Below the pieces are notes generated by a model. It was not told where the DNA came from and searched no databases. It saw nothing but the letters and a program-made list of their open reading frames with translations. Made by a program: the position numbers and the translations under genes. Of a stretch of 64,000 bases of DNA, positions 1 to 64,000 are shown one piece after another. The DNA is taken from positions 4,144,501-4,208,500 of the forward strand of contig NZ_JAUSWJ010000001.1 of NCBI RefSeq assembly GCF_030815145.1. The letters run 5' to 3'. Source of the DNA: Kaistia geumhonensis. Lineage in GTDB: Bacteria; Pseudomonadota; Alphaproteobacteria; Rhizobiales; Kaistiaceae. Position 1 is the stretch's first letter; every line of letters starts with the position of its first letter.

Positions 1-264
1 AAGGTCTATGGCGGACCCTGGACCATGTGGTGGGATGCGAAAGACGACGACGCGAACGCCGACTGGCACCGCGCGATGACCGCGGCACTGCGTCCCTTCA
101 ACCTCGGCTACTATGTCGGCGAGGCCAACACCGTCGAGCGCCCGGCCACGGCTGTCGAGGCGTTCTCGCCGGAGAAGTGGCAGAGGCTTTGCGAACTCAG
201 GGACAAATACGACCCCGACCGCCTCTTCTTCGACTATTTCGACGGGTTTGCGGCCAGAGGCTAG
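1..264 (+). CDS. FAD-linked oxidoreductase, BBE-type C-terminus (partial)
   Basis: The reading frame is open from the first base of the window, so only the last 87 residues of a longer gene are present and the start lies outside. The visible part ends in a pattern typical of the berberine-bridge-enzyme (BBE) domain that closes FAD-dependent oxidases of the GlcD/6-hydroxynicotine-oxidase type: a W..L.ELRDKYDPDRLFFDYF block (about residues 64–83) just before the stop. In that family this segment packs against the substrate pocket, while the FAD-binding PCMH domain lies upstream and cannot be seen here. The substrate cannot be inferred. The next gene, moaB, converges from the right. Confidence 0.7.
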   Translation, partial: KVYGGPWTMWWDAKDDDANADWHRAMTAALRPFNLGYYVGEANTVERPATAVEAFSPEKWQRLCELRDKYDPDRLFFDYFDGFAARG

Positions 265-294
265 ACGCCATCGGTCTCGTGCCTCGGTGGCGCC

Positions 295-849
295 CTAGAC
301 GCGGAGCTTGCCGCGCTTCAGATGTTCGTCGAGACGAGGCATGATCTCGACGAAATTGCAGGGCTGGTGGCGATAGTCGAATTGCGGGGCGATGATGCCG
401 TCCCATGCATCCTTGCAGGCGCCGGTCGAGCCCGGGACGACGAAGACGAAGGTCGAGTTGGCGAGGCCGGCCGTTGCGCGCGACTGCACCGTCGAGGTTC
501 CGATCTTGTCGTAGCTGATACGGTGAAAGACGGCAGAAAAGCCGTCCATCCGCTTCTCGAACAACGGCTCCACCGCTTCCGGCGTCACGTCGCGGCCGGT
601 GAATCCGGTGCCGCCGGTTGTGATCACGACATCGATCGACGGCTCGGCGATCCAGCAGGAAACGATGGCACGGATTTCCTCGACGTCATCGGGCACGATC
701 GCCCGCTCGGCAAGGACATGGCCGGCCGACGTGATCCGGTCGGCGAGCGTCTGGCCGGACTTGTCGGTGTCCAGCGAGCGCGTGTCGGACACGGCCAGGA
801 CGGCGAAGCGGACGGGAATGAAGGGCAGCGTCTCGTCGATCCGGCTCAT
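295..849 (-). CDS. moaB: Molybdenum cofactor biosynthesis protein B (MoaB)
   Basis: A 184-residue protein of the MoaB/MogA fold, which in the molybdenum cofactor pathway binds molybdopterin; MogA-type members adenylylate it before metal insertion. The family signature TTGGTGFTGRDVTPEAV is visible near residues 77–93, and a second conserved block, FVVPGSTGACKDAWD, near residues 136–150. The length matches the stand-alone bacterial family. The ATG at 849 is the natural start, since the domain begins about 12 residues later. It is the last gene of a leftward block with ispE, 111 bp away. Molybdate transport genes lie about 46 kb to the right, so the genome handles molybdenum in at least two places. 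Whether this protein is catalytic or only scaffolding is not decided by sequence. Confidence 0.92.
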   Translation of the reverse strand: MSRIDETLPFIPVRFAVLAVSDTRSLDTDKSGQTLADRITSAGHVLAERAIVPDDVEEIRAIVSCWIAEPSIDVVITTGGTGFTGRDVTPEAVEPLFEKRMDGFSAVFHRISYDKIGTSTVQSRATAGLANSTFVFVVPGSTGACKDAWDGIIAPQFDYRHQPCNFVEIMPRLDEHLKRGKLRV

Positions 850-960
850 GGCACTTCCTGAGGATGAGGGTTCGGCTGTCGGCAGCGCCAGCCTGGCGCA
901 TCGGGCATCGGCTGGCCTTGATCTGGCGCAGGCGAGCAGCTTTCGCAGTCTGCCACGGTT

Positions 961-1869
961 TCAGCCCGTCCGCGACACGGCGCCGACCGAGGGGGCGGCA
1001 AGGGCGACCGGGCGTAGCCACCATGAGGCGTGTTGCTCTTCGAGCGTCGCCGCCGCCCGACGCGCCGACTCGCTGTCGGGAAAGAGCCCGAAGACGGTGG
1101 CGCCCGACCCTGACATGCGGGCGAAGAGGCATCCCGGGCTGGCGGCCAGCCGATCCTCGACCGCCGCGATCACAGGCGCCTCCAGCCGGGCCGGGCCGGC
1201 GAGATCGTTGCGCGTCGCGGCCTCCAGGAAGGCGGCGAGCGCCGCCGCATCACGGAAGACGGGGAGCGCGTCCGGCAAGGGCGGATTGTCGGGCCGTTCG
1301 AGCCGCCGGAAGACGGCCGGCGTCGAGACGCCGATCCCCGGATTGGCGAGAACCATGTGGAAGGGCGGCAGCCCCTCCCAGGCGGTCAGCGCCTCGCCGA
1401 TGCCGCGGGCCCGCAGCGGCCGGCTGGCAAGGCACATCGGCCCGTCGGCGCCGAGCTTCATCGCACAGGCGGCAAGGCCGCTTTCATCCCGGATGCCGTT
1501 CAGCGCCGCGAGCAGCCGCAGCGTCGCCGCCCCATCCGCTGAACCGCCACCGATGCCGGAGGCGAGCGGCAGGTTCTTTTCGAGGCGGAGTGGAGGGATC
1601 GCGGCGCCCGGATAGTGGGCCGCGAAGATCATCGCGGCGCGCAGGACGAGATTGTCCGAACCGGCGGCGAGGCCGGCTGCGAACGGCCCCTCGATCGCAA
1701 GCGGCGTCGCGACGGGCGCCGCCGGTACCGCCTCGATCATGTCGCCGAACGCGGCGAACACGACGAGGCTGTCGAGGCTGTGATAGCCGTCCGGCCGGCG
1801 GCCGACGACATGCAGCGCCAGATTGATCTTTGCCGGCGCCAGAGCGCGCGCGAGCGGAGCCGATGCCAC
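961..1869 (-). CDS. ispE: 4-diphosphocytidyl-2-C-methyl-D-erythritol kinase (IspE)
   Basis: IspE phosphorylates CDP-methylerythritol with ATP in the non-mevalonate isoprenoid pathway. The 302-residue protein shows the GHMP-kinase features: the N-terminal APAKINLALHV with the conserved lysine, the glycine-rich ATP loop PLASGIGGGSADGA, the LGADGP segment carrying the catalytic aspartate, and the C-terminal MSGSGATVFGLF motif. The frame stays open far upstream, but that part overlaps the TPR gene and is not coding. I place the start at the GTG at 1869–1867, 14 bp after the TPR stop, where homology begins; no strong Shine–Dalgarno sequence is visible, so translational coupling is likely. The polyprenyl diphosphate synthase upstream in the same block uses products of this pathway. 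Confidence 0.9.
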   Translation of the reverse strand: MASAPLARALAPAKINLALHVVGRRPDGYHSLDSLVVFAAFGDMIEAVPAAPVATPLAIEGPFAAGLAAGSDNLVLRAAMIFAAHYPGAAIPPLRLEKNLPLASGIGGGSADGAATLRLLAALNGIRDESGLAACAMKLGADGPMCLASRPLRARGIGEALTAWEGLPPFHMVLANPGIGVSTPAVFRRLERPDNPPLPDALPVFRDAAALAAFLEAATRNDLAGPARLEAPVIAAVEDRLAASPGCLFARMSGSGATVFGLFPDSESARRAAATLEEQHASWWLRPVALAAPSVGAVSRTG

Positions 1870-1883
1870 GGAAGAACTGCGCG

Positions 1884-3839
1884 CTACGGCGTCGTGACCT
1901 TCGGAACCTCGATCACGAAGCCGGGGATGAGCCGGTTGGGATTGCGCAGCTTGCCGCGATTGGCCTCGATGAGCTTCATGTAGAGCTCGCCATTGCCATA
2001 GACGCGCTCGGCGATCTTCCAGAGGCTGTCGCCCTCGACGACGGTCACCGAATCCGGCGTCGCCGGTGCATCGCCTGACATGGTGGCGTCGGTCACCGTG
2101 TTCCCCGTGGTCGAGGCGACGCGGCTTTCCTCGACCTTGTCGAGACCATGCGCCAGCTTGGCGAGGATGCGCTCCTTGGCCTCGGGCTCGGGATCCATGT
2201 CGCGGGCATGCGACCACTGGAAGGTCGCCTCCAGCTTGCGGCCTACCTTCCAGTAGGCGTCGCCGAGGTGATCGTTGATCGTGGCATCGTCCGGCTTGAG
2301 GGCGATGGCGCGCTCGAGCTGCGCGACCGCCTCGTCGTAGCGGCCGGTGCGATAATAGGCCCAGCCGAGGCTGTCGACGATGTAGCCGTCGTCCGGCTTC
2401 AGCTCGACCGCCTTCTTGATCATGGCCATGCCGCGATCGAGATTGACCGACTTGTCGATCCAACTGTAGCCGAGATAGTTCAGCACCTGCGCCTCGTTGG
2501 GCGAGAGCTTGAGCGCCTCCTCGAGATCGGCCTCGGCCTTCGGCCAGTCGCCGGCGCGCTCGAAGGCGATGCCGCGATAGTAATAGAGCAGCCAGTTGCG
2601 CGGATCCGACGGCTCGATGGCGGCCAGCGCCTTCGTGTACATGTCTGCGGATTCGAGATAGCGCTTGTTGCCGCGATAGATTGTGCCGAGGCTGGTCAGC
2701 GCCTCGAAATCCTTCGGATTGGCCGCGACGAGGCGCTTCAGATGCCGGATGGCGTCGTCGGTGCGCTGCATCGCGTCGAGATTGACGGCGATCTGCATCT
2801 CGGCCGCGCGATAGAGCGGCGAAGTCTTCGGCACCTGCTGGAAGATGGCGATCGAGCGCTCGAACTGCTGCGAGCCCTGCAGAACGTCGCCGAGCGCCAT
2901 GATCATGAGGTCGGACTTCGGATCGAGATAGCGCGCAAGCTGCAGATAGACGATTCCGAGCTCGTCGCCGCCCTTCTCGGTGCTGAGCGCCGAGCCGATG
3001 CCGTAAAGCACTTCGGCCGCGCCCTGCTGAACGGTGGTGACGAGCGGCGCCGGCTTCTTGCCGGACTTGATCTCGTCGGCAAGGCGGACTGCGAGCGGCT
3101 GCGTCGGACCGCTCTTCAGGAAGCCCTCCAGCGCCTTCAGCGCCTCGTCCTTCTTGCCGGCGCGGGCGAGCATGCGGGCATAAGCCTCGACGATGCGCAT
3201 CGAGCCGCTGTCGTCCTTGTAGGCCTTGGCGATCGTGGCGAGCGCCTCGTCATGGCGGCCGGCCATGTCGGCGATCAGCGCCATGTTGAAATTCTTGAAG
3301 GTGCCGTACCATTCCGGCCCCTGCATGGTGTCGACGATCTTGAGGGCTGCGTCGGTCTGGCCCTGTCCCTGCGCAGCCCAGGCGGCCAGCAGGCTCGCGG
3401 TGACATTGGCGAGCGTGCCGCGGTCGCCCTTGTCGAAGCGCTCGGCGCTTCCCTTGTAATCCTTGCGCTTCAGCGCCTCGATGCCGAGGACGATCTGCGC
3501 CATGCGGTTGCTGTCCTTCGCGACCGTGAGCCGCTCGGCGATCGGCAGCGCGTCTGCGACCTTTCCGGCGACCAGCAGCATGCTGAAGGTGCGGTCGAGA
3601 AGGACGGCGTTGTCGGGATCCTGTGCCAGCGCGTCCTCGAAGAAGACCGTCGCGGCGTCGATATCCGAGGTGCGGACGGCGCTCAGCGCCGAGAGATAAC
3701 TGCCGGCAAGCGTCGTGGCGGCATCCTCGGGAAGATAGTCGGCGATCGTCTTCTCAGCCCTCGCCGGGGAAGCGGCGAGCGTCAGAAGGGCGAGGCAGGC
3801 CGCCGCTTGGCGAAGGCGGCGGGCGCTCAGGGTCGTCAT
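1884..3839 (-). CDS. Secreted tetratricopeptide-repeat protein with C-terminal LysM domain
   Basis: A 651-residue protein starting at the ATG at 3839, chosen because MTTLSARRLRQAAACLALLT begins a good Sec signal peptide ending near ASPARA; the frame stays open further upstream but without signal character. The body consists of TPR motifs, clearest around the segments YYYRGIAFERAGDWPKAEAD, QVLNYLGYSWIDKSVNLDRG and IVDSLGWAYYRTGRYDEAVA (roughly residues 430–560). The last 50 residues form a LysM-like module (VVEGDSLWKIAERVYGNGEL ... LIPGFVIEVP). TPR proteins beside ispE and ispB-type genes are common in this order, but LysM implies binding to peptidoglycan, so this is probably a periplasmic scaffold at the cell wall. 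The exact function is unknown. Confidence 0.88.
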   Translation of the reverse strand: MTTLSARRLRQAAACLALLTLAASPARAEKTIADYLPEDAATTLAGSYLSALSAVRTSDIDAATVFFEDALAQDPDNAVLLDRTFSMLLVAGKVADALPIAERLTVAKDSNRMAQIVLGIEALKRKDYKGSAERFDKGDRGTLANVTASLLAAWAAQGQGQTDAALKIVDTMQGPEWYGTFKNFNMALIADMAGRHDEALATIAKAYKDDSGSMRIVEAYARMLARAGKKDEALKALEGFLKSGPTQPLAVRLADEIKSGKKPAPLVTTVQQGAAEVLYGIGSALSTEKGGDELGIVYLQLARYLDPKSDLMIMALGDVLQGSQQFERSIAIFQQVPKTSPLYRAAEMQIAVNLDAMQRTDDAIRHLKRLVAANPKDFEALTSLGTIYRGNKRYLESADMYTKALAAIEPSDPRNWLLYYYRGIAFERAGDWPKAEADLEEALKLSPNEAQVLNYLGYSWIDKSVNLDRGMAMIKKAVELKPDDGYIVDSLGWAYYRTGRYDEAVAQLERAIALKPDDATINDHLGDAYWKVGRKLEATFQWSHARDMDPEPEAKERILAKLAHGLDKVEESRVASTTGNTVTDATMSGDAPATPDSVTVVEGDSLWKIAERVYGNGELYMKLIEANRGKLRNPNRLIPGFVIEVPKVTTP

Positions 3840-3935
3840 GCAGGACACCGTGGGTTCAGACGAGACCGATGCGGTCGAGCTTCTGCCGCAAGCATGGCTG
3901 TTTTGCGGCCATGCGGCAAGCAACCCCGACCGACG

Positions 3936-4991
3936 TCAATGAGCGCGCTCGATACAGAAGTCGATGACCTCCACGAGGGCGCTGCGATGCGGGCTGTCCG
4001 GGAAGGCGCCGAGCGCATCGCGCGCGACAGCACCGTAATGGCGGGCACGCTCAACCGTATCGTCGATCGCATGATGACTGCGCAGCAGGCCGATCGCGCG
4101 CTCGAGATCGCCATCCGCGATCTCGCCCTTTTCCAGGACACGGCGCCAGAAGCCGCGCTCCGCCTCGGAACCGCGGCGGAAGGCGAGCACCACGGGGAGC
4201 GTGATCTTGCCCTCGCGGAAATCGTCGCCGACCTGCTTGCCGAGATCGGCCGAGGAGCCGCCGTAATCGAGCGCATCGTCGATGAGCTGGAAGGCGAGGC
4301 CGAGATTGGTGCCGTAGGAGCGGAAAGCGGCCCGGCCGCCGCGGTCGCCGCCGGCGATGATCGGCCCGACCTCGGCCGCCGCCGAGAACAGCGCCGCCGT
4401 CTTGGCCCGGATCACCGCGAGATATTCGTCCTCGGTGGTCGACATGTTCTTGGCGACCGAAAGCTGCATCACCTCGCCCTCGGCGATCACGGTCGCCGCG
4501 GTCGAGAGGACGTCGAGCGCATCGAGCGAGCCGACATCGACCATCATGCGGAAGGCCTGGCCGAGCAGGAAATCGCCGACCAGCACGCTCGCCTGGTTGC
4601 CCCAGAGCATGCGCGCCGCAAGCTTGCCGCGCCGCATGTCGCTTTCGTCGACGACATCGTCATGCAGCAGCGTCGCCGTGTGCATGAACTCGACGCTCGC
4701 CGCGAGCTTCACATGACCGTCGCCGCGATAGCCGCACAGCCGCGCCGCCGCGAGGGTCAGCATCGGGCGCAGCCGCTTGCCGCCCGACGAGATCAGGTGG
4801 TTGGCGACTTCGGGAATCATCGCGACGTCGGAGCCGGCCTTGGACAGGATGAGCTCGTTGACGCGCTGCATGTCGGCGGCGACGAGGTCGAGCAGGGGCT
4901 CGATGCTGGCCGACGCCTTCTTCTTGTTGTCCTCGAGCGGAATGACCAGACCCACAGGCTCGCTCCCGGAATTGCGATCTTGCGGGGACAA
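3936..4991 (-). CDS. ispB: Trans-polyprenyl diphosphate synthase (octaprenyl/decaprenyl type)
   Basis: A 351-residue all-trans polyprenyl diphosphate synthase that elongates farnesyl diphosphate with isopentenyl diphosphate to make the ubiquinone side chain. Both aspartate-rich magnesium sites are present: FARM as LLHDDVVDESDMRRG and SARM as LIDDALDYGG. The GGKRLRP substrate-binding block is also seen, near residue 70. The family is usually 320–340 residues; the extra N-terminal 20 residues are rich in Lys and Ser. Chain length (C40 or C50) cannot be read safely by eye; alphaproteobacteria usually make ubiquinone-10. It is the first gene of the leftward block and is transcribed away from the DUF2007 gene across a 158-bp divergent region. 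Confidence 0.88.
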   Translation of the reverse strand: MSPQDRNSGSEPVGLVIPLEDNKKKASASIEPLLDLVAADMQRVNELILSKAGSDVAMIPEVANHLISSGGKRLRPMLTLAAARLCGYRGDGHVKLAASVEFMHTATLLHDDVVDESDMRRGKLAARMLWGNQASVLVGDFLLGQAFRMMVDVGSLDALDVLSTAATVIAEGEVMQLSVAKNMSTTEDEYLAVIRAKTAALFSAAAEVGPIIAGGDRGGRAAFRSYGTNLGLAFQLIDDALDYGGSSADLGKQVGDDFREGKITLPVVLAFRRGSEAERGFWRRVLEKGEIADGDLERAIGLLRSHHAIDDTVERARHYGAVARDALGAFPDSPHRSALVEVIDFCIERAH

Positions 4992-5149
4992 TAGGGTCGA
5001 GGGTCGCGCCGAACAAGTGACAGGATGGCTCAGGCCTGGCGTTGGGGATTGCGAGGTTGCCAGCGTACCGGCGCGACCCTAGGTTCGGCCCATGGACGGA
5101 ACCGGGCCGAGGAAGGCTGCCGGACGCGTCGCTACGGCGCCGGAGCATC

Positions 5150-5389
5150 ATGGAAGAACTGATCCGGACCAATGACATGGTCCTCATTTCCTTCGCGGAA
5201 TCCCTGCTGAAGGAGGCCGGCATCGCCTATCTTCTGGCCGATCAGAACATGAGCGTCATCGAGGGGTCGCTCGGCGTGCTGCCGCGGCGGATTCTCGTCG
5301 ATGCCGACGCGCTCGACGAGGCACGCAAGCTCATGACCGATGCCGGCATCGGCGACGAGCTGAGGCCGAAGGCCCGCGATCGCGGATGA
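5150..5389 (+). CDS. DUF2007 domain protein
   Basis: A small 79-residue protein matching the DUF2007 (putative signal-transducing) family, with the pattern MEELIRTNDMVLISFAESLL, then GI.YLLADQNMSVIEGSLG and a C-terminal RILVDADALDEARKL helix. The ferredoxin-like fold resembles the P-II/CutA type, but no biochemical role is established. It starts at the ATG at 5150 and its stop overlaps the next start by 4 bp (ATGA), so it is translationally coupled to the methyltransferase. This pairing is common in the Hyphomicrobiales and suggests a shared, undefined role. Confidence 0.85.
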   Translation: MEELIRTNDMVLISFAESLLKEAGIAYLLADQNMSVIEGSLGVLPRRILVDADALDEARKLMTDAGIGDELRPKARDRG

Positions 5390-6186
5390 CCGAGGCGAGC
5401 CGCGACGCCTTTCTCGCCGGGCGGGTCACCGCGATGCAGCCGCGCGCCGGGCATCATCGATCGGGTCTCGATGCCGTTCTGCTGGCGGCAGCCTTCAGCG
5501 ATAAGGCGAAAGGGAGCATCGTCGATCTCGGCGCGGGCGCGGGCGTCGCCGGCTTCTGCCTTGCCGCGCGGGCCGAAGCCACCCGCGTGACGCTGGCCGA
5601 ACGGGAGGCGGGACTCGTTGCGCTCGGGCGCGCGGCGGCTGCGCTTCCCGAGAACGCCGCCTTCGCCGCCCGGCTCACTTTCGCCGAAGCGGACATCCTC
5701 GATGCGGGCGCGCGCGGGGCCGCCGGGCTCGTCGCGGACCGCTTCGACGGCGTGCTGATGAACCCGCCCTTTCACGACGAGGGCAGCGTGCGCGCCTCGC
5801 CGGATGGCGCGCGGGCACGGGCGCATGTCCTGGATCCCGGCGGTCTCGACGGATGGTTCCGCGCGGCGGCGGCGCTCCTGAAGGGCGGTGGCTCGCTGGC
5901 GGTGATCCTGCCCGCCGCCCGGCTCGGCGATCTTCTCGCATCCATGGCGCGGCGCTTCGGCGGCGTCACCGTCCTGCCGATCCATCCGAGGGCGGACGAG
6001 CCGGCGATCCGCGTGCTGGCGCGGGGCGTCAAGGGCAGCCGAGCGCCGATCACGCTGCTGCCCGGCCTCGCGCTGCACGAAGGGGAGGGCAACGCGGCGT
6101 CGAAGGCGGCGCGCGCGATGCTCGGGGATGGCGCTTCGCTCGCCGATGTCCATATGTCATGGCGAAGGCTCGGCTTCGATCCCTGA
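5386..6186 (+). CDS. trmN6: tRNA1(Val) (adenine(37)-N6)-methyltransferase family protein
   Basis: A 266-residue class I SAM-dependent methyltransferase of the TrmN6/YfiC family, which methylates N6 of A37 in tRNA1-Val. Motif I is seen as VDLGAGAGVAGFCLA (about residues 45–59), and the adenine-methylating signature NPPF at MNPPFHDEG (about residue 126). The N-terminal QPRAGHHRSGLDAVLLAA block, also found in this family, precedes motif I. The start ATG overlaps the DUF2007 stop by 4 bp. E. coli YfiC is about 245 residues, so the length fits. The substrate is assigned by family resemblance only; other N5-glutamine or small-RNA methyltransferases share NPPF. Confidence 0.82.
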   Translation: MTEASRDAFLAGRVTAMQPRAGHHRSGLDAVLLAAAFSDKAKGSIVDLGAGAGVAGFCLAARAEATRVTLAEREAGLVALGRAAAALPENAAFAARLTFAEADILDAGARGAAGLVADRFDGVLMNPPFHDEGSVRASPDGARARAHVLDPGGLDGWFRAAAALLKGGGSLAVILPAARLGDLLASMARRFGGVTVLPIHPRADEPAIRVLARGVKGSRAPITLLPGLALHEGEGNAASKAARAMLGDGASLADVHMSWRRLGFDP

Positions 6187-6215
6187 GCGCCGTTCAAGCC
6201 CCGAAAGGTCCTGCC

Positions 6216-7094
6216 TTGCCGTCGTTGCCCGATTCGATACGCCGCCTGCTTCCCGCTCGATTCCGCAAGGATGAGGTCGTCGTGCCTGTCGTGCGCCTCT
6301 CCGGCGTCATCGGCCAGGTCTCGCCGCTTCGTCAGGGCATCTCGCTTGCTTCCGTCGCGCCGCAGCTGAAGCGGGCCTTCGCGATCAAGAAGGCGCCGAT
6401 GGTGGCTGTCGTCGTGAACTCGCCGGGCGGCTCGCCGGTGCAGTCGCATCTCGTCTACAAGCGCATCCGCGCTCTCGCGGAGGAGAACGGCCAGGAGGTC
6501 GTCGTCGCGGTCGAGGATGTCGCGGCTTCGGGCGGCTACATGATCGCACTCGCCGGCGATCACATTCTCGTTGATCCCAGTTCCGTGGTCGGGTCGATCG
6601 GTGTCGTTTCCGCCGGCTTCGGTTTCACTGGCCTGATCGAGAAGCTCGGCATCGAGCGGCGCGTGCACACGGCCGGCGAGAACAAGGCGATGCTCGACCC
6701 GTTCCAGCCGGAGCGCGAGAGCGACGTGCAGCATTTGAAATCGTTGCAGCGCGACGTGCACGACATGTTCATCGCGCTGGTTCAGGGCCGTCGCGGTGCA
6801 AGGCTCGCCGATGACCCGACCCTCTATTCGGGAGCGTTCTGGTCGGGCGCGCGCGGCGTGGAACTCGGCCTCGTCGACGAGGTTGGGGAACTGAGATCCT
6901 ATCTTCGCGGCCGCTTCGGCGAGGATGTCCGCCTGCAGCCGATCGAGGGCAAGCGCGGATTGCTCGGCCGCTTCGGCGGTAGCCGCGGCGTCGGCGCGGC
7001 GCGCCCCGTTTCGGGCGCATTCGTCGCAGAACTTGCGGGGGAAACGCTTGCGGCTGTCGAGGAGCGCGCGCTCTGGAACCGCTTCGGGCTTTGA
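6216..7094 (+). CDS. S49 family serine peptidase (SohB/SppA-like)
   Basis: A 292-residue S49 peptidase from the group that removes signal peptides or acts as a periplasmic or membrane protease. The nucleophile region ASGGYMIALAGD and the GSIGVVS block are present, as is the lysine-containing segment LYSGAFWSGARGVELGLVDEVG near the C-terminus. I chose the TTG at 6216, which has GAAAGG 7 bp upstream. An in-frame ATG at 6159 would overlap trmN6 by 28 bp and has no Shine–Dalgarno sequence. The chosen start removes a non-conserved tail and gives LPSLPDSIRRLLPARFRKDE. There is no clear signal peptide, so it may be a cytoplasmic-side or peripheral member. Its position beside glyS and glyQ is typical of this order. 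Confidence 0.86.
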   Translation: MPSLPDSIRRLLPARFRKDEVVVPVVRLSGVIGQVSPLRQGISLASVAPQLKRAFAIKKAPMVAVVVNSPGGSPVQSHLVYKRIRALAEENGQEVVVAVEDVAASGGYMIALAGDHILVDPSSVVGSIGVVSAGFGFTGLIEKLGIERRVHTAGENKAMLDPFQPERESDVQHLKSLQRDVHDMFIALVQGRRGARLADDPTLYSGAFWSGARGVELGLVDEVGELRSYLRGRFGEDVRLQPIEGKRGLLGRFGGSRGVGAARPVSGAFVAELAGETLAAVEERALWNRFGL

Positions 7095-7186
7095 TCGGCG
7101 CGCCGGTTGCGGTGCGCTGCGGAAAGAGTCATGCTGAGCTTTCGCGGTGCTCCACCGCCTGAGCCGGTCCGTGAAGGAAAGGTCAC

Positions 7187-7369
7187 ATGCCGCAACTCGT
7201 TTTCATCGCTCTGATCGGCGCCCTCGGCGTCGTTGCGGCACGCGCGCTCGCTCGCCAGCGCGCCGAGGCCCCGATTCGCGTTCGGCGGACCGACCGTTCC
7301 GGCCGTGCGATCCCGACGCTGGTGCAGGATCCCGTGACGGGCATCTACCACCCCGCTCGTCGCGACTGA
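7187..7369 (+). CDS. Small putative membrane-anchored protein
   Basis: A 60-residue protein I do not recognise functionally. One hydrophobic N-terminal segment (LVFIALIGALGVVAARALA, residues 4–22) is followed by a basic, polar tail ending DPVTGIYHPARRD. It has a convincing ribosome binding site (GGAAAGG about 5 bp before the ATG), and it follows the S49 peptidase by 92 bp in the same direction. Similar tiny single-pass proteins occur between the S49 gene and glyS in related genomes, which favours a real gene. The C-terminal half lies presumably in the cytoplasm. No function is proposed. Confidence 0.7.
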   Translation: MPQLVFIALIGALGVVAARALARQRAEAPIRVRRTDRSGRAIPTLVQDPVTGIYHPARRD

Positions 7370-7480
7370 TCGACCCTTCGATCCTTGTGCGGCGATCGTT
7401 CCGACAATCGACGCCGGCTCTCGCACGCTTTAGTTCTCAAGCGACTGGCCGGTTGGGCTCGTCGCGAGTTGGTTTTACAG

Positions 7481-7615
7481 ACTGACCACCCTCACATTCC
7501 AGCGTCGTCATGGCCGGGCTCGTCCCGGCCATCCACGTCTTTCTGTCTGCTCAGCCAACAAGTGAGCCGTGGATGCCCGGAACAAGTCCGGGCATGACGG
7601 CCTGAGAGGGTCAGT
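7481..7615. repeat. Compound inverted repeat (nested palindromes) between small ORF and glyS
   Basis: Two 31-bp arms, 7507–7537 and 7568–7598, are reverse complements of each other with a few mismatches, separated by 30 bp. Each arm is itself a palindrome: ATGGCCGGG...CCCGGCCAT in the left arm, ATGCCCGGA...TCCGGGCAT in the right. Outside them, ACTGACC at 7481 and GGGTCAGT near 7608–7615 form a further, less regular pair that ends at the glyS stop codon. The layout resembles the intergenic palindromic repeats dispersed through rhizobial genomes. Transcribed, it could fold into a long cruciform or hairpin between convergent genes and may end transcription from both sides. Confidence 0.8.
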
Positions 7616-9711
7616 CAGCCGCCGACCTTCGAGAAGTCTGCGACCGCCTGAGTCGCCAGACGGAAGGCGGCGAGCATGCGCAGGCGGTTGACGCGCACCG
7701 CGGGATCGTCGGCATTGACCAGCACCTTGTCGAAGAAGGCATCGACCGGCGCGCGCAGCGCGGCCAGCGCCGTCATGGCCGCCGCATAGTCTTCGCGCGC
7801 CACGGCGCCCTCGGCTTGGGCCAGCGCGCGTTCGAGTGCCGCCGCCAGCGCGCTCTCCTCAGGCGCCGCAAAGATGGTCGGATCGATGGCGCCATCGAAG
7901 CGTTCGCCGCCCTTTTCCTCCGCCTTCAGGATATTCGCCGCGCGGCGATAGCCGGCGAGCAGGTTGGCGCCGTCCTCGGTCGCGAGGAAGGCCCCGAGCG
8001 CCTCGACACGGCGAACGATGTCGACGAGATCGTCTTGCACCGCGTCTGCCGAACCGGCGGCGAGGACAGCGTCCACCAGATCGTGCCGCGCGCCCGAGTC
8101 GCGGAGCTGCACCTTGAGGCGTTCGTGGAAGAAGGAGACCAGATCGGCCGCGATGTCGCCGGAGGCGCCTTCGTTCCTTCCGAGCACGCGCGCGCCACTG
8201 GCGATCAGTGCTCGCAGGCGCAGCCGCAGTTCGCTCTCCAGCACGACCCGGATCACGCCGAGCGCAGCGCGGCGCAGCGCGTAGGGATCCTTGGAGCCGG
8301 TCGGCTTCTCGTCGATCGCCCAGAAGCCTGCGAGGGTGTCGAGCTTATCGGCGAGCGCCACTGCGATGGAGACCGGATCGGTCGGCACGCGGTCGGACGG
8401 CCCCTGCGGCTTGTAGTGATCCTCGATAGCCGCCGCGACGGACGGGTCCTTGCCCTCGGCCGTCGCGTAGTAGCGGCCCATCAGGCCCTGAAGCTCGGGG
8501 AACTCGCCGACCATCTCGGTGACGAGGTCGAGCTTGGCGAGAAGGGCCGCTTCGCGCGCCTTGCCGAGGTCCGCGCCGACCAGCGGCGCGATCTCGGAAG
8601 CGAGCGCGACGATGCGGTCAATGCGCTCCTTCTGCGTGCCGAGCTTCTCATGGAAGACGATCGCGTCGAACTTGGGCAGCCGACTTTCCAGCGTCGCCTT
8701 GCGATCGGTGTCGTAGAAGAACTTCGCATCCGAGAGGCGGGCGCGGATGACGCGGCCATTGCCGGCCGCGATCGCGACGCCGCCGTCGCGGGCCTCGATG
8801 TTCGAGACGAGGATGAAGCGGTTGGCGAGCGTGGCGCTGCCCGGCTGGCGCAGCACGAAGCATTTCTGGTTGGCACGGATGGTGGCGCGGATCACCTCCG
8901 GCGGGATGGCGAGGAACTCTTCCTCGAAGGTCCCCGTCAGCACCACCGGCCACTCGACCAGCCCGGCAACCTCGTCGAGCAGCCCTGCATCCTCGACCAA
9001 CTCGAGCCCGAGCGCGAAAGCACGTTCGCGGGCGTCGTGCAGGATGATGTCCTTGCGGCGGTCGGCGTCGAGCACGACCTTCGCCTTCTCCAGCTTCTCG
9101 ACATAGTCGTCGAAGCGGCGCACCTCGAAGGGAGCCGGCGCCATGAAGCGGTGGCCGCGCGTCACATTGCCCGAGCGGATGCCGTCGACCTCGAAGCGGA
9201 CGATCTCCGGATCCTCGGTCTCCGGACCGAAGGTGCAGAGGATCGACTGCAGCGGCCGCACCCATTGCAGGCGCCCGGTGCCCCAATGCATGGATTTCGG
9301 CCAGGGGAAGGAACGGATGATGGCGGGGATCGCCTCGGCCAGGATTTCGGTCGTCTCGCGCCCGGCCTTCTCGATAACGGCGACATAGAACTCGCCCTTC
9401 TTCGGGTCGGCATGGACATGCGCCTGTTCGATCGACGCAAGGCCGGCCGAGCGCAGGAAGCCCTGGATCGCCTGATCGGGCGCGCCGACCTTCGGCCCCT
9501 TGCGCTCCTCGCGCGTCGCGGCCGAGCGCGCGGGAATTCCGGTCACGGTCAGGGCCAGCCGGCGCGGCGTCGCGAAGGCCTTGGCGCCTTCATAGTGAAG
9601 ACCGGCGTCGACCAGCGCGCCGGTCACGAGGCGCTGCAGATCCTCCGCCGCCTTGCGCTGCATGCGCGCCGGAATTTCCTCGGAGAAAAGCTCAAGCAGA
9701 AGTTCGGGCAT
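7615..9711 (-). CDS. glyS: Glycyl-tRNA synthetase beta subunit
   Basis: The 698-residue beta subunit of the alpha2-beta2 bacterial glycyl-tRNA synthetase, which binds tRNA-Gly and completes the enzyme with GlyQ. The N-terminus [18 protein letters not shown] is the family signature. Further blocks such as [20 protein letters not shown] and the middle HD-like region [20 protein letters not shown] are also recognisable, and the C-terminal anticodon-binding domain [18 protein letters not shown] ends the protein. The length equals the usual 690–700. It follows glyQ on the minus strand after a 73-bp gap, consistent with a glyQS operon. The start at 9711 is unambiguous. Confidence 0.97.
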
Positions 9712-9784
9712 CGGGTGCTACCGGTCTTGTCGCCGTCGCACGAGGGACAGCGAGGGAATTGTTCAGCGGATCGAGCGAGGAAGC

Positions 9785-10741
9785 CTAGGCCTCCTTGCCT
9801 CCGGCTTCCGTCTGGAGCCAGGCGGCGCCGCAGGCCTTGGCGAGTTCGCGGACGCGCAGGATGTAGCTCTGCCGCTCGGGGACCGAGATAACGCCGCGCG
9901 CGTCGAGCAGGTTGAAGCGGTGGCTCGCCTTGATGCACTGGTCATAGGCCGGCAGCACCATCTTCTGCCGCTGGTCGTTGGCGCCAGGCTCGGGCTTGCC
10001 GGCTTCCAGCAGCATGCGGCATTCGCGCTCGGCATCCTCGAAATGCCGCTTCAGCATCTCGGTGTCGGCATATTCGAAATTATGCCGGGAATACTCTTCC
10101 TCGGCCTGCTTGAACACGTCGCCATAGGTCACCTTCTCGGCGCCCTCGCGGCCGTTGAAATTGAGCTCATAGCCGTTGTCGACGCCCTGCAGATACATTG
10201 CGAGGCGCTCCAAGCCGTAGGTCAACTCGCCCGAGACGGGGTGGCACTCGATGCCGGCCACCTGCTGGAAATAGGTGAACTGCGACACTTCCATGCCGTC
10301 GCACCAGCATTCCCAGCCGAGGCCCCAGGCGCCGAGCGTCGGGCTCTCCCAGTCGTCCTCGACGAAGCGGATGTCGTGCAGGTTCATGTCGATCCCGATC
10401 GCGGCGAGCGACTCCAGATAGAGCTCCTGCAGGTTCGGCGGGTTCGGCTTCAGGATGACCTGGAACTGGTAATAATGCTGGAAGCGGTTCGGGTTCTCGC
10501 CATAGCGCCCGTCCTTCGGCCGCCGCGATGGCTGGACATAGGCCGCGTTCCACGGCTTCGGTCCCAGCGCGCGCATCGTCGTGGCCGGGTGGAAGGTGCC
10601 CGCGCCGACCTCCATGTCGTAAGGCTGAAGGATGACGCAACCCTTGTCCGCCCAGAAGCGCTGCAGCGCCAGGATGAGGCCCTGGAAGGACCTCTCGGGG
10701 CGCATATGCGGGGGCAGTTCCTGGGAGTGCGCTTCGGACAC
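9785..10741 (-). CDS. glyQ: Glycyl-tRNA synthetase alpha subunit
   Basis: The catalytic class II subunit of glycyl-tRNA synthetase. The protein carries [39 protein letters not shown] and [20 protein letters not shown], all diagnostic. I start it at the GTG at 10741 (318 residues), because GAAGG lies 7 bp upstream; the ATG at 10705 (306 residues) is the alternative, and both are in frame just before the conserved region. The expected length is about 300. It is the first gene of glyQS and is divergent from the reductase gene at 10922, with a 180-bp region between them that must hold both promoters. Confidence 0.96.
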
Positions 10742-10921
10742 GGGCGTACCTTCGCGGATATCGGATGGGCGCGGCGGGATGCCGCTCAAAAGGGCGCGGC
10801 ACCCTAATCGCGCGACGCGCGCGCGGTCAAGGAAGCGACCCGACCGCTGCCGCCGGCGGCTTCCATGCCGGGCGCCAGCCATTATGTTCGGCAAGGTGCA
10901 AGCGATCGAGGGAGCGGAGCG

Positions 10922-11911
10922 ATGGCACGGTTCAGGGCGGTGGTGATCAGCAAGGCCGGCGACGGACCTCAGGAGGTCGCCTTCTCGAGCCTCGACGATG
11001 CCGATCTCATGGAGGGCGACGTCACGGTCCAGGTCGAGCGCTCGACGGTCAACTACAAGGACGGCCTCGCCATCACCGGAAGGGCGCCGGTCGTGCGCCG
11101 GTTTCCCATGGTGCCGGGCGTCGACGCGGCCGGAATCGTCGAGCGGTCGGCGAGCTCCCTCTTCAAGGCGGGCGACAGGGTGCTCCTGAATGGCTGGGGC
11201 GTCGGCGAGACGCATCTCGGCGCCTACGCCGAGCGCGCGCGCTGGAAGAGCGACTGGCTGCTGCCTCTGCCGGCCGGCTTCTCCGCCGACGAAGCCATGG
11301 CGATCGGCACCGCCGGCTATACGGCCATGCTAGCCGTGATGGCGCTGGAACGACACGATATCCATGCCGGCTCGGGTCCGGTGCTGGTGACGGGCGCGGC
11401 GGGCGGCGTCGGCTCCATCGCCGTCGCGCTGCTTGGGGTGCTCGGCTACCATGTCGTCGCGTCGACGGGCCGCGCCGAGGAGGCCGGCTATCTCAAGGAA
11501 CTCGGCGCCGCCGAGGTGATCGATCGCGGCAGCCTTTCCGGTCCGCCGAAGCCGCTGGCGAAGGAGCGCTTCATCGGCGCCATCGACGCGGTCGGTGGAA
11601 CGACGCTCGCCAATGTCCTGTCGATGATCCGCTATGGCGGCGCGGTCGCCGCCTGCGGCATGGCCGGCGGGCTCGATCTTCCCGGCTCCGTCGCGCCCTT
11701 CATCCTGCGCGGGGTTGCGCTCTACGGCATCGATTCCGTCTATGCGCCGAAATCCGTGCGCCTCGCCGCATGGGAGCGGCTCGACCGCGACCTCGACCGC
11801 GCAAGGCTCGCCAGCGCCATGCGCCGCATCCCGTTCGAAGGCGTCATCGACGCTGCGCGCGACATCGTGGACGGCAAGGTGCGGGGCCGGCTCGTGGTGG
11901 AGATCGGGTAG
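10922..11911 (+). CDS. acuI: YhdH/YhfP-family quinone oxidoreductase (acrylyl-CoA reductase-like)
   Basis: A 329-residue zinc-free medium-chain dehydrogenase/reductase. The NADPH-binding glycine motif [18 protein letters not shown] lies near residues 150–167, and the N-terminal block [11 protein letters not shown] and GVDAAGIV is typical of the YhdH/AcuI group. Characterised members reduce acryloyl-CoA to propionyl-CoA with NADPH, a step in 3-hydroxypropionate or DMSP breakdown; the physiological substrate here is an inference. The family lacks the structural zinc cysteines, and none are seen here. It stands alone between divergent glyQ and the convergent SleB gene. Confidence 0.85.
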
Positions 11912-11926
11912 GGGGCTCCCGCCGCC

Positions 11927-13135
11927 CTAGATCCAGCCGCCGCCGAAGGTCTTGTAGAAGATGTGGTGCCCGATCTTGTCCATCTTCTTCATGGTGCGCG
12001 CCCAGCGCGGCTTCACGTAGTTGGCGTGATAGTGGGTCGCAGAGCCGACGTCGGGGTTCCACCAGTCTTCGCGCGAGACGACGCGCTTCGCCAGTTCCTG
12101 CGCGCGGCGCCAGGAGGTCATGTCGGTGATGCGGTCCTTGATGCCGTCGCAGGCGAAGGAGAACTGGCACGCGTCGCGCATGTCCTTGTTCTGGTAGACG
12201 ACGCCGCAGATCGTCTTCGGATAGGCTGGGTTCTTGAGGCGGTTGATGACGACCTGCGCGACCGCCAGTTCGCCCTTCATCGGTTCGCCGCGCGCCTCGA
12301 AATAGATCGCCGTGGCGAGGCACTTCAGCTCGGACTTCGAGCTGGCGCTCTTGGGGATCGGGTTCATCACCCACCAGTGGTCAGGCTTTCCGTCCTTGCC
12401 GATCCGCTTCGGGCCGGCGAGCAGCGCATCGAAGGGCGCCCGCACCGCCGCGTTGTCGGGGTTGGCATAGGCGGAGACGAAGAGATCGTCGGCCTCCTTG
12501 CCGGGCCGAGGCAGGGTGCCCGTCACCGAGGCGAGGACAGTCGACGGCGCGGCCACGGGCTTCGGCGGCACGGCTGCCGCGACGGCGACGGACGGCATCA
12601 CGATCGCGCTGGCGAGCTTGGCGTCGGCGGCGCCGAAGACGAAGGCCGAGGCGTCGCGCTGCAGCACGCCGGCGGAGAAGCGGGTCGGCATCACCGGGCG
12701 GGGCCGCGACATTGCGGCATCCGCCTTGCCGGCGCGGTTGACGGTCGGCGGCACGAAGGGCGGCGCCGAAACGAAGCCGGATGCCACGACGGAGAGCCGC
12801 GGCCGTGTGTCGATGTCGAGGCCGGCGGTGAAGATGGTGGCCGAGTCGCTATCGGCAAGCGTCGGTTCATAGCGGGCGCCGTCCGGCACCGCCTCGAGCC
12901 GCGCGAGCCAGCGCTGCGAAACTGGCAGGTCCTTGCCGAACAGGCTCGCCACATCCTGCAGCGCGACGGTGGTCGACGACAACGCGAGGAAGGCGGCACC
13001 GAAGATGGCGGTCAGGCTCGCCAATCGGGCGCGGCGAGGCCGAGGCCGCTTGCGACGGGCGACGTGGATGACGAGCGGCGGCCCGGGCGGGTGATAGACC
13101 GTCAGCGAGGACGGGGACGGCAGCGGGCTGACCAT
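11927..13135 (-). CDS. Cell wall hydrolase, SleB family
   Basis: A 402-residue envelope protein ending in a hydrolase_2 (SleB-type) domain, about residues 270–402, with the characteristic ATAIYFEARGEPMKGELAVA, VVINRLKNPAYPKTICGVVY and ATHYHANYVKPRWA blocks. The glutamate in FEARGE is the expected catalytic acid for cleavage of peptidoglycan glycan strands. A basic segment and a hydrophobic stretch, LASLTAIFGAAFLALSST, near residues 40–57 form an N-terminal signal anchor. Between them lies a low-complexity, alanine- and proline-rich linker. In non-sporulating bacteria such hydrolases act in wall remodelling. The ATG at 13135 was preferred to an ATG 33 bp upstream; the difference is only 11 residues. 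Confidence 0.85.
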   Translation of the reverse strand: MVSPLPSPSSLTVYHPPGPPLVIHVARRKRPRPRRARLASLTAIFGAAFLALSSTTVALQDVASLFGKDLPVSQRWLARLEAVPDGARYEPTLADSDSATIFTAGLDIDTRPRLSVVASGFVSAPPFVPPTVNRAGKADAAMSRPRPVMPTRFSAGVLQRDASAFVFGAADAKLASAIVMPSVAVAAAVPPKPVAAPSTVLASVTGTLPRPGKEADDLFVSAYANPDNAAVRAPFDALLAGPKRIGKDGKPDHWWVMNPIPKSASSKSELKCLATAIYFEARGEPMKGELAVAQVVINRLKNPAYPKTICGVVYQNKDMRDACQFSFACDGIKDRITDMTSWRRAQELAKRVVSREDWWNPDVGSATHYHANYVKPRWARTMKKMDKIGHHIFYKTFGGGWI

Positions 13136-13261
13136 CGGGCACGCAACTCCACGCGCACGAACCAACAAAGGCCGGTGTGGCTTGCCGGCAACGTCCTTAA
13201 AATCTGCCGGATTAACCTTGAGACGAGATTAACAGCCGGCGGTTTCCGCAGACGGCCGCCG

Positions 13262-13291
13262 AAAAAGAAACGGCCGGGCGAGGGCCCGGCC
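13262..13291 (-). terminator. Rho-independent terminator after ilvE
   Basis: A perfect 8-bp stem GGCCGGGC / GCCCGGCC with a 4-nt loop (13272–13291), followed on the minus strand by GTTTCTTTTT. It begins 25 bp beyond the ilvE stop codon, in the correct orientation. Confidence 0.85.
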
Positions 13292-13315
13292 ATTTGGTCG
13301 TTAATGGAGCGCCGG

Positions 13316-14215
13316 TCAGGCGTTGGCGGCGAGCTTCTGCTCGGCCGGCTGGACGGCGGCGGTGTAGTCTGCCATCAGCGTCTCGCTCATCTTTCCGGGC
13401 GTGAAGCGATAGGGGCCGATCTCGGAAACCGGCGTCACCTCGGCGGCGGTGCCGCACAGCCAGCACTCGCTGAAGCTCGGCAGCTCGTCAGGCGAGATGC
13501 GACGCTCCACGACCTCGATACCGCGCGCCTTGGCAAGTGCGATCACGGTCTGGCGGGTGATGCCATTCAGGAAGCGGTCGGCGAGCGGCGTGTGGATCAC
13601 GCCATCCTTCACGAAGAAGATATTGGCGCCGGTCGCCTCGGCAACATTGCCTTCCCAGTCGAGCATCAGCGCATCGGCATAGCCGCGGCGCTCCGCCTCA
13701 TGCTTGGAGATAGTGCAGATCATGTAGAGGCCCGAGGCCTTGGCGAGCGAGGGCGCCGTGGCGGGATCGGGGCGGCGATACTTCGCGAAATCAAGGCGGA
13801 TGCCCTTCAGCCGCTCGGCGGGGCTGAAATAGGACGGCCACTCCCAGGCGGCGATCGCGACGTTGATCTTGTTGTGCTGCGCCGAGACGCCCATCATCTC
13901 GCTGCCGCGCCAGGCGATCGGCCTCAGATAGCCGTCGACGAGCCCGTTCTTGACCAGCGTCGCCTCGCAGGCGGCGTCGATTTCCTCGACCGTGTAGGGA
14001 ATCGTGAAATCGAGGATCTCGGCCGAGTGAAACAGCCGCTCGGTGTGCTCGCGCAGCTTGAAGATCGTGCCGCCATAGGCGCGCTCGCCCTCGAATACGG
14101 CGCTCGCATAGTGCAGGCCGTGCGTGAGGACGTGGACCTTGGCATCCTTCCAGGCCACGAAGGAGCCATTCATCCAGATCCATCCGTCTTTCTGGTCGAA
14201 GGCAGGCGCGCTCAT
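13316..14215 (-). CDS. ilvE: Branched-chain amino acid aminotransferase
   Basis: A 299-residue fold-type IV PLP transaminase that interconverts leucine, isoleucine and valine with their keto acids. Family landmarks are HGLHYASAVFEGERAYGG near the N-terminus, SKHEAERRGYADALMLD with the conserved region around the PLP site, EATGANIFFVKDG, and the C-terminal ECWLCGTAAEVTPVSEIG. The PLP lysine is the one in TISKHEA. I used the ATG at 14215, where the family N-terminus begins; the open frame upstream is antisense to other DNA. A strong terminator follows. The gene is divergent from the MarR-type regulator, a conserved arrangement in this order. Confidence 0.93.
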   Translation of the reverse strand: MSAPAFDQKDGWIWMNGSFVAWKDAKVHVLTHGLHYASAVFEGERAYGGTIFKLREHTERLFHSAEILDFTIPYTVEEIDAACEATLVKNGLVDGYLRPIAWRGSEMMGVSAQHNKINVAIAAWEWPSYFSPAERLKGIRLDFAKYRRPDPATAPSLAKASGLYMICTISKHEAERRGYADALMLDWEGNVAEATGANIFFVKDGVIHTPLADRFLNGITRQTVIALAKARGIEVVERRISPDELPSFSECWLCGTAAEVTPVSEIGPYRFTPGKMSETLMADYTAAVQPAEQKLAANA

Positions 14216-14485
14216 TGTCGTTGCTCCCGGTCCGGACCGCGCTCGCGGCCCTTTGGCGAATCCGGGCGGCGTTTCCGCGCCGCTCCGGCAGGTGAGAAAA
14301 GCCGCGAGGCCCCGCGGCAACAGGGGCCATGCAAAGATGGCCGATTTTGCGCAGCGCGGAAATGATCGGTAATGTGCCGGTCGAAGCGCTGCCTCGGCAT
14401 CGGGCCGAAGCGCGGGACGGCGGGCGCGGTCGAAGATTTCGTCGCGGCGGCTATTCTCGTAACAATCGAACCGAAATATGTCAAT

Positions 14486-15034
14486 ATGACTGACGTAAAT
14501 TTCGCCGATGAGGCGGAGGATCCCGAAGTGCCGGATCGCGCCGAGCGCGGCGGACCGCTGGTGACGGCCCCGGTCTCGGTGGCCGACAGGCCGGAGATCG
14601 TGCTGATCGAACTGCTGTTCTATGCCTATCGGGACTTCGTCTCCGACCCCGACGCCGTCCTCGTGAACTTCAATTTCGGCCGCGCCCATCACCGCGTGCT
14701 GCACTTCGTCGACCGCCATCCCGGCATGCGGGTCGCCGACCTCCTGGACATCCTGAAGATCACCAAGCAGAGCCTCGGCCGCGTGCTGAAGGAACTGATC
14801 GACACCGGCTTCATCGAGCAGGTGCCCGGCCCCGTCGACCGCCGCCAGCGCCTGCTCTACCCGACGGAGAAGGGCAGGGCGCTGTCGGCCCGGCTGACCG
14901 AACCGCAGGCCCGGCGCATCAATGCCGCGCTCGCGGCGCTCGACCCGGCGGGCCGCGCCGCCGCCGAGCGATTCCTCAAGCTGATGATCGACGCCGACGA
15001 ACGGGATAAGGTGTCGCGGCTGATCAGTCGGTAA
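14486..15034 (+). CDS. MarR-family transcriptional regulator (PetP-like)
   Basis: A 182-residue winged-helix regulator. The HTH lies around HPGMRVADLLDILKITKQSLGR and the wing around PVDRRQRLLYPTEKGRAL (residues 78–130). The start at 14486 is preferred to the longer frame beginning at 14372, which would add a non-conserved basic tail. MarR, OmpR-type regulator and EnvZ-like kinase next to ilvE is a recurrent trio in alphaproteobacteria; in Rhodobacter, PetP–PetR are described as affecting cytochrome synthesis, which is knowledge of distant relatives and not proof here. The start lies in an AT-rich patch with the short inverted repeat GTCA-ATA-TGAC (14480–14490) over the initiation codon, perhaps an operator. 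Confidence 0.85.
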   Translation: MTDVNFADEAEDPEVPDRAERGGPLVTAPVSVADRPEIVLIELLFYAYRDFVSDPDAVLVNFNFGRAHHRVLHFVDRHPGMRVADLLDILKITKQSLGRVLKELIDTGFIEQVPGPVDRRQRLLYPTEKGRALSARLTEPQARRINAALAALDPAGRAAAERFLKLMIDADERDKVSRLISR

Positions 15035-15052
15035 CGCGTGCTGGAGAGTGCC

Positions 15053-15772
15053 ATGACCGATCCCGACGGTCCGGAGTTCCCGGCCATTCCCGACGATGCG
15101 CCGCATCTTCTCGTCATCGACGACGACCAGCGCATCCGCTCGCTCTTGTCGCGCTACCTGACCGACAACGGGTTTCGCGTCGATACCGCGGCGAATGCCG
15201 CCGAAGCGCGGTTGTTGCTCGCCTCGCTGGCCTTCGATCTCATCATCCTCGATGTGATGATGCCGGGGGAAAACGGACTGGACCTCCTCAAGGGTCTCCG
15301 CGCGACGATGCAGGTGCCGATCCTGATGCTGACCGCTCGGACGGAGATCGACCATCGCATCCGTGGCTTCGAAGGCGGTGCCGACGACTATCTCGGGAAG
15401 CCGTTCGAGCCTCGCGAACTGGTGCTGCGGATCAACGCCATCCTGAAGCGCGGCGCGGCGCCGGCGGCGCCGCTGATCGAGCAATTGCGCTTCGGTCCGT
15501 TCGCCTTCCATATCGGACGGCGCGAGCTCCGGCGCGGGCAGGAGGTCATCCGTCTCACCGATCGCGAGCGGCAGATCATGGCGGTCTTCGCGGCGACGCC
15601 GAACGAGACTGTCCCGCGCCTCTCGCTGCTCTCCGAGGACGAGCCGGCGGGCGAGCGCACCATCGACGTCCAGATCAACCGCCTCAGGCGCAAGATCGAG
15701 GTCGACCCGGCCAATCCGCTGTATCTGCAGACGGTGCGCGGCATCGGCTACCGCCTCGTGACGGAGGCCTGA
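15053..15772 (+). CDS. OmpR/PhoB-family response regulator (PetR-like)
   Basis: A 239-residue two-component response regulator. The receiver domain holds the acidic pair in LLVIDDDQRIR, the phospho-acceptor aspartate in LIILDVMMPGENGLDLLKGL, the conserved threonine in MLTARTE and the lysine in LGKPFEPREL. The C-terminal OmpR-type winged helix includes ERTIDVQINRLRRKIEVDP and YLQTVRGIGYRLV. The ATG at 15053 has GGAGAG about 6 bp upstream and replaces a GTG 15 bp earlier. It follows the MarR gene by 18 bp and the kinase by 50 bp, so the three are probably cotranscribed. Confidence 0.92.
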   Translation: MTDPDGPEFPAIPDDAPHLLVIDDDQRIRSLLSRYLTDNGFRVDTAANAAEARLLLASLAFDLIILDVMMPGENGLDLLKGLRATMQVPILMLTARTEIDHRIRGFEGGADDYLGKPFEPRELVLRINAILKRGAAPAAPLIEQLRFGPFAFHIGRRELRRGQEVIRLTDRERQIMAVFAATPNETVPRLSLLSEDEPAGERTIDVQINRLRRKIEVDPANPLYLQTVRGIGYRLVTEA

Positions 15773-15822
15773 GGCGTGACGGCGCCGATCACGGGCGGCT
15801 TCATGGCTGAAGGACCGGCCGC

Positions 15823-17316
15823 GTGACGGAGCGGCCGCCGCATCCCTTTCATCGCGTCGGCCGCATCGGCAGCTGGCTCGACTGGCCGATGGTGGCGAGC
15901 GCGCGGCGGCTGACCCGCGCGCCGGTGATGAATGCGATGCGCCGCTGGCTTCGGCGCGCCGAGCCGGTTCTGTCGGTACTGCTGGCGCCCTATCGCTTTC
16001 TCGGCCAGCGCCTCGGCGCAGCGATGCCGAAGGGCCTCTATGCCCGGGCGCTCATCATCATCATCGCGCCGATCGTCATCCTGCAGTCGGTCGTCGCCTT
16101 CGTCTTCATGGAGCGGCACTGGCAGACAGTCACGCGGCGTCTCTCGGCGGCGACGGTGCGCGATATCGCGGCGATCGTGGACCTGATCGAGACCTATCCC
16201 GCCGATCCGACCTATGGCGAGATCATCCGCATCGCGCAGGATCGGCTCGGCCTCATCATCTCGGTGGTGCCGGGCGAGCCGCTGCCGCCCGCGGCGCCAA
16301 AACCCTTCTTCTCGCTGCTCGACAGCGCGCTTTCCGACGAGATCAGCCAGCAGATCGGCAAGCCGTTCTGGATCGACACGGTCGGCAAGTCCAACCTCGT
16401 CGAGGTGCGCATCCAGCTCGGCGACAAGGTGCTGCGCGTGCTCGCCCGCCGCAGCCAGACCTATGCGTCCAATTCCGAGATCTTCATCTTCTGGATGGTC
16501 GGCACCTCGGCGGTGCTGCTCATCATCGCCATCGTCTTCCTGCGCAACCAGATCCGCCCGATCCAGCAGCTGGCCGACGCCGCCGAGAGCTTCGGCAAGG
16601 GCAGAACGATCGAGGAGTTCAAGCCGCGGGGCGCCCGCGAGGTGCGGCGCGCCGGTGCCGCCTTCATCGAGATGAAGGACCGCATCAACCGCCAGATCGA
16701 GCAGCGCACGACCATGCTCGCCGGCGTCAGCCATGACCTCCGCACCGTGCTGACGCGCTTCCGCCTGCAACTGGCCCTGCTGCGGCAGAACGAGGACGTG
16801 CGCGCCATGCGCCGCGACGTCGACGACATGCAGCGCATGCTGGAGGGCTATCTTGCGTTCGCACGCGGCGATGTCGACGAGCCGACGCTTCCGACCGATG
16901 TCGCGGCGCTGATCGAGGACGTCGTCAGCGGGTCGCGCAGGGTCGGCCATGTGATTTCCGGTCGCTTCGAGGGCGATCCGATCGTCGATCTCCGGCCGAG
17001 CGAGTTCAAGCGATGCCTCGGCAATCTCATCGCCAATGCCTGCCGGCACGGCTCCACAGTCGAAGTGACGGCCGTCCATGCCGATGGCTGGCTTTCCGTC
17101 GCGGTCGACGATGACGGACCCGGCATTCCGCCAGCTGAGCGCGAGATGGTCTTCCGGCCGTTCTATCGGCTCGACGAGGCGCGCAATCTCGACGAGAGCG
17201 GCACCGGCCTCGGCCTGTCCATCGCCCGAGACATTGCGCGCGCCCATGGCGGCGACGTGGAACTCGGCACGGCGCCGCTCGGCGGTCTCAGGGCGACGAT
17301 CCGGATTCCGGCCTAA
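15823..17316 (+). CDS. Sensor histidine kinase, EnvZ-like
   Basis: A 497-residue membrane histidine kinase starting at the GTG at 15823 (GAAGGA 9 bp upstream). Two transmembrane helices are visible, ALIIIIAPIVILQSVVAFVF (about residues 84–103) and FWMVGTSAVLLIIAIVFL (about 220–237), with a periplasmic domain of about 115 residues between. A HAMP linker follows, then the H-box GVSHDLRTVLTRFRL, an N-box LGNLIANACRHGS and the ATP lid with DDDGPGIPPAER and GTGLGLSIARDIARAHGG. The proline that usually follows HDLRT in EnvZ-type kinases is valine here. It most likely phosphorylates the response regulator just upstream. The signal sensed is unknown. Confidence 0.92.
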   Translation: MTERPPHPFHRVGRIGSWLDWPMVASARRLTRAPVMNAMRRWLRRAEPVLSVLLAPYRFLGQRLGAAMPKGLYARALIIIIAPIVILQSVVAFVFMERHWQTVTRRLSAATVRDIAAIVDLIETYPADPTYGEIIRIAQDRLGLIISVVPGEPLPPAAPKPFFSLLDSALSDEISQQIGKPFWIDTVGKSNLVEVRIQLGDKVLRVLARRSQTYASNSEIFIFWMVGTSAVLLIIAIVFLRNQIRPIQQLADAAESFGKGRTIEEFKPRGAREVRRAGAAFIEMKDRINRQIEQRTTMLAGVSHDLRTVLTRFRLQLALLRQNEDVRAMRRDVDDMQRMLEGYLAFARGDVDEPTLPTDVAALIEDVVSGSRRVGHVISGRFEGDPIVDLRPSEFKRCLGNLIANACRHGSTVEVTAVHADGWLSVAVDDDGPGIPPAEREMVFRPFYRLDEARNLDESGTGLGLSIARDIARAHGGDVELGTAPLGGLRATIRIPA

Positions 17317-17376
17317 TGGCGCATTGGTCTGTGCCCTGACGCCGGTATTCTCCCAGCGTCCTCCCGAGCCTGCGCC

Positions 17377-18207
17377 CTACGATCCCTTGCGGAGCTGGAC
17401 AACCGTGCCCCACGGATCGAGGACCTCGCGCTCGGCCGTGACACCGCTGCCCGAGAGCGCGACATAGGCGAGCCCGCCGCGGGCCGGATCGCGCGGGCCG
17501 GCGCCGCGACTCCTCCAGATGTTGCCGGCGATGTGGTGGTGATAGCCGCCCGACGACAGGAAGCTCGCGCCGGGATAGCGGGCCACGACGTCGAGACCGA
17601 TCTCGGAGGTCCACCAGTCCTCGGCAAGCTTGTCGTTCCCGACGCGCAGATGGACATGGCCGATCCTGAGCGCCTCGGGCGCCGACGCATAGGGCGCCGC
17701 GCCCGCCGGCACCGACTCGAGGATCGCGTCCACGTCGAGCGGGTCCGTGCGCATGTCGACGAGCTTGCCGTCGCTCCAGCGCCAGCCCTGCTCGGGCCGG
17801 TCGGCATAGACCTCGATGCCGTTGCCCTCGGGATCGGTGAGGTAGAAGGCCTCGCTGACCACATGGTCGGACATGCCGTCGACCGGAATCCTCCTGTCGA
17901 TCGCATGCCTCACCCAGCGGCCGAGATCGGCGCGGGTCGGCATCAGGAAGGCGGTGTGGAAGAGGCCGGCGCTGCGCGGGTCATCGAGCGCCGCGCCGGG
18001 CGGCAGCGCCGAGAGTTCGAGGAAGGGGATGCCGCCCGCGCCGAGAAGCGCGTGGCCGTCCTTTTCCGCGATCGTCTCGAGGCCGAGCAGGGCTCGATAA
18101 TAGGAAGCGAGCGTCGGGACGCTCTTCGCCTTCAGCCCGACGGCCGCGACATGCAACGGCCGGGTGAGCGCGAAGGGAAGCGTCGGGGAGGGTGCGGCGT
18201 CGGCCAT
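17377..18207 (-). CDS. Two-domain VOC-family protein (glyoxalase / catechol-2,3-dioxygenase-like)
   Basis: A 276-residue protein with two VOC (vicinal oxygen chelate) modules. The N-terminal one runs from PLHVAAVGLKAKSVPTLASY to FYLTDPEGNGIEVYADRPEQ, the C-terminal one from IGHVHLRVGNDKLAEDWWTS to GYHHHIAGN. The residues expected to bind metal, the histidines in HVHLRV and HTAFLM and the glutamate in GIEVY, are visible. The CatE-type group includes ring-cleavage dioxygenases and uncharacterised relatives, so a substrate cannot be given. ATG at 18207 is preferred to a TTG 12 bp upstream. It ends about 60 bp from the kinase gene, which converges on it. Confidence 0.85.
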   Translation of the reverse strand: MADAAPSPTLPFALTRPLHVAAVGLKAKSVPTLASYYRALLGLETIAEKDGHALLGAGGIPFLELSALPPGAALDDPRSAGLFHTAFLMPTRADLGRWVRHAIDRRIPVDGMSDHVVSEAFYLTDPEGNGIEVYADRPEQGWRWSDGKLVDMRTDPLDVDAILESVPAGAAPYASAPEALRIGHVHLRVGNDKLAEDWWTSEIGLDVVARYPGASFLSSGGYHHHIAGNIWRSRGAGPRDPARGGLAYVALSGSGVTAEREVLDPWGTVVQLRKGS

Positions 18208-18290
18208 GATCGGTTCCAATCCGGATGTCCCATCCTAGCTATGCCTATCCTCGGGGCAGGCAAAGCCGGGCCGAAGTGAACACACCGTGC

Positions 18291-18644
18291 TCAGAAGAGC
18301 CGCGCGCCATCGGGAACGGCGCGCTCTATCGCCGTCAGCACGACCGCGCCCTCGGTATCCGGCAGGCCGAGCGTCAGCACTTCCGACATGAAGGGGCCGA
18401 TCTGGCGCGGCGGGAAATTGACCACGGCGAGCACCTGGCGGCCGACGAGTTCGTCGGCGCCGTAATGCCGGGTGATCTGCGCGGAGGATTTCTTGCGGCC
18501 GATCACCGGCCCGAAATCGATGACGAGCTTGTAGGCCGGCTTGCGCGCTTCCGGGAAGGGCGCCGCTTCGACGATGGTTCCGGCCCTGATGTCGACCTTC
18601 AGGAAATCGTCGAAACCAATCGTCGCGCTCGCCGTGTCGTCCAT
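18291..18644 (-). CDS. csaA: tRNA-binding protein / export chaperone CsaA
   Basis: A 117-residue protein consisting of a single OB-fold EMAP/tRNA-binding domain. It has the family pattern FLKVDIRAGTIVEAAPFPEARKPAYKL, then VIGRKKSSAQIT and QVLAVVNFPPRQIGPFMSEVLTLG. CsaA is a homodimeric chaperone with export-related activity in Bacillus and also resembles the C-terminal domain of MetRS. The size is exactly that of the family. The ATG at 18644 has GGAG about 8 bp upstream. The gene lies in a cluster with tetR and proC, an arrangement often seen in related genomes. Confidence 0.93.
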   Translation of the reverse strand: MDDTASATIGFDDFLKVDIRAGTIVEAAPFPEARKPAYKLVIDFGPVIGRKKSSAQITRHYGADELVGRQVLAVVNFPPRQIGPFMSEVLTLGLPDTEGAVVLTAIERAVPDGARLF

Positions 18645-18696
18645 CGCCGCTGCTCCTTGTGAGGGTCAGCGCGACGTAGCATCGCCAGCCGCCGCG

Positions 18697-19377
18697 TCAA
18701 GCCGGAACGTCGCCGGCGCCAGCGGGCGGCGCCTCGCGAACAGTCGACGGGCGAGGGGACGAACGGCGGGACGAGAAGCGGCGGGCGATCCCGCAGAGCG
18801 TCCGTTCGACGCGGCCGAGCCGCTGGTCCCAGCCTTCGGCTCGCGACAGCGCCCGGTCGAGAGCCGACATGGTTCGCGACTGATCGGGATCGGTGTCGTC
18901 GACCCAGACGGCGGAAACCTTGGCCATGAGCAGCGCCAGTCCTTCGGTACGCGCGATGCCGCGCATTCCGTCCGATCCGATGCCGGCCGTCGCCAGCATG
19001 TAGCGTGCGGACGGCAGCGCGGCGGCGTTGACTGCGAGCGCCAGGGCCGGATCACGGCGGCAACTTTCGCCGAGATGCGCGATGGACCGGCGATAGGCGG
19101 CGAGGCGGTCGAAGCGGCGCATCAGGACGTCGAAGAGACGGTCGCGATGCGAATCGCCGCCGGCATCGCCGGGCTCGATCTCGTCGAGCACCGCGCGGTC
19201 GATGCGGCGCATGAAGGCACCGAGAATGGCCAGTTTGCCGTCGGCGCCTTCGCGCAATTCGCCCAGCGAGAGGTTCGCCCGGGTCGCGATCTCGGGGAGG
19301 GTGATCGCTTCGAAGCGCTTCTCGGCGAGCAGCGACATGAAGGCGTCGATGATCGGATCCGGTACTGCCTGATGCAT
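18697..19377 (-). CDS. TetR-family transcriptional regulator
   Basis: A 226-residue protein with a TetR-type N-terminal helix-turn-helix, KRFEAITLPEIATRANLSLGELREGADGKLAILGAFM (the core is about residues 20–56), followed by a helical ligand-binding or COQ9-like region. The tail is unusually basic and serine/arginine-rich (residues about 196–220), of low complexity. The target genes are not obvious; neighbours are csaA (52 bp downstream) and proC upstream across a short gap with a terminator. Whether it regulates them is inference only. Confidence 0.85.
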   Translation of the reverse strand: MHQAVPDPIIDAFMSLLAEKRFEAITLPEIATRANLSLGELREGADGKLAILGAFMRRIDRAVLDEIEPGDAGGDSHRDRLFDVLMRRFDRLAAYRRSIAHLGESCRRDPALALAVNAAALPSARYMLATAGIGSDGMRGIARTEGLALLMAKVSAVWVDDTDPDQSRTMSALDRALSRAEGWDQRLGRVERTLCGIARRFSSRRSSPRPSTVREAPPAGAGDVPA

Positions 19378-19406
19378 GACTCTGCTCCCTGAAGCTGATC
19401 GGCCTT

Positions 19407-19434
19407 GAGAGAAGATAGGGCGCGAATGCGCCCT
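19407..19434 (-). terminator. Candidate terminator after proC
   Basis: A 7-bp stem AGGGCGC / GCGCCCT with a GAAT loop (19417–19434) lies 3 bp beyond the proC stop. On the minus strand it is followed by ATCTTCTCTC, a U-rich but interrupted tail. Confidence 0.55.
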
Positions 19435-19437
19435 CTT

Positions 19438-20262
19438 TCAGCCCGCTAGTTCTTCGGCGCGCCGTTTTGCGGCCGCCACGGCCTGATGCATCAGCGGCCC
19501 GAGCCCGTCCTCCGCCATCAGGACCGCGAGCGCCGCCGCCGTGGTGCCGTTCGGCGAGGTGACGTTGCGGCGCAGTTCGCCGGGCGGCAGCGGCGAATGT
19601 TCGAGCAGTTCTCCCGACCCCGACACCGTCGCGCGCGCAAAGCGCTCGGCCAGTTCCGGCGGCAGGCCGGCCGCGATGCCTGCCGCGGCGAGCGCCTCGG
19701 CGAGAAGGAACACATAGGCCGGGCCGGAACCGGACATCGCGGTCACCGCATCGATGAGGCTTTCTTCGTCGACCCAGCCGACGATGCCGACCGCCTCGAT
19801 TAGTGCGCCAACCAGCGCGCGGTCGGCCTTTGACACGGCTGCGTTGGCATAGAGGCCGGTGGCGCCGCGTCCGACCTGCGCGGGCGTGTTCGGCATGGCG
19901 CGGACGATCGCGCCGCCGAGCGCTGCTTCGAGCGTCGCGACCGTCGTTCCGGCCGCAATGGAGACGCTGACGGTCCTTGGCCCCACCAGCGCACGCACCG
20001 CCGGAAGCGCCGCGCCCATCATCTGCGGCTTCACCGCAATCAGCAGCACGCGCGCCACGATCCCCGAAGGCGGGACGCTTTGGTGCGCGATGCCGGCCTT
20101 CGCCAACATCTCGATTGTCTCCGGCGGCGGACCCGGATCGACCACCACCACAGCCTTGGGATCGAGTCCGACCTTCAGCCAGCCGGCGAGCAGCGCGCCG
20201 CCCATCTTGCCGGCGCCGATCAGGACGAGCGGGGATTCGGGCGTTAGTTCTGGGAAAGCCAT
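19438..20262 (-). CDS. proC: Pyrroline-5-carboxylate reductase
   Basis: A 274-residue ProC, which catalyses the last step of proline synthesis, NAD(P)H-dependent reduction of pyrroline-5-carboxylate. The Rossmann motif LVLIGAGKMGGALLAGWL is near the N-terminus. The family signature in the dimerisation domain is clear as AMPNTPAQVGRGATGL and AMSGSGPAYVFLLAEALAAAG, with a final LRRNVTSPNGTTAAAL. The ATG at 20262 is chosen because the domain begins directly there; the longer frame is spurious. The proline iminopeptidase gene lies 50 bp upstream on the same strand, so both may act in proline supply. Confidence 0.95.
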   Translation of the reverse strand: MAFPELTPESPLVLIGAGKMGGALLAGWLKVGLDPKAVVVVDPGPPPETIEMLAKAGIAHQSVPPSGIVARVLLIAVKPQMMGAALPAVRALVGPRTVSVSIAAGTTVATLEAALGGAIVRAMPNTPAQVGRGATGLYANAAVSKADRALVGALIEAVGIVGWVDEESLIDAVTAMSGSGPAYVFLLAEALAAAGIAAGLPPELAERFARATVSGSGELLEHSPLPPGELRRNVTSPNGTTAAALAVLMAEDGLGPLMHQAVAAAKRRAEELAG

Positions 20263-20312
20263 GGTGCCACCGGTCGGTTTCGAGAGAGAGCGGTCATAGA
20301 CCGGGAAGCCTT

Positions 20313-21290
20313 CTATTGGGAAGCCGCCGCTCCTCCGCCCGCCAGGGCGTCGAGGGCCTCGCGCATTGCCAGCAACGAAAGCGGCCCGCCATGGCCTTCG
20401 CTTTCGATGACCACCAGCCGGCTCGCCGGCCAGCGGCGATAGAGTTCGCACGGCGTGACGAGCGGGCTGCTGATGTCGCGCCGCCCGTGAATGAGCACGG
20501 CCGGGACATGCGCTATGCGGCCGATGCCCTCAAGGAGGGACTCGTTGCCGGGCCGGAAGCCGTCATGGGCGAAATAATGCGTGGCGAGCGTCGCGAAGAC
20601 GAGGCCGGCTGTCTCGTCGAACCGTCCGGCCAGCGGCGCGAAGTTCGGATCGAGCGCGACATGGGTGTCTTCCCATGCATTCCAGGCAGCGGCGGCGGCG
20701 AGCCGGTCGTCGCGCGGACCGGACGCGAGCCGTCTCGCATAGGCCTCGACGATCCGTTCGCCCGGCCTGCGTTCCGACGCCTCCTCGAAGCGTTGCCAGG
20801 CCTCTGGGAAGACTCGGCCCATCGCCTCTGTCATCCAGTCGACCTCCGCGCGGCTGGTGGTCGTCACCGCCATCAGCACTAGCGCCGCGACACGGTCCGG
20901 ATGTGCCTCGGCATAGGCGATGGCGAGCGTGGCGCCCCAGGAGCCGCCGGTGACGACGACGTCGCCGAATCCGAGATGGGCGCGGATCGTCTCGATATCG
21001 GCGATCAGGCGGTCGGTGGTGTTGTTGCCAAGCCTGTCGGGCCGCTCGCTCGCGAGCGGCGTGCTCCGCCCACAGCCGCGCTGGTCGATGCCGAGGATGC
21101 AGTAGCGCTCAGGATCGAAGGGGCGGCGGTAGCGATCGCCCCTGAGGCCGCTGCCCGGCCCGCCATGGAGATACAGCGCCGGCCGGCCCGCGGGATTGCC
21201 CGAAAGCTCGAAATAGATGTCGTCGCCGTCCGGCATCGTGAGATGGCCGGAGCGGAACGGGGGCGCGGGCAGGTAGAGGCCGTCGATCAC
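20313..21290 (-). CDS. pip: Proline iminopeptidase (S33 alpha/beta hydrolase)
   Basis: A 325-residue alpha/beta-hydrolase of peptidase family S33 that removes N-terminal proline from peptides. The oxyanion block YLHGGPGSGL is near residue 40, the nucleophile elbow GGSWGATLAIAY near 114–125, and the acid and histidine lie in HGRRDISSP and SEGHGG near the C-terminus. The family DQRGCGRSTP motif is present. The start is a GTG at 21290. It is followed at once by proC. The exact peptide specificity is assigned by family and could be broader. Confidence 0.9.
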   Translation of the reverse strand: MIDGLYLPAPPFRSGHLTMPDGDDIYFELSGNPAGRPALYLHGGPGSGLRGDRYRRPFDPERYCILGIDQRGCGRSTPLASERPDRLGNNTTDRLIADIETIRAHLGFGDVVVTGGSWGATLAIAYAEAHPDRVAALVLMAVTTTSRAEVDWMTEAMGRVFPEAWQRFEEASERRPGERIVEAYARRLASGPRDDRLAAAAAWNAWEDTHVALDPNFAPLAGRFDETAGLVFATLATHYFAHDGFRPGNESLLEGIGRIAHVPAVLIHGRRDISSPLVTPCELYRRWPASRLVVIESEGHGGPLSLLAMREALDALAGGGAAASQ

Positions 21291-21306
21291 GGGCGGAGGC
21301 GCATAT

Positions 21307-21335
21307 GAAAAAGGTCGCCGCGCGGGCGGCGACCT
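21307..21335 (-). terminator. Rho-independent terminator after ybjN-like gene
   Basis: A perfect 10-bp stem AGGTCGCCGC / GCGGCGACCT with a 4-nt loop (21312–21335). On the minus strand it is followed by TTTTC. It lies 23 bp downstream of the YbjN stop. Confidence 0.85.
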
Positions 21336-21358
21336 CTCGTTGGAATCTCAGGCTGCCG

Positions 21359-21862
21359 TCAGGCCTCGCCGACGGTCTCGAACATAACGGTATCAAGCGC
21401 TTCCTGGGCGGGCTTGCCGGCCCAGACGACGAACTGGAACGCCTGGTAGTAGCGCTCGCAGCTCTCGATCGCGTTCTCGAGCAGGCCCTCGACCTGCGCG
21501 GCATTCGGCTCGGCGCCGCCGGCGAGGAGCATGGTCTGGCGATACATCACGACGCCTTCCTTGCCCCAGAGATCGAAATGGCCGATCCAGAGCTGCTCGT
21601 TGACCAGCGAAAGAAGGCGCATCACCTCGGTCTTGCGCGGCTCGGTCACCTTGAGATCGAACGCGCAGGCCAGGTGCATCGCCTCCATGTCCTCCATCCA
21701 GGAGAAGGAGACATGGTAGTCGCACCACCCGCCGCCGATCGCGATCGTGATCTCGTCGTCGGCCGAACGCTCGAAACTCCAGTCGTTGATCGCAGCGATA
21801 TGCTCGATCGTGTCGACGGGGTTCGATCGACGGTCTTCGGTCTCGAATTCGATGAGGCTCAT
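21359..21862 (-). CDS. YbjN domain-containing protein
   Basis: A 167-residue cytoplasmic protein of the YbjN family (type III secretion chaperone-like fold). It has blocks such as NPVDTIEHIAAINDWSFER and LWIGHFDLWGKEGVVMYRQT. In E. coli, YbjN affects motility, biofilm and stress phenotypes, but its molecular function is not established. I start at the ATG at 21862; the frame is open further upstream but without conserved sequence. In the Hyphomicrobiales a YbjN gene commonly lies next to proC; here the iminopeptidase gene separates them, and a strong terminator follows. Confidence 0.88.
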   Translation of the reverse strand: MSLIEFETEDRRSNPVDTIEHIAAINDWSFERSADDEITIAIGGGWCDYHVSFSWMEDMEAMHLACAFDLKVTEPRKTEVMRLLSLVNEQLWIGHFDLWGKEGVVMYRQTMLLAGGAEPNAAQVEGLLENAIESCERYYQAFQFVVWAGKPAQEALDTVMFETVGEA

Positions 21863-22146
21863 GGCCGATCCTCGCGCTTGATCGGAAGGGAAAGCACGCA
21901 CAACAAGCAATTCCGGTCGGAGAACCGAAGTCCTCCCTCCGTTTCCGAGCGAAAGGCGGCCAGCCGAAGCGGCGACACGATCACCCGAAACCCGTATTGG
22001 CACGAAGCCAGGCAGCGCGAATCTGTTGTCTATGAATATATAGCGGTCGGTCCGAATGGCGAGATCACATTTGCTCGCGAGTGCGAAAGGCTGTTGATCG
22101 CGCTTTTGGCGGCGCCGCAGCAATCGTTGTGCGCTGCCTGATCGGA
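21863..22146. other. Intergenic region upstream of ybjN-like gene
   Basis: Together with the cspA terminator this forms a 344-bp stretch without a gene. It must hold the ybjN promoter. An AT-rich patch with TATATA at about 22036–22041 stands out against the GC-rich surroundings, but I cannot pair it with a convincing -35 element. Frames are open on both strands, but none shows a start, ribosome binding site and recognisable protein together. Confidence 0.5.
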
Positions 22147-22179
22147 GAAAGAAAAACGCCCCGGAAATGATCCGGGGCG
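22147..22179 (-). terminator. Rho-independent terminator after cspA
   Basis: A perfect 9-bp stem CGCCCCGGA / TCCGGGGCG (22157–22179) with a 5-nt loop, followed on the minus strand by TTTTTCTTT. This is one of the clearest terminators in the window, 28 bp after the cspA stop. Confidence 0.93.
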
Positions 22180-22206
22180 CGCGATGGGGACAGTCTTCGC
22201 GATCGG

Positions 22207-22419
22207 TCAGATCGGGCGCAGATCAACGGCCTTGGGGCCCTTGCCACGCTTGTCGGGCTCGGTCTCGAAGGAAATGCGCATGCCATCGTTGAGGCCGCTG
22301 AGGCCGGAGCGCTCGACCGCGGTGACGTGAACGAACACGTCGGATCCGCCCTGGTCGGGAGTAATGAATCCGAAGCCTTTGGAAGCATTGAAAAATTTGA
22401 CGGTGCCGGTCTGGCGCAT
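22207..22419 (-). CDS. cspA: Cold-shock-domain protein (CspA family)
   Basis: A 70-residue single cold-shock domain that binds single-stranded RNA or DNA. RNP1 is visible as KGFGFITP and RNP2 as DVFVHVTAV, with the start MRQTGTVKFFNASKGFGFI. The ATG at 22419 is chosen over one 15 bp upstream because it has a GAGAGGA ribosome binding site and matches the family length. It is monocistronic, with its own terminator and a long upstream region. Such genes often have a structured 5' UTR responsive to cold, but whether this copy is cold-induced cannot be read from sequence. Confidence 0.95.
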   Translation of the reverse strand: MRQTGTVKFFNASKGFGFITPDQGGSDVFVHVTAVERSGLSGLNDGMRISFETEPDKRGKGPKAVDLRPI

Positions 22420-22434
22420 GGCCGATCCTCTCAC

Positions 22435-22810
22435 TTTCCTGTGGCAGCGGCCCGTATGGCCGCCGTCGTCTTCGGGTCCTCAGATGTCGGTGGAAAATGC
22501 CGGTATCGTCCGATGGCCGGTGCGATGCGGAACGCCTCCTTCGCCAAGAAGCCCCCTCCCTTGAACCGCGCGACCCCAGTCTCCGTCCGTCCTTCGTCTG
22601 ACCTCGCGCCTAAAGAATGCAGTAGAAATCTACGGAAATCAACGTTTTCGGCCCGCGGCCTCTGCGATGGACAGCGCTGCCCAAGAAGCGGGCGGTAACA
22701 TGACAGGATGAGTGCAGGCGGAAGATCGTCGCAGCGGACCGCTTTGCTTGGCCAAGTTCGGATTGGCGCCCTCCCGAGGCTTGGTCGAGGCTTGACAAGG
22801 CCGCTCCGCT
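22435..22810. other. Intergenic region upstream of cspA
   Basis: This forms most of the 575-bp gap between cspA (leftward) and the dienelactone hydrolase (rightward). On the minus strand a possible promoter, TTGATT-N17-CATTCT, lies at about 22614–22642, which would give cspA a leader of roughly 190 nt; this is weak. No protein-coding frame in it looks real. Confidence 0.35.
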
Positions 22811-22818
22811 CCACTGCC

Positions 22819-22865
22819 GATCACGCGATCTGAACGGATCGTGATCGCCCCGGCGCCATGGCGCC
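22819..22865. promoter_or_regulatory. Two palindromes upstream of dienelactone hydrolase
   Basis: An imperfect inverted repeat GATCACGCGATC ... GATCGTGATC (22819–22846) is followed by the perfect 14-bp palindrome GGCGCCATGGCGCC (22852–22865). Both precede the ATG at 22995 by about 130–175 bp. They may be operator sites or a folded leader; the bound protein is unknown. Confidence 0.4.
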
Positions 22866-22994
22866 TTGAATGGGGGCGCCGCCGCTCCAAGACTTTGTCG
22901 GACTGGACGTTCCAGCCTGAGAAGCTTCCGCACCATCCGACATCAGACCATCGTCCGCAGTGACGCCGACGATCACGAGGGAGACGACGCGATC

Positions 22995-23909
22995 ATGGCC
23001 GCCACCGAACAGCCCGGCACACCCGGTTCCGAAGCCAAGCCTGCCGTCACGCAGGAAATGATCAAGCTCTACGACGAATACACGCATCTGACGCTCGATC
23101 GACGTGGCTTTATGGACAAGCTCACGAAGCTCGTCGGCAGTTCGGCCGCAGCCGCCGCCGTTGTGCCGATGCTGGCCGCCGACAAGGCGCGCGCTGCGGT
23201 CGTCGCCGAGGATGATGCCCGGATCGTGACCGAGCGCGTCAGCTTCCCCGGCCCGTCCGGCAAGCCGATCTCCGGGCTGCTCGCGAAGCCGAAGGACGCG
23301 TCCGGCAAGCTTCCGGCAGTGCTCGTCATCCACGAGAACCGCGGTCTCAACCCGCATATCGAGGACGTGACGCGGCGCTTCGCGGTGGACGGCTTCCTGA
23401 CACTCGGAGTGGATCTCCTGTCGACCTCGGGCGGGACGCCTGCCGACGAGGACAAGGCCCGCGCTATGATCGGCGAGCTGAAGCCTGCCGAAGCCCTCGC
23501 CGAGGCCATCGCGGCCGTCGCGTGGCTGAAGGACAATCCCGCTTCCAACGGCAAGGTCGGCGCGGTCGGCTTCTGCTGGGGCGGTGGCATGGTCAACCAG
23601 CTTGCCGTCAACGATCCCAACCTCGTCGCCGGCGTGGCCTATTACGGAATGCAGGCGAAAGCGGCGGATGTGCCGGAGATCAAGGCGAAGCTGATGCTTC
23701 ATTATGCGGGCCTCGACGAGCGCATCAATGCCGGCATCCCCGATTATGAGGCGGCGCTGAAGGCAGCGGGCACCGACTATCAGCTCTTTGTCTATGATGG
23801 CGTCAACCACGCCTTCAACAACGACACCTCTTCGGCCCGTTACGACGCCAAGGCCGCGGCGCTCGCATGGGGCCGGACGATCGATTTCCTGAAGGGCGCG
23901 CTCGCCTGA
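22995..23909 (+). CDS. Dienelactone hydrolase family protein
   Basis: A 304-residue alpha/beta-hydrolase of the dienelactone hydrolase type. The nucleophile motif GFCWGGGM carries the cysteine characteristic of the family; the aspartate (HYAGLDERI) and histidine (GVNHAFNND) complete the triad. Near residues 34–65 there is a twin-arginine-like stretch, LDRRGFMDKLTKLVGSS, followed by an alanine-rich hydrophobic run ending in ADKARA, which suggests Tat export; the motif is preceded by an unusually long n-region of about 35 residues. The ATG at 22995 is preferred to an earlier ATG at 22866 because the extension is not conserved. The natural substrate is unknown; the YghX-like group is largely uncharacterised. 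Confidence 0.87.
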   Translation: MAATEQPGTPGSEAKPAVTQEMIKLYDEYTHLTLDRRGFMDKLTKLVGSSAAAAAVVPMLAADKARAAVVAEDDARIVTERVSFPGPSGKPISGLLAKPKDASGKLPAVLVIHENRGLNPHIEDVTRRFAVDGFLTLGVDLLSTSGGTPADEDKARAMIGELKPAEALAEAIAAVAWLKDNPASNGKVGAVGFCWGGGMVNQLAVNDPNLVAGVAYYGMQAKAADVPEIKAKLMLHYAGLDERINAGIPDYEAALKAAGTDYQLFVYDGVNHAFNNDTSSARYDAKAAALAWGRTIDFLKGALA

Positions 23910-23952
23910 AAGGGCGCGACTGAAAGCGGCTTCTTCGCCTGCTTGTCATGAA

Positions 23953-23972
23953 TTTGGCACGATCGCTGCATA
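23953..23972 (+). promoter_or_regulatory. Candidate sigma54 (-24/-12) promoter
   Basis: TTGGCACGATCGCTGCA matches the RpoN consensus YTGGCACGRNNNTTGCW with one mismatch in the -12 element, and keeps the obligatory GG-N10-GC spacing (GG 23956–23957, GC 23968–23969). It points to the small secreted peptide gene at 24068, leaving a leader of about 85 nt that contains a hairpin at 23989–24015. No enhancer site was identified. Confidence 0.5.
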
Positions 23973-24067
23973 GATTTTGACGGTCAAACCGCTCCCTCGC
24001 AACCCGGGGGAGCGGACCTTCCAAAAATCCACAGCGATTGAACAACCGATCTGTCGGGAGTTGCGTC

Positions 24068-24211
24068 ATGACACGTCTGGGCGCGGAGGCCTGGCTGGCC
24101 GCGGCGGCCATCTGGCTGAGCATCATGTTGCCGAGTGCGGCCTTCGGCTGTGACGCTGGCCCGGATGCGGTGCCGTCCGGATTGTCGCGTACGCTGATCC
24201 ACGCGCACTGA
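24068..24211 (+). CDS. Putative secreted micropeptide (47 codons)
   Basis: A short ORF of 47 residues that I do not recognise. It has a good ribosome binding site, GGGAG 7 bp before the ATG. Its N-terminus reads MTRLGAEAWLAAAAIWLSIM, then LPSAAFGCDAG, i.e. a short n-region, a hydrophobic core and a plausible signal peptidase site (SAA or AFG), leaving a mature part of only about 20 residues. A lipoprotein is less likely because the lipobox is poor. It lies behind a sigma54-like promoter and a hairpin leader. The reading frame and signal features are seen directly; that it is translated is inference. Confidence 0.5.
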   Translation: MTRLGAEAWLAAAAIWLSIMLPSAAFGCDAGPDAVPSGLSRTLIHAH

Positions 24212-24275
24212 CGCTCGCCCTAGATCGCAGGACCGATGTGGCCTGCGCATCGGCGCCGGATGACTCCGTGCTGGA

Positions 24276-25445
24276 TCACTCGGCCAGCGCAACCGCATTG
24301 CGCCGGCAACCGATCCGCCAGGTCGTCAGCGCGACGCCGAGCGCCATGAGTGCAAGCAGCGCACCGACGAGCGGCAGCACGTCATAGGCGAAGCCGAGCG
24401 TCAGCGTGGCGCCGCCGATCCAGGCGCCGAGCGCGTTGCCGAGATTGAAGGCGCCCTGGTTGAGCGTCGATGCGAGATTGGGCGCCGCCGATGCGCATTC
24501 GATGACGCGCATCTGGAGTGGCGGGATCAGCACGAAGAACACGACGCCCCAGACGAACACCGTCGCCGCGGCGGCCGGCGCGAAATGGCTGCTCACTGCG
24601 AACTGAAGCAGCACCAGCGCCAGCAGGCCGAGCGCGCCCATGATCGTCTCCATGAGCCGCCAGTCGGCAAGGCGGCCACCGACGAGATTACCGATCGTGA
24701 TGCCGACGCCGAAGAGGAGCAGCACGATCGTGGTGCCGCGCGGCGAGATGCCGGCGACCGTCTGCAGGATCGGCGCGATGTAGGTGAATACGGCAAAAAG
24801 GCTCGCCGAGGTCACGACGCTCATCAGCATCGCAAGCCAGACCTGTCCGTCGCGGAAGACGCGCAATTCGCTCGCGAGGCCGGCCGGCTTTTCGCCGTCA
24901 CGCCCGGCGGGCACGAATGCAACGATGGCCGCCACCGAGACCAGCGCGATCGCTACCACGACGAAGAAGGTCGACCGCCAGCCGAAAGCCTGGCCGAGCG
25001 CCGTTCCCGCAGGCACGCCCAGAATGTTGGCGAGCGTCAGCCCCGCGAACATCATCGCCATGGCGCGGGCGCGCTGGTTCTGCGGAACGAGTGAAGCGGC
25101 GACGATCGAGCCGATACCGAAGAAGGCGCCATGGCCGAAGGCGGTAACCACGCGCGCGGCCATCAGCAAGCCGTAGGTCGGCGCCAGCGCGCAAAGCAGA
25201 TTACCGAGGGCGAAGAGAGTGGTGAGCCCGATCAGGGTCGACTTGCGCGGCAGGCCTGCCGTGGCGATGGCGATGATCGGCCCGCCGACCACGACGCCCA
25301 GCGCGTAACCGGTAATGAGGAGGCCCGCGCGCGGGATCGAGACGCCGAGGTCCTGCGCAAGTTCGGGCAGGAGCCCCATGATCACGAATTCGGTCGTGCC
25401 GACGCCGAACGAGGCGACGGCCAGGGCGAAGATCGCCAGAGGCAT
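24276..25445 (-). CDS. MFS exporter, DHA1 family (AraJ/YdhP-like)
   Basis: A 389-residue major facilitator transporter with twelve predicted membrane helices. The N-terminal MPLAIFALAVASFGVGTTEF followed by VIMGLLPELAQDLGVS is the usual start of the sugar/drug-efflux DHA1 group (AraJ, YdhP, PbuE). Typical family elements in the first loop, RKSTLIGLTTLFALGNLLCA, and in helix 5, GVPAGTALGQAFGWRSTFF, are present. The substrate cannot be inferred; relatives export arabinose, purine nucleosides or drugs. It is leftward, alone, between lepB and the micropeptide. A regulator is not adjacent. Confidence 0.88.
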   Translation of the reverse strand: MPLAIFALAVASFGVGTTEFVIMGLLPELAQDLGVSIPRAGLLITGYALGVVVGGPIIAIATAGLPRKSTLIGLTTLFALGNLLCALAPTYGLLMAARVVTAFGHGAFFGIGSIVAASLVPQNQRARAMAMMFAGLTLANILGVPAGTALGQAFGWRSTFFVVVAIALVSVAAIVAFVPAGRDGEKPAGLASELRVFRDGQVWLAMLMSVVTSASLFAVFTYIAPILQTVAGISPRGTTIVLLLFGVGITIGNLVGGRLADWRLMETIMGALGLLALVLLQFAVSSHFAPAAAATVFVWGVVFFVLIPPLQMRVIECASAAPNLASTLNQGAFNLGNALGAWIGGATLTLGFAYDVLPLVGALLALMALGVALTTWRIGCRRNAVALAE

Positions 25446-25560
25446 GGCGGCGGATCCTGGAGCGGAACGTCGAGGGGAACTATCGCTCCCTTATGACTCC
25501 GCGCGCGCTGCCGCGATGCAGCAAAAATGCCGCAGACCGCCGCTCGATTGAGGTCGGGAC

Positions 25561-26370
25561 TTAGTGGATGCCGCTGAAGATGCGGTCCCACCGCACCGCC
25601 CAGGGCCAGTCCCAAACCTTCCAGATCGGCGTCTGGTCGTTGATCGAGAAGAAGATGACCTGCGCCTTGCCCTCGAGATTGTCGATCGGCACGTAGCCCA
25701 TCGAGTTCATGTCGCGGCTGTCGGCGGAATTGTCGCGATTGTCGCCCATCATGAAGACATGGCCGGGTGGCACTTCGTAACGCGGCGTATCGTCGAACTG
25801 CCCCTCGTCGCCCGAGATCTCGATGATCCGGTGTTCGACGCCGTCGGGCAGCGTCTCGATATATTGCGGCACCTCGGCCTGCTGTCCGAACAGGTTGGTT
25901 GTCGTGTAGTTCTCGATCTGGCGCCGCTCCACCAGCTTGTCGTTGATGTAGAGCCTGCCGCCCGTGACCTGCACCGTATCGCCGGGGAGTCCGATCACGC
26001 GCTTGATATAGTCGGTCGAACCGTCGCGCGGGCCCTTGAAGACGATGATGTCGCCCTGCTTCGGCATGGAGCCGAAGATGCGTCCCGAGAAGGGCGGGAA
26101 GCCAAACGGAAACGAATAGCGAGAATAGCCGTAGCTATACTTGGAGGCGAACAGATAATCGCCGATCTCCAGCGTCGGTATCAGGGAACCCGAGGGGATC
26201 ACGAAGGGTTGAAAGAGAAAGGTCCGAACGAGGAATGCGATGACGAGTGCCTCGGCAAAGACACGAAGCGTGCCCAGAATGCCGTCATCGGCGGGCTTCT
26301 TCGCGGGCTTGCCGCCGGCATTGCCGGATGCGGTCTTCTCGGTTTCGGACATGGATGGCAATTCCGACAT
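25561..26370 (-). CDS. lepB: Signal peptidase I
   Basis: A 269-residue type I signal peptidase (family S26), which removes signal peptides from exported proteins at the outer face of the inner membrane. The catalytic serine is Ser62 in PSGSLIPTLEIGDYL, and the general base lysine is Lys123 in DYIKRVIGLPGD. A single membrane anchor, TLRVFAEALVIAFLVRTFLF, precedes the serine. Later blocks GHVFMMGDNRDNSADSR and MGYVP complete boxes D and E. The residue after the catalytic serine is leucine, where most enzymes have methionine. The first ATG (26370) is used; a second at 26352 is an alternative. LepB is usually beside rnc and era in this order; here it stands alone, so it may be a second paralogue. 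Confidence 0.92.
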   Translation of the reverse strand: MSELPSMSETEKTASGNAGGKPAKKPADDGILGTLRVFAEALVIAFLVRTFLFQPFVIPSGSLIPTLEIGDYLFASKYSYGYSRYSFPFGFPPFSGRIFGSMPKQGDIIVFKGPRDGSTDYIKRVIGLPGDTVQVTGGRLYINDKLVERRQIENYTTTNLFGQQAEVPQYIETLPDGVEHRIIEISGDEGQFDDTPRYEVPPGHVFMMGDNRDNSADSRDMNSMGYVPIDNLEGKAQVIFFSINDQTPIWKVWDWPWAVRWDRIFSGIH

Positions 26371-26525
26371 TGGAGGCAGCCGTGTGTAGGCGATGCGGGA
26401 GGGGCGGGCAACCGTTCCGTCCGATGTCGTATCGGCAGCACGCCGCGCGAGGCGACGGCGCTCTATGGTCCGCCTCTGAGGCGAAAATGTGAGTCGCGCC
26501 CGCGGGCGCCTTGAAGGAGTTGCGA

Positions 26526-27377
26526 TTGACGACAGGTCACTCGATCCATCTACGCGCGATCCATATTCGCGCCGGCCTGCTGGCCGCCGGCCTCGTCGTC
26601 GCCTTTGCGGGCGCCGCGCTGGCGGACGACGCCTTCACGACCGGAGCGGTCAACATGCGCACCGGACCCGGCACCGGATACGCAAAAATCGGCACGCTGC
26701 CCCAGGGCACGGGCGTCGACATTCTCGGCTGCGTGCCGAACTGGTGCCAGGTTTCCGCCGGCGGTCCGCCCGGCTGGGTGTCCGACAACTATCTCGCCGG
26801 CTTCGTTGGCCCGCCGCCCGTCTATCGCGGTCCTCCGCCACCGCCGCCGCCTGTGATCATCACGCCGCCGCCGGTCTATTTCGAGCCGCCGCCGCCCTAT
26901 TATGGTCCGCGCCCGCCCTACTACGGACCGGGACCGCGCCCGCCCTATTATGGTCCCGGCTATCCGCCGCCGCCGCCCGGATACCGTCCGCCGCCGCCTC
27001 CGCCCGATTGGGGCGCGCCCGGCTATCGGCCGCCGCCACCCGGCTACCGGCCGGACTGGGACCGTCCGGGATACCGGCGGCCGCCCGGCAATCGGCCTCA
27101 GCCTGGCTGGGACGACGAGCCCGGCTATCGCCCGCCGCCCGGCAACCGTCCGCCTCCGGGGCAGGGCGGGCAGCGTCCTCCGCCGCCGAACGCGGGCCAG
27201 GGAGGCAATCAGGGTCAGCAGAAGCCGCCCCCGCCGCCTCCGAATGCCGGACAGCGCCCGCCGCCTCCCGGGCCCGCGCCTTATCAGCCGCCGCAGGCCA
27301 AACCCCGCTCGCCGGATCAGCCGCCGATGCCCGGTCTCAACTGCACGCCCGGCTCGCTGTTCTGTCCGCCGCGCTGA
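26526..27377 (+). CDS. Secreted SH3b domain protein with proline/tyrosine-rich C-terminus
   Basis: A 283-residue exported protein. A signal peptide, IRAGLLAAGLVVAFAGAALA, ends near residue 34, and a bacterial SH3 domain follows (VNMRTGPGTGYAKIGTLPQG ... GWVSDNYLAG). The remaining 180 or so residues are made of PPP, GYRPPP and YYGPGP-like repeats with a few conserved positions, probably extended and intrinsically disordered, and end LNCTPGSLFCPPR. The TTG at 26526 has AAGGAG 6 bp upstream and so is a better start than the TTG at 26511, which would include the ribosome binding site. It may anchor to the wall or outer membrane. It is divergent from lepB. Confidence 0.8.
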   Translation: MTTGHSIHLRAIHIRAGLLAAGLVVAFAGAALADDAFTTGAVNMRTGPGTGYAKIGTLPQGTGVDILGCVPNWCQVSAGGPPGWVSDNYLAGFVGPPPVYRGPPPPPPPVIITPPPVYFEPPPPYYGPRPPYYGPGPRPPYYGPGYPPPPPGYRPPPPPPDWGAPGYRPPPPGYRPDWDRPGYRRPPGNRPQPGWDDEPGYRPPPGNRPPPGQGGQRPPPPNAGQGGNQGQQKPPPPPPNAGQRPPPPGPAPYQPPQAKPRSPDQPPMPGLNCTPGSLFCPPR

Positions 27378-27476
27378 TCGGTGAACGCTCTGTCGTGCGG
27401 CGGCGCCCTGTCGGGATGCCGCCGCGCTTCGCTATGATGTCCGACCCTTCCGCGAGGATCGTTCCCAAGGACCCCT

Positions 27477-28514
27477 ATGGAACTCGGCATCTACACCTTC
27501 GGCGACTGGATGGCCGATCCGCGTGACGAATCGCGGATCAGCCCGACGCAGCGCATCGCCAACCTGATCGAGGAAATCGAACTCGCCGACCAGCTCGGCC
27601 TCGACGTGTTCGGTCTCGGCGAGCATCATCGACCCGACTATCTCATCTCGGCACCCGAGGTCCTGCTCGCCGCGGCAGCAGCCCGCACGCGCAATATCCG
27701 CCTCACCAGCGCGGTGACCGTGCTCTCTTCAGACGATCCGGTGCGCGTGTTCCAGCGTTTCGCGACGCTCGATCTCGTGTCCAAGGGACGGGCCGAGATC
27801 ATGGCGGGGCGGGGATCATTCATCGAATCGTTCCCCCTGTTCGGCTACGATCTCGACGATTACGACGCGCTCTTCTCCGAGAAGCTCGAGCTACTTCTGG
27901 CGCTGCGCGAGTCGGAGCGCGTGACCTGGCGAGGCACGACAAGGCCGTCGATCCAGGACCGCGGCGTCTATCCGCGCCCCCAGCAGGATCGGATCCCGAT
28001 CTGGATCGCCGTCGGCGGCACGCCGCAATCGGTTGTGCGGGCCGGCGCCCTGGCTCTGCCGCTGGCGGTTGCGATCATCGGCGGCGAGCCGGAACGTTTT
28101 GCGCCGCTGGTGCAGCTCTATCGCGACGCGGCGACCCGTGCCGGCCATGACGCATCGCGGCTGCCGGTCGGCATCAACTCGCACGGCTTCATCGCCGAGA
28201 CCTCGCAGAAGGCGGCCGACATTGCCTTCCCGCCCTTTGCCGACACGATGAGCCGCATCGGCCGCGAGCGCGGCTGGCCGCCGACAACGCGCGGGCAGTT
28301 CGAGGCGCAGCGCAAGCTCCGCGGCGCTCTCTTCGTCGGCAGCCCGGACGAGCTGGTGGAGAAGATCCTCTATCAGCACGAGTTCTTCAGGCACGACCGC
28401 TTCATGATCCAGTTCAGCGTCGGCACGCTGCCGCATGCCGATCTCATGAAATCGATCGAGCTCTACGGCACCAAGGTGGCGCCGGCGGTGCGAAAGGCGC
28501 TGGGGCCGGCATAG
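27477..28514 (+). CDS. LLM-class flavin-dependent oxidoreductase
   Basis: A 345-residue bacterial luciferase-like monooxygenase, a TIM-barrel flavoprotein that normally uses reduced FMN. The sequence [12 protein letters not shown] and [20 protein letters not shown] is typical for the subfamily annotated as putative FMN-dependent luciferase-like monooxygenase. [20 protein letters not shown] and [19 protein letters not shown] support it. The substrate is unknown. It begins 100 bp after the proline-rich gene, with a GC-rich hairpin between them (stem GCGGCGGC / GCCGCCGC) that lacks a T-run and may be only a weak terminator. Confidence 0.87.
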
Positions 28515-28581
28515 ATCGCCTCGGCATACGTCCGTCTTGCGGGCCGGCCGTGATAGAGTTGCCCGCCGGGAGGCGCGATTC

Positions 28582-29067
28582 ATGGGCGACGTATCGATCC
28601 GGCTCGCCGGGCAGGAGGACCGACCGGTCGTCGAGTGTCTGATCCAGTTATATCTCTATGATATGACGGACATTTTTCACTTTCCGATCGGGCCCGACGG
28701 GCGTTTCGAATACGATTTTCTCGACCGTTTCTGGCGCCGTCCCTATCTGATCGCGTGGCGAGGCGAACTGGCGGGCTTCGTTCTCGTGATCGACGAGAGC
28801 CCGATCACGGGAGCCACCGACCGGCAGTTCGTGGCGGAGTTCTTCGTCCTCAGGGCCTATCGCGGAAGAGGCGTCGGCGCGCAGGCGTTTCGCGAAGTCC
28901 TCCGCGCCAATCCCGGCCGCTGGCAGATCGGCGTCATGGAAAGAAACCTCGCGGCAAGCGCATTCTGGCGAAGCGTGACGACGGCCTATGCGCCCGAGGC
29001 CTTTTCCCAACAATTCGACGGCGAGCACTGGCGGGTCTACGAGTTCGAAACGGCACCCTGCCTTTAG
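28582..29067 (+). CDS. GNAT-family N-acetyltransferase
   Basis: A 161-residue GNAT acetyltransferase. The acetyl-CoA-binding motif A is visible as VLRAYRGRGVGAQAFREVL (about residues 91–109), preceded by a beta strand with FVLVIDE and followed by NLAASAFWRSV. GNATs move an acetyl group from acetyl-CoA to an amine; the acceptor here is unknown. The gene starts at the ATG at 28582, with a GGGAGG sequence upstream at about 28567–28572. It ends 242 bp before minC. Confidence 0.85.
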   Translation: MGDVSIRLAGQEDRPVVECLIQLYLYDMTDIFHFPIGPDGRFEYDFLDRFWRRPYLIAWRGELAGFVLVIDESPITGATDRQFVAEFFVLRAYRGRGVGAQAFREVLRANPGRWQIGVMERNLAASAFWRSVTTAYAPEAFSQQFDGEHWRVYEFETAPCL

Positions 29068-29181
29068 GCATCGGCCCGGCGGCCGCATCGCGGCTCGCGC
29101 CGAAATCCCTGCCGAATCATGAAGGTCGCGCCTGGCAGCGTTAACGCACGGGCGCGTCCAGGGGCGGCGGGTGACGAAATT

Positions 29182-29290
29182 TTAACTGTGTTTTTACCTC
29201 GGAAAGCTCGGAAATCCGCCATTTCGGGCAACCGAAGGCGTTTTGGCGTTAACCGGCCGTTAACCGGAACGGGCCGAGAAAATGCTTAAC
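29182..29290 (+). promoter_or_regulatory. CtrA-like boxes upstream of minCDE
   Basis: The sequence TTAACCGGCCGTTAACC at 29249–29265 fits the CtrA consensus TTAA-N7-TTAAC exactly. A second, degenerate copy, TTAACTGTGTTTTTACC (TTAA-N7-TTTAC), lies at 29182–29198, and a half-site TTAAC at 29286–29290, just before the minC start at 29310. TTAA is rare in this GC-rich DNA, which makes the cluster notable. CtrA is known to control division genes in alphaproteobacteria; its use here is an inference. Confidence 0.6.
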
Positions 29291-29309
29291 AGAACGCAAA
29301 GAGCACGCC

Positions 29310-30017
29310 GTGAGCACAGCAGCAAAACAGCGCCAGACGATCCGATTCCGGGGCCGTTCCTTCCTCGCCACCGTTCTCGCGCCCGAGCTGCCGCTCGGCG
29401 AATGGCTGGCCGAGCTCGACAAGCTGGCCGGCCGCTCGCAGGGCTATTTCGCCTCGCGTCCCGTCATTCTCGACGTCTCCAACCTGCCCATCACCAAGCG
29501 TGACTTCACCGACCTGCTCGCGACGCTCTACGAGCGCGAGATCAAGGTGATGGGGGTCGAGGGCGCCGATCCGAGCTGGCTCGGCTATGGCCTGCCGCCG
29601 TCCGTGAGCGGTGGCAAGCACGCGGAAATCGTGCACCGGCCGTCCGCCGAGCCACCCAAGCCGCAGCAGGGATTTGCCGATCGGCCGATCCCCTCGCTCC
29701 TGATCGAGACGCCGGTTCGCTCCGGCCAGTCGATCATCTTCCCGCAGGGTGACGTGACCGTCGTCGGCTCGGTCGCCTCCGGGGCCGAGATCATCGCCGG
29801 CAACTCGGTCCACATCTACGGCTCGCTGCGTGGACGCGCCATCGCGGGAACGACGGGCAACGCCGCCGCCCGCATCTTCTGCCAGAAATTCGAGGCCGAG
29901 CTCATCGCCATCGACGGGCTCTACCAGACGGCCGACGAGATCGACGCCAAGTTCCGCGGCAAGGCCGTCCAGGCCTGGCTCGCGGACGACAAGATGAACA
30001 TGGCCGCTCTGGCCTGA
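29310..30017 (+). CDS. minC: Septum site-determining protein MinC
   Basis: A 235-residue MinC, which inhibits FtsZ polymerisation at cell poles. The N-terminal FtsZ-binding domain begins IRFRGRSFLATVLAPELPL, and the C-terminal beta-helical domain carries the signature VRSGQSIIFPQGDVTVVGSV, then ASGAEIIAGNSVHIYGSLRG and GNAAARIFCQKFEAELIAI. The start is a GTG at 29310, preceded by AAAGAG. It is the first gene of the minCDE operon, 24 bp before minD, and lies behind CtrA-like boxes. Confidence 0.94.
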   Translation: MSTAAKQRQTIRFRGRSFLATVLAPELPLGEWLAELDKLAGRSQGYFASRPVILDVSNLPITKRDFTDLLATLYEREIKVMGVEGADPSWLGYGLPPSVSGGKHAEIVHRPSAEPPKPQQGFADRPIPSLLIETPVRSGQSIIFPQGDVTVVGSVASGAEIIAGNSVHIYGSLRGRAIAGTTGNAAARIFCQKFEAELIAIDGLYQTADEIDAKFRGKAVQAWLADDKMNMAALA

Positions 30018-30041
30018 CCTGAGATTTGAGGAGCAAGGGGT

Positions 30042-30860
30042 ATGTCGCAGGTTCTGGTGGTCACATCGGGCAAGGGCGGCGTCGGCAAGACGACGTCCAC
30101 GGCAGCGCTCGGCGCGGCGCTCGCGCTCGGCGGCAATCGCGTCGCCGTCGTCGACTTTGACGTCGGCCTGCGCAATCTCGACCTCGTGATGGGCGCCGAG
30201 CGCCGCGTGGTCTACGACCTCATCAATGTCGTGCAGGGCGAGGCGAAGCTCCAGCAGGCGCTTATCCGCGACAAGCGGCTCGAGACGCTCTACCTGCTGC
30301 CCGCCTCGCAGACCCGCGACAAGGACGCGCTGACCTCCGAGGGCGTCGCCCGCGTCATGGAGGAGCTGCGCGACAGCTTCGACTGGATCGTCTGCGATTC
30401 GCCGGCCGGCATCGAGCGCGGCGCGCTGCTCGCCATGCGCCATGCCGACGTCGCCGTCGTCGTGACCAATCCCGAGGTCTCCTCGGTGCGCGACAGCGAT
30501 CGCATCATCGGCATGCTCGACGCCAAGACCGAGAAGGCCGAGCGCGGCGAGTACATGGAGAAGCACCTGCTGCTCACCCGCTACGACGCGACGCGCGCCG
30601 AGCGCGGGCAGATGCTGAAGGTCGACGACGTTCTCGAGATCCTGTCGATCCCGCTGCTCGGCATCATCCCGGAGAGCGATGCGGTGCTGAACGCTTCCAA
30701 TGTGGGCTCGCCGGTGACGCTGGCCGCCGCGGAGAGCGCCCCGGCCCGCGCCTATCTCGACGCCGCGCGGCGCCTCGAGGGCGATGTGGTTCCGATGATC
30801 ATCCCGGCCGACAAGCGCGTCGGCCTGATGGGCAAGCTGTTCGGGCGGAGGGCTGCATGA
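30042..30860 (+). CDS. minD: Septum site-determining ATPase MinD
   Basis: A 272-residue ParA/MinD-family ATPase that binds the membrane in its ATP form and recruits MinC. The deviant Walker A motif [15 protein letters not shown] stands at residues 8–22, Walker A' is [16 protein letters not shown], and the C-terminal amphipathic membrane-targeting helix ends in [16 protein letters not shown] about 10 bp upstream supports the ATG at 30042. It overlaps minE by 4 bp (ATGA), so the two proteins are made in step, as the oscillating system needs. Confidence 0.97.
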
Positions 30861-31120
30861 CGATCTTCGATTTCTTCCGGCCGACCCGTTCGGCCCCGGT
30901 GGCGCGCGACCGCCTGCAGATCCTGCTGCAGCACGAGCGGGTCTCGGCCGGCGCCAGCGACCTCGTGGCGATCCTGCGCGAGGAGATCCTCGCGGTGATC
31001 TCGCGCCACGTCGACATCCCGTCCGACAAGGTGCAGGTCAAGATGCAGCGCGACGAGGCCGTCTCGACACTCGAAGTCGAGATCGAGCTGCCCAACCCGA
31101 TCCGTCGCCGCGCCGCCTAG
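30857..31120 (+). CDS. minE: Cell division topological specificity factor MinE
   Basis: An 87-residue MinE that stimulates MinD ATPase and drives pole-to-pole oscillation. The membrane-binding N-terminus MTIFDFFRP, the anti-MinCD region [13 protein letters not shown] and the topological specificity domain [20 protein letters not shown] are all present. The length matches the family. It is the last gene of the operon, and its stop is followed by a hairpin with a GCAA tetraloop. Confidence 0.95.
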
Positions 31121-31135
31121 CGGCTTCTCCGGAGG

Positions 31136-31155
31136 AGCCGGCCGCAAGGCCGGTT
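31136..31155. terminator. Hairpin between convergent minE and glycosyltransferase
   Basis: An 8-bp stem (one G-T wobble) closed by a GCAA tetraloop lies 15 bp after the minE stop and abuts the convergent glycosyltransferase stop. No T-run follows on either strand, so termination is only a possibility. Confidence 0.4.
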
Positions 31156-32372
31156 CAGTAGTAGCTTCGGACGAGATCCTGAACGCGCTGCTCATAGCTG
31201 AGACGGGTGGCGCGAGCGCGTGCCCCAGTTTGCAGCGACGCGAGACGACCCGTGTCGCTGCCAATCTCCGCCAGTGCATCGGCGAGAGCGCTCTCGACGG
31301 CGGTCCGGCTGCGACCCCTTGTCGGGACCACCACGCCGCATGTCTCGTCGACGACAACGCCCGGTCCACCAAGATCGAGGCAGACGACGGGCAGGCCATG
31401 CGCCATCGCCTCGCCGATCGCCTGTCCGGCCGAATCGTGCAGGCTCGGAAAGACGAAGACGTCGTGAGCGGCATAGAGCCTGCTCATTTCGGCATGTGGC
31501 AAGCTGCCCACGAAGCGGACGATGTCCTCGATGCCGAGATCAGCGGCGATCCCGCGAAGATAAGCTTCCTCGGGGCCGGAACCGGCAATCGTGAAGGACA
31601 GGCCGCCTATACGATCGCGGAGGCGGGCCAGTGCGCCTAGCGCCAACTGAGCGCCTTTCCAGTATTCGAGACGTCCAGCAAAAAGGACGGCGAGGCCCCG
31701 ATTGGTACCCGCCGGGCGGAGCGCGCCGGCGGCCAGTGAGGGTGCGTAGATGTCGGTGACTACAAAAGCCTTGTCGCGCCACCATGGCGGGACAATTCGC
31801 CTGGTCGCTTCGTCGGTGACCAGGATCGCATCGGCTTGACCGAGGCAGCGCAGGACCATCGGGTCGAACCGGCTCGCCATGTTGAGCACGTCGCGCTTGG
31901 CCTCGAATTTCCGGCCCCGGTCAGGAAATCCGTTGCGCAGCCGCCATGGCGAACTCTGTCCACCGCCGACCGGGCCGAACACGAAACGCGGCCCCAGCCC
32001 GCCCAGAAACGACGGCCACCGAAGGACCGTCCAGGTCAGGTGATGGATGACGTCGTAGCGGTTCCGCGCATGCAGCTCCGCGACCACCCGGCGGGCCTTC
32101 ATCTGCCAGACATAGTAGTGCTGCCGAATGCCCTTCGCGTTGGCATATCCCGGTCCCGGCCAGCCGGGGATATCATGCCAGGCGAAGTCGAGCCGATCAG
32201 GCCAGTCATGCGTCGCGCGATAGCGCTCGATGGCCTCGCGATGATGGCTGCCACAGGTGAGCACCGTCACGTCGTGCCCTTGCCGTGCCATTTCGGCGGC
32301 GAGGTTCCAGCCCTTGCCGAGTTCGGATCCCGCGCCGGGTTCGCAGGCATAGGCTGAGGCGAGTATGCGCAT
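31155..32372 (-). CDS. Glycosyltransferase, GT4 family
   Basis: A 405-residue GT-B glycosyltransferase of family 4. It starts MRILASAYACEPGAGSELGK with the usual N-terminal Rossmann strand and a G.G.E loop. The C-terminal domain has VLFAGRLEYWKGAQLALGAL and the donor-binding E-x7-E-like segment PSLHDSAGQAIGEAM with HGLPVVCLDLGGPG. GT4 enzymes build exopolysaccharide, lipopolysaccharide or glycolipids; without neighbouring polysaccharide genes the product is unknown. The ATG at 32372 is chosen because family homology begins there. A TTGACA sequence 70 bp upstream (32445–32440) could be its -35 element. Confidence 0.87.
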   Translation of the reverse strand: MRILASAYACEPGAGSELGKGWNLAAEMARQGHDVTVLTCGSHHREAIERYRATHDWPDRLDFAWHDIPGWPGPGYANAKGIRQHYYVWQMKARRVVAELHARNRYDVIHHLTWTVLRWPSFLGGLGPRFVFGPVGGGQSSPWRLRNGFPDRGRKFEAKRDVLNMASRFDPMVLRCLGQADAILVTDEATRRIVPPWWRDKAFVVTDIYAPSLAAGALRPAGTNRGLAVLFAGRLEYWKGAQLALGALARLRDRIGGLSFTIAGSGPEEAYLRGIAADLGIEDIVRFVGSLPHAEMSRLYAAHDVFVFPSLHDSAGQAIGEAMAHGLPVVCLDLGGPGVVVDETCGVVVPTRGRSRTAVESALADALAEIGSDTGRLASLQTGARARATRLSYEQRVQDLVRSYY

Positions 32373-32445
32373 CCGCGAACGCTCCTCCGTTCCAATGTCC
32401 ACAAGAGACAGTCGGTAGGAGGAGATTTCAGCCTCTTTCTGTCAA

Positions 32446-32483
32446 ACCACCCCTTTGGGCGCGAGCCCCCCTGAATGGGTGGT
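32446..32483. other. Stem-loop between UBP-finger gene and glycosyltransferase
   Basis: A 7-bp stem ACCACCC / GGGTGGT (32446–32452 and 32477–32483) encloses a smaller GGGC...GCCC hairpin. On the minus strand it is followed by TTGACA, so it is either a weak terminator of the ParA–UBP operon or part of the promoter of the glycosyltransferase. Confidence 0.35.
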
Positions 32484-32545
32484 CGGGTGCGGTCCTCGTC
32501 ATCCTTTCGGCCGATCTTGTCCTGACGCGCTCCGGAAGCCCTTCT

Positions 32546-32851
32546 CTAGACGAAGCGCGGGATCGGGCCATCCTGCGGGGTCTGGTCGGGCAGGTCGATG
32601 AAGACCTCGTCGACATAGCACCAGCCCCAGCCTTCCGGCGGATCATATCCCTCGATGATCGGGTGGCCGGTCGCGTGAAAATGTCGGGTGGCGTGCTTGT
32701 TGGGGGAATCGTCGCAGCAGCCGACATGGCCGCAACTGCGGCAGAGGCGCAGATGCACCCACCAGCTGCCGCTCTTGAGGCACTCTTCGCATCCCTTGGC
32801 GCTCGGCTTCACCGTGTGGATGCTATCCAGGTGGCTGCATTCGTCGCTCAT
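32546..32851 (-). CDS. UBP-type zinc finger protein
   Basis: A 101-residue protein consisting of one ZnF-UBP domain, the fold that in eukaryotic deubiquitinases binds the ubiquitin C-terminus. Zinc ligands are seen as CEECLKSGSWWVHLRLCRSC, then GHVGCCDDSPNKHATRHFHA and GHPI. Bacterial members of about 90–110 residues are frequent but uncharacterised. The start overlaps the stop of the upstream flavoprotein gene by 4 bp, which suggests that the two proteins work together, possibly with the finger recognising a partner C-terminus; that last step is speculation. Confidence 0.88.
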   Translation of the reverse strand: MSDECSHLDSIHTVKPSAKGCEECLKSGSWWVHLRLCRSCGHVGCCDDSPNKHATRHFHATGHPIIEGYDPPEGWGWCYVDEVFIDLPDQTPQDGPIPRFV

Positions 32852-34512
32852 TGCGCATCGGCTCCGACAGGGGCGGGGGCCTGGCCGCGGGCGGCCAGGA
32901 ACTGGTGGATCGCGGCACAGACCTGAGCGCCCTCGCCGACGGCGGCTGCGACGCGTTTGACCGAGCCCGCGCGGACGTCGCCGGCGGCGAAGATGCCGGC
33001 GATGCTTGTCTCGAGGGCGTGGCGCCCCGGCTCCCGCCCGGTCTCGACGAAGCCGTGCGGATCGAGGGCGACGCCGCTTCCCGAAAGCCAGTCGGTATTC
33101 GGATCGGCGCCGATGAAGAGGAAGACGTGGCGCACAGGGCGGCGGGTTTCGGCACCGGTGCCGCGATGGCGCCAGGTGACATGAGAAAGCTCGCCGCCCG
33201 CCCCCTCAAGGGCAACGATCTCGCTCATCGTCGACAATTCGACATTCGGAAGCGAGGCGATGCGGTCGATCAGATAGCGCGACATGCTCGCGGCCAACCC
33301 TTCGCCGCGCACGAGCATGTGGACCTTGGCCACCTGCGCCGCGAGGAACACGGCGGCCTGACCGGCCGAGTTGCCGCCACCGACCAGCACCACTTCCTGG
33401 CCGGCGCAGAGCTTCCGCTCCAGCGGCGAGGCCCAGTAATGCACGCTCGCGCCCTCGAAGTCGGTGATGCCGGGAATGGGCGGATGGCGGTAGCGCGCGC
33501 CGCTCGCGACCACGACCGATCGCGCGGTGGCGGTCTCGCCGGCGTCGAGGGCGAGGCGGAAGCAGCCGTCCCCGGTCGCGGCGATCGCCGTCGCCGTGTC
33601 GGGGATCGCAAGCTCGGCGCCGAATTTCTGCGCCTGGTTGTAGGCCCTCGCCATCAGCGCCATGCCGGTGATGCCGGTTGGGAAGCCGAGATAGTTCTCG
33701 ATGCGGGCGGACGCGCCGGCCTGGCCGCCGAAGGCACGGGAATCGAGAACGAGGACCGAAAGCCCTTCCGACGCCGCGTAGACGGCCGTGGCGAGACCCG
33801 CGGGACCGGCGCCGACCACCGCAACGTCATAGACGGTCGCGGGATCGATCGGCCGAACAAGACCGAGGCAGCGGCCGAGAGCGGATTCGTCCGGATTGCG
33901 CAACACGTCGCCATTCGAGCAGACGACGATCGGCAGGGCCTCGGGCGGGACTGCGAAACGGGCGACGATTGCGCGGGCCGCGTCGTCGCTGTCCGGGTCG
34001 AGACGCTGGTTGGGAATGCCGTTGCGCGAAAGGAAGCCCTGCAGCCGCAGCACGTCGCCATCGTCGGCGCGGCCGACGATCACCGGCCCTGCATTCGCCT
34101 CGATCAGGCCGACGCGGCGCAGGATCAGCGCCCGCATGATGCGCTCGCCGAGATCGGCCTCGGCGACCATGAGGGCGCGGAGCCGCGCGGCGGGAATGGC
34201 CAGCCCCTCGACGGCGCCGACGGCCCGGGCGTCGATCAAGGCGGGCCGATCCGCGAGCTGCGAGATCTCGCCGACGAACTGGCCGGGGCCGTGCTCGACG
34301 ACGAGATCTTCCTCGCCGGCCGCGTCGCGACGGGTGACGGCGACGTGTCCGGACCGGACCACCACCAGCCCGCCGAGTTGCGAGCCGGCGCGCACGAGAT
34401 GATCACCATCGGCATAGGAGATCGGGCTGGCGAACCGCTCCAGCCGCGTCAGGTCGTCGTCCGAAAGGACCGGAAACATCTGGTGGTGGCGGCTTTCCGT
34501 CGTCGACTCCAT
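32848..34512 (-). CDS. cNMP-domain / thioredoxin-reductase-like flavoprotein
   Basis: A 554-residue fusion. Residues about 10–130 form a cyclic-nucleotide-binding-like domain (ISYADGDHLVRAGSQLGGLV ... GEISQLADRPALIDARA). A thioredoxin-fold-like linker spans about 140–225, and the rest is a thioredoxin-reductase-type module with FAD motif VAVVGAGPAGLATAVYAASE and NADPH motif VVLVGGGNSAGQAAVFLA. Where thioredoxin reductase has its CxxC redox pair, this protein reads HYWASPLERKL, so it cannot act as a normal thioredoxin reductase; a ferredoxin- or small-molecule-reducing role is possible. The start is the ATG at 34512. It is the third gene of an operon with ParA and SlyX. Confidence 0.88.
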   Translation of the reverse strand: MESTTESRHHQMFPVLSDDDLTRLERFASPISYADGDHLVRAGSQLGGLVVVRSGHVAVTRRDAAGEEDLVVEHGPGQFVGEISQLADRPALIDARAVGAVEGLAIPAARLRALMVAEADLGERIMRALILRRVGLIEANAGPVIVGRADDGDVLRLQGFLSRNGIPNQRLDPDSDDAARAIVARFAVPPEALPIVVCSNGDVLRNPDESALGRCLGLVRPIDPATVYDVAVVGAGPAGLATAVYAASEGLSVLVLDSRAFGGQAGASARIENYLGFPTGITGMALMARAYNQAQKFGAELAIPDTATAIAATGDGCFRLALDAGETATARSVVVASGARYRHPPIPGITDFEGASVHYWASPLERKLCAGQEVVLVGGGNSAGQAAVFLAAQVAKVHMLVRGEGLAASMSRYLIDRIASLPNVELSTMSEIVALEGAGGELSHVTWRHRGTGAETRRPVRHVFLFIGADPNTDWLSGSGVALDPHGFVETGREPGRHALETSIAGIFAAGDVRAGSVKRVAAAVGEGAQVCAAIHQFLAARGQAPAPVGADAQ

Positions 34513-34520
34513 GGCGGGCC

Positions 34521-34739
34521 TCAATAATGCGGCGGTGGCGGCTCGGGGGCGTTGCCGCGGCCGGCGCGGTCCTCTGCCTCGGCGAGCCGGTCTTCGAGCC
34601 GCGCCACCAGACGCGTCAGGCGGTCGATCTCTTTCCACTGCGCCAGCAGCACCTCGTTCATTTCGTCGAGGCTCCGCTCGTGATGAGCGGCGCGGATTTC
34701 CAGCGCGTCGACGCGGTCGGGCACGGAAGGATCGCTCAT
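34521..34739 (-). CDS. slyX: SlyX family protein
   Basis: A 72-residue coiled-coil protein of the SlyX family. Heptad-rich helices run through RVDALEIRAAHHERSLDEMN and EVLLAQWKEIDRLTRLVARL, and the C-terminus ends in the family's PEPPPPHY motif. SlyX was named for proximity to slyD in E. coli, and its function remains unknown. The start overlaps the parA stop by 4 bp (ATGA), and the flavoprotein begins 8 bp after its end, so all three belong to one transcript. Confidence 0.9.
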   Translation of the reverse strand: MSDPSVPDRVDALEIRAAHHERSLDEMNEVLLAQWKEIDRLTRLVARLEDRLAEAEDRAGRGNAPEPPPPHY

Positions 34740-35395
34740 CGGGTGCCACTCCGCCTCGGCAGTTCCGGCAGCATGCCGTAAACCTCGATGGCGAGGGCGC
34801 GAACCTCTGCCGCAGCCTTGCTGCTCGGGAAGGACTCGATCACCGTGCCGCCGCTGCCCATGGTCTGACCATAGGCAACGCGGTTGACGAGTTGCGTTGC
34901 GGCCAGCGGCGCCGGCAGGGCGTTGAGGGCAGCGAGCACCGCCTCGCCGATCGGGCGCGCCGGCGCCCGGTTCACCACCAGCACGGCCGGCGGCCCGCCG
35001 CGCTCGACAAGTTCCAGCGTCGCTTCGGTCGCCCAGAGATCGACGGGCGTCGGCTGCACGGGAACGACGACGAGATCGGCGGCTTCGATCACGTTGCGCG
35101 CCTCGAGATCGGATCGCGGCGGCATGTCGATGAGGACGAGGTCATGCTCGCGCGCGAGCAGCCGAGCTTCGCGCTTGGCGCCCCAGCCGCTGGCCGTGCG
35201 CATCTCAAGTCCGGTCGCGCCTTCGCCGAGCCGCCGCTCGCGCCGCTCGAACCACTGACCGAGGCTTCCCTGCGGATCGACGTCGAGAATGGCGACACGC
35301 CGCGTCACGGCATGGGCGACGGCGAGATGGGCGGCGAGCGTCGTCTTGCCGGAGCCGCCCTTCTGCTGCGCGACCACAAGGATCCTGCCTGGCAC
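34736..35395 (-). CDS. Orphan ParA-family ATPase
   Basis: A 219-residue deviant Walker ATPase of the ParA/MinD superfamily. Walker A reads QQKGGSGKTTLAAHLA (about residues 10–25), Walker A' VAILDVDPQGSLGQWF, and Walker B LVLIDMPP. It lacks the N-terminal HTH of plasmid type I ParA and has no parB next to it, so it is an orphan that may position another cargo or protein complex. The start is a GTG with GGAG 9 bp upstream. It heads the operon with slyX, the cNMP–flavoprotein and the UBP finger. It is divergent from uvrB across 192 bp. Confidence 0.9.
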   Translation of the reverse strand: MPGRILVVAQQKGGSGKTTLAAHLAVAHAVTRRVAILDVDPQGSLGQWFERRERRLGEGATGLEMRTASGWGAKREARLLAREHDLVLIDMPPRSDLEARNVIEAADLVVVPVQPTPVDLWATEATLELVERGGPPAVLVVNRAPARPIGEAVLAALNALPAPLAATQLVNRVAYGQTMGSGGTVIESFPSSKAAAEVRALAIEVYGMLPELPRRSGTR

Positions 35396-35587
35396 CTGGT
35401 GGGTCTCCTGTTGCGCCGCGGCAAGTGTCGCAGGATGTGCCGGTCAGGGCAATGACGCGGTGCAGGAAGGAGGGGCGCCACCGGGCGATCCGGCAAGCCG
35501 CCGAACGATGCGACGGCGGTCGCCGGCCGTGTTCTTTCAAGCACCGCCCTCTTCAAAAAGCGGCCGATCCGTTCTACTTTCGTACGC

Positions 35588-38443
35588 ATGGCCAAACGCT
35601 CCAAACCATCGGGCTTCGGCGAAGCGCCGCAGTCTCCCTTCGACACCGACAAGCCGGTCGAACTCGGCGGCAACATCGCCGACTGGATCGACGAGATCGC
35701 GCGCGCCGCGGATTCCGAGCCGCTGGCGCCGAAGCCTAAGCGTGCGCCGCGCGCCCGGCCGGAGCGTATGGCGCTGGTCGACCTGCCGGTCGATCAGGAG
35801 AAGAAGGCGAAGGGAAGCGCGAAGGTCGCAACCAAGGAAGCAGGCAAGGACAAGGGCGCCTACAAGACCGGGCGCGGGACGTCGATCGGCATCGCCGGCT
35901 CGGCGCGCGAGCGCGCCGCCAGCGGGCTCAATCCGGTGTCGGGCCTCGATGTCGGGCTCGAGGATGCGGAGGCGGCGTCGAGCCTCGCCTCGTCCTCGGT
36001 CACGGCGACCGTGGCGGCACTTTCGGCGCTGATCGAGAAGGGCCGGCCCGAGGTTCGCGACAAGACCTGGGTGCCGCACCGCCCGCCGCGCCCGGAGAAA
36101 TCGGAAGGCGGCCGCCGCCTTGAAATCGTTTCGCCCTTCGAGCCGCGCGGCGACCAGCCGGCCGCCATCCGCGAGCTCGTCGAGGGCATCCAGCGTCAGG
36201 AGAAGGACCAGGTCCTGCTCGGCGTTACGGGCTCGGGCAAGACCTTCACCATGGCCAAGGTCATCGAGCAGACGCAGCGGCCGGCGCTGATCCTCGCTCC
36301 GAACAAGACGCTTGCTGCGCAGCTTTATGGCGAGTTCAAGTCTTTCTTCCCGGAAAACGCCGTCGAATACTTTGTGTCCTATTACGATTATTACCAGCCC
36401 GAGGCCTATGTGCCGCGGACGGACACCTATATCGAGAAGGAATCCTCGGTCAACGAGCAGATTGACCGGATGCGCCATTCGGCGACGCGCTCGCTGCTGG
36501 AGCGCGACGACGTGATCATCGTCGCCTCGGTGTCTTGCATTTACGGTATCGGCTCGGTCGAGACCTATACCGCCATGACCTTCGGCATCGAGGTCGGGGA
36601 AAAGCTCAACCAGCGCCAGCTGCTGGCCGATCTCGTGGCGCTGCAATACAAGCGGCAGGACCTCAACTTCGTGCGCGGCAGCTTCCGCGTCCGCGGCGAT
36701 ACGGTCGAGATCTTCCCGGCTCACCTCGAAGACCGCGCCTGGCGGCTGTCGCTGTTCGGCGACGAGGTCGAGAGCATCACCGAGTTCGATCCGCTGACCG
36801 GGCAGAAGACCTCCGACCTCAAATTCGTGAAGGTCTATGCGAACTCGCATTACGTGACGCCGAAGCCGACGCTCAACCAGGCGATCCAGTCGATCAAGAC
36901 GGAGCTGCGCGCCCGCCTCGTCGAGCTCGAGGCGGCCGGGCGGTTGCTCGAGGCGCAACGGCTGGAACAGCGCTGCCGCTTCGACATCGAGATGATCGAG
37001 GCAACCGGCTCCTGCGCCGGCATCGAAAACTATTCGCGCTATCTGACGGGCCGCCTTCCGGGCGAGCCGCCGCCGACATTGTTCGAGTATCTCCCCGACA
37101 ACGCGCTCGTCTTCACCGACGAGAGCCATGTCACGATCCCGCAGATCGGCGCCATGTACCGCGGCGACTTCCGCCGCAAGGCCACGCTCGCGGAGTATGG
37201 CTTCCGCCTGCCGTCCTGCATGGACAACCGGCCGCTCCGCTTCGAGGAATGGGACGCGATGCGCCCGCAGTCGGTGCATGTCTCGGCGACGCCGGCGGGC
37301 TGGGAACTGGAGCAGACCGGCGGCGTGTTCACCGAGCAGGTCATCCGCCCGACCGGCCTCATCGATCCCGTCGTCGAGGTGCGCCCGGCCAAGGCTCAGG
37401 TCGACGATCTCCTCGGTGAGGTGCGGACAGTGGCAGCGCGCGGCCAGCGTACTCTGGTGACAACGCTGACCAAGCGCATGGCCGAGGATCTCACTGAATA
37501 TCTGCACGAGAACGGGGTGCGCGTGCGCTACATGCATTCCGATGTCGAGACGCTGGAGCGCATCGAGATCATCCGCGACCTGCGGCTCGGCGCCTTCGAC
37601 GTGCTGATCGGCATCAACCTGCTGCGCGAGGGCCTCGATATCCCGGAATGCGCGCTCGTCGCCATCCTCGATGCCGACAAGGAAGGGTTCCTGCGCTCCG
37701 AGACCTCGTTGATCCAGACCATCGGCCGCGCCGCGCGCAATGTCGACGGCAAGGTGATCCTCTATGCCGACACGATCACCGGCTCGATGGAGCGTGCGAT
37801 GGCGGAGACCGAGCGCCGCCGCGAGAAGCAGGTCGCCTACAACATCGAGAACGGCATCACGCCCGAATCGATCAAGCGCCAGATCGGCGACATCCTCTCC
37901 TCGGTCTACGAACAGGACCATGTCACGGTCGATGCCGGCCTCGCCGACACGCCGCTGATCGGCAACAATCTCAAGGCCCATCTCGAGGATCTCGAGAAGC
38001 GGATGCGCGAGGCGGCGATCAATCTCGAGTTCGAGACGGCTGCGCGGCTGCGCGACGAGATCAAGCGGCTCAAGGAGACCGAACTCGCGATCGCCGACGA
38101 TCCGCTGGCTAGCCAGTCGGAAGTCGAGGCGCGCACCGGCGGCTATCGCGGCGGGCGCAAATACGGTCCCGCCGGCAACCTGCCGCCGGAGCCGGCGACA
38201 CGGGCGCGCAAGAACGATCTCGACGAGATGACGGTGAAGCGTACCGAGGTTCCGCTCGGCAGCCGCGCCCGCAAGCCGACGCTCGACGAGATGGGCGCGA
38301 GCTCCAACATGACGCAGATCGCTGCCGACCAGGGCGAGCGGCCGCAGCGCCCGGACCCCATGACGTCCAATCACCGCCCCGGCGGCCGCTCCGTCGGCGG
38401 CCGTGCCGGCAGCCGAGCGGGGCGGAAAGGGCCGAAGCGGTAG
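35588..38443 (+). CDS. uvrB: UvrABC excinuclease subunit B, long alphaproteobacterial form
   Basis: A 951-residue UvrB, the helicase-like damage-verification subunit of nucleotide excision repair. The Walker A motif [17 protein letters not shown], the beta-hairpin that clamps DNA ([20 protein letters not shown]), [11 protein letters not shown] and the C-terminal UVR domain [20 protein letters not shown] are present. About 180 residues precede the usual start at [15 protein letters not shown]; this extension is rich in lysine and alanine. Another 110 basic residues follow the UVR domain. E. coli UvrB has 673 residues; similar extensions occur in other Hyphomicrobiales. The ATG at 35588 is followed by the conserved [20 protein letters not shown] segment, which supports it. 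Confidence 0.97.
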
Positions 38444-38447
38444 TGGC

Positions 38448-38468
38448 GTCGGGCGCGAGGCGCCCGAC
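38448..38468. terminator. Hairpin between convergent uvrB and lipase genes
   Basis: A perfect 9-bp stem GTCGGGCGC / GCGCCCGAC with a 3-nt loop sits 4 bp after the uvrB stop and 3 bp before the opposing stop. It has no T-run, so it is a candidate bidirectional terminator only. Confidence 0.5.
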
Positions 38469-38471
38469 TGA

Positions 38472-39683
38472 TCACTCCACCCCGTCGAACCAGGTTTGCC
38501 ACTCCGCGACGGCCTTGGCGAAGGTGCCGCGGTGGTCGGTCTTGCCGGTGGAGATCGCAACCACCTTGTCGTTGCCGCCGCCGATGCCCTGCTGGTAGTT
38601 GGCCGCAAGCTCGGCGAGGCCGACCGAGACGACCTCGTCGGCTTCACCATAGTAGCTGCGCAGCGGGGTCTTGATGATCCAGCGATAGGCGTCCGACTCC
38701 TTCGCGATCCGGCCATAGGCGCTCTCCGCGAAAAAGGTCGGATCGAAATAGTCGGCGCGGATCAGCTTTGTCAGATCTGAGGGGAGGGCAGAAATGTCGG
38801 CCTCTCCCCGCGTATATATCTTGCGCGCGGTCTCGTAATATTCATCGGTGAACAACGATCGGGCGAGGCCGGGCTCGCCGTAATATTGCTCGAACGAGAA
38901 GCTTGAGAGCACATAGAGGATGGAGATCCAGCTCGCATCATTCTCGCGCGGGAAATCGAGGAAGCCGCTCAGGAACGAGTAGAGGTCGGCCGGCCCGCTG
39001 GCCGTCGAGGCTGCCGTGACGGCGACGCCCGTCTTCTCCAGCCTCTCGAGAAAGCACATGGTGACATAGCCGCCCTGCGACCAACCGCCGAGGAAGAGCT
39101 TGTCGGTCGCGATGCCCTTGCTGGCGAGGACCGCCCGGGAGGCGGCGAGCATGTCGAAGGTGGCCTGCTGGTGGCTCGCCTTGACGCCGTAGCCTTCCGG
39201 CTCTTTCGCGCTCCCGCCCATGCCGAAATAGTCGGCTCCGATCATCGCGTAGCCGCGGCCGGCGAAGGCGGCGATCATCAACTGCGTTTCCGAAGAATTG
39301 TCTGGGAAGGAGGGGACATCTTCCTTTCCGTAGACCGTCCCGTGCTGGTACGAGACGAGCGGGAGCGTCTTGCCGTCGACATTCGGCACGGCAAGGAGAC
39401 CCGTCGCCACGATCGGCCGATTGCCGCGCTCGGGAACGACGGAGCCATAGGTCACGCGGTAGAGCGTCACGCCATTGGTCGCCGGGGCATAGGTCACGGA
39501 GACGCCAAAGGTCTCGGGTGCGCTCCTGGTCAGGATCTCGTTCAGCTTCGCGACGTCCCAGCTGCCGATCTCCTCGTAGCTGATGGTCGGGCCGACCTCG
39601 ACCGGGCTCGCCGCGGCGATGCAAGCCGCGGGCGGCGCCGCAAACGCTGCCAGCGTGACGAGGGAACGGAGCAATCTGCGCAA
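38472..39683 (-). CDS. Secreted alpha/beta-hydrolase (lipase-like)
   Basis: A 403-residue exported alpha/beta-hydrolase. The TTG at 39683 has a perfect AGGAGG 5 bp upstream and begins a signal peptide (RRLLRSLVTLAAFAAPPAAC). The nucleophile elbow is GGWSQGGYVTMCF, the conserved YQHGTVYG supplies the oxyanion region, and the histidine lies in STGKTDHRGTF. The overall plan resembles the secretory lipase/LIP-type and prolyl-oligopeptidase-like esterases; the natural substrate is unknown. It follows a second hydrolase and a phytochelatin-synthase-like protein on the same strand, all exported, so the three may act on similar extracellular substrates. Confidence 0.82.
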   Translation of the reverse strand: MRRLLRSLVTLAAFAAPPAACIAAASPVEVGPTISYEEIGSWDVAKLNEILTRSAPETFGVSVTYAPATNGVTLYRVTYGSVVPERGNRPIVATGLLAVPNVDGKTLPLVSYQHGTVYGKEDVPSFPDNSSETQLMIAAFAGRGYAMIGADYFGMGGSAKEPEGYGVKASHQQATFDMLAASRAVLASKGIATDKLFLGGWSQGGYVTMCFLERLEKTGVAVTAASTASGPADLYSFLSGFLDFPRENDASWISILYVLSSFSFEQYYGEPGLARSLFTDEYYETARKIYTRGEADISALPSDLTKLIRADYFDPTFFAESAYGRIAKESDAYRWIIKTPLRSYYGEADEVVSVGLAELAANYQQGIGGGNDKVVAISTGKTDHRGTFAKAVAEWQTWFDGVE

Positions 39684-39871
39684 GGGAACCTCCTGACCGG
39701 CACGCCGGCCGCTGCGGGCACTGCTGCGACGGAACGCTCCCGGCGACGATGTCGACGGGCTGGATGGATCGGGGCAGCCAGACTGGATCGAGATCATGCA
39801 AGCCGGAGGAGCGCGGTCAAGCGGCCTGCCGGCAAGTTGAAAAGGTTACGAAGCCGGCGTCGCAGCGCCCG

Positions 39872-40987
39872 CTACACCGCCAGATGCCGGTCGAAGAAAG
39901 CCGTGATTTCGCCGAACGCCTCTTCGGTTTCCGGGACGAAGGGTGTCAGGAACTGGGCATGGCTCTGGGCCTCGAAGACCTGCAATGCCGCCTCGACGCC
40001 GGCCTGGCGGAGCTTCCGATGGGCGCGAACTGTGTCGGAAAGCAGGAGGTCGCGTGTACCCGAGGTGAGGATCGCCGGTGGCAGGCCGCGGAAATCGCCG
40101 TTGATCGGCGACAGGAATGGATTGTCGAGGCTGGTTGTGCCGGCATAGAGGCGGCCGGCGGTGCCGACCCAGCCATCGATCGATACCAGCACGTTGTCGA
40201 CGAACTCGTTGGCGGCGAGCGTATCGCCGCGTGGCGCGAGATCGACCCAGGGGCTGCCCGGAGCGATCGCGGCCGGCATCAGGAAGCCCTCGGCCTTCGC
40301 CTTCAGCATCAGCGCGAGGGTCAGTCCGCCACCTGCCGAGGTGCCGAAGACCGCCATGCGGCGCGGGTGGTGCTCGGCGAGCAGCGCCTTCCAGACCGAG
40401 GCCGCGTCGTCGAGCGCCGCCGGGAAGGGAAAGTCCGGCGCCATGCGGTAGTCGACCGAGACGACAGTGAAGCCGCCATAGCCGGCCATCATCATGCCCT
40501 CGCCGGCGCCGATCTCCCCGGGGAAAAGGACATAGCCGCCGCCGTGCAGATGCATCAGGACACGGTCGCGGTTGCGTGGCGGCATGTTGGCCGGCTTCGA
40601 GACGAAGACGGGGACACCGCCCAACACGGCCCGCGTGACCGAGACACCGAGCCTTTCGCCGATTTCGGCGAGGATCGGATGCGGACCGGCGCCCGTCTGG
40701 CGCTGCAGGGCACGCCATCCGGCCGTATCGGTCCCGGCCGGAAACCGGTCCCAGCCGGGCGTCGGCGGCGCGGCAAAGACGGGTCGGAGGGCGGCGCTGA
40801 CCGTATCCGGCACCGGCAGCAGACGCGCCGGAACCTCGCGCCCGGCAAGCGTCGCCGCAGACGTAAGAGCGTCAGCCCTGGCCCCGGCGGGAACGAGTGC
40901 CCCAAGGCCGAAGGGCAGGGCAGGCATGAGAGCCGTGCCGAAGACGCCCGCCAGCATACCGCGCCGGGTCGGTCCGATCGTCGTCAT
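39872..40987 (-). CDS. Exported esterase, hormone-sensitive-lipase family
   Basis: A 371-residue HSL-family alpha/beta-hydrolase. The oxyanion motif LMHLHGGGYVLFPGE is near residues 147–161, the nucleophile elbow is GTSAGGGLTLALML, and the acid and histidine lie in SGTRDLLLS and SHAQFL. The N-terminus TRRGMLAGVFGTALMPALPF is a twin-arginine-type signal. Enzymes of this group hydrolyse short-chain esters or acetylated sterols. The ATG at 40987 is 29 bp downstream of the next gene's stop, so it shares a transcript with it. The substrate is unknown. Confidence 0.87.
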   Translation of the reverse strand: MTTIGPTRRGMLAGVFGTALMPALPFGLGALVPAGARADALTSAATLAGREVPARLLPVPDTVSAALRPVFAAPPTPGWDRFPAGTDTAGWRALQRQTGAGPHPILAEIGERLGVSVTRAVLGGVPVFVSKPANMPPRNRDRVLMHLHGGGYVLFPGEIGAGEGMMMAGYGGFTVVSVDYRMAPDFPFPAALDDAASVWKALLAEHHPRRMAVFGTSAGGGLTLALMLKAKAEGFLMPAAIAPGSPWVDLAPRGDTLAANEFVDNVLVSIDGWVGTAGRLYAGTTSLDNPFLSPINGDFRGLPPAILTSGTRDLLLSDTVRAHRKLRQAGVEAALQVFEAQSHAQFLTPFVPETEEAFGEITAFFDRHLAV

Positions 40988-41016
40988 GTCTTGTCCTTGT
41001 CGTCAGGCCATGGTGA

Positions 41017-41739
41017 TCAGATGGTCTTCGCCGAGACCAGGAGATATCCGCGCGTCAGCCCGGCGTTGTCGCTGTCGGGCGTATCCATGGCGGCGAAGAG
41101 GTCGGCCGCCGTCACCCAGACGGGCGGATATTTGTAGCGGGCGACATCGAGGATGAGGAAACGGTCCGTCTCCGCGTCATAGGCAGCGAGCGGCGAGAAG
41201 TGGCCGCCGGTCTGCTGGCCCATCACCTTGCGCAGATAATTCACGACGACGAAGCGATCCTTGGTGCCGAGCGCATCGCGGGCCTCCCGGCGGAAGTCTT
41301 CAAGGCTCGAGTCGGCAGCGTGGCGGACCGTCACCGTGACCGGTTTCACGGCAAAGACGGCGCCGAGCTGGTCGAGGGTCATGCCCTTTTGCAGGATCGT
41401 CGCCTGCGGCACGATCGCCTCGGTTGAGGCGTTCAGGACGTTGTCCTGCGTGAAGGTCCGGTAGGGTAGATATTCCGGTACTTCCGGAGCGGGGACGCGG
41501 AGCGCGTTGAGGATCATCACCATCGACGCGACGCCGCAGAAGGCCTGGTTTTTCTGGGTCAGAAAATTGGCAGCCAGCGGAAAATAGGCTTCGCGCGCTT
41601 CCGATTCGACGAGCAGCGTCGCCCCGGCATCGCTGGCGCCATCGACGAGGGAGGGCGGAAGAGGCAGCGTGTCGGCGCTGGCGAACCCGGTGACCAGCGA
41701 GGTGAGCACGATCAGGCTCGCGGCAATTCGGCGCAACAT
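41017..41739 (-). CDS. Exported phytochelatin-synthase-like cysteine peptidase
   Basis: A 240-residue protein with a Sec signal peptide (MLRRIAASLIVLTSLVTGFA) and a phytochelatin-synthase (papain-like) domain. The triad is in the expected order and spacing: Cys68 in FLTQKNQAFCGVASMVMILN, His180 in GQQTGGHFSPLAAY and Asp198 in FLILDVARYKYPPVWV. Characterised bacterial homologues cleave glycine from glutathione but make phytochelatins poorly; they lack the plant C-terminal domain, as here. A periplasmic location implies glutathione or conjugate breakdown outside the cytoplasm. The ATG at 41739 is chosen because the signal peptide begins there; the 18-residue upstream extension is rich in arginine. 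Confidence 0.88.
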   Translation of the reverse strand: MLRRIAASLIVLTSLVTGFASADTLPLPPSLVDGASDAGATLLVESEAREAYFPLAANFLTQKNQAFCGVASMVMILNALRVPAPEVPEYLPYRTFTQDNVLNASTEAIVPQATILQKGMTLDQLGAVFAVKPVTVTVRHAADSSLEDFRREARDALGTKDRFVVVNYLRKVMGQQTGGHFSPLAAYDAETDRFLILDVARYKYPPVWVTAADLFAAMDTPDSDNAGLTRGYLLVSAKTI

Positions 41740-41929
41740 GGGGATGCTCCGGTCGGCCGCATGCTCGGGGGAACGGCGCCGCGACGGCCGCATGATCGCG
41801 GAGTGGCGATCCTATCGCGCCTCCGTCTCACGGTCGAGCGCGCGCCCGCGGGCGACCACACGGTGCGCCTTGAGGGTCGTTTCCCGTGACCGGCCCCACA
41901 TCTTCCTCCCGACGCTGAGCGAGTTCGCC

Positions 41930-42493
41930 ATGACCGCAGTCCAGACCATCGCCCCGCCGCGCCTCGTCGTTCTCTCCGGCTGCTCCGGCGGCGGCAAGTC
42001 GACGCTGCTCGCAGCTCTCGCCGAGCGGGGCATCGCGACCGCCGAGGAGCCGGGCCGCCGCGTGGTCCGCGAGGCACTGGCGAACGGGGGCGATGCGCTC
42101 CCCTGGCAGGCGCCGGACCGCTTTGCCGAGCGGGTCACGGACCTCGCGATCGCCGATCACGACATGGCTGTGGCGCGGGGTGGCCTGACCATCCTGGACC
42201 GCAGCCTCATCGACGCCGAGGCGTGGTATCGGCGCACATGCCGTCCGCTGCCCGATACACTTTCGAGCGCGTTGGTGCGGTGCCGCTACGATCCCATCGT
42301 CTTCATGGTGCCGCCGTGGAAAGAACTGTTCGCGACCGACGCCGAGCGGAGGCACGGATTCGACGAGGCCGTTGCCGAGTATGCCGCGCTGCTCGATGCC
42401 TATGCGGCGCGGGGCCACGATTGCGTGGTGCTGCCCCGCTCGAGCGTGGCGGACCGCGCGCTCATCGTCCTCGCACGGCTCGGCATCGGCTGA
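41930..42493 (+). CDS. AAA-family ATPase / kinase-like protein
   Basis: A 187-residue P-loop NTPase with Walker A SGCSGGGKSTLLAALAERG (about residues 17–35). It shows the pattern TAEEPGRRVVREALANGGDA and FMVPPWKELFATDAERRHGF typical of a family of predicted ATPases annotated as AAA or ATP/GTP-binding, similar in size to nucleoside or shikimate kinases. Substrate and function are not known. The ATG at 41930 begins just before the P-loop domain. It is divergent from the phytochelatin-synthase-like gene across 190 bp, in which I see no clear regulatory element. Confidence 0.8.
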   Translation: MTAVQTIAPPRLVVLSGCSGGGKSTLLAALAERGIATAEEPGRRVVREALANGGDALPWQAPDRFAERVTDLAIADHDMAVARGGLTILDRSLIDAEAWYRRTCRPLPDTLSSALVRCRYDPIVFMVPPWKELFATDAERRHGFDEAVAEYAALLDAYAARGHDCVVLPRSSVADRALIVLARLGIG

Positions 42494-42496
42494 CTG

Positions 42497-42988
42497 TCAG
42501 GCGAGGAGCGCCATGGACCGGGTGTCGTAGGTGATGCCGTCGATCCGGTCGGTGCCGCGATGATAGCCCTCGTCGGCGAATCCGATGCGGCGATAGAGCA
42601 TGATCGCTGCCTCGTTGTCGGCGCGCACCGTGAGCTGGACGCGCGTCATGCCCGCTGTGAAGGCGGCCGCAACGGCCGCCTCGATCAGCCGCCGGCCGAC
42701 GCCCTTGCCGCGCCATTCCGGAACGAGGCCCATGCCGAGCGTTCCGCTATGGGCATAGATCGGCAGGTGGTCTTGCCGGATGACGTCGCACCAGCCGACG
42801 ACGAAGCCGTCGGCGTCCGCCACGAATTGCGGGTTGCCGCTGGCGAGGTTGCCGAGGATGAAGCGCGAGGCCTGCTCGAAGCTCGGCCCCTCGATGCGGG
42901 CGAGAAACCGCTTCTCGCGCGCGACACGGTCAACGGCCGCGCGGAAGCCTTCGATGTCATCCTCTCGGATCGGCCGGACGACGACCAT
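42497..42988 (-). CDS. GNAT-family N-acetyltransferase
   Basis: A 163-residue GNAT with motif A LGMGLVPEWRGKGVGRRLIE (about residues 84–103), the D/N element VRADNEAAIMLYRRIGF and a preceding beta bulge GWCDVIRQ. The substrate is unknown; close relatives are annotated as RimI-like or peptidyl-amine acetylases. It converges on the ATPase gene, whose stop lies only 4 bp away, and it follows the SDR gene upstream by 17 bp on the same strand. Confidence 0.87.
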   Translation of the reverse strand: MVVVRPIREDDIEGFRAAVDRVAREKRFLARIEGPSFEQASRFILGNLASGNPQFVADADGFVVGWCDVIRQDHLPIYAHSGTLGMGLVPEWRGKGVGRRLIEAAVAAAFTAGMTRVQLTVRADNEAAIMLYRRIGFADEGYHRGTDRIDGITYDTRSMALLA

Positions 42989-43005
42989 GTCTGCGCGCCG
43001 CCCTT

Positions 43006-43833
43006 TCAGCCCTGGAGGAAATCCTTGAAGGCGTCGCCATAGTCCTTGTGCCAGCGCGACAGCGGCGGACGGTTCTCGACGATGTCGCCGGCGGCCCAGA
43101 GGATGCGCTTTTCGTCGGTGGGGCGCTCCACCTCGTTGTCCGGGCAGAGGATGTAGAAGTCACCGCGCTCGATGGAGGCGAGCATGAAGTCGATCGTCTG
43201 TCCGGGCGTCCAGGCGCCGGCCGGCTTTTCCGCGCGGTCGCCGGTGGTGAGCCCGGTCCAGACGAAGCCGGGGATCAGCAGCTTGGCCTCGATCCTGCCG
43301 CCCTCGATGCCGCGGAGCTCATGCTGGAGCGCTTCCGTCAGTACCTTCACGCCCGCCTTCGAGACGTTGTAGGCCGTGTCGCCGGGCGGCGTGGTGATGC
43401 CCTGCTTGGAGCCGGTGTTGATGACGAGGCCGGGCGCGCCGGACGCGACCATCTTCGGCACGAAGACCTGGACGCCGTTGACGACGCCCCACAGATTGGT
43501 GCCGATCACGCGCTGCCAGCTGTCGAGATCGCCGAGCGCCGGGCCACCATTGCCGATGCCGGCATTGTTCATGAGGACATGCACGGCACCGAAGCGTTCG
43601 AAGACAGCCTGCTGCAAAGCCTCGACATCGGCGCGGCTCGAGACATCCGTCCGGACGATGAGCACGTCGGGGCCGAGCGCCTGCCGCGCAAGGGCGATCG
43701 CCTCCTCGTTCCAGTCGGCAATCGCGACCTTGAGGCCGAGCGAAAGGAACTTCCGGGCCGCGGCGAAGCCGATGCCGGAGGCACCGCCGGTGATGACGGC
43801 GACATGGCCTGCTTCGATGGCGGGATGGGTCAT
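43006..43833 (-). CDS. Short-chain dehydrogenase/reductase
   Basis: A 275-residue classical SDR. The cofactor motif is TGGASGIGFAAARKFL (about residues 15–30), NNAG stands as MNNAGIGNGG, the catalytic serine lies in NTGSKQGI and the YxxxK pair in TAYNVSKAG. The aspartate after the second strand, AIADWNEE, suggests NAD(H) preference. The start at 43833 is preferred to a start 36 bp upstream because the family N-terminus matches. The substrate is unknown. It is 17 bp upstream of the GNAT gene on the same strand. Confidence 0.88.
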   Translation of the reverse strand: MTHPAIEAGHVAVITGGASGIGFAAARKFLSLGLKVAIADWNEEAIALARQALGPDVLIVRTDVSSRADVEALQQAVFERFGAVHVLMNNAGIGNGGPALGDLDSWQRVIGTNLWGVVNGVQVFVPKMVASGAPGLVINTGSKQGITTPPGDTAYNVSKAGVKVLTEALQHELRGIEGGRIEAKLLIPGFVWTGLTTGDRAEKPAGAWTPGQTIDFMLASIERGDFYILCPDNEVERPTDEKRILWAAGDIVENRPPLSRWHKDYGDAFKDFLQG

Positions 43834-43970
43834 GACGAGGATCCTGTCGTGGGAGACCGCGAGCGGCATCGGCGAAGCGGGGAGACGGCGCCGGCGCGAT
43901 CGAAGGGAGTGCGCGGCGCATGATAACCCTCTATATCCGGATCGGGGACTGGATTTCCGATAGGGACCTC

Positions 43971-44237
43971 ATGACGATGCGCCGCACCCTTCTCGCTCTC
44001 GCGCTGATTGCCGCCACGACGCCGGCGGCCCTCGCCTGCACGGAGGACGAGTTGCAGGCGAAGTCGATCGAGCTTGCCGATCTCGTCAAGGCGATCGTCG
44101 CCAAGGATCCGGCGCAGCAGCCGACCTGGCGCGCCAAGCAGGTCGATGTCGATCGGCTGGCCGAACGAAGCACCAATATCGACGAGATCTGCGCCGCCTA
44201 TGACAAGGCGATCGGCGAGGCGAAGGCCGCCCAGTAA
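43971..44237 (+). CDS. Small exported protein, uncharacterised
   Basis: An 88-residue protein with a clear signal peptide (MTMRRTLLALALIAATTPAA, cleavage near ALAC). The mature part is helical, with one cysteine pair (C near the cleavage site and a C in DEICAAYD) and lysine/alanine-rich heptads (ELQAKSIELADLVKAIVAKD). The ATG at 43971 has AGGGA about 6 bp upstream and matches the signal peptide; a frame start at 43920 would add charged residues before it. I do not recognise the family. It sits 42 bp before arfB. Confidence 0.72.
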   Translation: MTMRRTLLALALIAATTPAALACTEDELQAKSIELADLVKAIVAKDPAQQPTWRAKQVDVDRLAERSTNIDEICAAYDKAIGEAKAAQ

Positions 44238-44279
44238 GGCGGTCGGACCGCCGGGGGCACGACGGACGGAGCCGGTTCC

Positions 44280-44699
44280 TTGATCGAGATCACCGACGAG
44301 ATCTCTCTCGACGAAAGCGAGATCGAGGAGACGTTCATCCGCGCCTCGGGTCCGGGCGGCCAGAACGTCAACAAGGTGTCGAGCGCGGTACAGCTCCGTT
44401 TCGACGCGCGGCGCTCGCGCTCGCTGCCCGACGATGTCGCTGTGCGACTGATGCGGCTCGCCGGTGCGCGGCTGACGCAGGACGGTGTCATCGTCATCAC
44501 AGCTCAACGTCATCGGGACCAGGGGCGCAACCGTGCCGATGCGCTCGAGCGGCTGGTGGAGCTCATCCGAGCGGCCGTACCGAAGCCCGTGATCCGTCGC
44601 CCGACGCGTCCGACCAAGGCCTCGAAGGAGAAGCGGCTTTCCGAGAAGGCACGCCGCTCGGGCGTCAAGGCGATGCGCGGCGGCGTCGGCTCAGACTGA
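44280..44699 (+). CDS. arfB: Peptidyl-tRNA hydrolase ArfB (stalled-ribosome rescue)
   Basis: A 139-residue ArfB/YaeJ, which frees ribosomes stalled without a stop codon. The catalytic GGQ is in RASGPGGQNVNKVSSAVQLR (about residues 22–41), and the C-terminal basic tail, RPTRPTKASKEKRLSEKARR, enters the mRNA channel. The length equals that of E. coli ArfB (140). The start is a TTG at 44280 with GGA about 9 bp upstream; no better start is available before the GGQ domain. A tail-borne rescue factor may back up tmRNA. Confidence 0.94.
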   Translation: MIEITDEISLDESEIEETFIRASGPGGQNVNKVSSAVQLRFDARRSRSLPDDVAVRLMRLAGARLTQDGVIVITAQRHRDQGRNRADALERLVELIRAAVPKPVIRRPTRPTKASKEKRLSEKARRSGVKAMRGGVGSD

Positions 44700-44797
44700 T
44701 CGGCAGGGCTCAGTTCGATTTCATCGTTCCGTCATGCAACAATCCCGCCTTGCCGGGCATTGAAACTCGGGCTCAACAGCGGGACGGGGAACGACCC

Positions 44798-45052
44798 ATG
44801 ACTATCATCTGGACCATCATCATCGGCCTCATCGCGGGCGTCATCGCGAAGTTCATCATGCCGGGCGACAATGAGCCCAAGGGATTCATCCTGACCATCC
44901 TGCTCGGCATCGCCGGCGCCTTCGTCGCGACCTGGCTGGGTCAGGCGATCGGATGGTACGGACCCAACGACCAGGCCGGGCTTATCGGCTCGGTGGTCGG
45001 TGCGATCATCGTCCTCTTCATCTGGGGGATGATCGTGAGGCGGCGGGCCTGA
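44798..45052 (+). CDS. GlsB/YeaQ/YmgE family stress membrane protein
   Basis: An 84-residue inner-membrane protein of the transglycosylase-associated/GlsB family. Three hydrophobic helices are visible: IIWTIIIGLIAGVIAKFIM, ILTILLGIAGAFVATWLG and LIGSVVGAIIVLFIWGMIV, with the family signature GLIAGVIAKFIMPG near the start. Members are often induced by envelope or acid stress, but the function is unknown. The ATG at 44798 has GGGGA before it. It ends with a clean hairpin terminator. Confidence 0.9.
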   Translation: MTIIWTIIIGLIAGVIAKFIMPGDNEPKGFILTILLGIAGAFVATWLGQAIGWYGPNDQAGLIGSVVGAIIVLFIWGMIVRRRA

Positions 45053-45080
45053 GCCCGCCAGTCCATTCTCGACAGCGATC

Positions 45081-45107
45081 GGCGGGCCCTCAGGCCCGCC
45101 TTTCCGT
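45081..45107 (+). terminator. Rho-independent terminator after GlsB-like gene
   Basis: A perfect 8-bp stem GGCGGGCC / GGCCCGCC with a CTCA loop (45081–45100) is followed by TTTCCGTT on the plus strand. The T-tract is short, but the orientation fits the GlsB gene, not the opposing gene. Confidence 0.7.
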
Positions 45108-45359
45108 TCAGCGTCGGCGGGGCGGCTCGATCTCGCCGAAATGCTCCTCAAACGCCTCTGTGATCGGGCAGCGGCCGGTCGCGCCGCGATAGGCGAGATA
45201 GGAGCCCGTCGCGAGCGCGAGAACCGACAGGAAGCGGTTCGGACGCGGACGCACGGCGGCGGCGGCGAGAGCCAGGCCGGCCAGCACGGACAGCGTGCGG
45301 CCCCCGGTCGACATTGTCGGCACGGCGATCGGGTCGGCGGTGCGCGAGCGGAACATCAT
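45108..45359 (-). CDS. DUF2892 (YgaP-like) membrane protein
   Basis: An 83-residue protein with two short hydrophobic helices, TLSVLAGLALAAAAVRP and FLSVLALATGSYLAYRGATG, and the family ending RCPITEAF in place of the more common RYCP-type cysteine segment. DUF2892 domains occur in the membrane part of YgaP-like rhodanese proteins. The start uses the first of two adjacent ATG codons at 45359, with GGAG 7 bp upstream. It is divergent from the DUF72 gene across 172 bp, where I see no clear regulatory element. Function unknown. Confidence 0.82.
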   Translation of the reverse strand: MMFRSRTADPIAVPTMSTGGRTLSVLAGLALAAAAVRPRPNRFLSVLALATGSYLAYRGATGRCPITEAFEEHFGEIEPPRRR

Positions 45360-45531
45360 GTCGTGTCTCCTTGTGGAATCGCGGCAATCGGGTGTCTCTT
45401 CGCGCCGGTCGGCGCTAATTCCGGCCATCCGCGTCGATACGCTCCGCGAGCGAAGCGGCGCTGCGGACGAAGGTTCAACGCGGCATCGGATTTTGCGTTC
45501 CCGAGGGGAGCGGCGCAGGGAGGATCGGGCG

Positions 45532-46323
45532 ATGATCAGAGTCGGCATAGGTGGCTGGGTTTTCGAGCCATGGCGCGGCGTCTTCTATCCGGAAGGCCTG
45601 CCGCAGAAGCGCGAACTGGAGCATGCCAGCCGCCATGTCACATCGATCGAGATCAACGGCACCTATTACGGCACGCAGAAGCCGGCGAGCTTCCGCAAAT
45701 GGGCCGACGAGACGCCGGACGATTTCGTCTTCGCACTGAAGGGCTCCCGCTACACGACCAATCGCCGCAAGCTGGCCGAGGCCGGCGAGTCGGTCCGCCG
45801 TCTGATCGACAGCGGCGTCACCGAGCTCGGCGACAAGCTCGGGCCGATCAACTGGCAGTTCATGGAGACGAAGGCCTTCGATCCGGAGGACTTCGAGGCA
45901 TTCCTGGCGCTGCTGCCGCCGAAGGAGGGCAGCCGTCGTCTTCGCCACGCCGTCGAGGTGCGGCACGACAGCTTCAAGGTGCCGGAATTCGTCGCGCTCG
46001 CCCGGAAATACGGCGTCGCGATCGTGCTGGCGGACTCCCAAAGCTTTCCGCTTATCGCCGATCCGACCGCCGACTTCGTCTATGCCCGTCTCCAGTCGGC
46101 TTCGGAGGCCGAACAAGTGGGTTATTCCGCCGCAGCCCTCGACGGCTGGCAGGCGCGCGCGAAGACCTTCGCGAAGGGCGGTGTCCCGGATGACTTGCCG
46201 CTCCTCGCCGGTGCCGGTGAGCGCGAGGGCGGGCGCGACGTTTTCATCTACATGATCAACGGCTTCAAGCCAAAGGCGCCCGCCGCGGCCATGGCCTTGA
46301 TCGAGCGCCTCGGCGGGCGCTGA
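45532..46323 (+). CDS. DUF72 domain protein
   Basis: A 263-residue TIM-barrel protein of the DUF72 (YecE) family. The N-terminal RVGIGGWVFEPWRGVFYPEG and SIEINGTYYGTQKPASFRKW segments are diagnostic, followed by FAEMQ-like block GPINWQFMETKAFDPEDFEA and VEVRHDSF. Related to endonuclease IV-like folds by structure, but no activity is established. The ATG at 45532 has GGGAGGA about 10 bp upstream. It is a single gene before the RlpA-like gene. Confidence 0.9.
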   Translation: MIRVGIGGWVFEPWRGVFYPEGLPQKRELEHASRHVTSIEINGTYYGTQKPASFRKWADETPDDFVFALKGSRYTTNRRKLAEAGESVRRLIDSGVTELGDKLGPINWQFMETKAFDPEDFEAFLALLPPKEGSRRLRHAVEVRHDSFKVPEFVALARKYGVAIVLADSQSFPLIADPTADFVYARLQSASEAEQVGYSAAALDGWQARAKTFAKGGVPDDLPLLAGAGEREGGRDVFIYMINGFKPKAPAAAMALIERLGGR

Positions 46324-46502
46324 CCGCAGGCTGACAACCTCTCTGAAACGGCGTCCGCGCGCCGCTTGCCAAGGCGATATGTGCGGTTTGGTGCACAATG
46401 CACGCCGCATTCTCGCCTTCTTTCGCCGATTGATGAACGACGTCGAACGAGAACCCCTTTTCGATCAGGTGTCGCAGCGCGCCGGCGAGCGCGGATTCGG
46501 AG

Positions 46503-46925
46503 ATGTACCGGTTGAGTTCCAAGCTCTCACTTTCGGCCAGGACCTGTCTGCCCGCCCTCGCGGTCGGCGTCGTGGCCATCGCGGCTTCCACGAGCCTCTC
46601 CATCACGCCGGCCGAAGCCGGCACCCAGTGTGGCGGCGCCTCCTGGTACAAGCTCTCCGGCAAGACGGCGAGCGGCGAGCGCAACAATCCCTCGGCCCTG
46701 ACGGCCGCCCATCGCTCCCTTCCCTTCGGCACGCGCGTCAAGGTGCAGAACCTGCGCAACGGCAAGTTCGTCGTCGTGCGCATCAATGATCGCGGTCCCT
46801 TCATCCGCGGCCGCGTCATCGACGTTTCCCGCGCCGCGGCGCAGCAGCTCGGCATGGTGTCGAGCGGCACCGCCAAGGTCCGCCTCGAGGTCGAGGGCAA
46901 GGCGCTGCGCGGCGCCTGCGGCTGA
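46503..46925 (+). CDS. RlpA-like septal/cell-wall protein (DPBB domain)
   Basis: A 140-residue exported protein with a signal peptide ([18 protein letters not shown] ... AEA) and one double-psi beta-barrel domain of the RlpA type. Family landmarks are [60 protein letters not shown] and QQLGM. RlpA proteins are lytic transglycosylases of denuded glycan strands or, in small forms, septal scaffolds. This one lacks the C-terminal SPOR domain, so septal targeting must come from elsewhere. It ends 2 bp from the convergent modC stop. Confidence 0.88.
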
Positions 46926-46927
46926 TC

Positions 46928-47983
46928 TCAGCGCTCCTCCAGCGCGACGGCCTTGATCAGCGCCGTCACGGCGACCCCCGGTGCGAGGGCGAGGTCCCGC
47001 GCGGCGCCGCGCGTGATGCGGGCGATGAGCGGCGTTCCTGCGACATCGAGCGTCACGGCGATCTCGTCGCCTTCCTCGCCGAGGCCTGAGACTATCGCTT
47101 CGAGGCGGTTTCTGATCGAGATGATGCCCGGTTCGCCGAGCGCGAGCGCGATGTCGCGTGCGCGGATGACGACCCTCACGGTGGTTCCGGACGGCTTGCG
47201 GAGGCGCGGCACATGCAGCCGGCCCCCCGGATGGGCGAGGGCGGTGACGCCGTCGTCATCCGTCCCCAGCACCTTCGCCGACAGGATGCCGCCGATCTCG
47301 TGGTCGCGGCCCTCGCGCGCGAACACCCTGTCGACCGGACCGTCGGCGACGACGCGCCCACCCTCGATGATCACCGCCTGATCGGCGAGCCGCGCCACCT
47401 CTTCGATCGCGTGGCTGACATAAAGGATCGGCAGCGTCATTCCGTCCGCCAGCCGCTCCAGATAGGGCAGGATCTCGGCCCGCCGGCCGCGGTCGAGCGC
47501 AGCGAGCGGTTCGTCCATCAGCAGGAGCCGCGGACGAGCGAGCAGTGCCCGGCCGATCGCGACCCGCTGCTTCTCCCCGCCGGAAAGGTCGCGCGGTCGC
47601 CGGTCGAGCAAATGGCCGATGCCGAGGAGATCGACGATGGCCGCGAAATCGGCAACGCGCGTGGCACGACGTGCGAACCAGCCGCCATAGTTGAGGTTCG
47701 AGCGCACCGAGAGATGCGGGAACAGCCGCGCGTCCTGGAAGACATAGCCGATGCGTCGGCGATGCGGTGCGAGGTTGATGCCGGCATCCGCGTCGAAGAG
47801 CATCGTCTTGCCGAGCGCGATGCGGCCACGGTCGGGGCGAACCAGCCCGGCCACGCAATTGACGATTGTCGTCTTGCCCGAGCCTGATGGCCCGTAGAGC
47901 GCCGTGACGCGCCCGGTCTGCTCGAAGCGCATAGCGAGGTCGAACGCGCCGAGCCGCTTGCCGATATCGACGACGAGGCTCAT
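46928..47983 (-). CDS. modC: Molybdate ABC transporter ATP-binding protein
   Basis: A 351-residue ATPase of the ModABC importer. Walker A is LYGPSGSGKTTIVNCVAGLV, the ABC signature LSGGEKQRVAIGRALLARP, Walker B LLLMDEPLAALD and the switch histidine ILYVSHAIEE. The C-terminal part contains a Mop/TOBE molybdate-binding domain (RNRLEAIVSGLGEEGDEIAV ... DLALAPGVAVTALIKAVALE), as in E. coli ModC. It overlaps modB by 4 bp. The operon order is modABC, and the modA upstream palindrome probably controls it. Confidence 0.96.
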   Translation of the reverse strand: MSLVVDIGKRLGAFDLAMRFEQTGRVTALYGPSGSGKTTIVNCVAGLVRPDRGRIALGKTMLFDADAGINLAPHRRRIGYVFQDARLFPHLSVRSNLNYGGWFARRATRVADFAAIVDLLGIGHLLDRRPRDLSGGEKQRVAIGRALLARPRLLLMDEPLAALDRGRRAEILPYLERLADGMTLPILYVSHAIEEVARLADQAVIIEGGRVVADGPVDRVFAREGRDHEIGGILSAKVLGTDDDGVTALAHPGGRLHVPRLRKPSGTTVRVVIRARDIALALGEPGIISIRNRLEAIVSGLGEEGDEIAVTLDVAGTPLIARITRGAARDLALAPGVAVTALIKAVALEER

Positions 47984-48675
47984 GGGCCGTCCTCGCGCCG
48001 CGCCCGCCTGGCGATCGCCTCGGAGATCAGCAGGGCGCCCAGCGAGATCAGCACCGACATCGCCGTCAGCCGCAGCGCCGCGCCGTCGCCGCCCGGCGTC
48101 TGGATCAGGCTGTAGATCGCCGAGGGTATCGTCTGGGTCTCGCCGGGAATGTTGGAGACGAAGGTGATGGTTGCGCCGAATTCGCCGAGCGCGCGGGCGA
48201 ATGAGAGGACGATGCCGGCGAGGATGCCGGGGAGGGCCAGCGGCAGCGTCACCGTCAGGAAAACCGCGACGCGCCCCGCACCGAGCGTCGCCGCCGCCTG
48301 TTCGAGCCGCCGATCGATCGCCTCGATCGAAAGCGCGATCGCCCGCACCATCAGCGGAAAGCCCATGACGGCGCAGGCGAGCGCCGCGCCGGTCCAGCGG
48401 AAGGCAAGCACGATGCCGAAATGCTGGTCGAGGAAAGCGCCGATCGGTCCCCGGCGCCCGAAGGCCAGCAGCAGCAGGAACCCGGTCACGACCGGCGGCA
48501 TCACCAGCGGCAGGTGAACGACTGCCGAGAGCAGGGTGCGCCCCGGAAAGCGCCCGCGCGCCAGGAGCAGGGCGACGGCGATGCCGAGCGGAAGGCTCGC
48601 GGCAACCGCCACGCCGGCGACGCGCAGGCTGAGCGCGATCGCCGTCCATTCCTCGGCGGTGAAGATCTCTGCCAT
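47980..48675 (-). CDS. modB: Molybdate ABC transporter permease
   Basis: A 231-residue permease with several membrane helices. The coupling EAA loop is seen as IDRRLEQAAATLGAGRVAVF followed by TVTLPLALPGI. The N-terminal FTAEEWTAIALSLRVAGVAVA and LVMPPVVTGFLLLLAFG are typical of ModB. The family length is about 225–230. It forms the channel for molybdate, with ModA delivering substrate and ModC energising transport. Its stop overlaps the modC start by 4 bp; modA ends 31 bp upstream. Confidence 0.95.
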   Translation of the reverse strand: MAEIFTAEEWTAIALSLRVAGVAVAASLPLGIAVALLLARGRFPGRTLLSAVVHLPLVMPPVVTGFLLLLAFGRRGPIGAFLDQHFGIVLAFRWTGAALACAVMGFPLMVRAIALSIEAIDRRLEQAAATLGAGRVAVFLTVTLPLALPGILAGIVLSFARALGEFGATITFVSNIPGETQTIPSAIYSLIQTPGGDGAALRLTAMSVLISLGALLISEAIARRARREDGP

Positions 48676-48706
48676 CGGCCTCGCGCCCGTGTCGTCCGGG
48701 CCGACC

Positions 48707-49501
48707 CTAACCCTTCACGTCGGGAACCGTGAACCCCGCACCCTCGAAGATCGCGCGTGCTTCCGCCGAGCGGAGGAAAGCGAGGAAGGCCTCCGCCCCC
48801 GGATTCGTCGAGGCCTTGATGCGGGCGAGGGGATAGACGATCGGCTTGTGGCTGTCTTCGGGGAACGTTCCCACCACGCGGACGTCCGGTTCCGCTCTGG
48901 CGTCCGTGCCGTAGACGATGCCGAACGGTGCCTCGCCACGCGCGACGTAGGCGAGGGCCGCGCGCACATTGTCGGCTTCGGCGACATGCGGCGCCACGGC
49001 GGCCCAGACGCCGAGCTTCTCCAGCGCCGCCTTGCCATATTTGCCGGCCGGCACCGAAGCGACCGCGGCCATGGCCAGCTTGCCGTCGGCGCCGAGCGCC
49101 TCGGCAAGAGGAAAGCCGGGCGCGATGACGAGCGAAGCCGTCGAGGCCTTCGGGGCGACGAGGACGAGCGTGTTACCGAGCAGCGTCACGCGCGATGCCG
49201 GATCGATCAGGTCCTTCTTGTCCAGCTCGTCCATCCAGTCGAGATCGGCGGAGATGAAGAGATCGGCCGGTGCACCGGCCTCGATCTGCCTCGCGAGTTG
49301 CGAGGAGCCCGCATAGCTGACGACGACCTTTCCGCCCGACTTCGCCTCATAGGCCTCCACGGCCGCGCCCAAGGCGTCCTTGAGGCTGGCGGCGGCGAAG
49401 ACGACCGTGTCGGCGGCCCCGGCCGGCAGCGCGGCCAACGGCATTGCGAGGAGGGCGAGGCCGGCGAGCGCGGCGGCGAATCGTCGTGTGAGGAAGGTCA
49501 T
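48707..49501 (-). CDS. modA: Molybdate-binding periplasmic protein
   Basis: A 264-residue substrate-binding protein of the molybdate importer. A signal peptide, LTRRFAAALAGLALLAMPLA, precedes the mature start near AADTVVFAAASLKDALGAAV. The serines in AASLKDA and YAGSSQLARQIEAGAPADLF match the ModA oxyanion pocket. The C-terminal GIVYGTDARAEPDVRVVG and the typical GAEAFLAFLRS tail follow. The ATG at 49501 is preferred because the signal begins there. A 30-bp palindrome lies 17 bp before the start codon. Confidence 0.95.
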   Translation of the reverse strand: MTFLTRRFAAALAGLALLAMPLAALPAGAADTVVFAAASLKDALGAAVEAYEAKSGGKVVVSYAGSSQLARQIEAGAPADLFISADLDWMDELDKKDLIDPASRVTLLGNTLVLVAPKASTASLVIAPGFPLAEALGADGKLAMAAVASVPAGKYGKAALEKLGVWAAVAPHVAEADNVRAALAYVARGEAPFGIVYGTDARAEPDVRVVGTFPEDSHKPIVYPLARIKASTNPGAEAFLAFLRSAEARAIFEGAGFTVPDVKG

Positions 49502-49518
49502 GGCAGGGCTCCGGATCG

Positions 49519-49548
49519 GAGCGATATTTCTGCACGGAAATGTCGCTC
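49519..49548. promoter_or_regulatory. 30-bp palindrome before modA (candidate Mo-box)
   Basis: Arms of 12 bp, GAGCGATATTTC and GAAATGTCGCTC, are inverted repeats with one mismatch, separated by TGCACG. The site lies 17–47 bp upstream of the modA start, where a promoter or operator should be, and in a 135-bp region shared with the divergent GST gene. Its shape (two arms, 6-bp centre) resembles ModE binding sites, and a ModE-like gene lies 1.8 kb away. Binding by that protein is inference. Confidence 0.6.
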
Positions 49549-49636
49549 GATCAATCGCCGTGATCCATCGATCGCCAAACGGAATTGGACGCCGCAATCG
49601 GAGCCGGCGATCATGCTGTCGGACAAGGGGGATGCG

Positions 49637-50263
49637 ATGACCGGAACCTACACGCTCTATTCGATGCAGGCCTCGGGCAACTGCTACAAGCCGCGGCTCG
49701 CCATGCACGAACTCGGCATTCCGTTCCGGATCGTCGAAGTGGTGAAGGGCGCGGGCCAGACGACCGCCCCCGAATTCCTCAGCCTCAATCCCAATGCGCA
49801 GGTGCCGCTGCTGATCCTGCCCGACGGCCGCCCGCTGTCGGAATCGAACGCCATGCTGTTGCATCTGGCCGAGGGCAGTGCGCTGGTGCCCGAAGACCCC
49901 TATGACCGGGCGCTCTGCTGGCAATGGCTGTTCTTCGAGCAGTACAGCCACGAGCCGGTGATCGCCGTCGCCCGCAACTGGCTGCATCTGACGCCGGGCG
50001 GCCGGGCGGCCATGGCGCACCGGATCGAGGAGTGGCAGACGCGGGGCCACAAGGCGCTCACCGTCATGGAGCGGCGGCTCGAACAGGCCGACTTCCTGGC
50101 CGGATCCGGCTTTTCGGTCGCCGATATCGCGCTCTATGCCTATACCCATGTCGCCGGCGACGCCGACTATGATCTCGGCCTTTATCCGGCGATCCGGGCC
50201 TGGCTGGCACGCGTCGCCGCGCGGCCCCGCCATGTCGGGCTGGAGTGGCGGCCGGCGGCGTGA
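49637..50263 (+). CDS. Glutathione S-transferase family protein
   Basis: A 208-residue GST-fold protein. The N-terminal thioredoxin-like domain contains YSMQASGNCYKPRLAMHELG with the SxNCxK element of beta/nu-like GSTs, the cis-proline block NPNAQVPLLILPDGRPLSES and the SESNAML glutathione site. The C-terminal helical domain ends in FLAGSGFSVADIALYAYTHV, the usual N-capping box. Substrates are unknown. The ATG at 49637 follows the sequence AAGGGG. It is divergent from modA and may share its operator. Confidence 0.9.
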   Translation: MTGTYTLYSMQASGNCYKPRLAMHELGIPFRIVEVVKGAGQTTAPEFLSLNPNAQVPLLILPDGRPLSESNAMLLHLAEGSALVPEDPYDRALCWQWLFFEQYSHEPVIAVARNWLHLTPGGRAAMAHRIEEWQTRGHKALTVMERRLEQADFLAGSGFSVADIALYAYTHVAGDADYDLGLYPAIRAWLARVAARPRHVGLEWRPAA

Positions 50264-50451
50264 CCGCGATCACAGACTCGTTCAGCTTCCCCGCCTAAGG
50301 ATCGGCGGCGGCACGCGATTCCGCCTGTCGCCCCTTGCCATGATTTGACCACGCATTCTTGCGGTGCCGGACACATTCGCTCCGAACGGGCGCCGCACTC
50401 GGGCGTCTGAATGACCGGCATTGCGATTGACCGAACCGACGGGGACGAGCC

Positions 50452-50694
50452 ATGCACGAGCGCTTCACATTTGGACGAGATCCGCGGCGCGAGACGCGGA
50501 CCCGCCGCGCCTTCATGCTCTGGATGGCCGCCTATACCGCCGCGCTCGTGCTCGTTGCGATCGTCTCGCTCACCGGTGGCGTCAGCCAGAACCATGGAGA
50601 GCCGACGCAACAGGCGCGCGTCATGATGGCGCCGCAGAGCGCGCTCGATCCGCGCCCCGCGACGGTTCTGGTCGATCTCGGGGATGACGGCTGA
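50452..50694 (+). CDS. Small membrane protein, uncharacterised
   Basis: An 80-residue protein with one hydrophobic helix, FMLWMAAYTAALVLVAIVSL (about residues 21–40), flanked by a basic N-terminal stretch (RDPRRETRTRR) and a polar tail ending LVDLGDDG. This topology suggests a single-pass membrane protein with a cytoplasmic N-terminus. The ATG at 50452 has GGGGA about 8 bp upstream. I do not recognise a family. It follows the GST gene by 188 bp, in which I see no distinct signal. Confidence 0.62.
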   Translation: MHERFTFGRDPRRETRTRRAFMLWMAAYTAALVLVAIVSLTGGVSQNHGEPTQQARVMMAPQSALDPRPATVLVDLGDDG

Positions 50695-50709
50695 CCGCCG
50701 TCCCCCTGC

Positions 50710-51063
50710 TCAGAACTTGTGAAAGATGAAGGCGGCGCCGCCGGCGATGAGCGCGAAGCCGACCAGGTGGTTCCAGCCGAGCGGCTCCTTCAGATAGAGC
50801 CAGGAGAACAGCGCGAACACGACGAGGGTGATCACCTCCTGCATCGTCTTCAGCTGGGCCGCCGAATAGACGCCGTGGCCGATGCGGTTGGCAGGAACGG
50901 CGAGGCAGTACTCGACCAGCGCGATGCTCCAGGAGATCAGGATCACCTTGACCAGGTTGGTCGAGGGGAATTTGAGATGCCAGTACCAGGCCGTCGTCAT
51001 GAAGACGTTGGAGCCGATCAGAAGCAGGATCGGCGCAATGGCCGGGGAAAGGAAGTTGGGCAT
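50710..51063 (-). CDS. DMT-superfamily protein, DUF486 type
   Basis: A 117-residue integral membrane protein with four predicted helices: AIAPILLLIGSNVFMTTAWY, LVKVILISWSIALVEYCLAV, MQEVITLVVFALFSWLYL and LVGFALIAGGAAFIF. The motif NRIG in the loop after helix two (VPANRIGHG) is the DUF486 hallmark, a family of small DMT-like proteins without known substrate. The start is the ATG at 51063; a longer frame upstream has no homology. It converges on the small membrane-protein gene. Confidence 0.85.
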   Translation of the reverse strand: MPNFLSPAIAPILLLIGSNVFMTTAWYWHLKFPSTNLVKVILISWSIALVEYCLAVPANRIGHGVYSAAQLKTMQEVITLVVFALFSWLYLKEPLGWNHLVGFALIAGGAAFIFHKF

Positions 51064-51238
51064 TCGGACCTTCTTCGCTGGCGGAACCGTGCGGGGAGTG
51101 ACGGCACGCGCTGAATAGAGCGGCCGGTGACCAGACGCCAAGGGGAGCCGAGGTCACAGTCAGCCGCAAATTGTCGTGACTACGCGCCGGTTCCGGCCTG
51201 CGACAGCGTGGACGCGGCAGGGAACGCCGCGGCATGAT

Positions 51239-51260
51239 CGCGGCGGGATCGACCGCCGCG
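51239..51260 (+). other. Stable hairpin just before modE start
   Basis: A perfect 8-bp stem CGCGGCGG / CCGCCGCG with a 6-nt loop ends 10 bp before the GTG of the ModE-like gene, which itself has no visible Shine–Dalgarno sequence. It could limit translation initiation or be a protein-binding site. Confidence 0.45.
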
Positions 51261-51270
51261 GACCAGAAAC

Positions 51271-51627
51271 GTGCACAAGCCCAACCAGATCGAAGGACTG
51301 CGCTTCCGCCTCGTGCTGAAGCCGGGCTTCGCGCTCGGCCCCGGCAAGGCGGATCTTCTCGAGGCGGTCGCGGCCACCGGCTCGCTGGCATCCGCCGGCG
51401 AGCGGCTCGGCATGAGCCCCAAGCGCGTCTGGACGCTCACCCGCGAAATGAACGAAGCCTTCCGCGCGCCGCTGATCGAGACCGAGAAGGGCGGCAGCGG
51501 CGGCGGTGGTGGCGCGCGTCTCTCGCCGCTCGGCGAAGAGGTGCTGGCCCGCTATCGCGCGATGGAGCGGGACGCGACCCAAGCGATCGCAGCGGGAATG
51601 GACGCGCTCAGGTCGGTGCTTCGCTAG
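51271..51627 (+). CDS. modE: Single-domain ModE-like transcriptional regulator
   Basis: A 118-residue winged-helix protein of the ModE N-terminal type (LysR-like HTH). Diagnostic segments are LRFRLVLKPGFALGPGKADL, LLEAVAATGSLASAGERLGM and SPKRVWTLTREMNEAFRAPL, with a glycine-rich loop ETEKGGSGGGGGARLSPLGE. The usual C-terminal di-Mop/TOBE domains that bind molybdate are absent, so it may regulate without sensing molybdate directly or rely on a partner. The GTG at 51271 begins it. Its last 20 bp overlap the convergent flavoprotein gene. It is 1.8 kb from modABC. Confidence 0.87.
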   Translation: MHKPNQIEGLRFRLVLKPGFALGPGKADLLEAVAATGSLASAGERLGMSPKRVWTLTREMNEAFRAPLIETEKGGSGGGGGARLSPLGEEVLARYRAMERDATQAIAAGMDALRSVLR

Positions 51628-52864
51628 GCGGTCTTGGGGACAGGCCGAGACGCGCGGCGATGCCGGACGCAGCGGCTACGCCGGTCGCCATCACCGCCTG
51701 CAGCAGATAGCCACCGGTCGGCGCTTCCCAGTCCAGCATCTCGCCGGCAACGAAGGTGCCGGGCCGCGCCGTCAGCATCAGCGTGTCGTCGATGGCATCG
51801 CGGCTGACGCCGCCGGCGGTCGAGATGGCGCGGGCAAGACCGGACGGCTCGCCAATCGTCAGCGGCACGGATTTGATCAGGGCGGCGAGCGCGGTGGGAT
51901 CGCGGGGAAGGTCGCGCACTGCCTCGCGCATCAGGTTGATCGCGACTGGTGCCAGCTGTGTTGCCTTGCGCAGGCGGTTCGCGAGCGATTCGCTCGGACG
52001 TTGCCGTGCCAGCCGCCCCGCGATGGCCTCGGCGCTGCGCTGGGGCAGGAGATCGAGCGTCACCGTTGCCGATCCTTCTCGCGCCACGGCGTCCCGCAGC
52101 GGCGCCGAGAGGGCGTAGATCGCGCCGCCTTCGAGGCCGTACTTCGTCACCATCGCCTCGCCGCGGACGCTCTTTCTGCCGAAGCTGATCGCGATGTTCT
52201 TGAGCGGCTCACCGGCGAAGCGGCCGCGGAAGCTCTCCGACCAGGCGACGGCGAAGCCGGAATTGGCGGCCCTCAGCGGCGTCACGGCGACGCCGGCCGC
52301 CGTCAGTATTGCCGCGAAGCTGCCGTCGGAGCCGAGGCGCGGCCAGCTGGCGCCACCGACCGCGAGGAGCGTCGCATCGCCATCGATCACCTCCTCGGAC
52401 CCATCGGCCCTGCGGAAGCGGTTGGCGGAGGGGCCATCGAAGCCGATCCAGTCCATGCGCAGCCGCAAGGTGACCCCGAGCGCATCGAGACGACGCAGCC
52501 AGGCGCGCAGCAGCGGCGAGGCCTTCATCGATTTCGGAAAGACACGGCCGCTCGAACCGACGAAGGTCTCCTCGCCGAGCCCGGCGGCGAAGGCGCGCGT
52601 GGCCTCGGGCGGGAAGGCTTCGATCATCGGCGTGAGCCAGGGTTCGGCCGCCCCGTAACGCGCGAGGAACGCCGGAAGCGGCTCGCCATGCGTCAGGTTC
52701 AGTCCGCCGCGCCCGGCCATCAGCAGCTTGCGGCCGGGGGAGGGCATGCGGTCGAACACCGTCACCGCCGCGCCTGCTTGCGCGAGGCGTTCGGCGGCGA
52801 TCAGGCCCGCCGGGCCGGCGCCGATGATGGCGACGCTCGGCCGGGCGGATGCATCGGACGACAT
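51608..52864 (-). CDS. BaiN/HI0933-type flavoprotein (TIGR03862 family)
   Basis: A 418-residue FAD-binding protein of the HI0933/YhiN family. The dinucleotide-binding motif VAIIGAGPAGLIAAERLAQA starts near residue 11, followed by PGRKLLMAGRGGLNLTHGEP, the family signature, and GGASWPRLGSDGS. The C-terminal GTFVAGEMLDWEAPTGGYLL and QAVMATG fold over FAD. Members include a bile-acid reductase (BaiN) and proteins annotated as aminoacetone oxidase, but most have no known substrate. The gene follows a lytic transglycosylase on the same strand by 21 bp. Confidence 0.9.
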   Translation of the reverse strand: MSSDASARPSVAIIGAGPAGLIAAERLAQAGAAVTVFDRMPSPGRKLLMAGRGGLNLTHGEPLPAFLARYGAAEPWLTPMIEAFPPEATRAFAAGLGEETFVGSSGRVFPKSMKASPLLRAWLRRLDALGVTLRLRMDWIGFDGPSANRFRRADGSEEVIDGDATLLAVGGASWPRLGSDGSFAAILTAAGVAVTPLRAANSGFAVAWSESFRGRFAGEPLKNIAISFGRKSVRGEAMVTKYGLEGGAIYALSAPLRDAVAREGSATVTLDLLPQRSAEAIAGRLARQRPSESLANRLRKATQLAPVAINLMREAVRDLPRDPTALAALIKSVPLTIGEPSGLARAISTAGGVSRDAIDDTLMLTARPGTFVAGEMLDWEAPTGGYLLQAVMATGVAAASGIAARLGLSPRPPSEAPT

Positions 52865-52885
52865 GGGGCTGTGCCGGCGGGCGGC

Positions 52886-53707
52886 TTACTGCTTGCCGAC
52901 GAGCTTGTCCGCGAAGAGCGCCGCGCTCTTGGCGTAGACCTCGGCCTTGTTCCACTGGCGCAGCACGTTGAAATTGGCCGAGCCTTCTTCCCAGCTGCCG
53001 CCGCGCTGCCAGCCATAGCCCTTCAGATAGTTGGCGGTCGAGGCGAGGACGTCGGCCGGGCTGTGGCGCAGATCTGCATGGCCGTTGCCATCGAAATCGA
53101 CCGCGAAGCGGACATACGAAGTCGGCAGGAACTGCGTCTGGCCGAGTTCGCCGGCCCAGGCACCCTTCATGTCGCCGGGCGAAAGATCACCGCGCTGAAC
53201 GATGGTCAGCGCCGCCATCAACTGGTCGGTGAAGAAGGCGGAGCGGCGGCAGTCGAAGGCGAGGGTCGCCAGCGAACGGAAGGTCGACATGGTGCCGCTG
53301 CCGGCGCCGAAATCGGTCTCCATGCCCCAGATCGCGATGAGGATCGGCGCGGGCACGCCGTAGGTCTTCTCGATGCGCGCCAGCACATTGGCATATTGCT
53401 GCATCAGCTTCTTGCCCTTGGCGACGCGGCCGGCCGAGACGACGCGGGCCGAATAGACCGAGAAGGGCTGCTTGAAGTGCTTCTGGTTGCGGTCGAGCTT
53501 GATGACGCGGGGATCGTAAGTGACGCCGGAAAGCGCCGCGTTGACGACGCGGGGCGAGATGCCGTTCGCCGCCGCTTCCGCCTTGAAGCTGTCGAGCCAG
53601 GCCGGGAAGTCGGCGGGATTGTTGCTGCAGGTGGCGGCATTCGCCGCGGTAGCGCCGGCAAGGAGAACCGTGGCGGCGGCCAGCATACGGAGCTTGTTCT
53701 TGATCAT
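52886..53707 (-). CDS. Lytic murein transglycosylase (SLT_2 / MltB type)
   Basis: A 273-residue exported peptidoglycan lyase. After a signal peptide (MLAAATVLLAGATAANAA) comes the SLT_2 domain with the glutamate catalyst in IWGMETDFGAGSGTMSTFRS and the GELGQTQFLPTSYVRFAVDF motif. The end has GYGWQRGG and FNVLRQWN, usual for this group, and no peptidoglycan-binding domain. Such enzymes cleave the MurNAc–GlcNAc bond with formation of anhydro-MurNAc. The ATG at 53707 has AAGG upstream. It is followed by the flavoprotein gene. Confidence 0.92.
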   Translation of the reverse strand: MIKNKLRMLAAATVLLAGATAANAATCSNNPADFPAWLDSFKAEAAANGISPRVVNAALSGVTYDPRVIKLDRNQKHFKQPFSVYSARVVSAGRVAKGKKLMQQYANVLARIEKTYGVPAPILIAIWGMETDFGAGSGTMSTFRSLATLAFDCRRSAFFTDQLMAALTIVQRGDLSPGDMKGAWAGELGQTQFLPTSYVRFAVDFDGNGHADLRHSPADVLASTANYLKGYGWQRGGSWEEGSANFNVLRQWNKAEVYAKSAALFADKLVGKQ

Positions 53708-53831
53708 GATCAGCCTTCTTCTTCTCCGCGTCGCTGGGGACATTGGCTCGCGGCAGTCACACGGACCGGGAGGATGACGCGTTCAAGGTTACTTTCTCGT
53801 TGAAATCGAGCCTGAACATGGCAGGCGGCCG

Positions 53832-54314
53832 CTATCCGCCGGTTTCTTCACCGAAACCGCGCCGCTTCAGGCGGCGGATGGACTGATCGAGCGCCGAGAG
53901 GAAGGCCGAGCGGTCGCTGCGCGAGAAGGGCGGCGGGCCGCCCGTGACGGCGCCGGCGCTGCGCAGCTCCTCCATGAGATTGCGCGTCGCGAGCGCCATC
54001 CCGATCGAGTCCGCCGTGAAGGCGCGTCCGTTCGGCGCGAGGACGTCGGCGCCCGCCTTGATGGCGCGATCTGCGAGGGGGATGTCCGCCGTGATGACGA
54101 TGGTTCCCGGCGCGGCGCGCTCGGCGATCCAGTCATCGGCGACATTGAGCCCGCTGCCGACCAGCACGCGCTCGATCGACGGATCGCGAGGGATGGCGAT
54201 CGGGGCATTGGCGACGACATAGGTCTTGAGGCCGTGCCGCGCGGCGACCTTGTAGACCTCGTCCTTGACCGGACAGGCATCGGCGTCGACGAGGATGACG
54301 ATCTGGCCGCTCAC
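53832..54314 (-). CDS. yaiI: YaiI/YqxD family protein (DUF188)
   Basis: A 160-residue protein of the UPF0178 family with the PIN-like fold. The N-terminal [20 protein letters not shown], the middle [20 protein letters not shown] and [20 protein letters not shown] are diagnostic; aspartates suggest a metal-dependent nuclease site, but the activity is unproven. I start at the GTG at 54314, with GGGAGGA just upstream; a TTG at 54326 would include the ribosome binding site. The gene begins right after the terminator of a tiny transcription unit, so attenuation is possible. Confidence 0.88.
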
Positions 54315-54324
54315 GGCTCCTCCC

Positions 54325-54357
54325 AAAAATAAGAAGGGCCGCCGTCAGGCGACCCTT
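54325..54357 (-). terminator. Terminator of the 25-codon unit, before yaiI
   Basis: A 10-bp stem (54334–54343 with 54348–54357, one G-U pair in the minus-strand RNA) with a UGAC loop, followed by CTTATTTTT. It stops transcripts of the small ORF 62 nt beyond its stop codon and lies directly ahead of the yaiI ribosome binding site. Confidence 0.85.
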
Positions 54358-54418
54358 CCATTGTCAGACCGCGACCTGGCCGAAACCAGGCTCCGTGGCG
54401 AAGCCAACCGGGGGCCGG

Positions 54419-54496
54419 TCAGGCGGCGCAGATCTCCACGAAGTCAGAGATCCGGACCATCGTGACGAAGCCTCGCGGCGAACGACAATGAGACAC
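54419..54496 (-). CDS. 25-residue peptide with exceptional ribosome binding site
   Basis: An ORF of 25 codons plus stop, starting with GTG at 54496: its peptide reads MSHCRSPRGFVTMVRIS and continues DFVEICAA. The bases just upstream, 54498–54512, are complementary to about 15 nt of the 16S rRNA 3' end (AAAGGAGGTGATCC). A promoter-like CTTAAC-N17-CTATCC precedes it and a terminator follows, so it forms its own unit. The two cysteines and basic RGF core give no known fold. It may be a translated micropeptide, or a leader peptide attenuating yaiI; codons show no run for one amino acid, which speaks against classic attenuation. Confidence 0.6.
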   Translation of the reverse strand: MSHCRSPRGFVTMVRISDFVEICAA

Positions 54497-54497
54497 G

Positions 54498-54512
54498 GGA
54501 TCACCTCCTTTC
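54498..54512 (-). promoter_or_regulatory. Extended Shine–Dalgarno sequence (15 nt)
   Basis: The plus strand reads GGATCACCTCCTTTC, identical to the 3' end of bacterial 16S rRNA, so the minus-strand mRNA can pair with the whole anti-Shine–Dalgarno tail. It ends 1 bp before the GTG at 54496. Normal sites in this window pair over 4–6 nt. Confidence 0.75.
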
Positions 54513-54532
54513 GTTTGTTGACGATGAGGAGA

Positions 54533-54561
54533 GGATAGACCAGTTTGCCGCCGCCGTTAAG
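54533..54561 (-). promoter_or_regulatory. Candidate housekeeping promoter of the 25-codon unit
   Basis: CTTAAC (54561–54556) and CTATCC (54538–54533) are separated by exactly 17 bp. They resemble the alphaproteobacterial consensus CTTGAC-N17-CTATAT with one and two mismatches. The start of transcription would lie near 54526, giving an RNA of about 200 nt to the terminator. Confidence 0.5.
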
Positions 54562-54578
54562 GGAAAAATCCTGCGCCG

Positions 54579-55814
54579 TCAGCGGATTGCCCGAAGGAGG
54601 GCCGTATCGGGGAAGCAGGTCGCGGCGCGGCCGTTCTCTTCCTGCCATGATCCGACGGCGATGCGGGTCTTGTAGCCGACGAGCCCGTCGGCGCTGCCGA
54701 CATCGACGCCGCGCGCCTCCAGGCGCTGCTGCATGGCGCGGACGTCGCCGCGGTCGAAGCCGCCGACATCGGCCCAGCGGCCGGAGAAGGGCGCGGCATT
54801 GCCACGGATCCGGTCGGCGAGATGGCCGATGAAGAGCGCGTAGAGGTCGCTCTCGTTGTACGTCTTCAGGACATAGAAATTGTCGGTGACGAGGAAGGCC
54901 GGGCCAAAACGGCCAGCCGGCATCAGCAGATGCATAACCTGCTTCTGCGAGCGCGCCTTGATCGGCGTGCCGTCCGGATTGCGGACGCCCATCTCGATCC
55001 AGGCGGAAAGCGGCTTGCCCTGGTCGGGGCCCTCCAGCGTGCAGGAGACGGTGGCTGGGACCTGCACCTCGAAGCCCCAGCCGGTGCCCGCCTGCCAGCC
55101 GTTCTGCTTCAGGTAGTTGGCGATCGAGCCGAGGACGTCGGGGACCGACTTCCAGATGTCGCGCCGGCCTGTCCGGTCGAAATCGACCGCGGTCGAGAGA
55201 TAGACGGAGGGCAGGAACTGCGGCTGGCCGAGCGCCCCGGCCCAGGAACTCTTGAACTCCGACAACGGCACATGATCGCCCTCGAGGATGACGAGGGCGT
55301 CGATGAACTGCGGATAGAAATGGTCCTTGCGCGTGCCCATGAAGGCTTCGGTCGCCAGCGCCTGGATGGCCGAGTAGCGCAGCCGCGCGGCGCCGTAACC
55401 GGATTCGCGGCCCCAGATCGCGACGATGATGGAAGGCGGAACGCCATAGCGCGTCTCGACCTCGGCGAGCGTCCGCGACCATGTCGTGAAGCGCGTGCGC
55501 CCGCCCTGAACGAGCGCGCGCATCTTGCCCTCCTCGAAATAGGGGGCCGGGCCACGGAATTCGGCCTGCCGCTGCGGTTCCTCGCGGGTCCGCGGCTGGC
55601 CGGGAGGGGCCAGTTCGGGGAGCGTCCAGTCGAGCTTCAGCCCGGCGAAGGCACGGTCCATTGTGGTCTGCGAGACGCCTTTGGCCGCTGCATCGGTCCG
55701 GACAGTGGTCGCCAGCCACCGCTGGAAGGCCGCCTCGGTTTCGGCGCGCGGCTGGGCGCCGAAGGCCGCGAGCGGCAACAGAACGAGCAGGGCAAGGCTC
55801 AGGAAGAAGCGCAA
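54579..55814 (-). CDS. Lytic murein transglycosylase with peptidoglycan-binding domain
   Basis: A 411-residue SLT_2-type transglycosylase. A signal peptide (FFLSLALLVLLPLAAFGA) precedes the catalytic domain, with the glutamate in VAIWGRESGYGAARLRYSAI and GALGQPQFLPSVYLSTAVDF. The C-terminal 60 residues (GGFDRGDVRAMQQRLEARGV ... DGLVGYKTRIAVGSWQEENG) are a PG_binding_1 domain. This places it in the MltB-like family with a targeting module, unlike the shorter paralogue 1.9 kb away. The start is a TTG at 55814 with GGAG 7 bp upstream. Confidence 0.92.
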   Translation of the reverse strand: MRFFLSLALLVLLPLAAFGAQPRAETEAAFQRWLATTVRTDAAAKGVSQTTMDRAFAGLKLDWTLPELAPPGQPRTREEPQRQAEFRGPAPYFEEGKMRALVQGGRTRFTTWSRTLAEVETRYGVPPSIIVAIWGRESGYGAARLRYSAIQALATEAFMGTRKDHFYPQFIDALVILEGDHVPLSEFKSSWAGALGQPQFLPSVYLSTAVDFDRTGRRDIWKSVPDVLGSIANYLKQNGWQAGTGWGFEVQVPATVSCTLEGPDQGKPLSAWIEMGVRNPDGTPIKARSQKQVMHLLMPAGRFGPAFLVTDNFYVLKTYNESDLYALFIGHLADRIRGNAAPFSGRWADVGGFDRGDVRAMQQRLEARGVDVGSADGLVGYKTRIAVGSWQEENGRAATCFPDTALLRAIR

Positions 55815-55886
55815 GACGTCACTCCGTCGGGGACCCGGAATCGGTTGCCGACAGTGAACAATCGCCGGCGGCGGCGCAATGCGTCT

Positions 55887-56684
55887 TCACCGACCCATCC
55901 AGTTCTGGCGCAGCCGCTCGCCGATCATGCAATCCGAGCCTCCGGTCGCCGCGTCCGCGGCCGCCAGCATGAGCCGGGGCTTCGTGGCGGCGATCTCCTG
56001 GATCAGCTTGCGCCGGATCGCCGTCTCGAACTCGTCCGTGGAGGTCACGGTGATCGTAAAGGCGCCCGGCCCGCCCACCACGCAGTCGCGATAATAGAGG
56101 TCGAGATCGGCGATATCGAAGCGACTGAAGCCGCCGCCGGGCCGCAGGACGATCGGCAGGCCGTTGACGACGATTCCCCGTGCAAGCACCGCATCACGGG
56201 CAGGCTCGACGGGAAGGCCGCTATTGTTGGGCCCGTCGCCCGAGACGTCGATGACGAGCCGTTCGCCCGCGAAGCCGTTGTTCTCGAACAGCGTCGCCGC
56301 GAAGATGAGGATCGAGGAGATGGAGGTACCGAAACGGCCCGAGGGATCGGCCGGGCCGATGGCCGACGCAAATCCCGCGGCGCTCGCCTCGTCCTCGACC
56401 AGACGCCAAGGCACCACCACGCTCTCCGACCCGGGTCCCGACCATTCGACATAGGTGAGGGCGATGCGGCCGTGGAGGCCAGAGCGAATGGCGCCGATTA
56501 CGTCGGGATGGCGGAGCGCCGCGCGGTAGCCCTGCCGCTGCAACTCGCGTTCGCCGACATCCATCGACCGCGAGACATCCACGGCGAGCACCAGTTCGAC
56601 ATCGACGGCATCGTCGGCAGCCCGCGCCGGCGAGGCAGACGCGAGGGCGGCGAGAATAGCCAGAAGGCAAAGAAAGGAAGCCAT
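55887..56684 (-). CDS. DUF1194 (von Willebrand factor A-like) exported protein
   Basis: A 265-residue exported protein: signal peptide MASFLCLLAILAALASASPA, then a vWA-like domain with the MIDAS motif DVSRSM in VLAVDVSRSMDVGERELQRQ. The later blocks GRFGTSISSILIFAATLFEN and GERLVIDVSGDGPNNSGLPV are typical of DUF1194. Metal-dependent adhesion or protein binding is plausible, but nothing is known experimentally. The ATG at 56684 is chosen for its signal peptide. It is divergent from the MFS gene by 125 bp. Confidence 0.87.
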   Translation of the reverse strand: MASFLCLLAILAALASASPARAADDAVDVELVLAVDVSRSMDVGERELQRQGYRAALRHPDVIGAIRSGLHGRIALTYVEWSGPGSESVVVPWRLVEDEASAAGFASAIGPADPSGRFGTSISSILIFAATLFENNGFAGERLVIDVSGDGPNNSGLPVEPARDAVLARGIVVNGLPIVLRPGGGFSRFDIADLDLYYRDCVVGGPGAFTITVTSTDEFETAIRRKLIQEIAATKPRLMLAAADAATGGSDCMIGERLRQNWMGR

Positions 56685-56809
56685 CGGGAACCTGCCGTCG
56701 GGGTTGGCATGCAGGACGGATGCGCTACTCGTCCAATGACGATAGGCTCGATGGCCGGCTGCGCAAGGCGCCCGGTGGAAGATCGGCATCGCAATTGCGT
56801 GAGGGCATC

Positions 56810-58285
56810 ATGGCGAAAGGCGCCGTCGGGTCCACGGCCGCTGGCGCGGTCCTGCTCGCGACCATCCTCGCCTCCGGCATGGCCTTCATGGACGGATCTG
56901 TCGTGACGGTGGCGTTGCCGGCGATCCGCGAGGGGTTCGGCGCCAGCTTCGTCGAAGGTCAATGGACTGCCAACGCCTATACGCTGACGCTGGCGGCGTT
57001 CACGCTGCTCGGCGGTGCCGCCGGCGATGCGTTCGGGCTCCGGCGTGTCTTCATGCTCGGAACAGCCCTGTTCGGAATCGCCTCCGCCTTCTGCGGCTTT
57101 GCCTGGTCCGTTGAGGTGCTCATCGCCGCGCGCGCCGTGCAGGGCGTCGGCGGCGCACTGATGGTGCCGGGATCGCTCGCGCTCATCTCGGCCCACTACC
57201 CGCCCGCGGTGCGCGGGAGGGCGATCGGCACCTGGGCAGCGGCCTCGGCCATCGCGCCGGCGATCGGGCCGGTGCTCGGCGGTTTCCTCGTCGATCACGG
57301 CTCGTGGCGGGCGATCTTCCTCATCAACCTGCCGCTCGCCGCGGCGGTCCTGGCCGTGACGGCGCTGAAGGTGCCCGGCGGCGAGGCGCGGCGCGAGGCG
57401 CCGATGGATTGGGCCGGCGGCGCGCTGGCGGTTGTCGGGCTGGGGCTGCTGGCCTTCGGCCTGACCCGCCTCGCGGAGCCGGGCGGCGGGGCAGGATTCG
57501 ATCTGGCGGCAACCGTCGCGGGGCTCGCCGTACTGGCCGGGTTCATTCTCTTCGAGCGGCGCACCGCGCATCCGATGATGCCGCTCGCGCTCTTCGCCGA
57601 CCGCCAGTTCGCCGGCGTCAATCTCCTCACGCTGCTGCTCTATTTCGCGCTGTCCGGAGCGCTATTCTTCCTGCCGACCGCGCTCATCGAGGCGCATCGC
57701 TATCCGGCGGCGCTGGCGGGCTCGGTGTTCCTGCCCTTCGTGCTCGTGATGGGCCTGCTGTCGCGCTATGGCGGCGGGCTCGCCGACCGCCTCGGCCCAC
57801 GGCCCGTGCTGACCGTGGGCCCGATCGTGACAGGGCTCGCCTTCGTGCTGCTTGCGCCCGCCGTGCAGAATGGCGGCTTCCTCACCGCGATCGTGCCCGT
57901 CATGCTGCTGATGGGGCTCGGAATGGGCATCACGGTGGCGCCGCTTTCGACGGCGGTGATGAATGCCGCGCCGCCGTCGCTCGGCGGGGCCGCGTCCGGT
58001 GTCAACAACGCCGTCGCGCGTGTCGCGGGTCTCGTCGCGGTCGCGAGCCTCGGCCTCGCCGTCGGCATCGGCTTTTCGCTGACACTCGGCGGCGAGACCG
58101 GCGCGGCCGCCGATGCCGTGCGGGCCGCAGGCTTCGGCGCGGCTTCGGCGGGCGCCGACCTGGCGACGATGCTCCTTCGCACGCGCGCCACCATCGCCGG
58201 CTTCGGCGCGGCGACGGTGATCTGCGGCGTCCTCGCGATCCTCGCGGGCATCGTCGGCTGGCTGACGGTGCGGCCGCAGGCGTAA
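56810..58285 (+). CDS. MFS multidrug exporter, DHA2 (EmrB/QacA) family
   Basis: A 491-residue transporter with about fourteen membrane helices, the hallmark of DHA2. The first-loop region contains MAFMDGSVVTVALPAIREGF, then the WTANAYTLTLAAFTLLGGAA stretch, with helix-five motif C-like AIAPAIGPVLGGFLVDHGSW. Substrates are probably hydrophobic drugs or metabolites exchanged for protons; no regulator is adjacent. The ATG at 56810 has GAGGG 4 bp upstream. It converges on the EF-G-like gene with a 26-bp gap. Confidence 0.9.
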   Translation: MAKGAVGSTAAGAVLLATILASGMAFMDGSVVTVALPAIREGFGASFVEGQWTANAYTLTLAAFTLLGGAAGDAFGLRRVFMLGTALFGIASAFCGFAWSVEVLIAARAVQGVGGALMVPGSLALISAHYPPAVRGRAIGTWAAASAIAPAIGPVLGGFLVDHGSWRAIFLINLPLAAAVLAVTALKVPGGEARREAPMDWAGGALAVVGLGLLAFGLTRLAEPGGGAGFDLAATVAGLAVLAGFILFERRTAHPMMPLALFADRQFAGVNLLTLLLYFALSGALFFLPTALIEAHRYPAALAGSVFLPFVLVMGLLSRYGGGLADRLGPRPVLTVGPIVTGLAFVLLAPAVQNGGFLTAIVPVMLLMGLGMGITVAPLSTAVMNAAPPSLGGAASGVNNAVARVAGLVAVASLGLAVGIGFSLTLGGETGAAADAVRAAGFGAASAGADLATMLLRTRATIAGFGAATVICGVLAILAGIVGWLTVRPQA

Positions 58286-58311
58286 GGTCCGAGCGGCCGC
58301 CCGTCGTCTCA

Positions 58312-60372
58312 TCAGGCGGCGTGCAGGCCGGCGCGTCGCGCTTCCGCCGCCACGCGGCCGTGGCATTCGGCGAGATGGTCGAAACGAGCGACATAGCTGC
58401 CGGCGCCGGCGGTGATCGAGCGGAGTTCGACGATCAGCCCCGCCATCTCCGCCTCGGGGATCTCCGCCTCGATGACGTCCCAGCCCGGCCAGCCGCGGCG
58501 CGCGTCGAAGCCGAGCAACTGGCCGCGCCGCTGAGTGACCATCATGTTGACGCGCGGCGCCGCCTCGGAGGGAACGCGGATCGAGACATGCAGCACCGGC
58601 TCCAGCAGCACGGGCTGGCAGGCCTCAAGCGCCTCGCGCATGCCGATCTGCGCCGCCGTGCGGAAGGCTTGATCGGAGGAGTCGACGCTGTGATAGGAGC
58701 CGTCGACGAGGCGCACCGCGACATCGACGACGGGATGGCCGAGCGGCCCCTTGCGCAGCACGTCCTCGACGCCGGCCTGCACGGCAGGGATGTAGTTGCG
58801 CGGGATGGCGCCTCCGGTGACCGCATCCTCGAACAGGAAGCCGGCGCCGCGCGGCTGCGGCCGGACCTCGAGCACGCAGTCGCCGAACTGGCCGTGGCCG
58901 CCGGACTGCTTCTTATGCCGCCCGCGAACGCTCGCCGCCTTGCCGATCGTCTCGCGATAGGGAACGGCCGGGGCCTGTTGCTCGATCGCGAGACCATAGC
59001 GCGCGGCGAGGCGTTCCAGCGTGACGCGGAGATGCATCTCGCCTTGGCCGCCGAGGCGCAGTTCCCCCGTCTCGGCATCGTGGCCGATGACGAGAGCCGG
59101 ACTCTCCTCGATCATCTTCGCCAGCGCCTGCGCGAGTTTCGCCTCGTCCCTGCGTTCCGCCGGCGCGAGCGCGACCCCGATGACGGGCTCCGGTGTCGCG
59201 AGCGGCGCAAGCTGGACCGGCATCGCGCGACCCGTCGAAAGGGTCATGCCGGTTCGGGCGCCGTCGAGCTTGGCGAAACCGGCCGTTTCGCCCGCCGCTG
59301 CCGCCTCTCGCTTTGCCATTTGCTGGCCGAGCAGGCGGACGACGCCGGAGACGCGACCGACGGAGCCGGTCGGGCCGTTGAGTTCGGCGCCCTCGTCGAC
59401 GCGTCCAGCAAGCACCCGGCCGACCGAGAGCTTCCCGGCATGGCCGGCATTGATGGTCTTCACGACCTGCACCACCGTATCGCCGCCGGCATCGAGACCG
59501 AGCCGCGCCGCGGTCGCTGCGACATCCGGCGCCTCGTGGCGGATCGCCTTCATCAGGCGGCCGATGCCATGGCCATGAAGGGCGGAGCCGATGAGCACCG
59601 GGCAGAGGATGCCGGCGCGGAAGTCGGCCACGAGATCGGCGAAGACATGCTCACGCGAGGGCTCGATGTCCGAGAGCAGTTCCTCCATCAGCGTGTCGTC
59701 ATAGTCGGCGAGCTTTTCCAGCATCGCATATCGGGCAGCAGCCTCGCGGTCGCGCTCCTGGCCGGCAAGCGGGATCACCTCGCTCGGCGCCTGTTCGCGG
59801 TAGAGGAAGGCCCGCTCGAGCGCGAGATCGACGAATCCCGTGACGATGTCGTTCTGGCGGATCGGAATATGGCGCAGCAGCAGCGGCACGCCACTGGCGG
59901 CCTGAAGCATGGCCAACGTCTCCTCGACGCCGAGTTCGCTGCGGTCGATCTTGTTGAGGAAGATGAAATGCGGGAGGCCGCGCTCCTCCAGCTGCTTCAG
60001 CCAGGTCTGCAGGGCCGGCATCTTGCGGGGATCCGCCTCGACGACCACCACGGCGCAATCGACCGCGGCGAGGACCGCCTCCGCCTCATGCGCGAACTCG
60101 ACCGAGCCGGGACAGTCGAAGATGGTGATGCGGTCGTCCAGAAAGCCGGTCTCGGCGATGTTGATCTCGACGCTCATCTGATGAGCTCTCGCCTCTGGCG
60201 AGGCATCCCCGACCGATGTGGCGGCCTGGACGCTGCCCGGTCGCGCGATCGCTCCCGTGCGCGCCAGCATCGCCTCGAGCAGCGTCGTCTTGCCGCTTGC
60301 GAACGGGCCGACCAGCGCGATCGCCTTGGGGCCGGCTCTTCTGCCGGCGTCCGATCCTCTTGCCTCCGTCAT
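58312..60372 (-). CDS. Elongation factor G-like GTPase (FusA2 type)
   Basis: A 686-residue translational GTPase homologue. P-loop GPFASGKTT (residues 22–30) and NKID are recognisable, as are domains IV and V (RGRHKKQSGGHGQFGDCVLE, YHSVDSSDQAFRTAAQIGMR, VMVTQRR-like MMVTQRRGQLLGFDARRG). In switch II, where EF-G has DTPGHVDF, this protein reads DCPGSVEF (86–93), so the GTPase-activating histidine is serine. Switch I also lacks the RGITI motif. It is thus unlikely to be the main elongation factor; related EF-G-like proteins in this order have unknown roles. GAGGAA precedes the ATG. Confidence 0.9.
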   Translation of the reverse strand: MTEARGSDAGRRAGPKAIALVGPFASGKTTLLEAMLARTGAIARPGSVQAATSVGDASPEARAHQMSVEINIAETGFLDDRITIFDCPGSVEFAHEAEAVLAAVDCAVVVVEADPRKMPALQTWLKQLEERGLPHFIFLNKIDRSELGVEETLAMLQAASGVPLLLRHIPIRQNDIVTGFVDLALERAFLYREQAPSEVIPLAGQERDREAAARYAMLEKLADYDDTLMEELLSDIEPSREHVFADLVADFRAGILCPVLIGSALHGHGIGRLMKAIRHEAPDVAATAARLGLDAGGDTVVQVVKTINAGHAGKLSVGRVLAGRVDEGAELNGPTGSVGRVSGVVRLLGQQMAKREAAAAGETAGFAKLDGARTGMTLSTGRAMPVQLAPLATPEPVIGVALAPAERRDEAKLAQALAKMIEESPALVIGHDAETGELRLGGQGEMHLRVTLERLAARYGLAIEQQAPAVPYRETIGKAASVRGRHKKQSGGHGQFGDCVLEVRPQPRGAGFLFEDAVTGGAIPRNYIPAVQAGVEDVLRKGPLGHPVVDVAVRLVDGSYHSVDSSDQAFRTAAQIGMREALEACQPVLLEPVLHVSIRVPSEAAPRVNMMVTQRRGQLLGFDARRGWPGWDVIEAEIPEAEMAGLIVELRSITAGAGSYVARFDHLAECHGRVAAEARRAGLHAA

Positions 60373-60515
60373 CGCTTCCTCCGTTCATGAAATGTTCTAG
60401 AGACATCCTCACGTCTTCGGTCGCGGGCCAGGCCCGGGAGCCCGGCCGGCCATGGGATGGTCTCAGGGAACGCGCGGTCGCGCAAGTTTGGCCGGTCCGA
60501 GGGGGGAGCGGACGG

Positions 60516-60548
60516 CAAACGGCCCGCGCGGATGAACCGGCGCGGGCC
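60516..60548 (-). terminator. Candidate terminator after DUF992 gene
   Basis: A 9-bp stem GGCCCGCGC / GCGCGGGCC (60521–60529 with 60540–60548), followed on the minus strand by GTTTG. It lies 28 bp after the stop; the T-run is short. Confidence 0.5.
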
Positions 60549-60575
60549 GCGGCAGAGACGGGGCGGTTGGCTGGA

Positions 60576-61091
60576 TCAGGCGCTCGGAACGAGCGTCAGC
60601 GCGGCGCCGCCGGCAGCGGCGTTGAGGCCGATATTGCCCGTTATGCTGATCATCTGCAGGGCGATCGAACCGCCCGTGCCGCCGACGAGAACATTGGCGC
60701 CGACGCCTGCGACGACGCTCGCCTCGGCGGTCGCGCCGAGATAGAGGCCGGAGAGGGCGCCATGATGATAGCCGGCGACCGGAGCGAACACTGCCCAGAT
60801 GATCTTGCCCTGACGGGTCCAGCCGATGTCGACACCGAGCTTCTTGATGTTGCCCGTGTAGGTCTCGACGCGGCCCTTGTTCGAGCGGAACGTGCAGGAC
60901 AGCTCCTTGGCCGAGCCGATCACATAGCCGAGGCCGCCGCCGACATCGCATTCCAGCATGCCGATCTTCACGCCGTTGCGCTCGTCGTCCTGATAGGGCA
61001 TCGGCTGGGACATGTCGGCGGCGCGGGCGACGCCTGCGGTGGCGAGCGCCGCGGCCAGCACGGCAGCGATCTTCATCGAGACGGACTTCAT
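60576..61091 (-). CDS. DUF992 exported protein
   Basis: A 171-residue exported protein with a signal peptide (MKIAAVLAAALATAGVARAA) and the DUF992 pattern: KIGMLECDVGGGLGYVIGSA, ELSCTFRSNKGRVETYTGNI, KKLGVDIGWTRQGKIIWAVF and a glycine-rich C-terminal region, LYLGATAEASVVAGVGANVL. Two cysteines probably form a disulphide. The family is restricted largely to alphaproteobacteria and has no known function. The ATG at 61091 is used, with an internal ATG at 61076 as alternative; both leave the signal intact. Confidence 0.9.
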   Translation of the reverse strand: MKSVSMKIAAVLAAALATAGVARAADMSQPMPYQDDERNGVKIGMLECDVGGGLGYVIGSAKELSCTFRSNKGRVETYTGNIKKLGVDIGWTRQGKIIWAVFAPVAGYHHGALSGLYLGATAEASVVAGVGANVLVGGTGGSIALQMISITGNIGLNAAAGGAALTLVPSA

Positions 61092-61282
61092 GCTCGTATT
61101 CCTTCTTCTAGCGAGCGGCACCGGAAACGGGCCGCTGTTGGAGCCCCGTTTAGGTCATGATAACGGAGAGCAGGCCGCTTTGATCCAAAGGAGCCTCGCA
61201 CTGCGTCATCGCAAGCGGGGCTCGAGGTCGCAAGCCCTAGCGGCGGGTCTTGGTGAATCGGCGGCAAAAGTCGGGTGCCTTC

Positions 61283-62275
61283 ATGCTCAAAGCCTATGTT
61301 CTCGCCGAGGGCGGGCCGTCGCCGGCAGCGCTTCCGCCGATCGAGGCGCTGGGCCGTGGCGAGGCGGGGGGCATCGGCTGGGTCGATCTCCATACTCCCG
61401 ACAAGACCGAGGAGGCCGCGGCGGAGGCGTTTCTCGGCGGGCTGATCCCGACGCAGGAGGAACTGAGCGAGATCGAGTTCTCGAGCCGGTTCTATGTCGA
61501 GGACGACATCGTCATCATGACCGCTAGCATCATCGTCGGCATTGACCAGGGCACCCCGGGGCTGACGCCCTTCTCCTTCGCGCTCGGCAGGGACAAGCTC
61601 GTCACGCTGCGCTATGCCGACATGACGGCCTTCAAGCAGTTCATGCAGCGCTCGATGAAGGCCAGCAGCGGCTGCACCAGCGCGACCGGCGTCTTCGCCG
61701 CGCTCATGGAGGCGTTCATCGACCGGTCGGCGGATGTTCTGGAGCGGATCGCGCAGTCGGTCGATCGCCTGAACTCGGAGATCTTCGACCAGCGGGCGAG
61801 AAGGCGTCAGCGCAACCGGCGCCTCGCGGGGGCGATCAGCGGCCTTGGTGTCCAGGGCGATCTCGCCTCCAAGACGCGCGAGAGCCTCGCCTCGCTCGAG
61901 CGGCTCGTCCAGTATGCGGCGGCGATGGTGCCGGATCCGCCGAAGAGCAAGGGCACGTTCGCCGCGCGGCTGAAGCTGATGCTGCGCGACATCCGCTCGC
62001 TGGAGGACCACGCCAATTTCGTCATGAACAAGATCACCTTCCTGCTCGACGCGACGCTCGGCCTGATCTCGACCGAGCAGAACAAGGTGATCAGCGTGCT
62101 GACGATCGTCTCGACGGTCCTGCTGCCGCCGACGCTGATCGGCGCCATCTATGGAATGAACTTCGAGTACATGCCCGAGTTGCACTGGCATGTCGGCTAT
62201 CCGGCGGCGCTCGGCGCGATGGTGCTCTCCGCCGTGCTGCCCTACCTTTACTTCAAGTGGCGCGACTGGCTCTGA
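61283..62275 (+). CDS. corA: CorA-family divalent cation transporter
   Basis: A 330-residue CorA-type magnesium or cobalt channel. The long cytoplasmic funnel helix spans about residues 130–260 (TSEQNK-like LISTEQNKVISVLTIVSTVL leads into TM1). TM1 ends in the diagnostic IYGMNFEYMPEL, and TM2 is YPAALGAMVLSAVLPYLYFK. The GMN motif is intact. The loop has MPEL. Length equals the family (310–330). The ATG at 61283 is preferred to an upstream GTG, which would add a basic extension. Selectivity (Mg, Co, Zn) cannot be told from sequence alone. Confidence 0.92.
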   Translation: MLKAYVLAEGGPSPAALPPIEALGRGEAGGIGWVDLHTPDKTEEAAAEAFLGGLIPTQEELSEIEFSSRFYVEDDIVIMTASIIVGIDQGTPGLTPFSFALGRDKLVTLRYADMTAFKQFMQRSMKASSGCTSATGVFAALMEAFIDRSADVLERIAQSVDRLNSEIFDQRARRRQRNRRLAGAISGLGVQGDLASKTRESLASLERLVQYAAAMVPDPPKSKGTFAARLKLMLRDIRSLEDHANFVMNKITFLLDATLGLISTEQNKVISVLTIVSTVLLPPTLIGAIYGMNFEYMPELHWHVGYPAALGAMVLSAVLPYLYFKWRDWL

Positions 62276-62282
62276 CGCCGCG

Positions 62283-63743
62283 TCAGAGATAGGGCGAAGC
62301 GAGGCGCGCGGCGGAATCGCGCAGGCGGACGAGGAGCGGCCGCCGCTTCAGTTCCGACTGGCGGACGCGGCGGGCGGACTTGACCTTGCCGTCGATGATC
62401 GCGTCCACCGTCGCGGCAAATTCCGACGAATAGGCCTCGACGTTGAACTCGAAATTGAGCCTGAGGCTGCGCGCGTCCCAGTTGGCGCTGCCGAACATTG
62501 CCCAGGCGCCGTCGACCGTCATCAGCTTGGAATGATCGAAGGGCGCGGCCGTGCGGCGGACGACGCAGCCGGCGCGCAGCAGCGGCGCGAGCAGCGCATT
62601 CATCGCCCAGTCCATGTAGACGTGGTTGGAATGGCCCGGCAGGACGAGTTCGACATGGACGCCGCGCAGCGCGGCGAGGGCGAGCTGCGATCCCAGCCGG
62701 TCGTCGGGCACGAAATAGGGCGTCACGATGCGGACCCGATTCTCGGCCCGGCCGATGGCCGAAGCCATGGTCCACATCAGCTTCTCGTTGTCTTCGTCCG
62801 GTCCGCTGGCGATGCCGCGCGCGGGGATGTCGCCGGCCGCGCTGATCTCGCCGAACCACGGCGCGCCGGTCAGGCGCTCTCCGGTCGTGAAGGCCCAGTC
62901 CTCGGCGAAGGTCTCCATCAGATGGGCGACCACCGGGCCCTCGACGCGGAAGTGCAGGTCCTGCACCGCCCGCTTCGGCGGAATGTCCATGACGCGGAAG
63001 AGATTGTCGGAGGCGATGTTCATGCCGCCCGTGAAGCCGAGCCGGCCGTCGATCACCAGCACCTTCTTGTGGGTGCGCAGGTTGATGAACGACATCTTCC
63101 AGGGCGCGATCTCGTGCATGAAGCGCGCAGCGGGCACGCCGGCTGCCTTCAGGCGCTGAAAGGCGGGGCTGCGCAGATAGCCGGAGCCGAGCCCGTCGAC
63201 CAGCACGCGCACGGCGACGCCGCGCCGATGGGCGGCGATGAGGGAATCGATGATCGGCCCGCCGCCGGCATCGTCGTGGAAGATGAAGCTGCAGATCGCG
63301 ACCGAGCGCTCAGCGGCGTCGATCGCCGTGCACATCTCGGGATAGGCCTCGTCGCCGCAGACGAGCGGGTGGAGCGCGTTGCCGGCGAGGAGGGGGCGGC
63401 CGGTGAGCCGCAGGCCGAACTCGGCCAGCGGTTCGAGATGCTCGTCGCCACCCTCAGGCTCGATGTCCTCCGGCGCAAGCGCATAGCGCGAGGTCGGCGC
63501 GTCGATGTCCGAGCCGGGTCCCGAGAGCTTGATCGCCTTGCGGCGCACGCGGTTGACGCCGAAGAGAAAATAGAGGACCGGCCCGATATAGGGCGACAGC
63601 CAGGCAAGCCCGATCCAGGCGATCGTGGATTGAGGCGCGAGCCGGGTCAGAAGGGCATGGACCGTGACAGCCGCGGCCATCGCGATATGGAGAAGCGACA
63701 GGAAAAGCGCGAAGCTGCTGCTGTCGAGGAAAGTCCCGATCAT
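62283..63743 (-). CDS. cls: Cardiolipin synthase (phospholipase D family)
   Basis: A 486-residue membrane phospholipase D-type cardiolipin synthase. Two N-terminal helices (ALFLSLLHIAMAAAVTVHAL and IAWIGLAWLSPYIGPVLYFL) anchor it. Both HKD motifs are intact: HKKVLVIDGRLGFTGGMN and HSKLMTVDGAWAMFGSANWD. The family forms cardiolipin from two phosphatidylglycerols or related lipids. The length equals bacterial Cls (about 480). It converges on corA with a 7-bp gap; the VOC gene upstream ends 9 bp before its start, so they may be cotranscribed. Confidence 0.92.
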   Translation of the reverse strand: MIGTFLDSSSFALFLSLLHIAMAAAVTVHALLTRLAPQSTIAWIGLAWLSPYIGPVLYFLFGVNRVRRKAIKLSGPGSDIDAPTSRYALAPEDIEPEGGDEHLEPLAEFGLRLTGRPLLAGNALHPLVCGDEAYPEMCTAIDAAERSVAICSFIFHDDAGGGPIIDSLIAAHRRGVAVRVLVDGLGSGYLRSPAFQRLKAAGVPAARFMHEIAPWKMSFINLRTHKKVLVIDGRLGFTGGMNIASDNLFRVMDIPPKRAVQDLHFRVEGPVVAHLMETFAEDWAFTTGERLTGAPWFGEISAAGDIPARGIASGPDEDNEKLMWTMASAIGRAENRVRIVTPYFVPDDRLGSQLALAALRGVHVELVLPGHSNHVYMDWAMNALLAPLLRAGCVVRRTAAPFDHSKLMTVDGAWAMFGSANWDARSLRLNFEFNVEAYSSEFAATVDAIIDGKVKSARRVRQSELKRRPLLVRLRDSAARLASPYL

Positions 63744-63752
63744 CGCTGCCGT

Positions 63753-64000
63753 TCAGTTGGTCGGAGGCTGCCAGAGCGGCGGCTGATGGGCCGGCGCGCC
63801 GTTGACCTCAATGATGTTGTTGTCGGGATCGATGAAATAGAGCTGGGGGAAGCCCGCGACGCCCGTTCGGCGCACCACGACCAGACGCGGATCGCCTTCC
63901 TGCACGTCTTCGCGGAAGCCAAGCGAGACAAGGTGGTTGAGCATGCCGTCGAAATCGTCGGTCCGGAAGGCGAAATGCCAGTCGTTCACGTCCGGAAAGG
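63753..64000 (-). CDS. VOC-family protein (partial at right edge)
   Basis: The last 82 residues of a VOC (glyoxalase/bleomycin-resistance-like) protein whose start lies beyond the window; the frame stays open to the last base. Visible are VNDWHFAFRTDDFDGMLNHL, LGFREDVQEGDPRLVVVRRT and the C-terminal FIDPDNNIIEVNGAP, where the glutamate is a likely metal ligand. The GTG at 63989 is probably an internal valine and not the start. The substrate is unknown. Confidence 0.8.
   Translation of the reverse strand, partial: FPDVNDWHFAFRTDDFDGMLNHLVSLGFREDVQEGDPRLVVVRRTGVAGFPQLYFIDPDNNIIEVNGAPAHQPPLWQPPTN

Follow-up and report, generated by a model that had tools for sequence, protein, structure and literature searches.

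A conserved CC2171-family unit with a Shine-Dalgarno sequence complementary to the 16S rRNA tail in Kaistia geumhonensis

In the 2017 report of Hahn et al. in RNA Biol, very short open reading frames (ORFs) placed behind an extended Shine-Dalgarno (SD) sequence reportedly mark the rre small mRNAs, known as rreB in Bradyrhizobium and as rreR in the Rhodobacter lineage. The rreB small mRNA is reportedly 165 nt long, with a 17-nt SD and 14 codons; it is said to be bound to the 30S subunit, to be weakly translated, and to be more stable without its start codon. The criterion reportedly applied to rre small mRNAs is at least 16 nt of complementarity to the 3' end of 16S rRNA. Like the unit described here, rreB and rreR are said to have a small ORF beginning with GTG or ATG right behind a 15- to 17-nt anti-16S SD, a terminator of their own, and a CAAC-type leader. 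A very short ORF behind an extended SD is likewise found in the present unit (25 codons, beginning with GTG) and, at 14 to 33 codons, in all 144 of the elements collected for this study.

The other close system is Rfam family RF01867, the Caulobacter sRNA CC2171. Its consensus, like the present unit, contains GAAAGGAGGUGAUCCAGUGUCUCAU and the helix termed P1 below; unlike it, the family is typed “Gene; sRNA” and has a one-line description that names no ORF. According to a passage of PMC5596092, the Mesorhizobium huakuii sRNA MH_s33 is listed as RF01867, and RNA-seq products were obtained for 34 of 35 predicted sRNAs in that organism, the exception being MH_s6. A passage of PMC4117421 states that two earlier-predicted Caulobacter ncRNAs, which it does not name, are in fact translated. 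Extended SD sites in Staphylococcus aureus, as presented in PMC13009471, resemble the present one in that pairing is extended toward the start codon, but they belong to ordinary Firmicute mRNAs, and we claim no shared RNA family. Passages of PMC5082802, PMC10117765, and PMC3927594 contain no mention of the unit.

Layout and conservation of the unit

The window, by which we mean the whole 64,000-nt stretch of K. geumhonensis DNA that was analyzed, carries the following features.

54556-54561, minus strand: -35-like hexamer CTTAAC, read from the sequence
54533-54538, minus strand: -10-like hexamer CTATCC, read from the sequence, at an N17 spacing from the -35-like hexamer
54513-54526, minus strand: short leader with a CAACAA motif, from alignment and class consensus
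54498-54512, minus strand: extended SD GAAAGGAGGTGATCC, 15 nt, Watson-Crick complementary to the entire single-stranded 16S tail
54419-54496, minus strand: ORF of 25 codons, MSHCRSPRGFVTMVRISDFVEICAA, with its GTG at 54494-54496, one base after the SD
54484-54491, minus strand: 5' strand of helix P1, TCATTGTC, in codons 2-5; 7 pairs are present in the RF01867 structure line
54358-54365, minus strand: 3' strand of helix P1, GACAATGG, whose last base may also begin the terminator stem
54333-54358, minus strand: intrinsic terminator stem-loop, from the fold and a near-identical copy (L008)
54325-54332, minus strand: terminator T-run, read from the sequence
54335-54520, minus strand: match to RF01867 (CC2171), model positions 1-159 of 159, 71.8 bits, E = 4.7e-15

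This is the layout given in the earlier note, from the promoter-like element through the SD, GTG, and 25-codon ORF to the terminator and T-run, and it is borne out here, including the 15 nt of full complementarity to the 16S 3' end. The unit also ends, as had been described, directly before the ribosome binding site of yaiI, whose SD and GTG lie just after the terminator. Transcription would start near 54526, and a promoter pattern of the form CTTn-N16-18-C[ACT]Ann[TC] stands upstream of 59 of 143 elements, against a mean of 4.2 in shuffled upstream sequence. The fold of the 200-nt RNA is better than those of 200 out of 200 shuffled sequences (z = -4.37). Of the neighboring genes, one encodes a DUF188/YaiI protein and two encode SLT_2 lytic transglycosylases. 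The two transglycosylase genes (54579-55814 and 52886-53743, both minus strand) flank the unit and yaiI, and in the six genus loci with enough flanking sequence (L037, L040, L041, L043, L046, and L049) relatives of both and of yaiI are found in the same order around the unit.

The earlier note had named a lack of conservation of the ORF or SD region in related genomes as a finding that would count against its proposal. The unit is present in 13 of 14 genomes of the window's genus, and its SD and start region is matched in 214 of 397 genomes of the order, against 2 of 397 for a reversed control pattern; there is apparently one match per genome, bar a single genome with two. A looser pattern applied across the class gave a match in 43 of 142, some of them within long frames. 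Searching with AAAGGAGGTGATC, a pattern that does not include the start codon, returned 38 places spread over 33 of 61 genomes, counting that of the window. Thirty-six of these places were fetched: 28, including the one in the window, are the unit, 4 fall in the 16S gene, and 4 lie elsewhere; in all 28 units, RTG-TC follows exactly 2 nt after GATC.

For comparison, 161 loci were reduced to 144 distinct elements: each had to contain AAAGGAGGTGATCNNRTGTC with at most one mismatch, and duplicates that agreed over 180 nt were dropped. The copy in the window was one of these duplicates; L008, found in a sister species and identical to it over the first 181 nt from the SD, stands in for it. The elements form four classes: MSHC-like (54), MSS-like (58), 14-codon (16), and other (16). 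GTG is the start codon in 91 and ATG in 53, counts that are biased by the AAAGGAGGTGATCNNRTGTC pattern, whereas the 28-of-28 count is unbiased. The results support the view that this transcription unit is self-contained and that it has been kept, with its conserved extended SD and its short ORF, across much of the order. Three records with titles from other groups (L203, Frankia sp.; L205, a Tepidisphaeraceae MAG; L209, a Sphingomonas palustris MAG) contain the exact Bradyrhizobium-type unit and are probably mislabeled or contaminated.

Relation to RF01867 and to rreB

Judged by its sequence, the unit is a new copy of the catalogued family RF01867. The match spans the full model and lies 3.2 bits below the gathering score of 75, which is a curation cut-off and not a biological feature; a default Rfam scan is silent on the unit for this reason. 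A copy from the same genus (G001) scores 77.4 bits, above the cut-off. The full architecture of the family, comprising the CAACAA leader, SD, closing helix, and terminator, is found in the window, and when the SD and leader are removed the remainder still matches model positions 25-159 (34.4 bits, E = 3.9e-6). Because the stretch behind the SD matches the model alone, the homology extends beyond a shared SD. The covariance-model search proposed in the earlier note, run with RF01867, gave matches across the order, in 60 of 121 genomes at E 0.001 and above the cut-off in 9 of the 121; among 14 control genomes, Caulobacter alone has a match.

Matches to RF01867 were also obtained for all 15 scanned loci of the MSS, 14-codon, and other classes, with E values from 1.8e-12 to 2.6e-3. 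The matches of L088 (14-codon) and L029 (MSS) are absent when the SD and leader are left out, and they therefore rest on the SD region, which was also the basis on which loci were collected. Single-copy occurrence, the leader, the start, and the position of P1 in the MSS class only suggest that the MSS and 14-codon classes share gene ancestry with the window.

The 14-codon gene in the records of B. japonicum (L259) and B. diazoefficiens (L250) is presumably the published rreB. RF01867 finds the 14-codon loci L084, L087, and L088, the last at E = 1.5e-5 in the presence of its SD and leader, and L084 has an intermediate appearance, starting with GTGTCTCATT like the window and continuing like the 14-codon type. 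The use of RF01867 to judge whether the unit and rreB form one family was set aside, since L088 and L029 fail without the SD and leader while the window still matches. The Bradyrhizobium type has 14 codons and no P1 at codons 2-5, whereas the window has 25 codons and P1. Elements of that type carry an anti-SD mimic, CACCTC, in 16 of 16 cases and GGATC in 15 of 16, both able to pair with their own SD; the window, in contrast, has no significant downstream SD complement. The Bradyrhizobium branch thus seems to use a device other than P1. About 150-160 nt upstream of the Bradyrhizobium-type unit, the opposite strand carries a tRNA gene (L087, 1268-1338, minus; L088, 1270-1340, minus; L216, 1054-1124, plus; L259, 2359-2429, plus). 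On these comparisons the window unit resembles rreB, and a link beyond the SD region was not found (L088 without its SD). No text joining CC2171 and rreB was found among the literature matches listed, a scope that did not take in Hahn et al. 2017 itself.

The extended SD and helix P1

The length of the SD sets the unit apart in its own surroundings. The 12-mer AAAGGAGGTGAT, with at most one mismatch allowed, occurs once in the window against 0.04 expected, and AAAGGAGGTGATC occurs once in the genome sequence, in which the genome's own 16S gave no match, the rRNA seemingly being withheld or masked. In 46 window ORFs of at least 150 aa, a crude gene set made of the longest non-overlapping frames, no candidate start is preceded by more than 7 nt of anti-16S complementarity; the best values per ORF are 3-7 nt, and 4-5 nt in 37; the range of 4-6 nt previously given for ordinary genes in the window was about right. 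Complementarity to the 16S tail reaches at least 11 nt in 142 of the 144 elements, the commonest length being 17 nt (64 elements); it is 16-18 nt in 91 and 15 nt, as in the window, in 27. The variant GGAGGTGGTC is found in 6 of the 13 genus genomes that have the unit (G002, G003, and G009-G012, with units L040, L043, L041, L037, L046, and L049); a single SD base breaks the long 16S pairing there, and the remaining start region is intact.

Self-sequestration of the SD was not found in the window, as tested through L008 (best downstream complement, p = 0.9). A downstream SD complement at p ≤ 0.05 was found in 13 of 54 MSHC, 3 of 58 MSS, 3 of 16 other, and 11 of 16 14-codon elements. With its own downstream sequence the SD is more open than with a shuffled one in 21 of the 25 MSHC-class elements examined (of 54); the other classes do not show this effect (13 of 25 examined, of 58; 10 of 16; 8 of 16). 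In the family members L010, L012, L015, L017, L019, and L020, the last codons of the ORF hold CGCCTCCT, which overlaps the stop codon region and whose 8 nt are complementary to AGGAGGTG of the same unit; it is not in the window's copy.

In the window and its relatives, TCATTGTC in codons 2-5 pairs with GACAATGG beside the terminator, and between elements the two strands vary together. In an alignment-free permutation test, uncorrected for phylogeny, in which the strands were swapped among the 144 elements, own pairing scored 13.33 and swapped pairing 10.14, and none of 5,000 permutations reached the true pairing; within the MSS class alone the values were 12.78 and 11.85, again with 0 of 5,000. 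Paired versions of the helix include TCATTGTC/GACAATGG, TTGCC/GGCAA, and, as found in the MSS class, GTGAG/CTCAC, ATGAG/CTCAT, and GTGGA/TCCAC. The test is uninformative within the MSHC class (4,003 of 5,000), whose strands hardly vary, and the co-variation comes from the other classes. In the 14-codon class P1 was not found, own pairing scoring 8.50 and swapped pairing 8.60, and for the 16 “other” elements the test was not significant, at 385 of 5,000 permutations. The helix is kept in 25 of 25 sequences of the window's family, with changes to wobble pairs only.

Placed in one ungapped register, 75.0% of P1 cells are paired at best in the MSS class, compared with 30-57% when the strands are slid by 1-3, and 63.4% are paired across the 128 non-14-codon elements, compared with 34-49% when slid. 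Only 49 of the 128 retain at least 5 of 6 pairs in one ungapped register; as far as judged by eye, pairs in the forced register are lost mostly through misregister. The swap test and the in-register count took the place of an MI/APC scan of alignment columns, in which the start region was compared with the pre-terminator region; that scan yielded no clean helix, owing to the dominance of two clades and to terminators placed out of register by MAFFT.

The coding bases of the unit are most constant where the RNA is paired. Codons 2-5 show no synonymous difference among 12 genus elements, and none is found in codons 4-14 among 14 Bradyrhizobium-type elements; when all 16 elements of that type are compared over codons 2-14, some appear, every one at codon 3. 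A pattern with codons 4-9 fixed picked out 79 public records, of which 76 are identical over the five codons that follow, two differ there by one base, and one is truncated. Selection appears, from these sequence patterns, to act mainly on the RNA of the unit.

Competing readings and a proposed role

The explanation that we favor, with a probability of about 0.5, is that the unit is a free-standing small mRNA of the CC2171 kind, predicted to be about 200 nt long, that is selected mainly as RNA, docks the 30S subunit, and is regulated by ribosome occupancy. Its 5' end would act as the dock, with the extended SD pairing with the entire single-stranded 16S tail and the GGAGG core held at normal spacing from the GTG. 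Because codons 2-5 are paired with the pre-terminator segment, the folded RNA and a seated initiation complex would compete for the same nucleotides. Binding of the 30S subunit would be tight and true initiation slow, and the short ORF would let any ribosome leave quickly. Ribosome occupancy would then set the fate of the RNA, either folded and stable or opened and degraded, and an RNA of this sort would suit the sensing or buffering of free 30S subunits. What the computation supports is the conservation, the extended SD, the start codon, the short frame, P1 with its co-variation between elements, and the terminator; transcription in this organism, 30S binding, the competition of P1 with initiation, and a sensing or buffering role are inferences. 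A 30S dock whose initiation site competes with P1 is our best guess and would fit the results reported for rreB; rreB is a possible relative, and the behavior reported for it may not carry over to the window unit.

A true micropeptide gene, in which the 25-residue product acts and the extended SD just provides strong translation, is a fairly unlikely alternative. It would account for the constant spacing of RTG in the 28 matches found without a start codon in the pattern, and for the early stop in every element: frame 0 closes after 14-33 codons throughout the 144 elements, whereas frame +1 exceeds 33 codons in 45 of them and frame +2 in 50, so that the short frame has been kept. The comparison of synonymous and nonsynonymous change proposed in the earlier note could be made, and gives a pN/pS of 0.69 over codons 2-25 within the genus; a value below 1 makes weak selection on the peptide possible. 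Many MSHC-class peptides also share a W..AS.E-like stretch, which is weak support in that the 29 rows concerned were chosen by that motif or the looser W..A; codon-position variation around the motif was set aside on account of this selection. Against the peptide, its length and sequence differ widely among the classes, with only the initial MS near-constant, it has no Pfam match, and the Bradyrhizobium type lacks synonymous differences where its peptide is most constant. The most constant bases of the ORF being the RNA-paired ones, and rreB being reportedly weakly translated, the very efficiently translated micropeptide of the earlier note is unsupported.

The conserved start codon and short frame would be needless if the unit were simply a trans-acting RNA whose 16S-complementary part decoys ribosomes or 16S maturation, with an incidental ORF, and we regard this as quite unlikely. 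The complementarity does span the mature single-stranded 16S tail, and 65 of the 144 elements have GGATC, a partial mimic of that tail, inside their transcript, where shuffles give about 23 (relatedness uncorrected), while GATCC is not enriched (13 of 144 against about 18). With the C or T that usually precedes GAAAGG, however, the complementarity extends neither to the last base of mature 16S nor into the precursor, so pairing with the precursor is not favored. A leader or attenuator controlling yaiI is very improbable, although yaiI lies directly downstream in the window and 20 of the 144 elements are followed by it on their own strand at a distance of at most 800 nt, its start then lying 170-284 nt after the SD. 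In the other 124 it is missing from that place (inverted in one of them), with the reservation that in 24 of these the downstream DNA extends for about 800 nt or less, and in 4 of the 24 for less than 530 nt; in addition, a strong terminator separates the unit from yaiI. Of the ribosome-sequestering or attenuating leader suggested previously, the control of yaiI fails, and ribosome sequestration may hold and comes near the 30S-docking RNA that we favor.

On a wider and unlikely view, CC2171 and rreB would belong to a single family in the alphaproteobacteria, made up of RNAs that are translated, dock the 30S subunit, and are selected chiefly as RNA. A helix at codons 2-5 or, in Bradyrhizobium, an internal anti-SD copy would compete with the 30S subunit, and the RNA would thereby report free small subunits.

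The unit is real and conserved, and it belongs to an already-known family. The elements described here suggest that RF01867, typed by Rfam as an sRNA, has a start codon followed by a short frame that has been maintained. Caulobacter makes little use of SD sites, with 75.4% of its genes lacking one according to a passage of PMC4117421. A ribosome binding site that pairs with the entire 16S tail and has been kept across an order offers a natural test case for very strong SD pairing, and the unit is a candidate for how alphaproteobacteria could gauge their spare 30S subunits.
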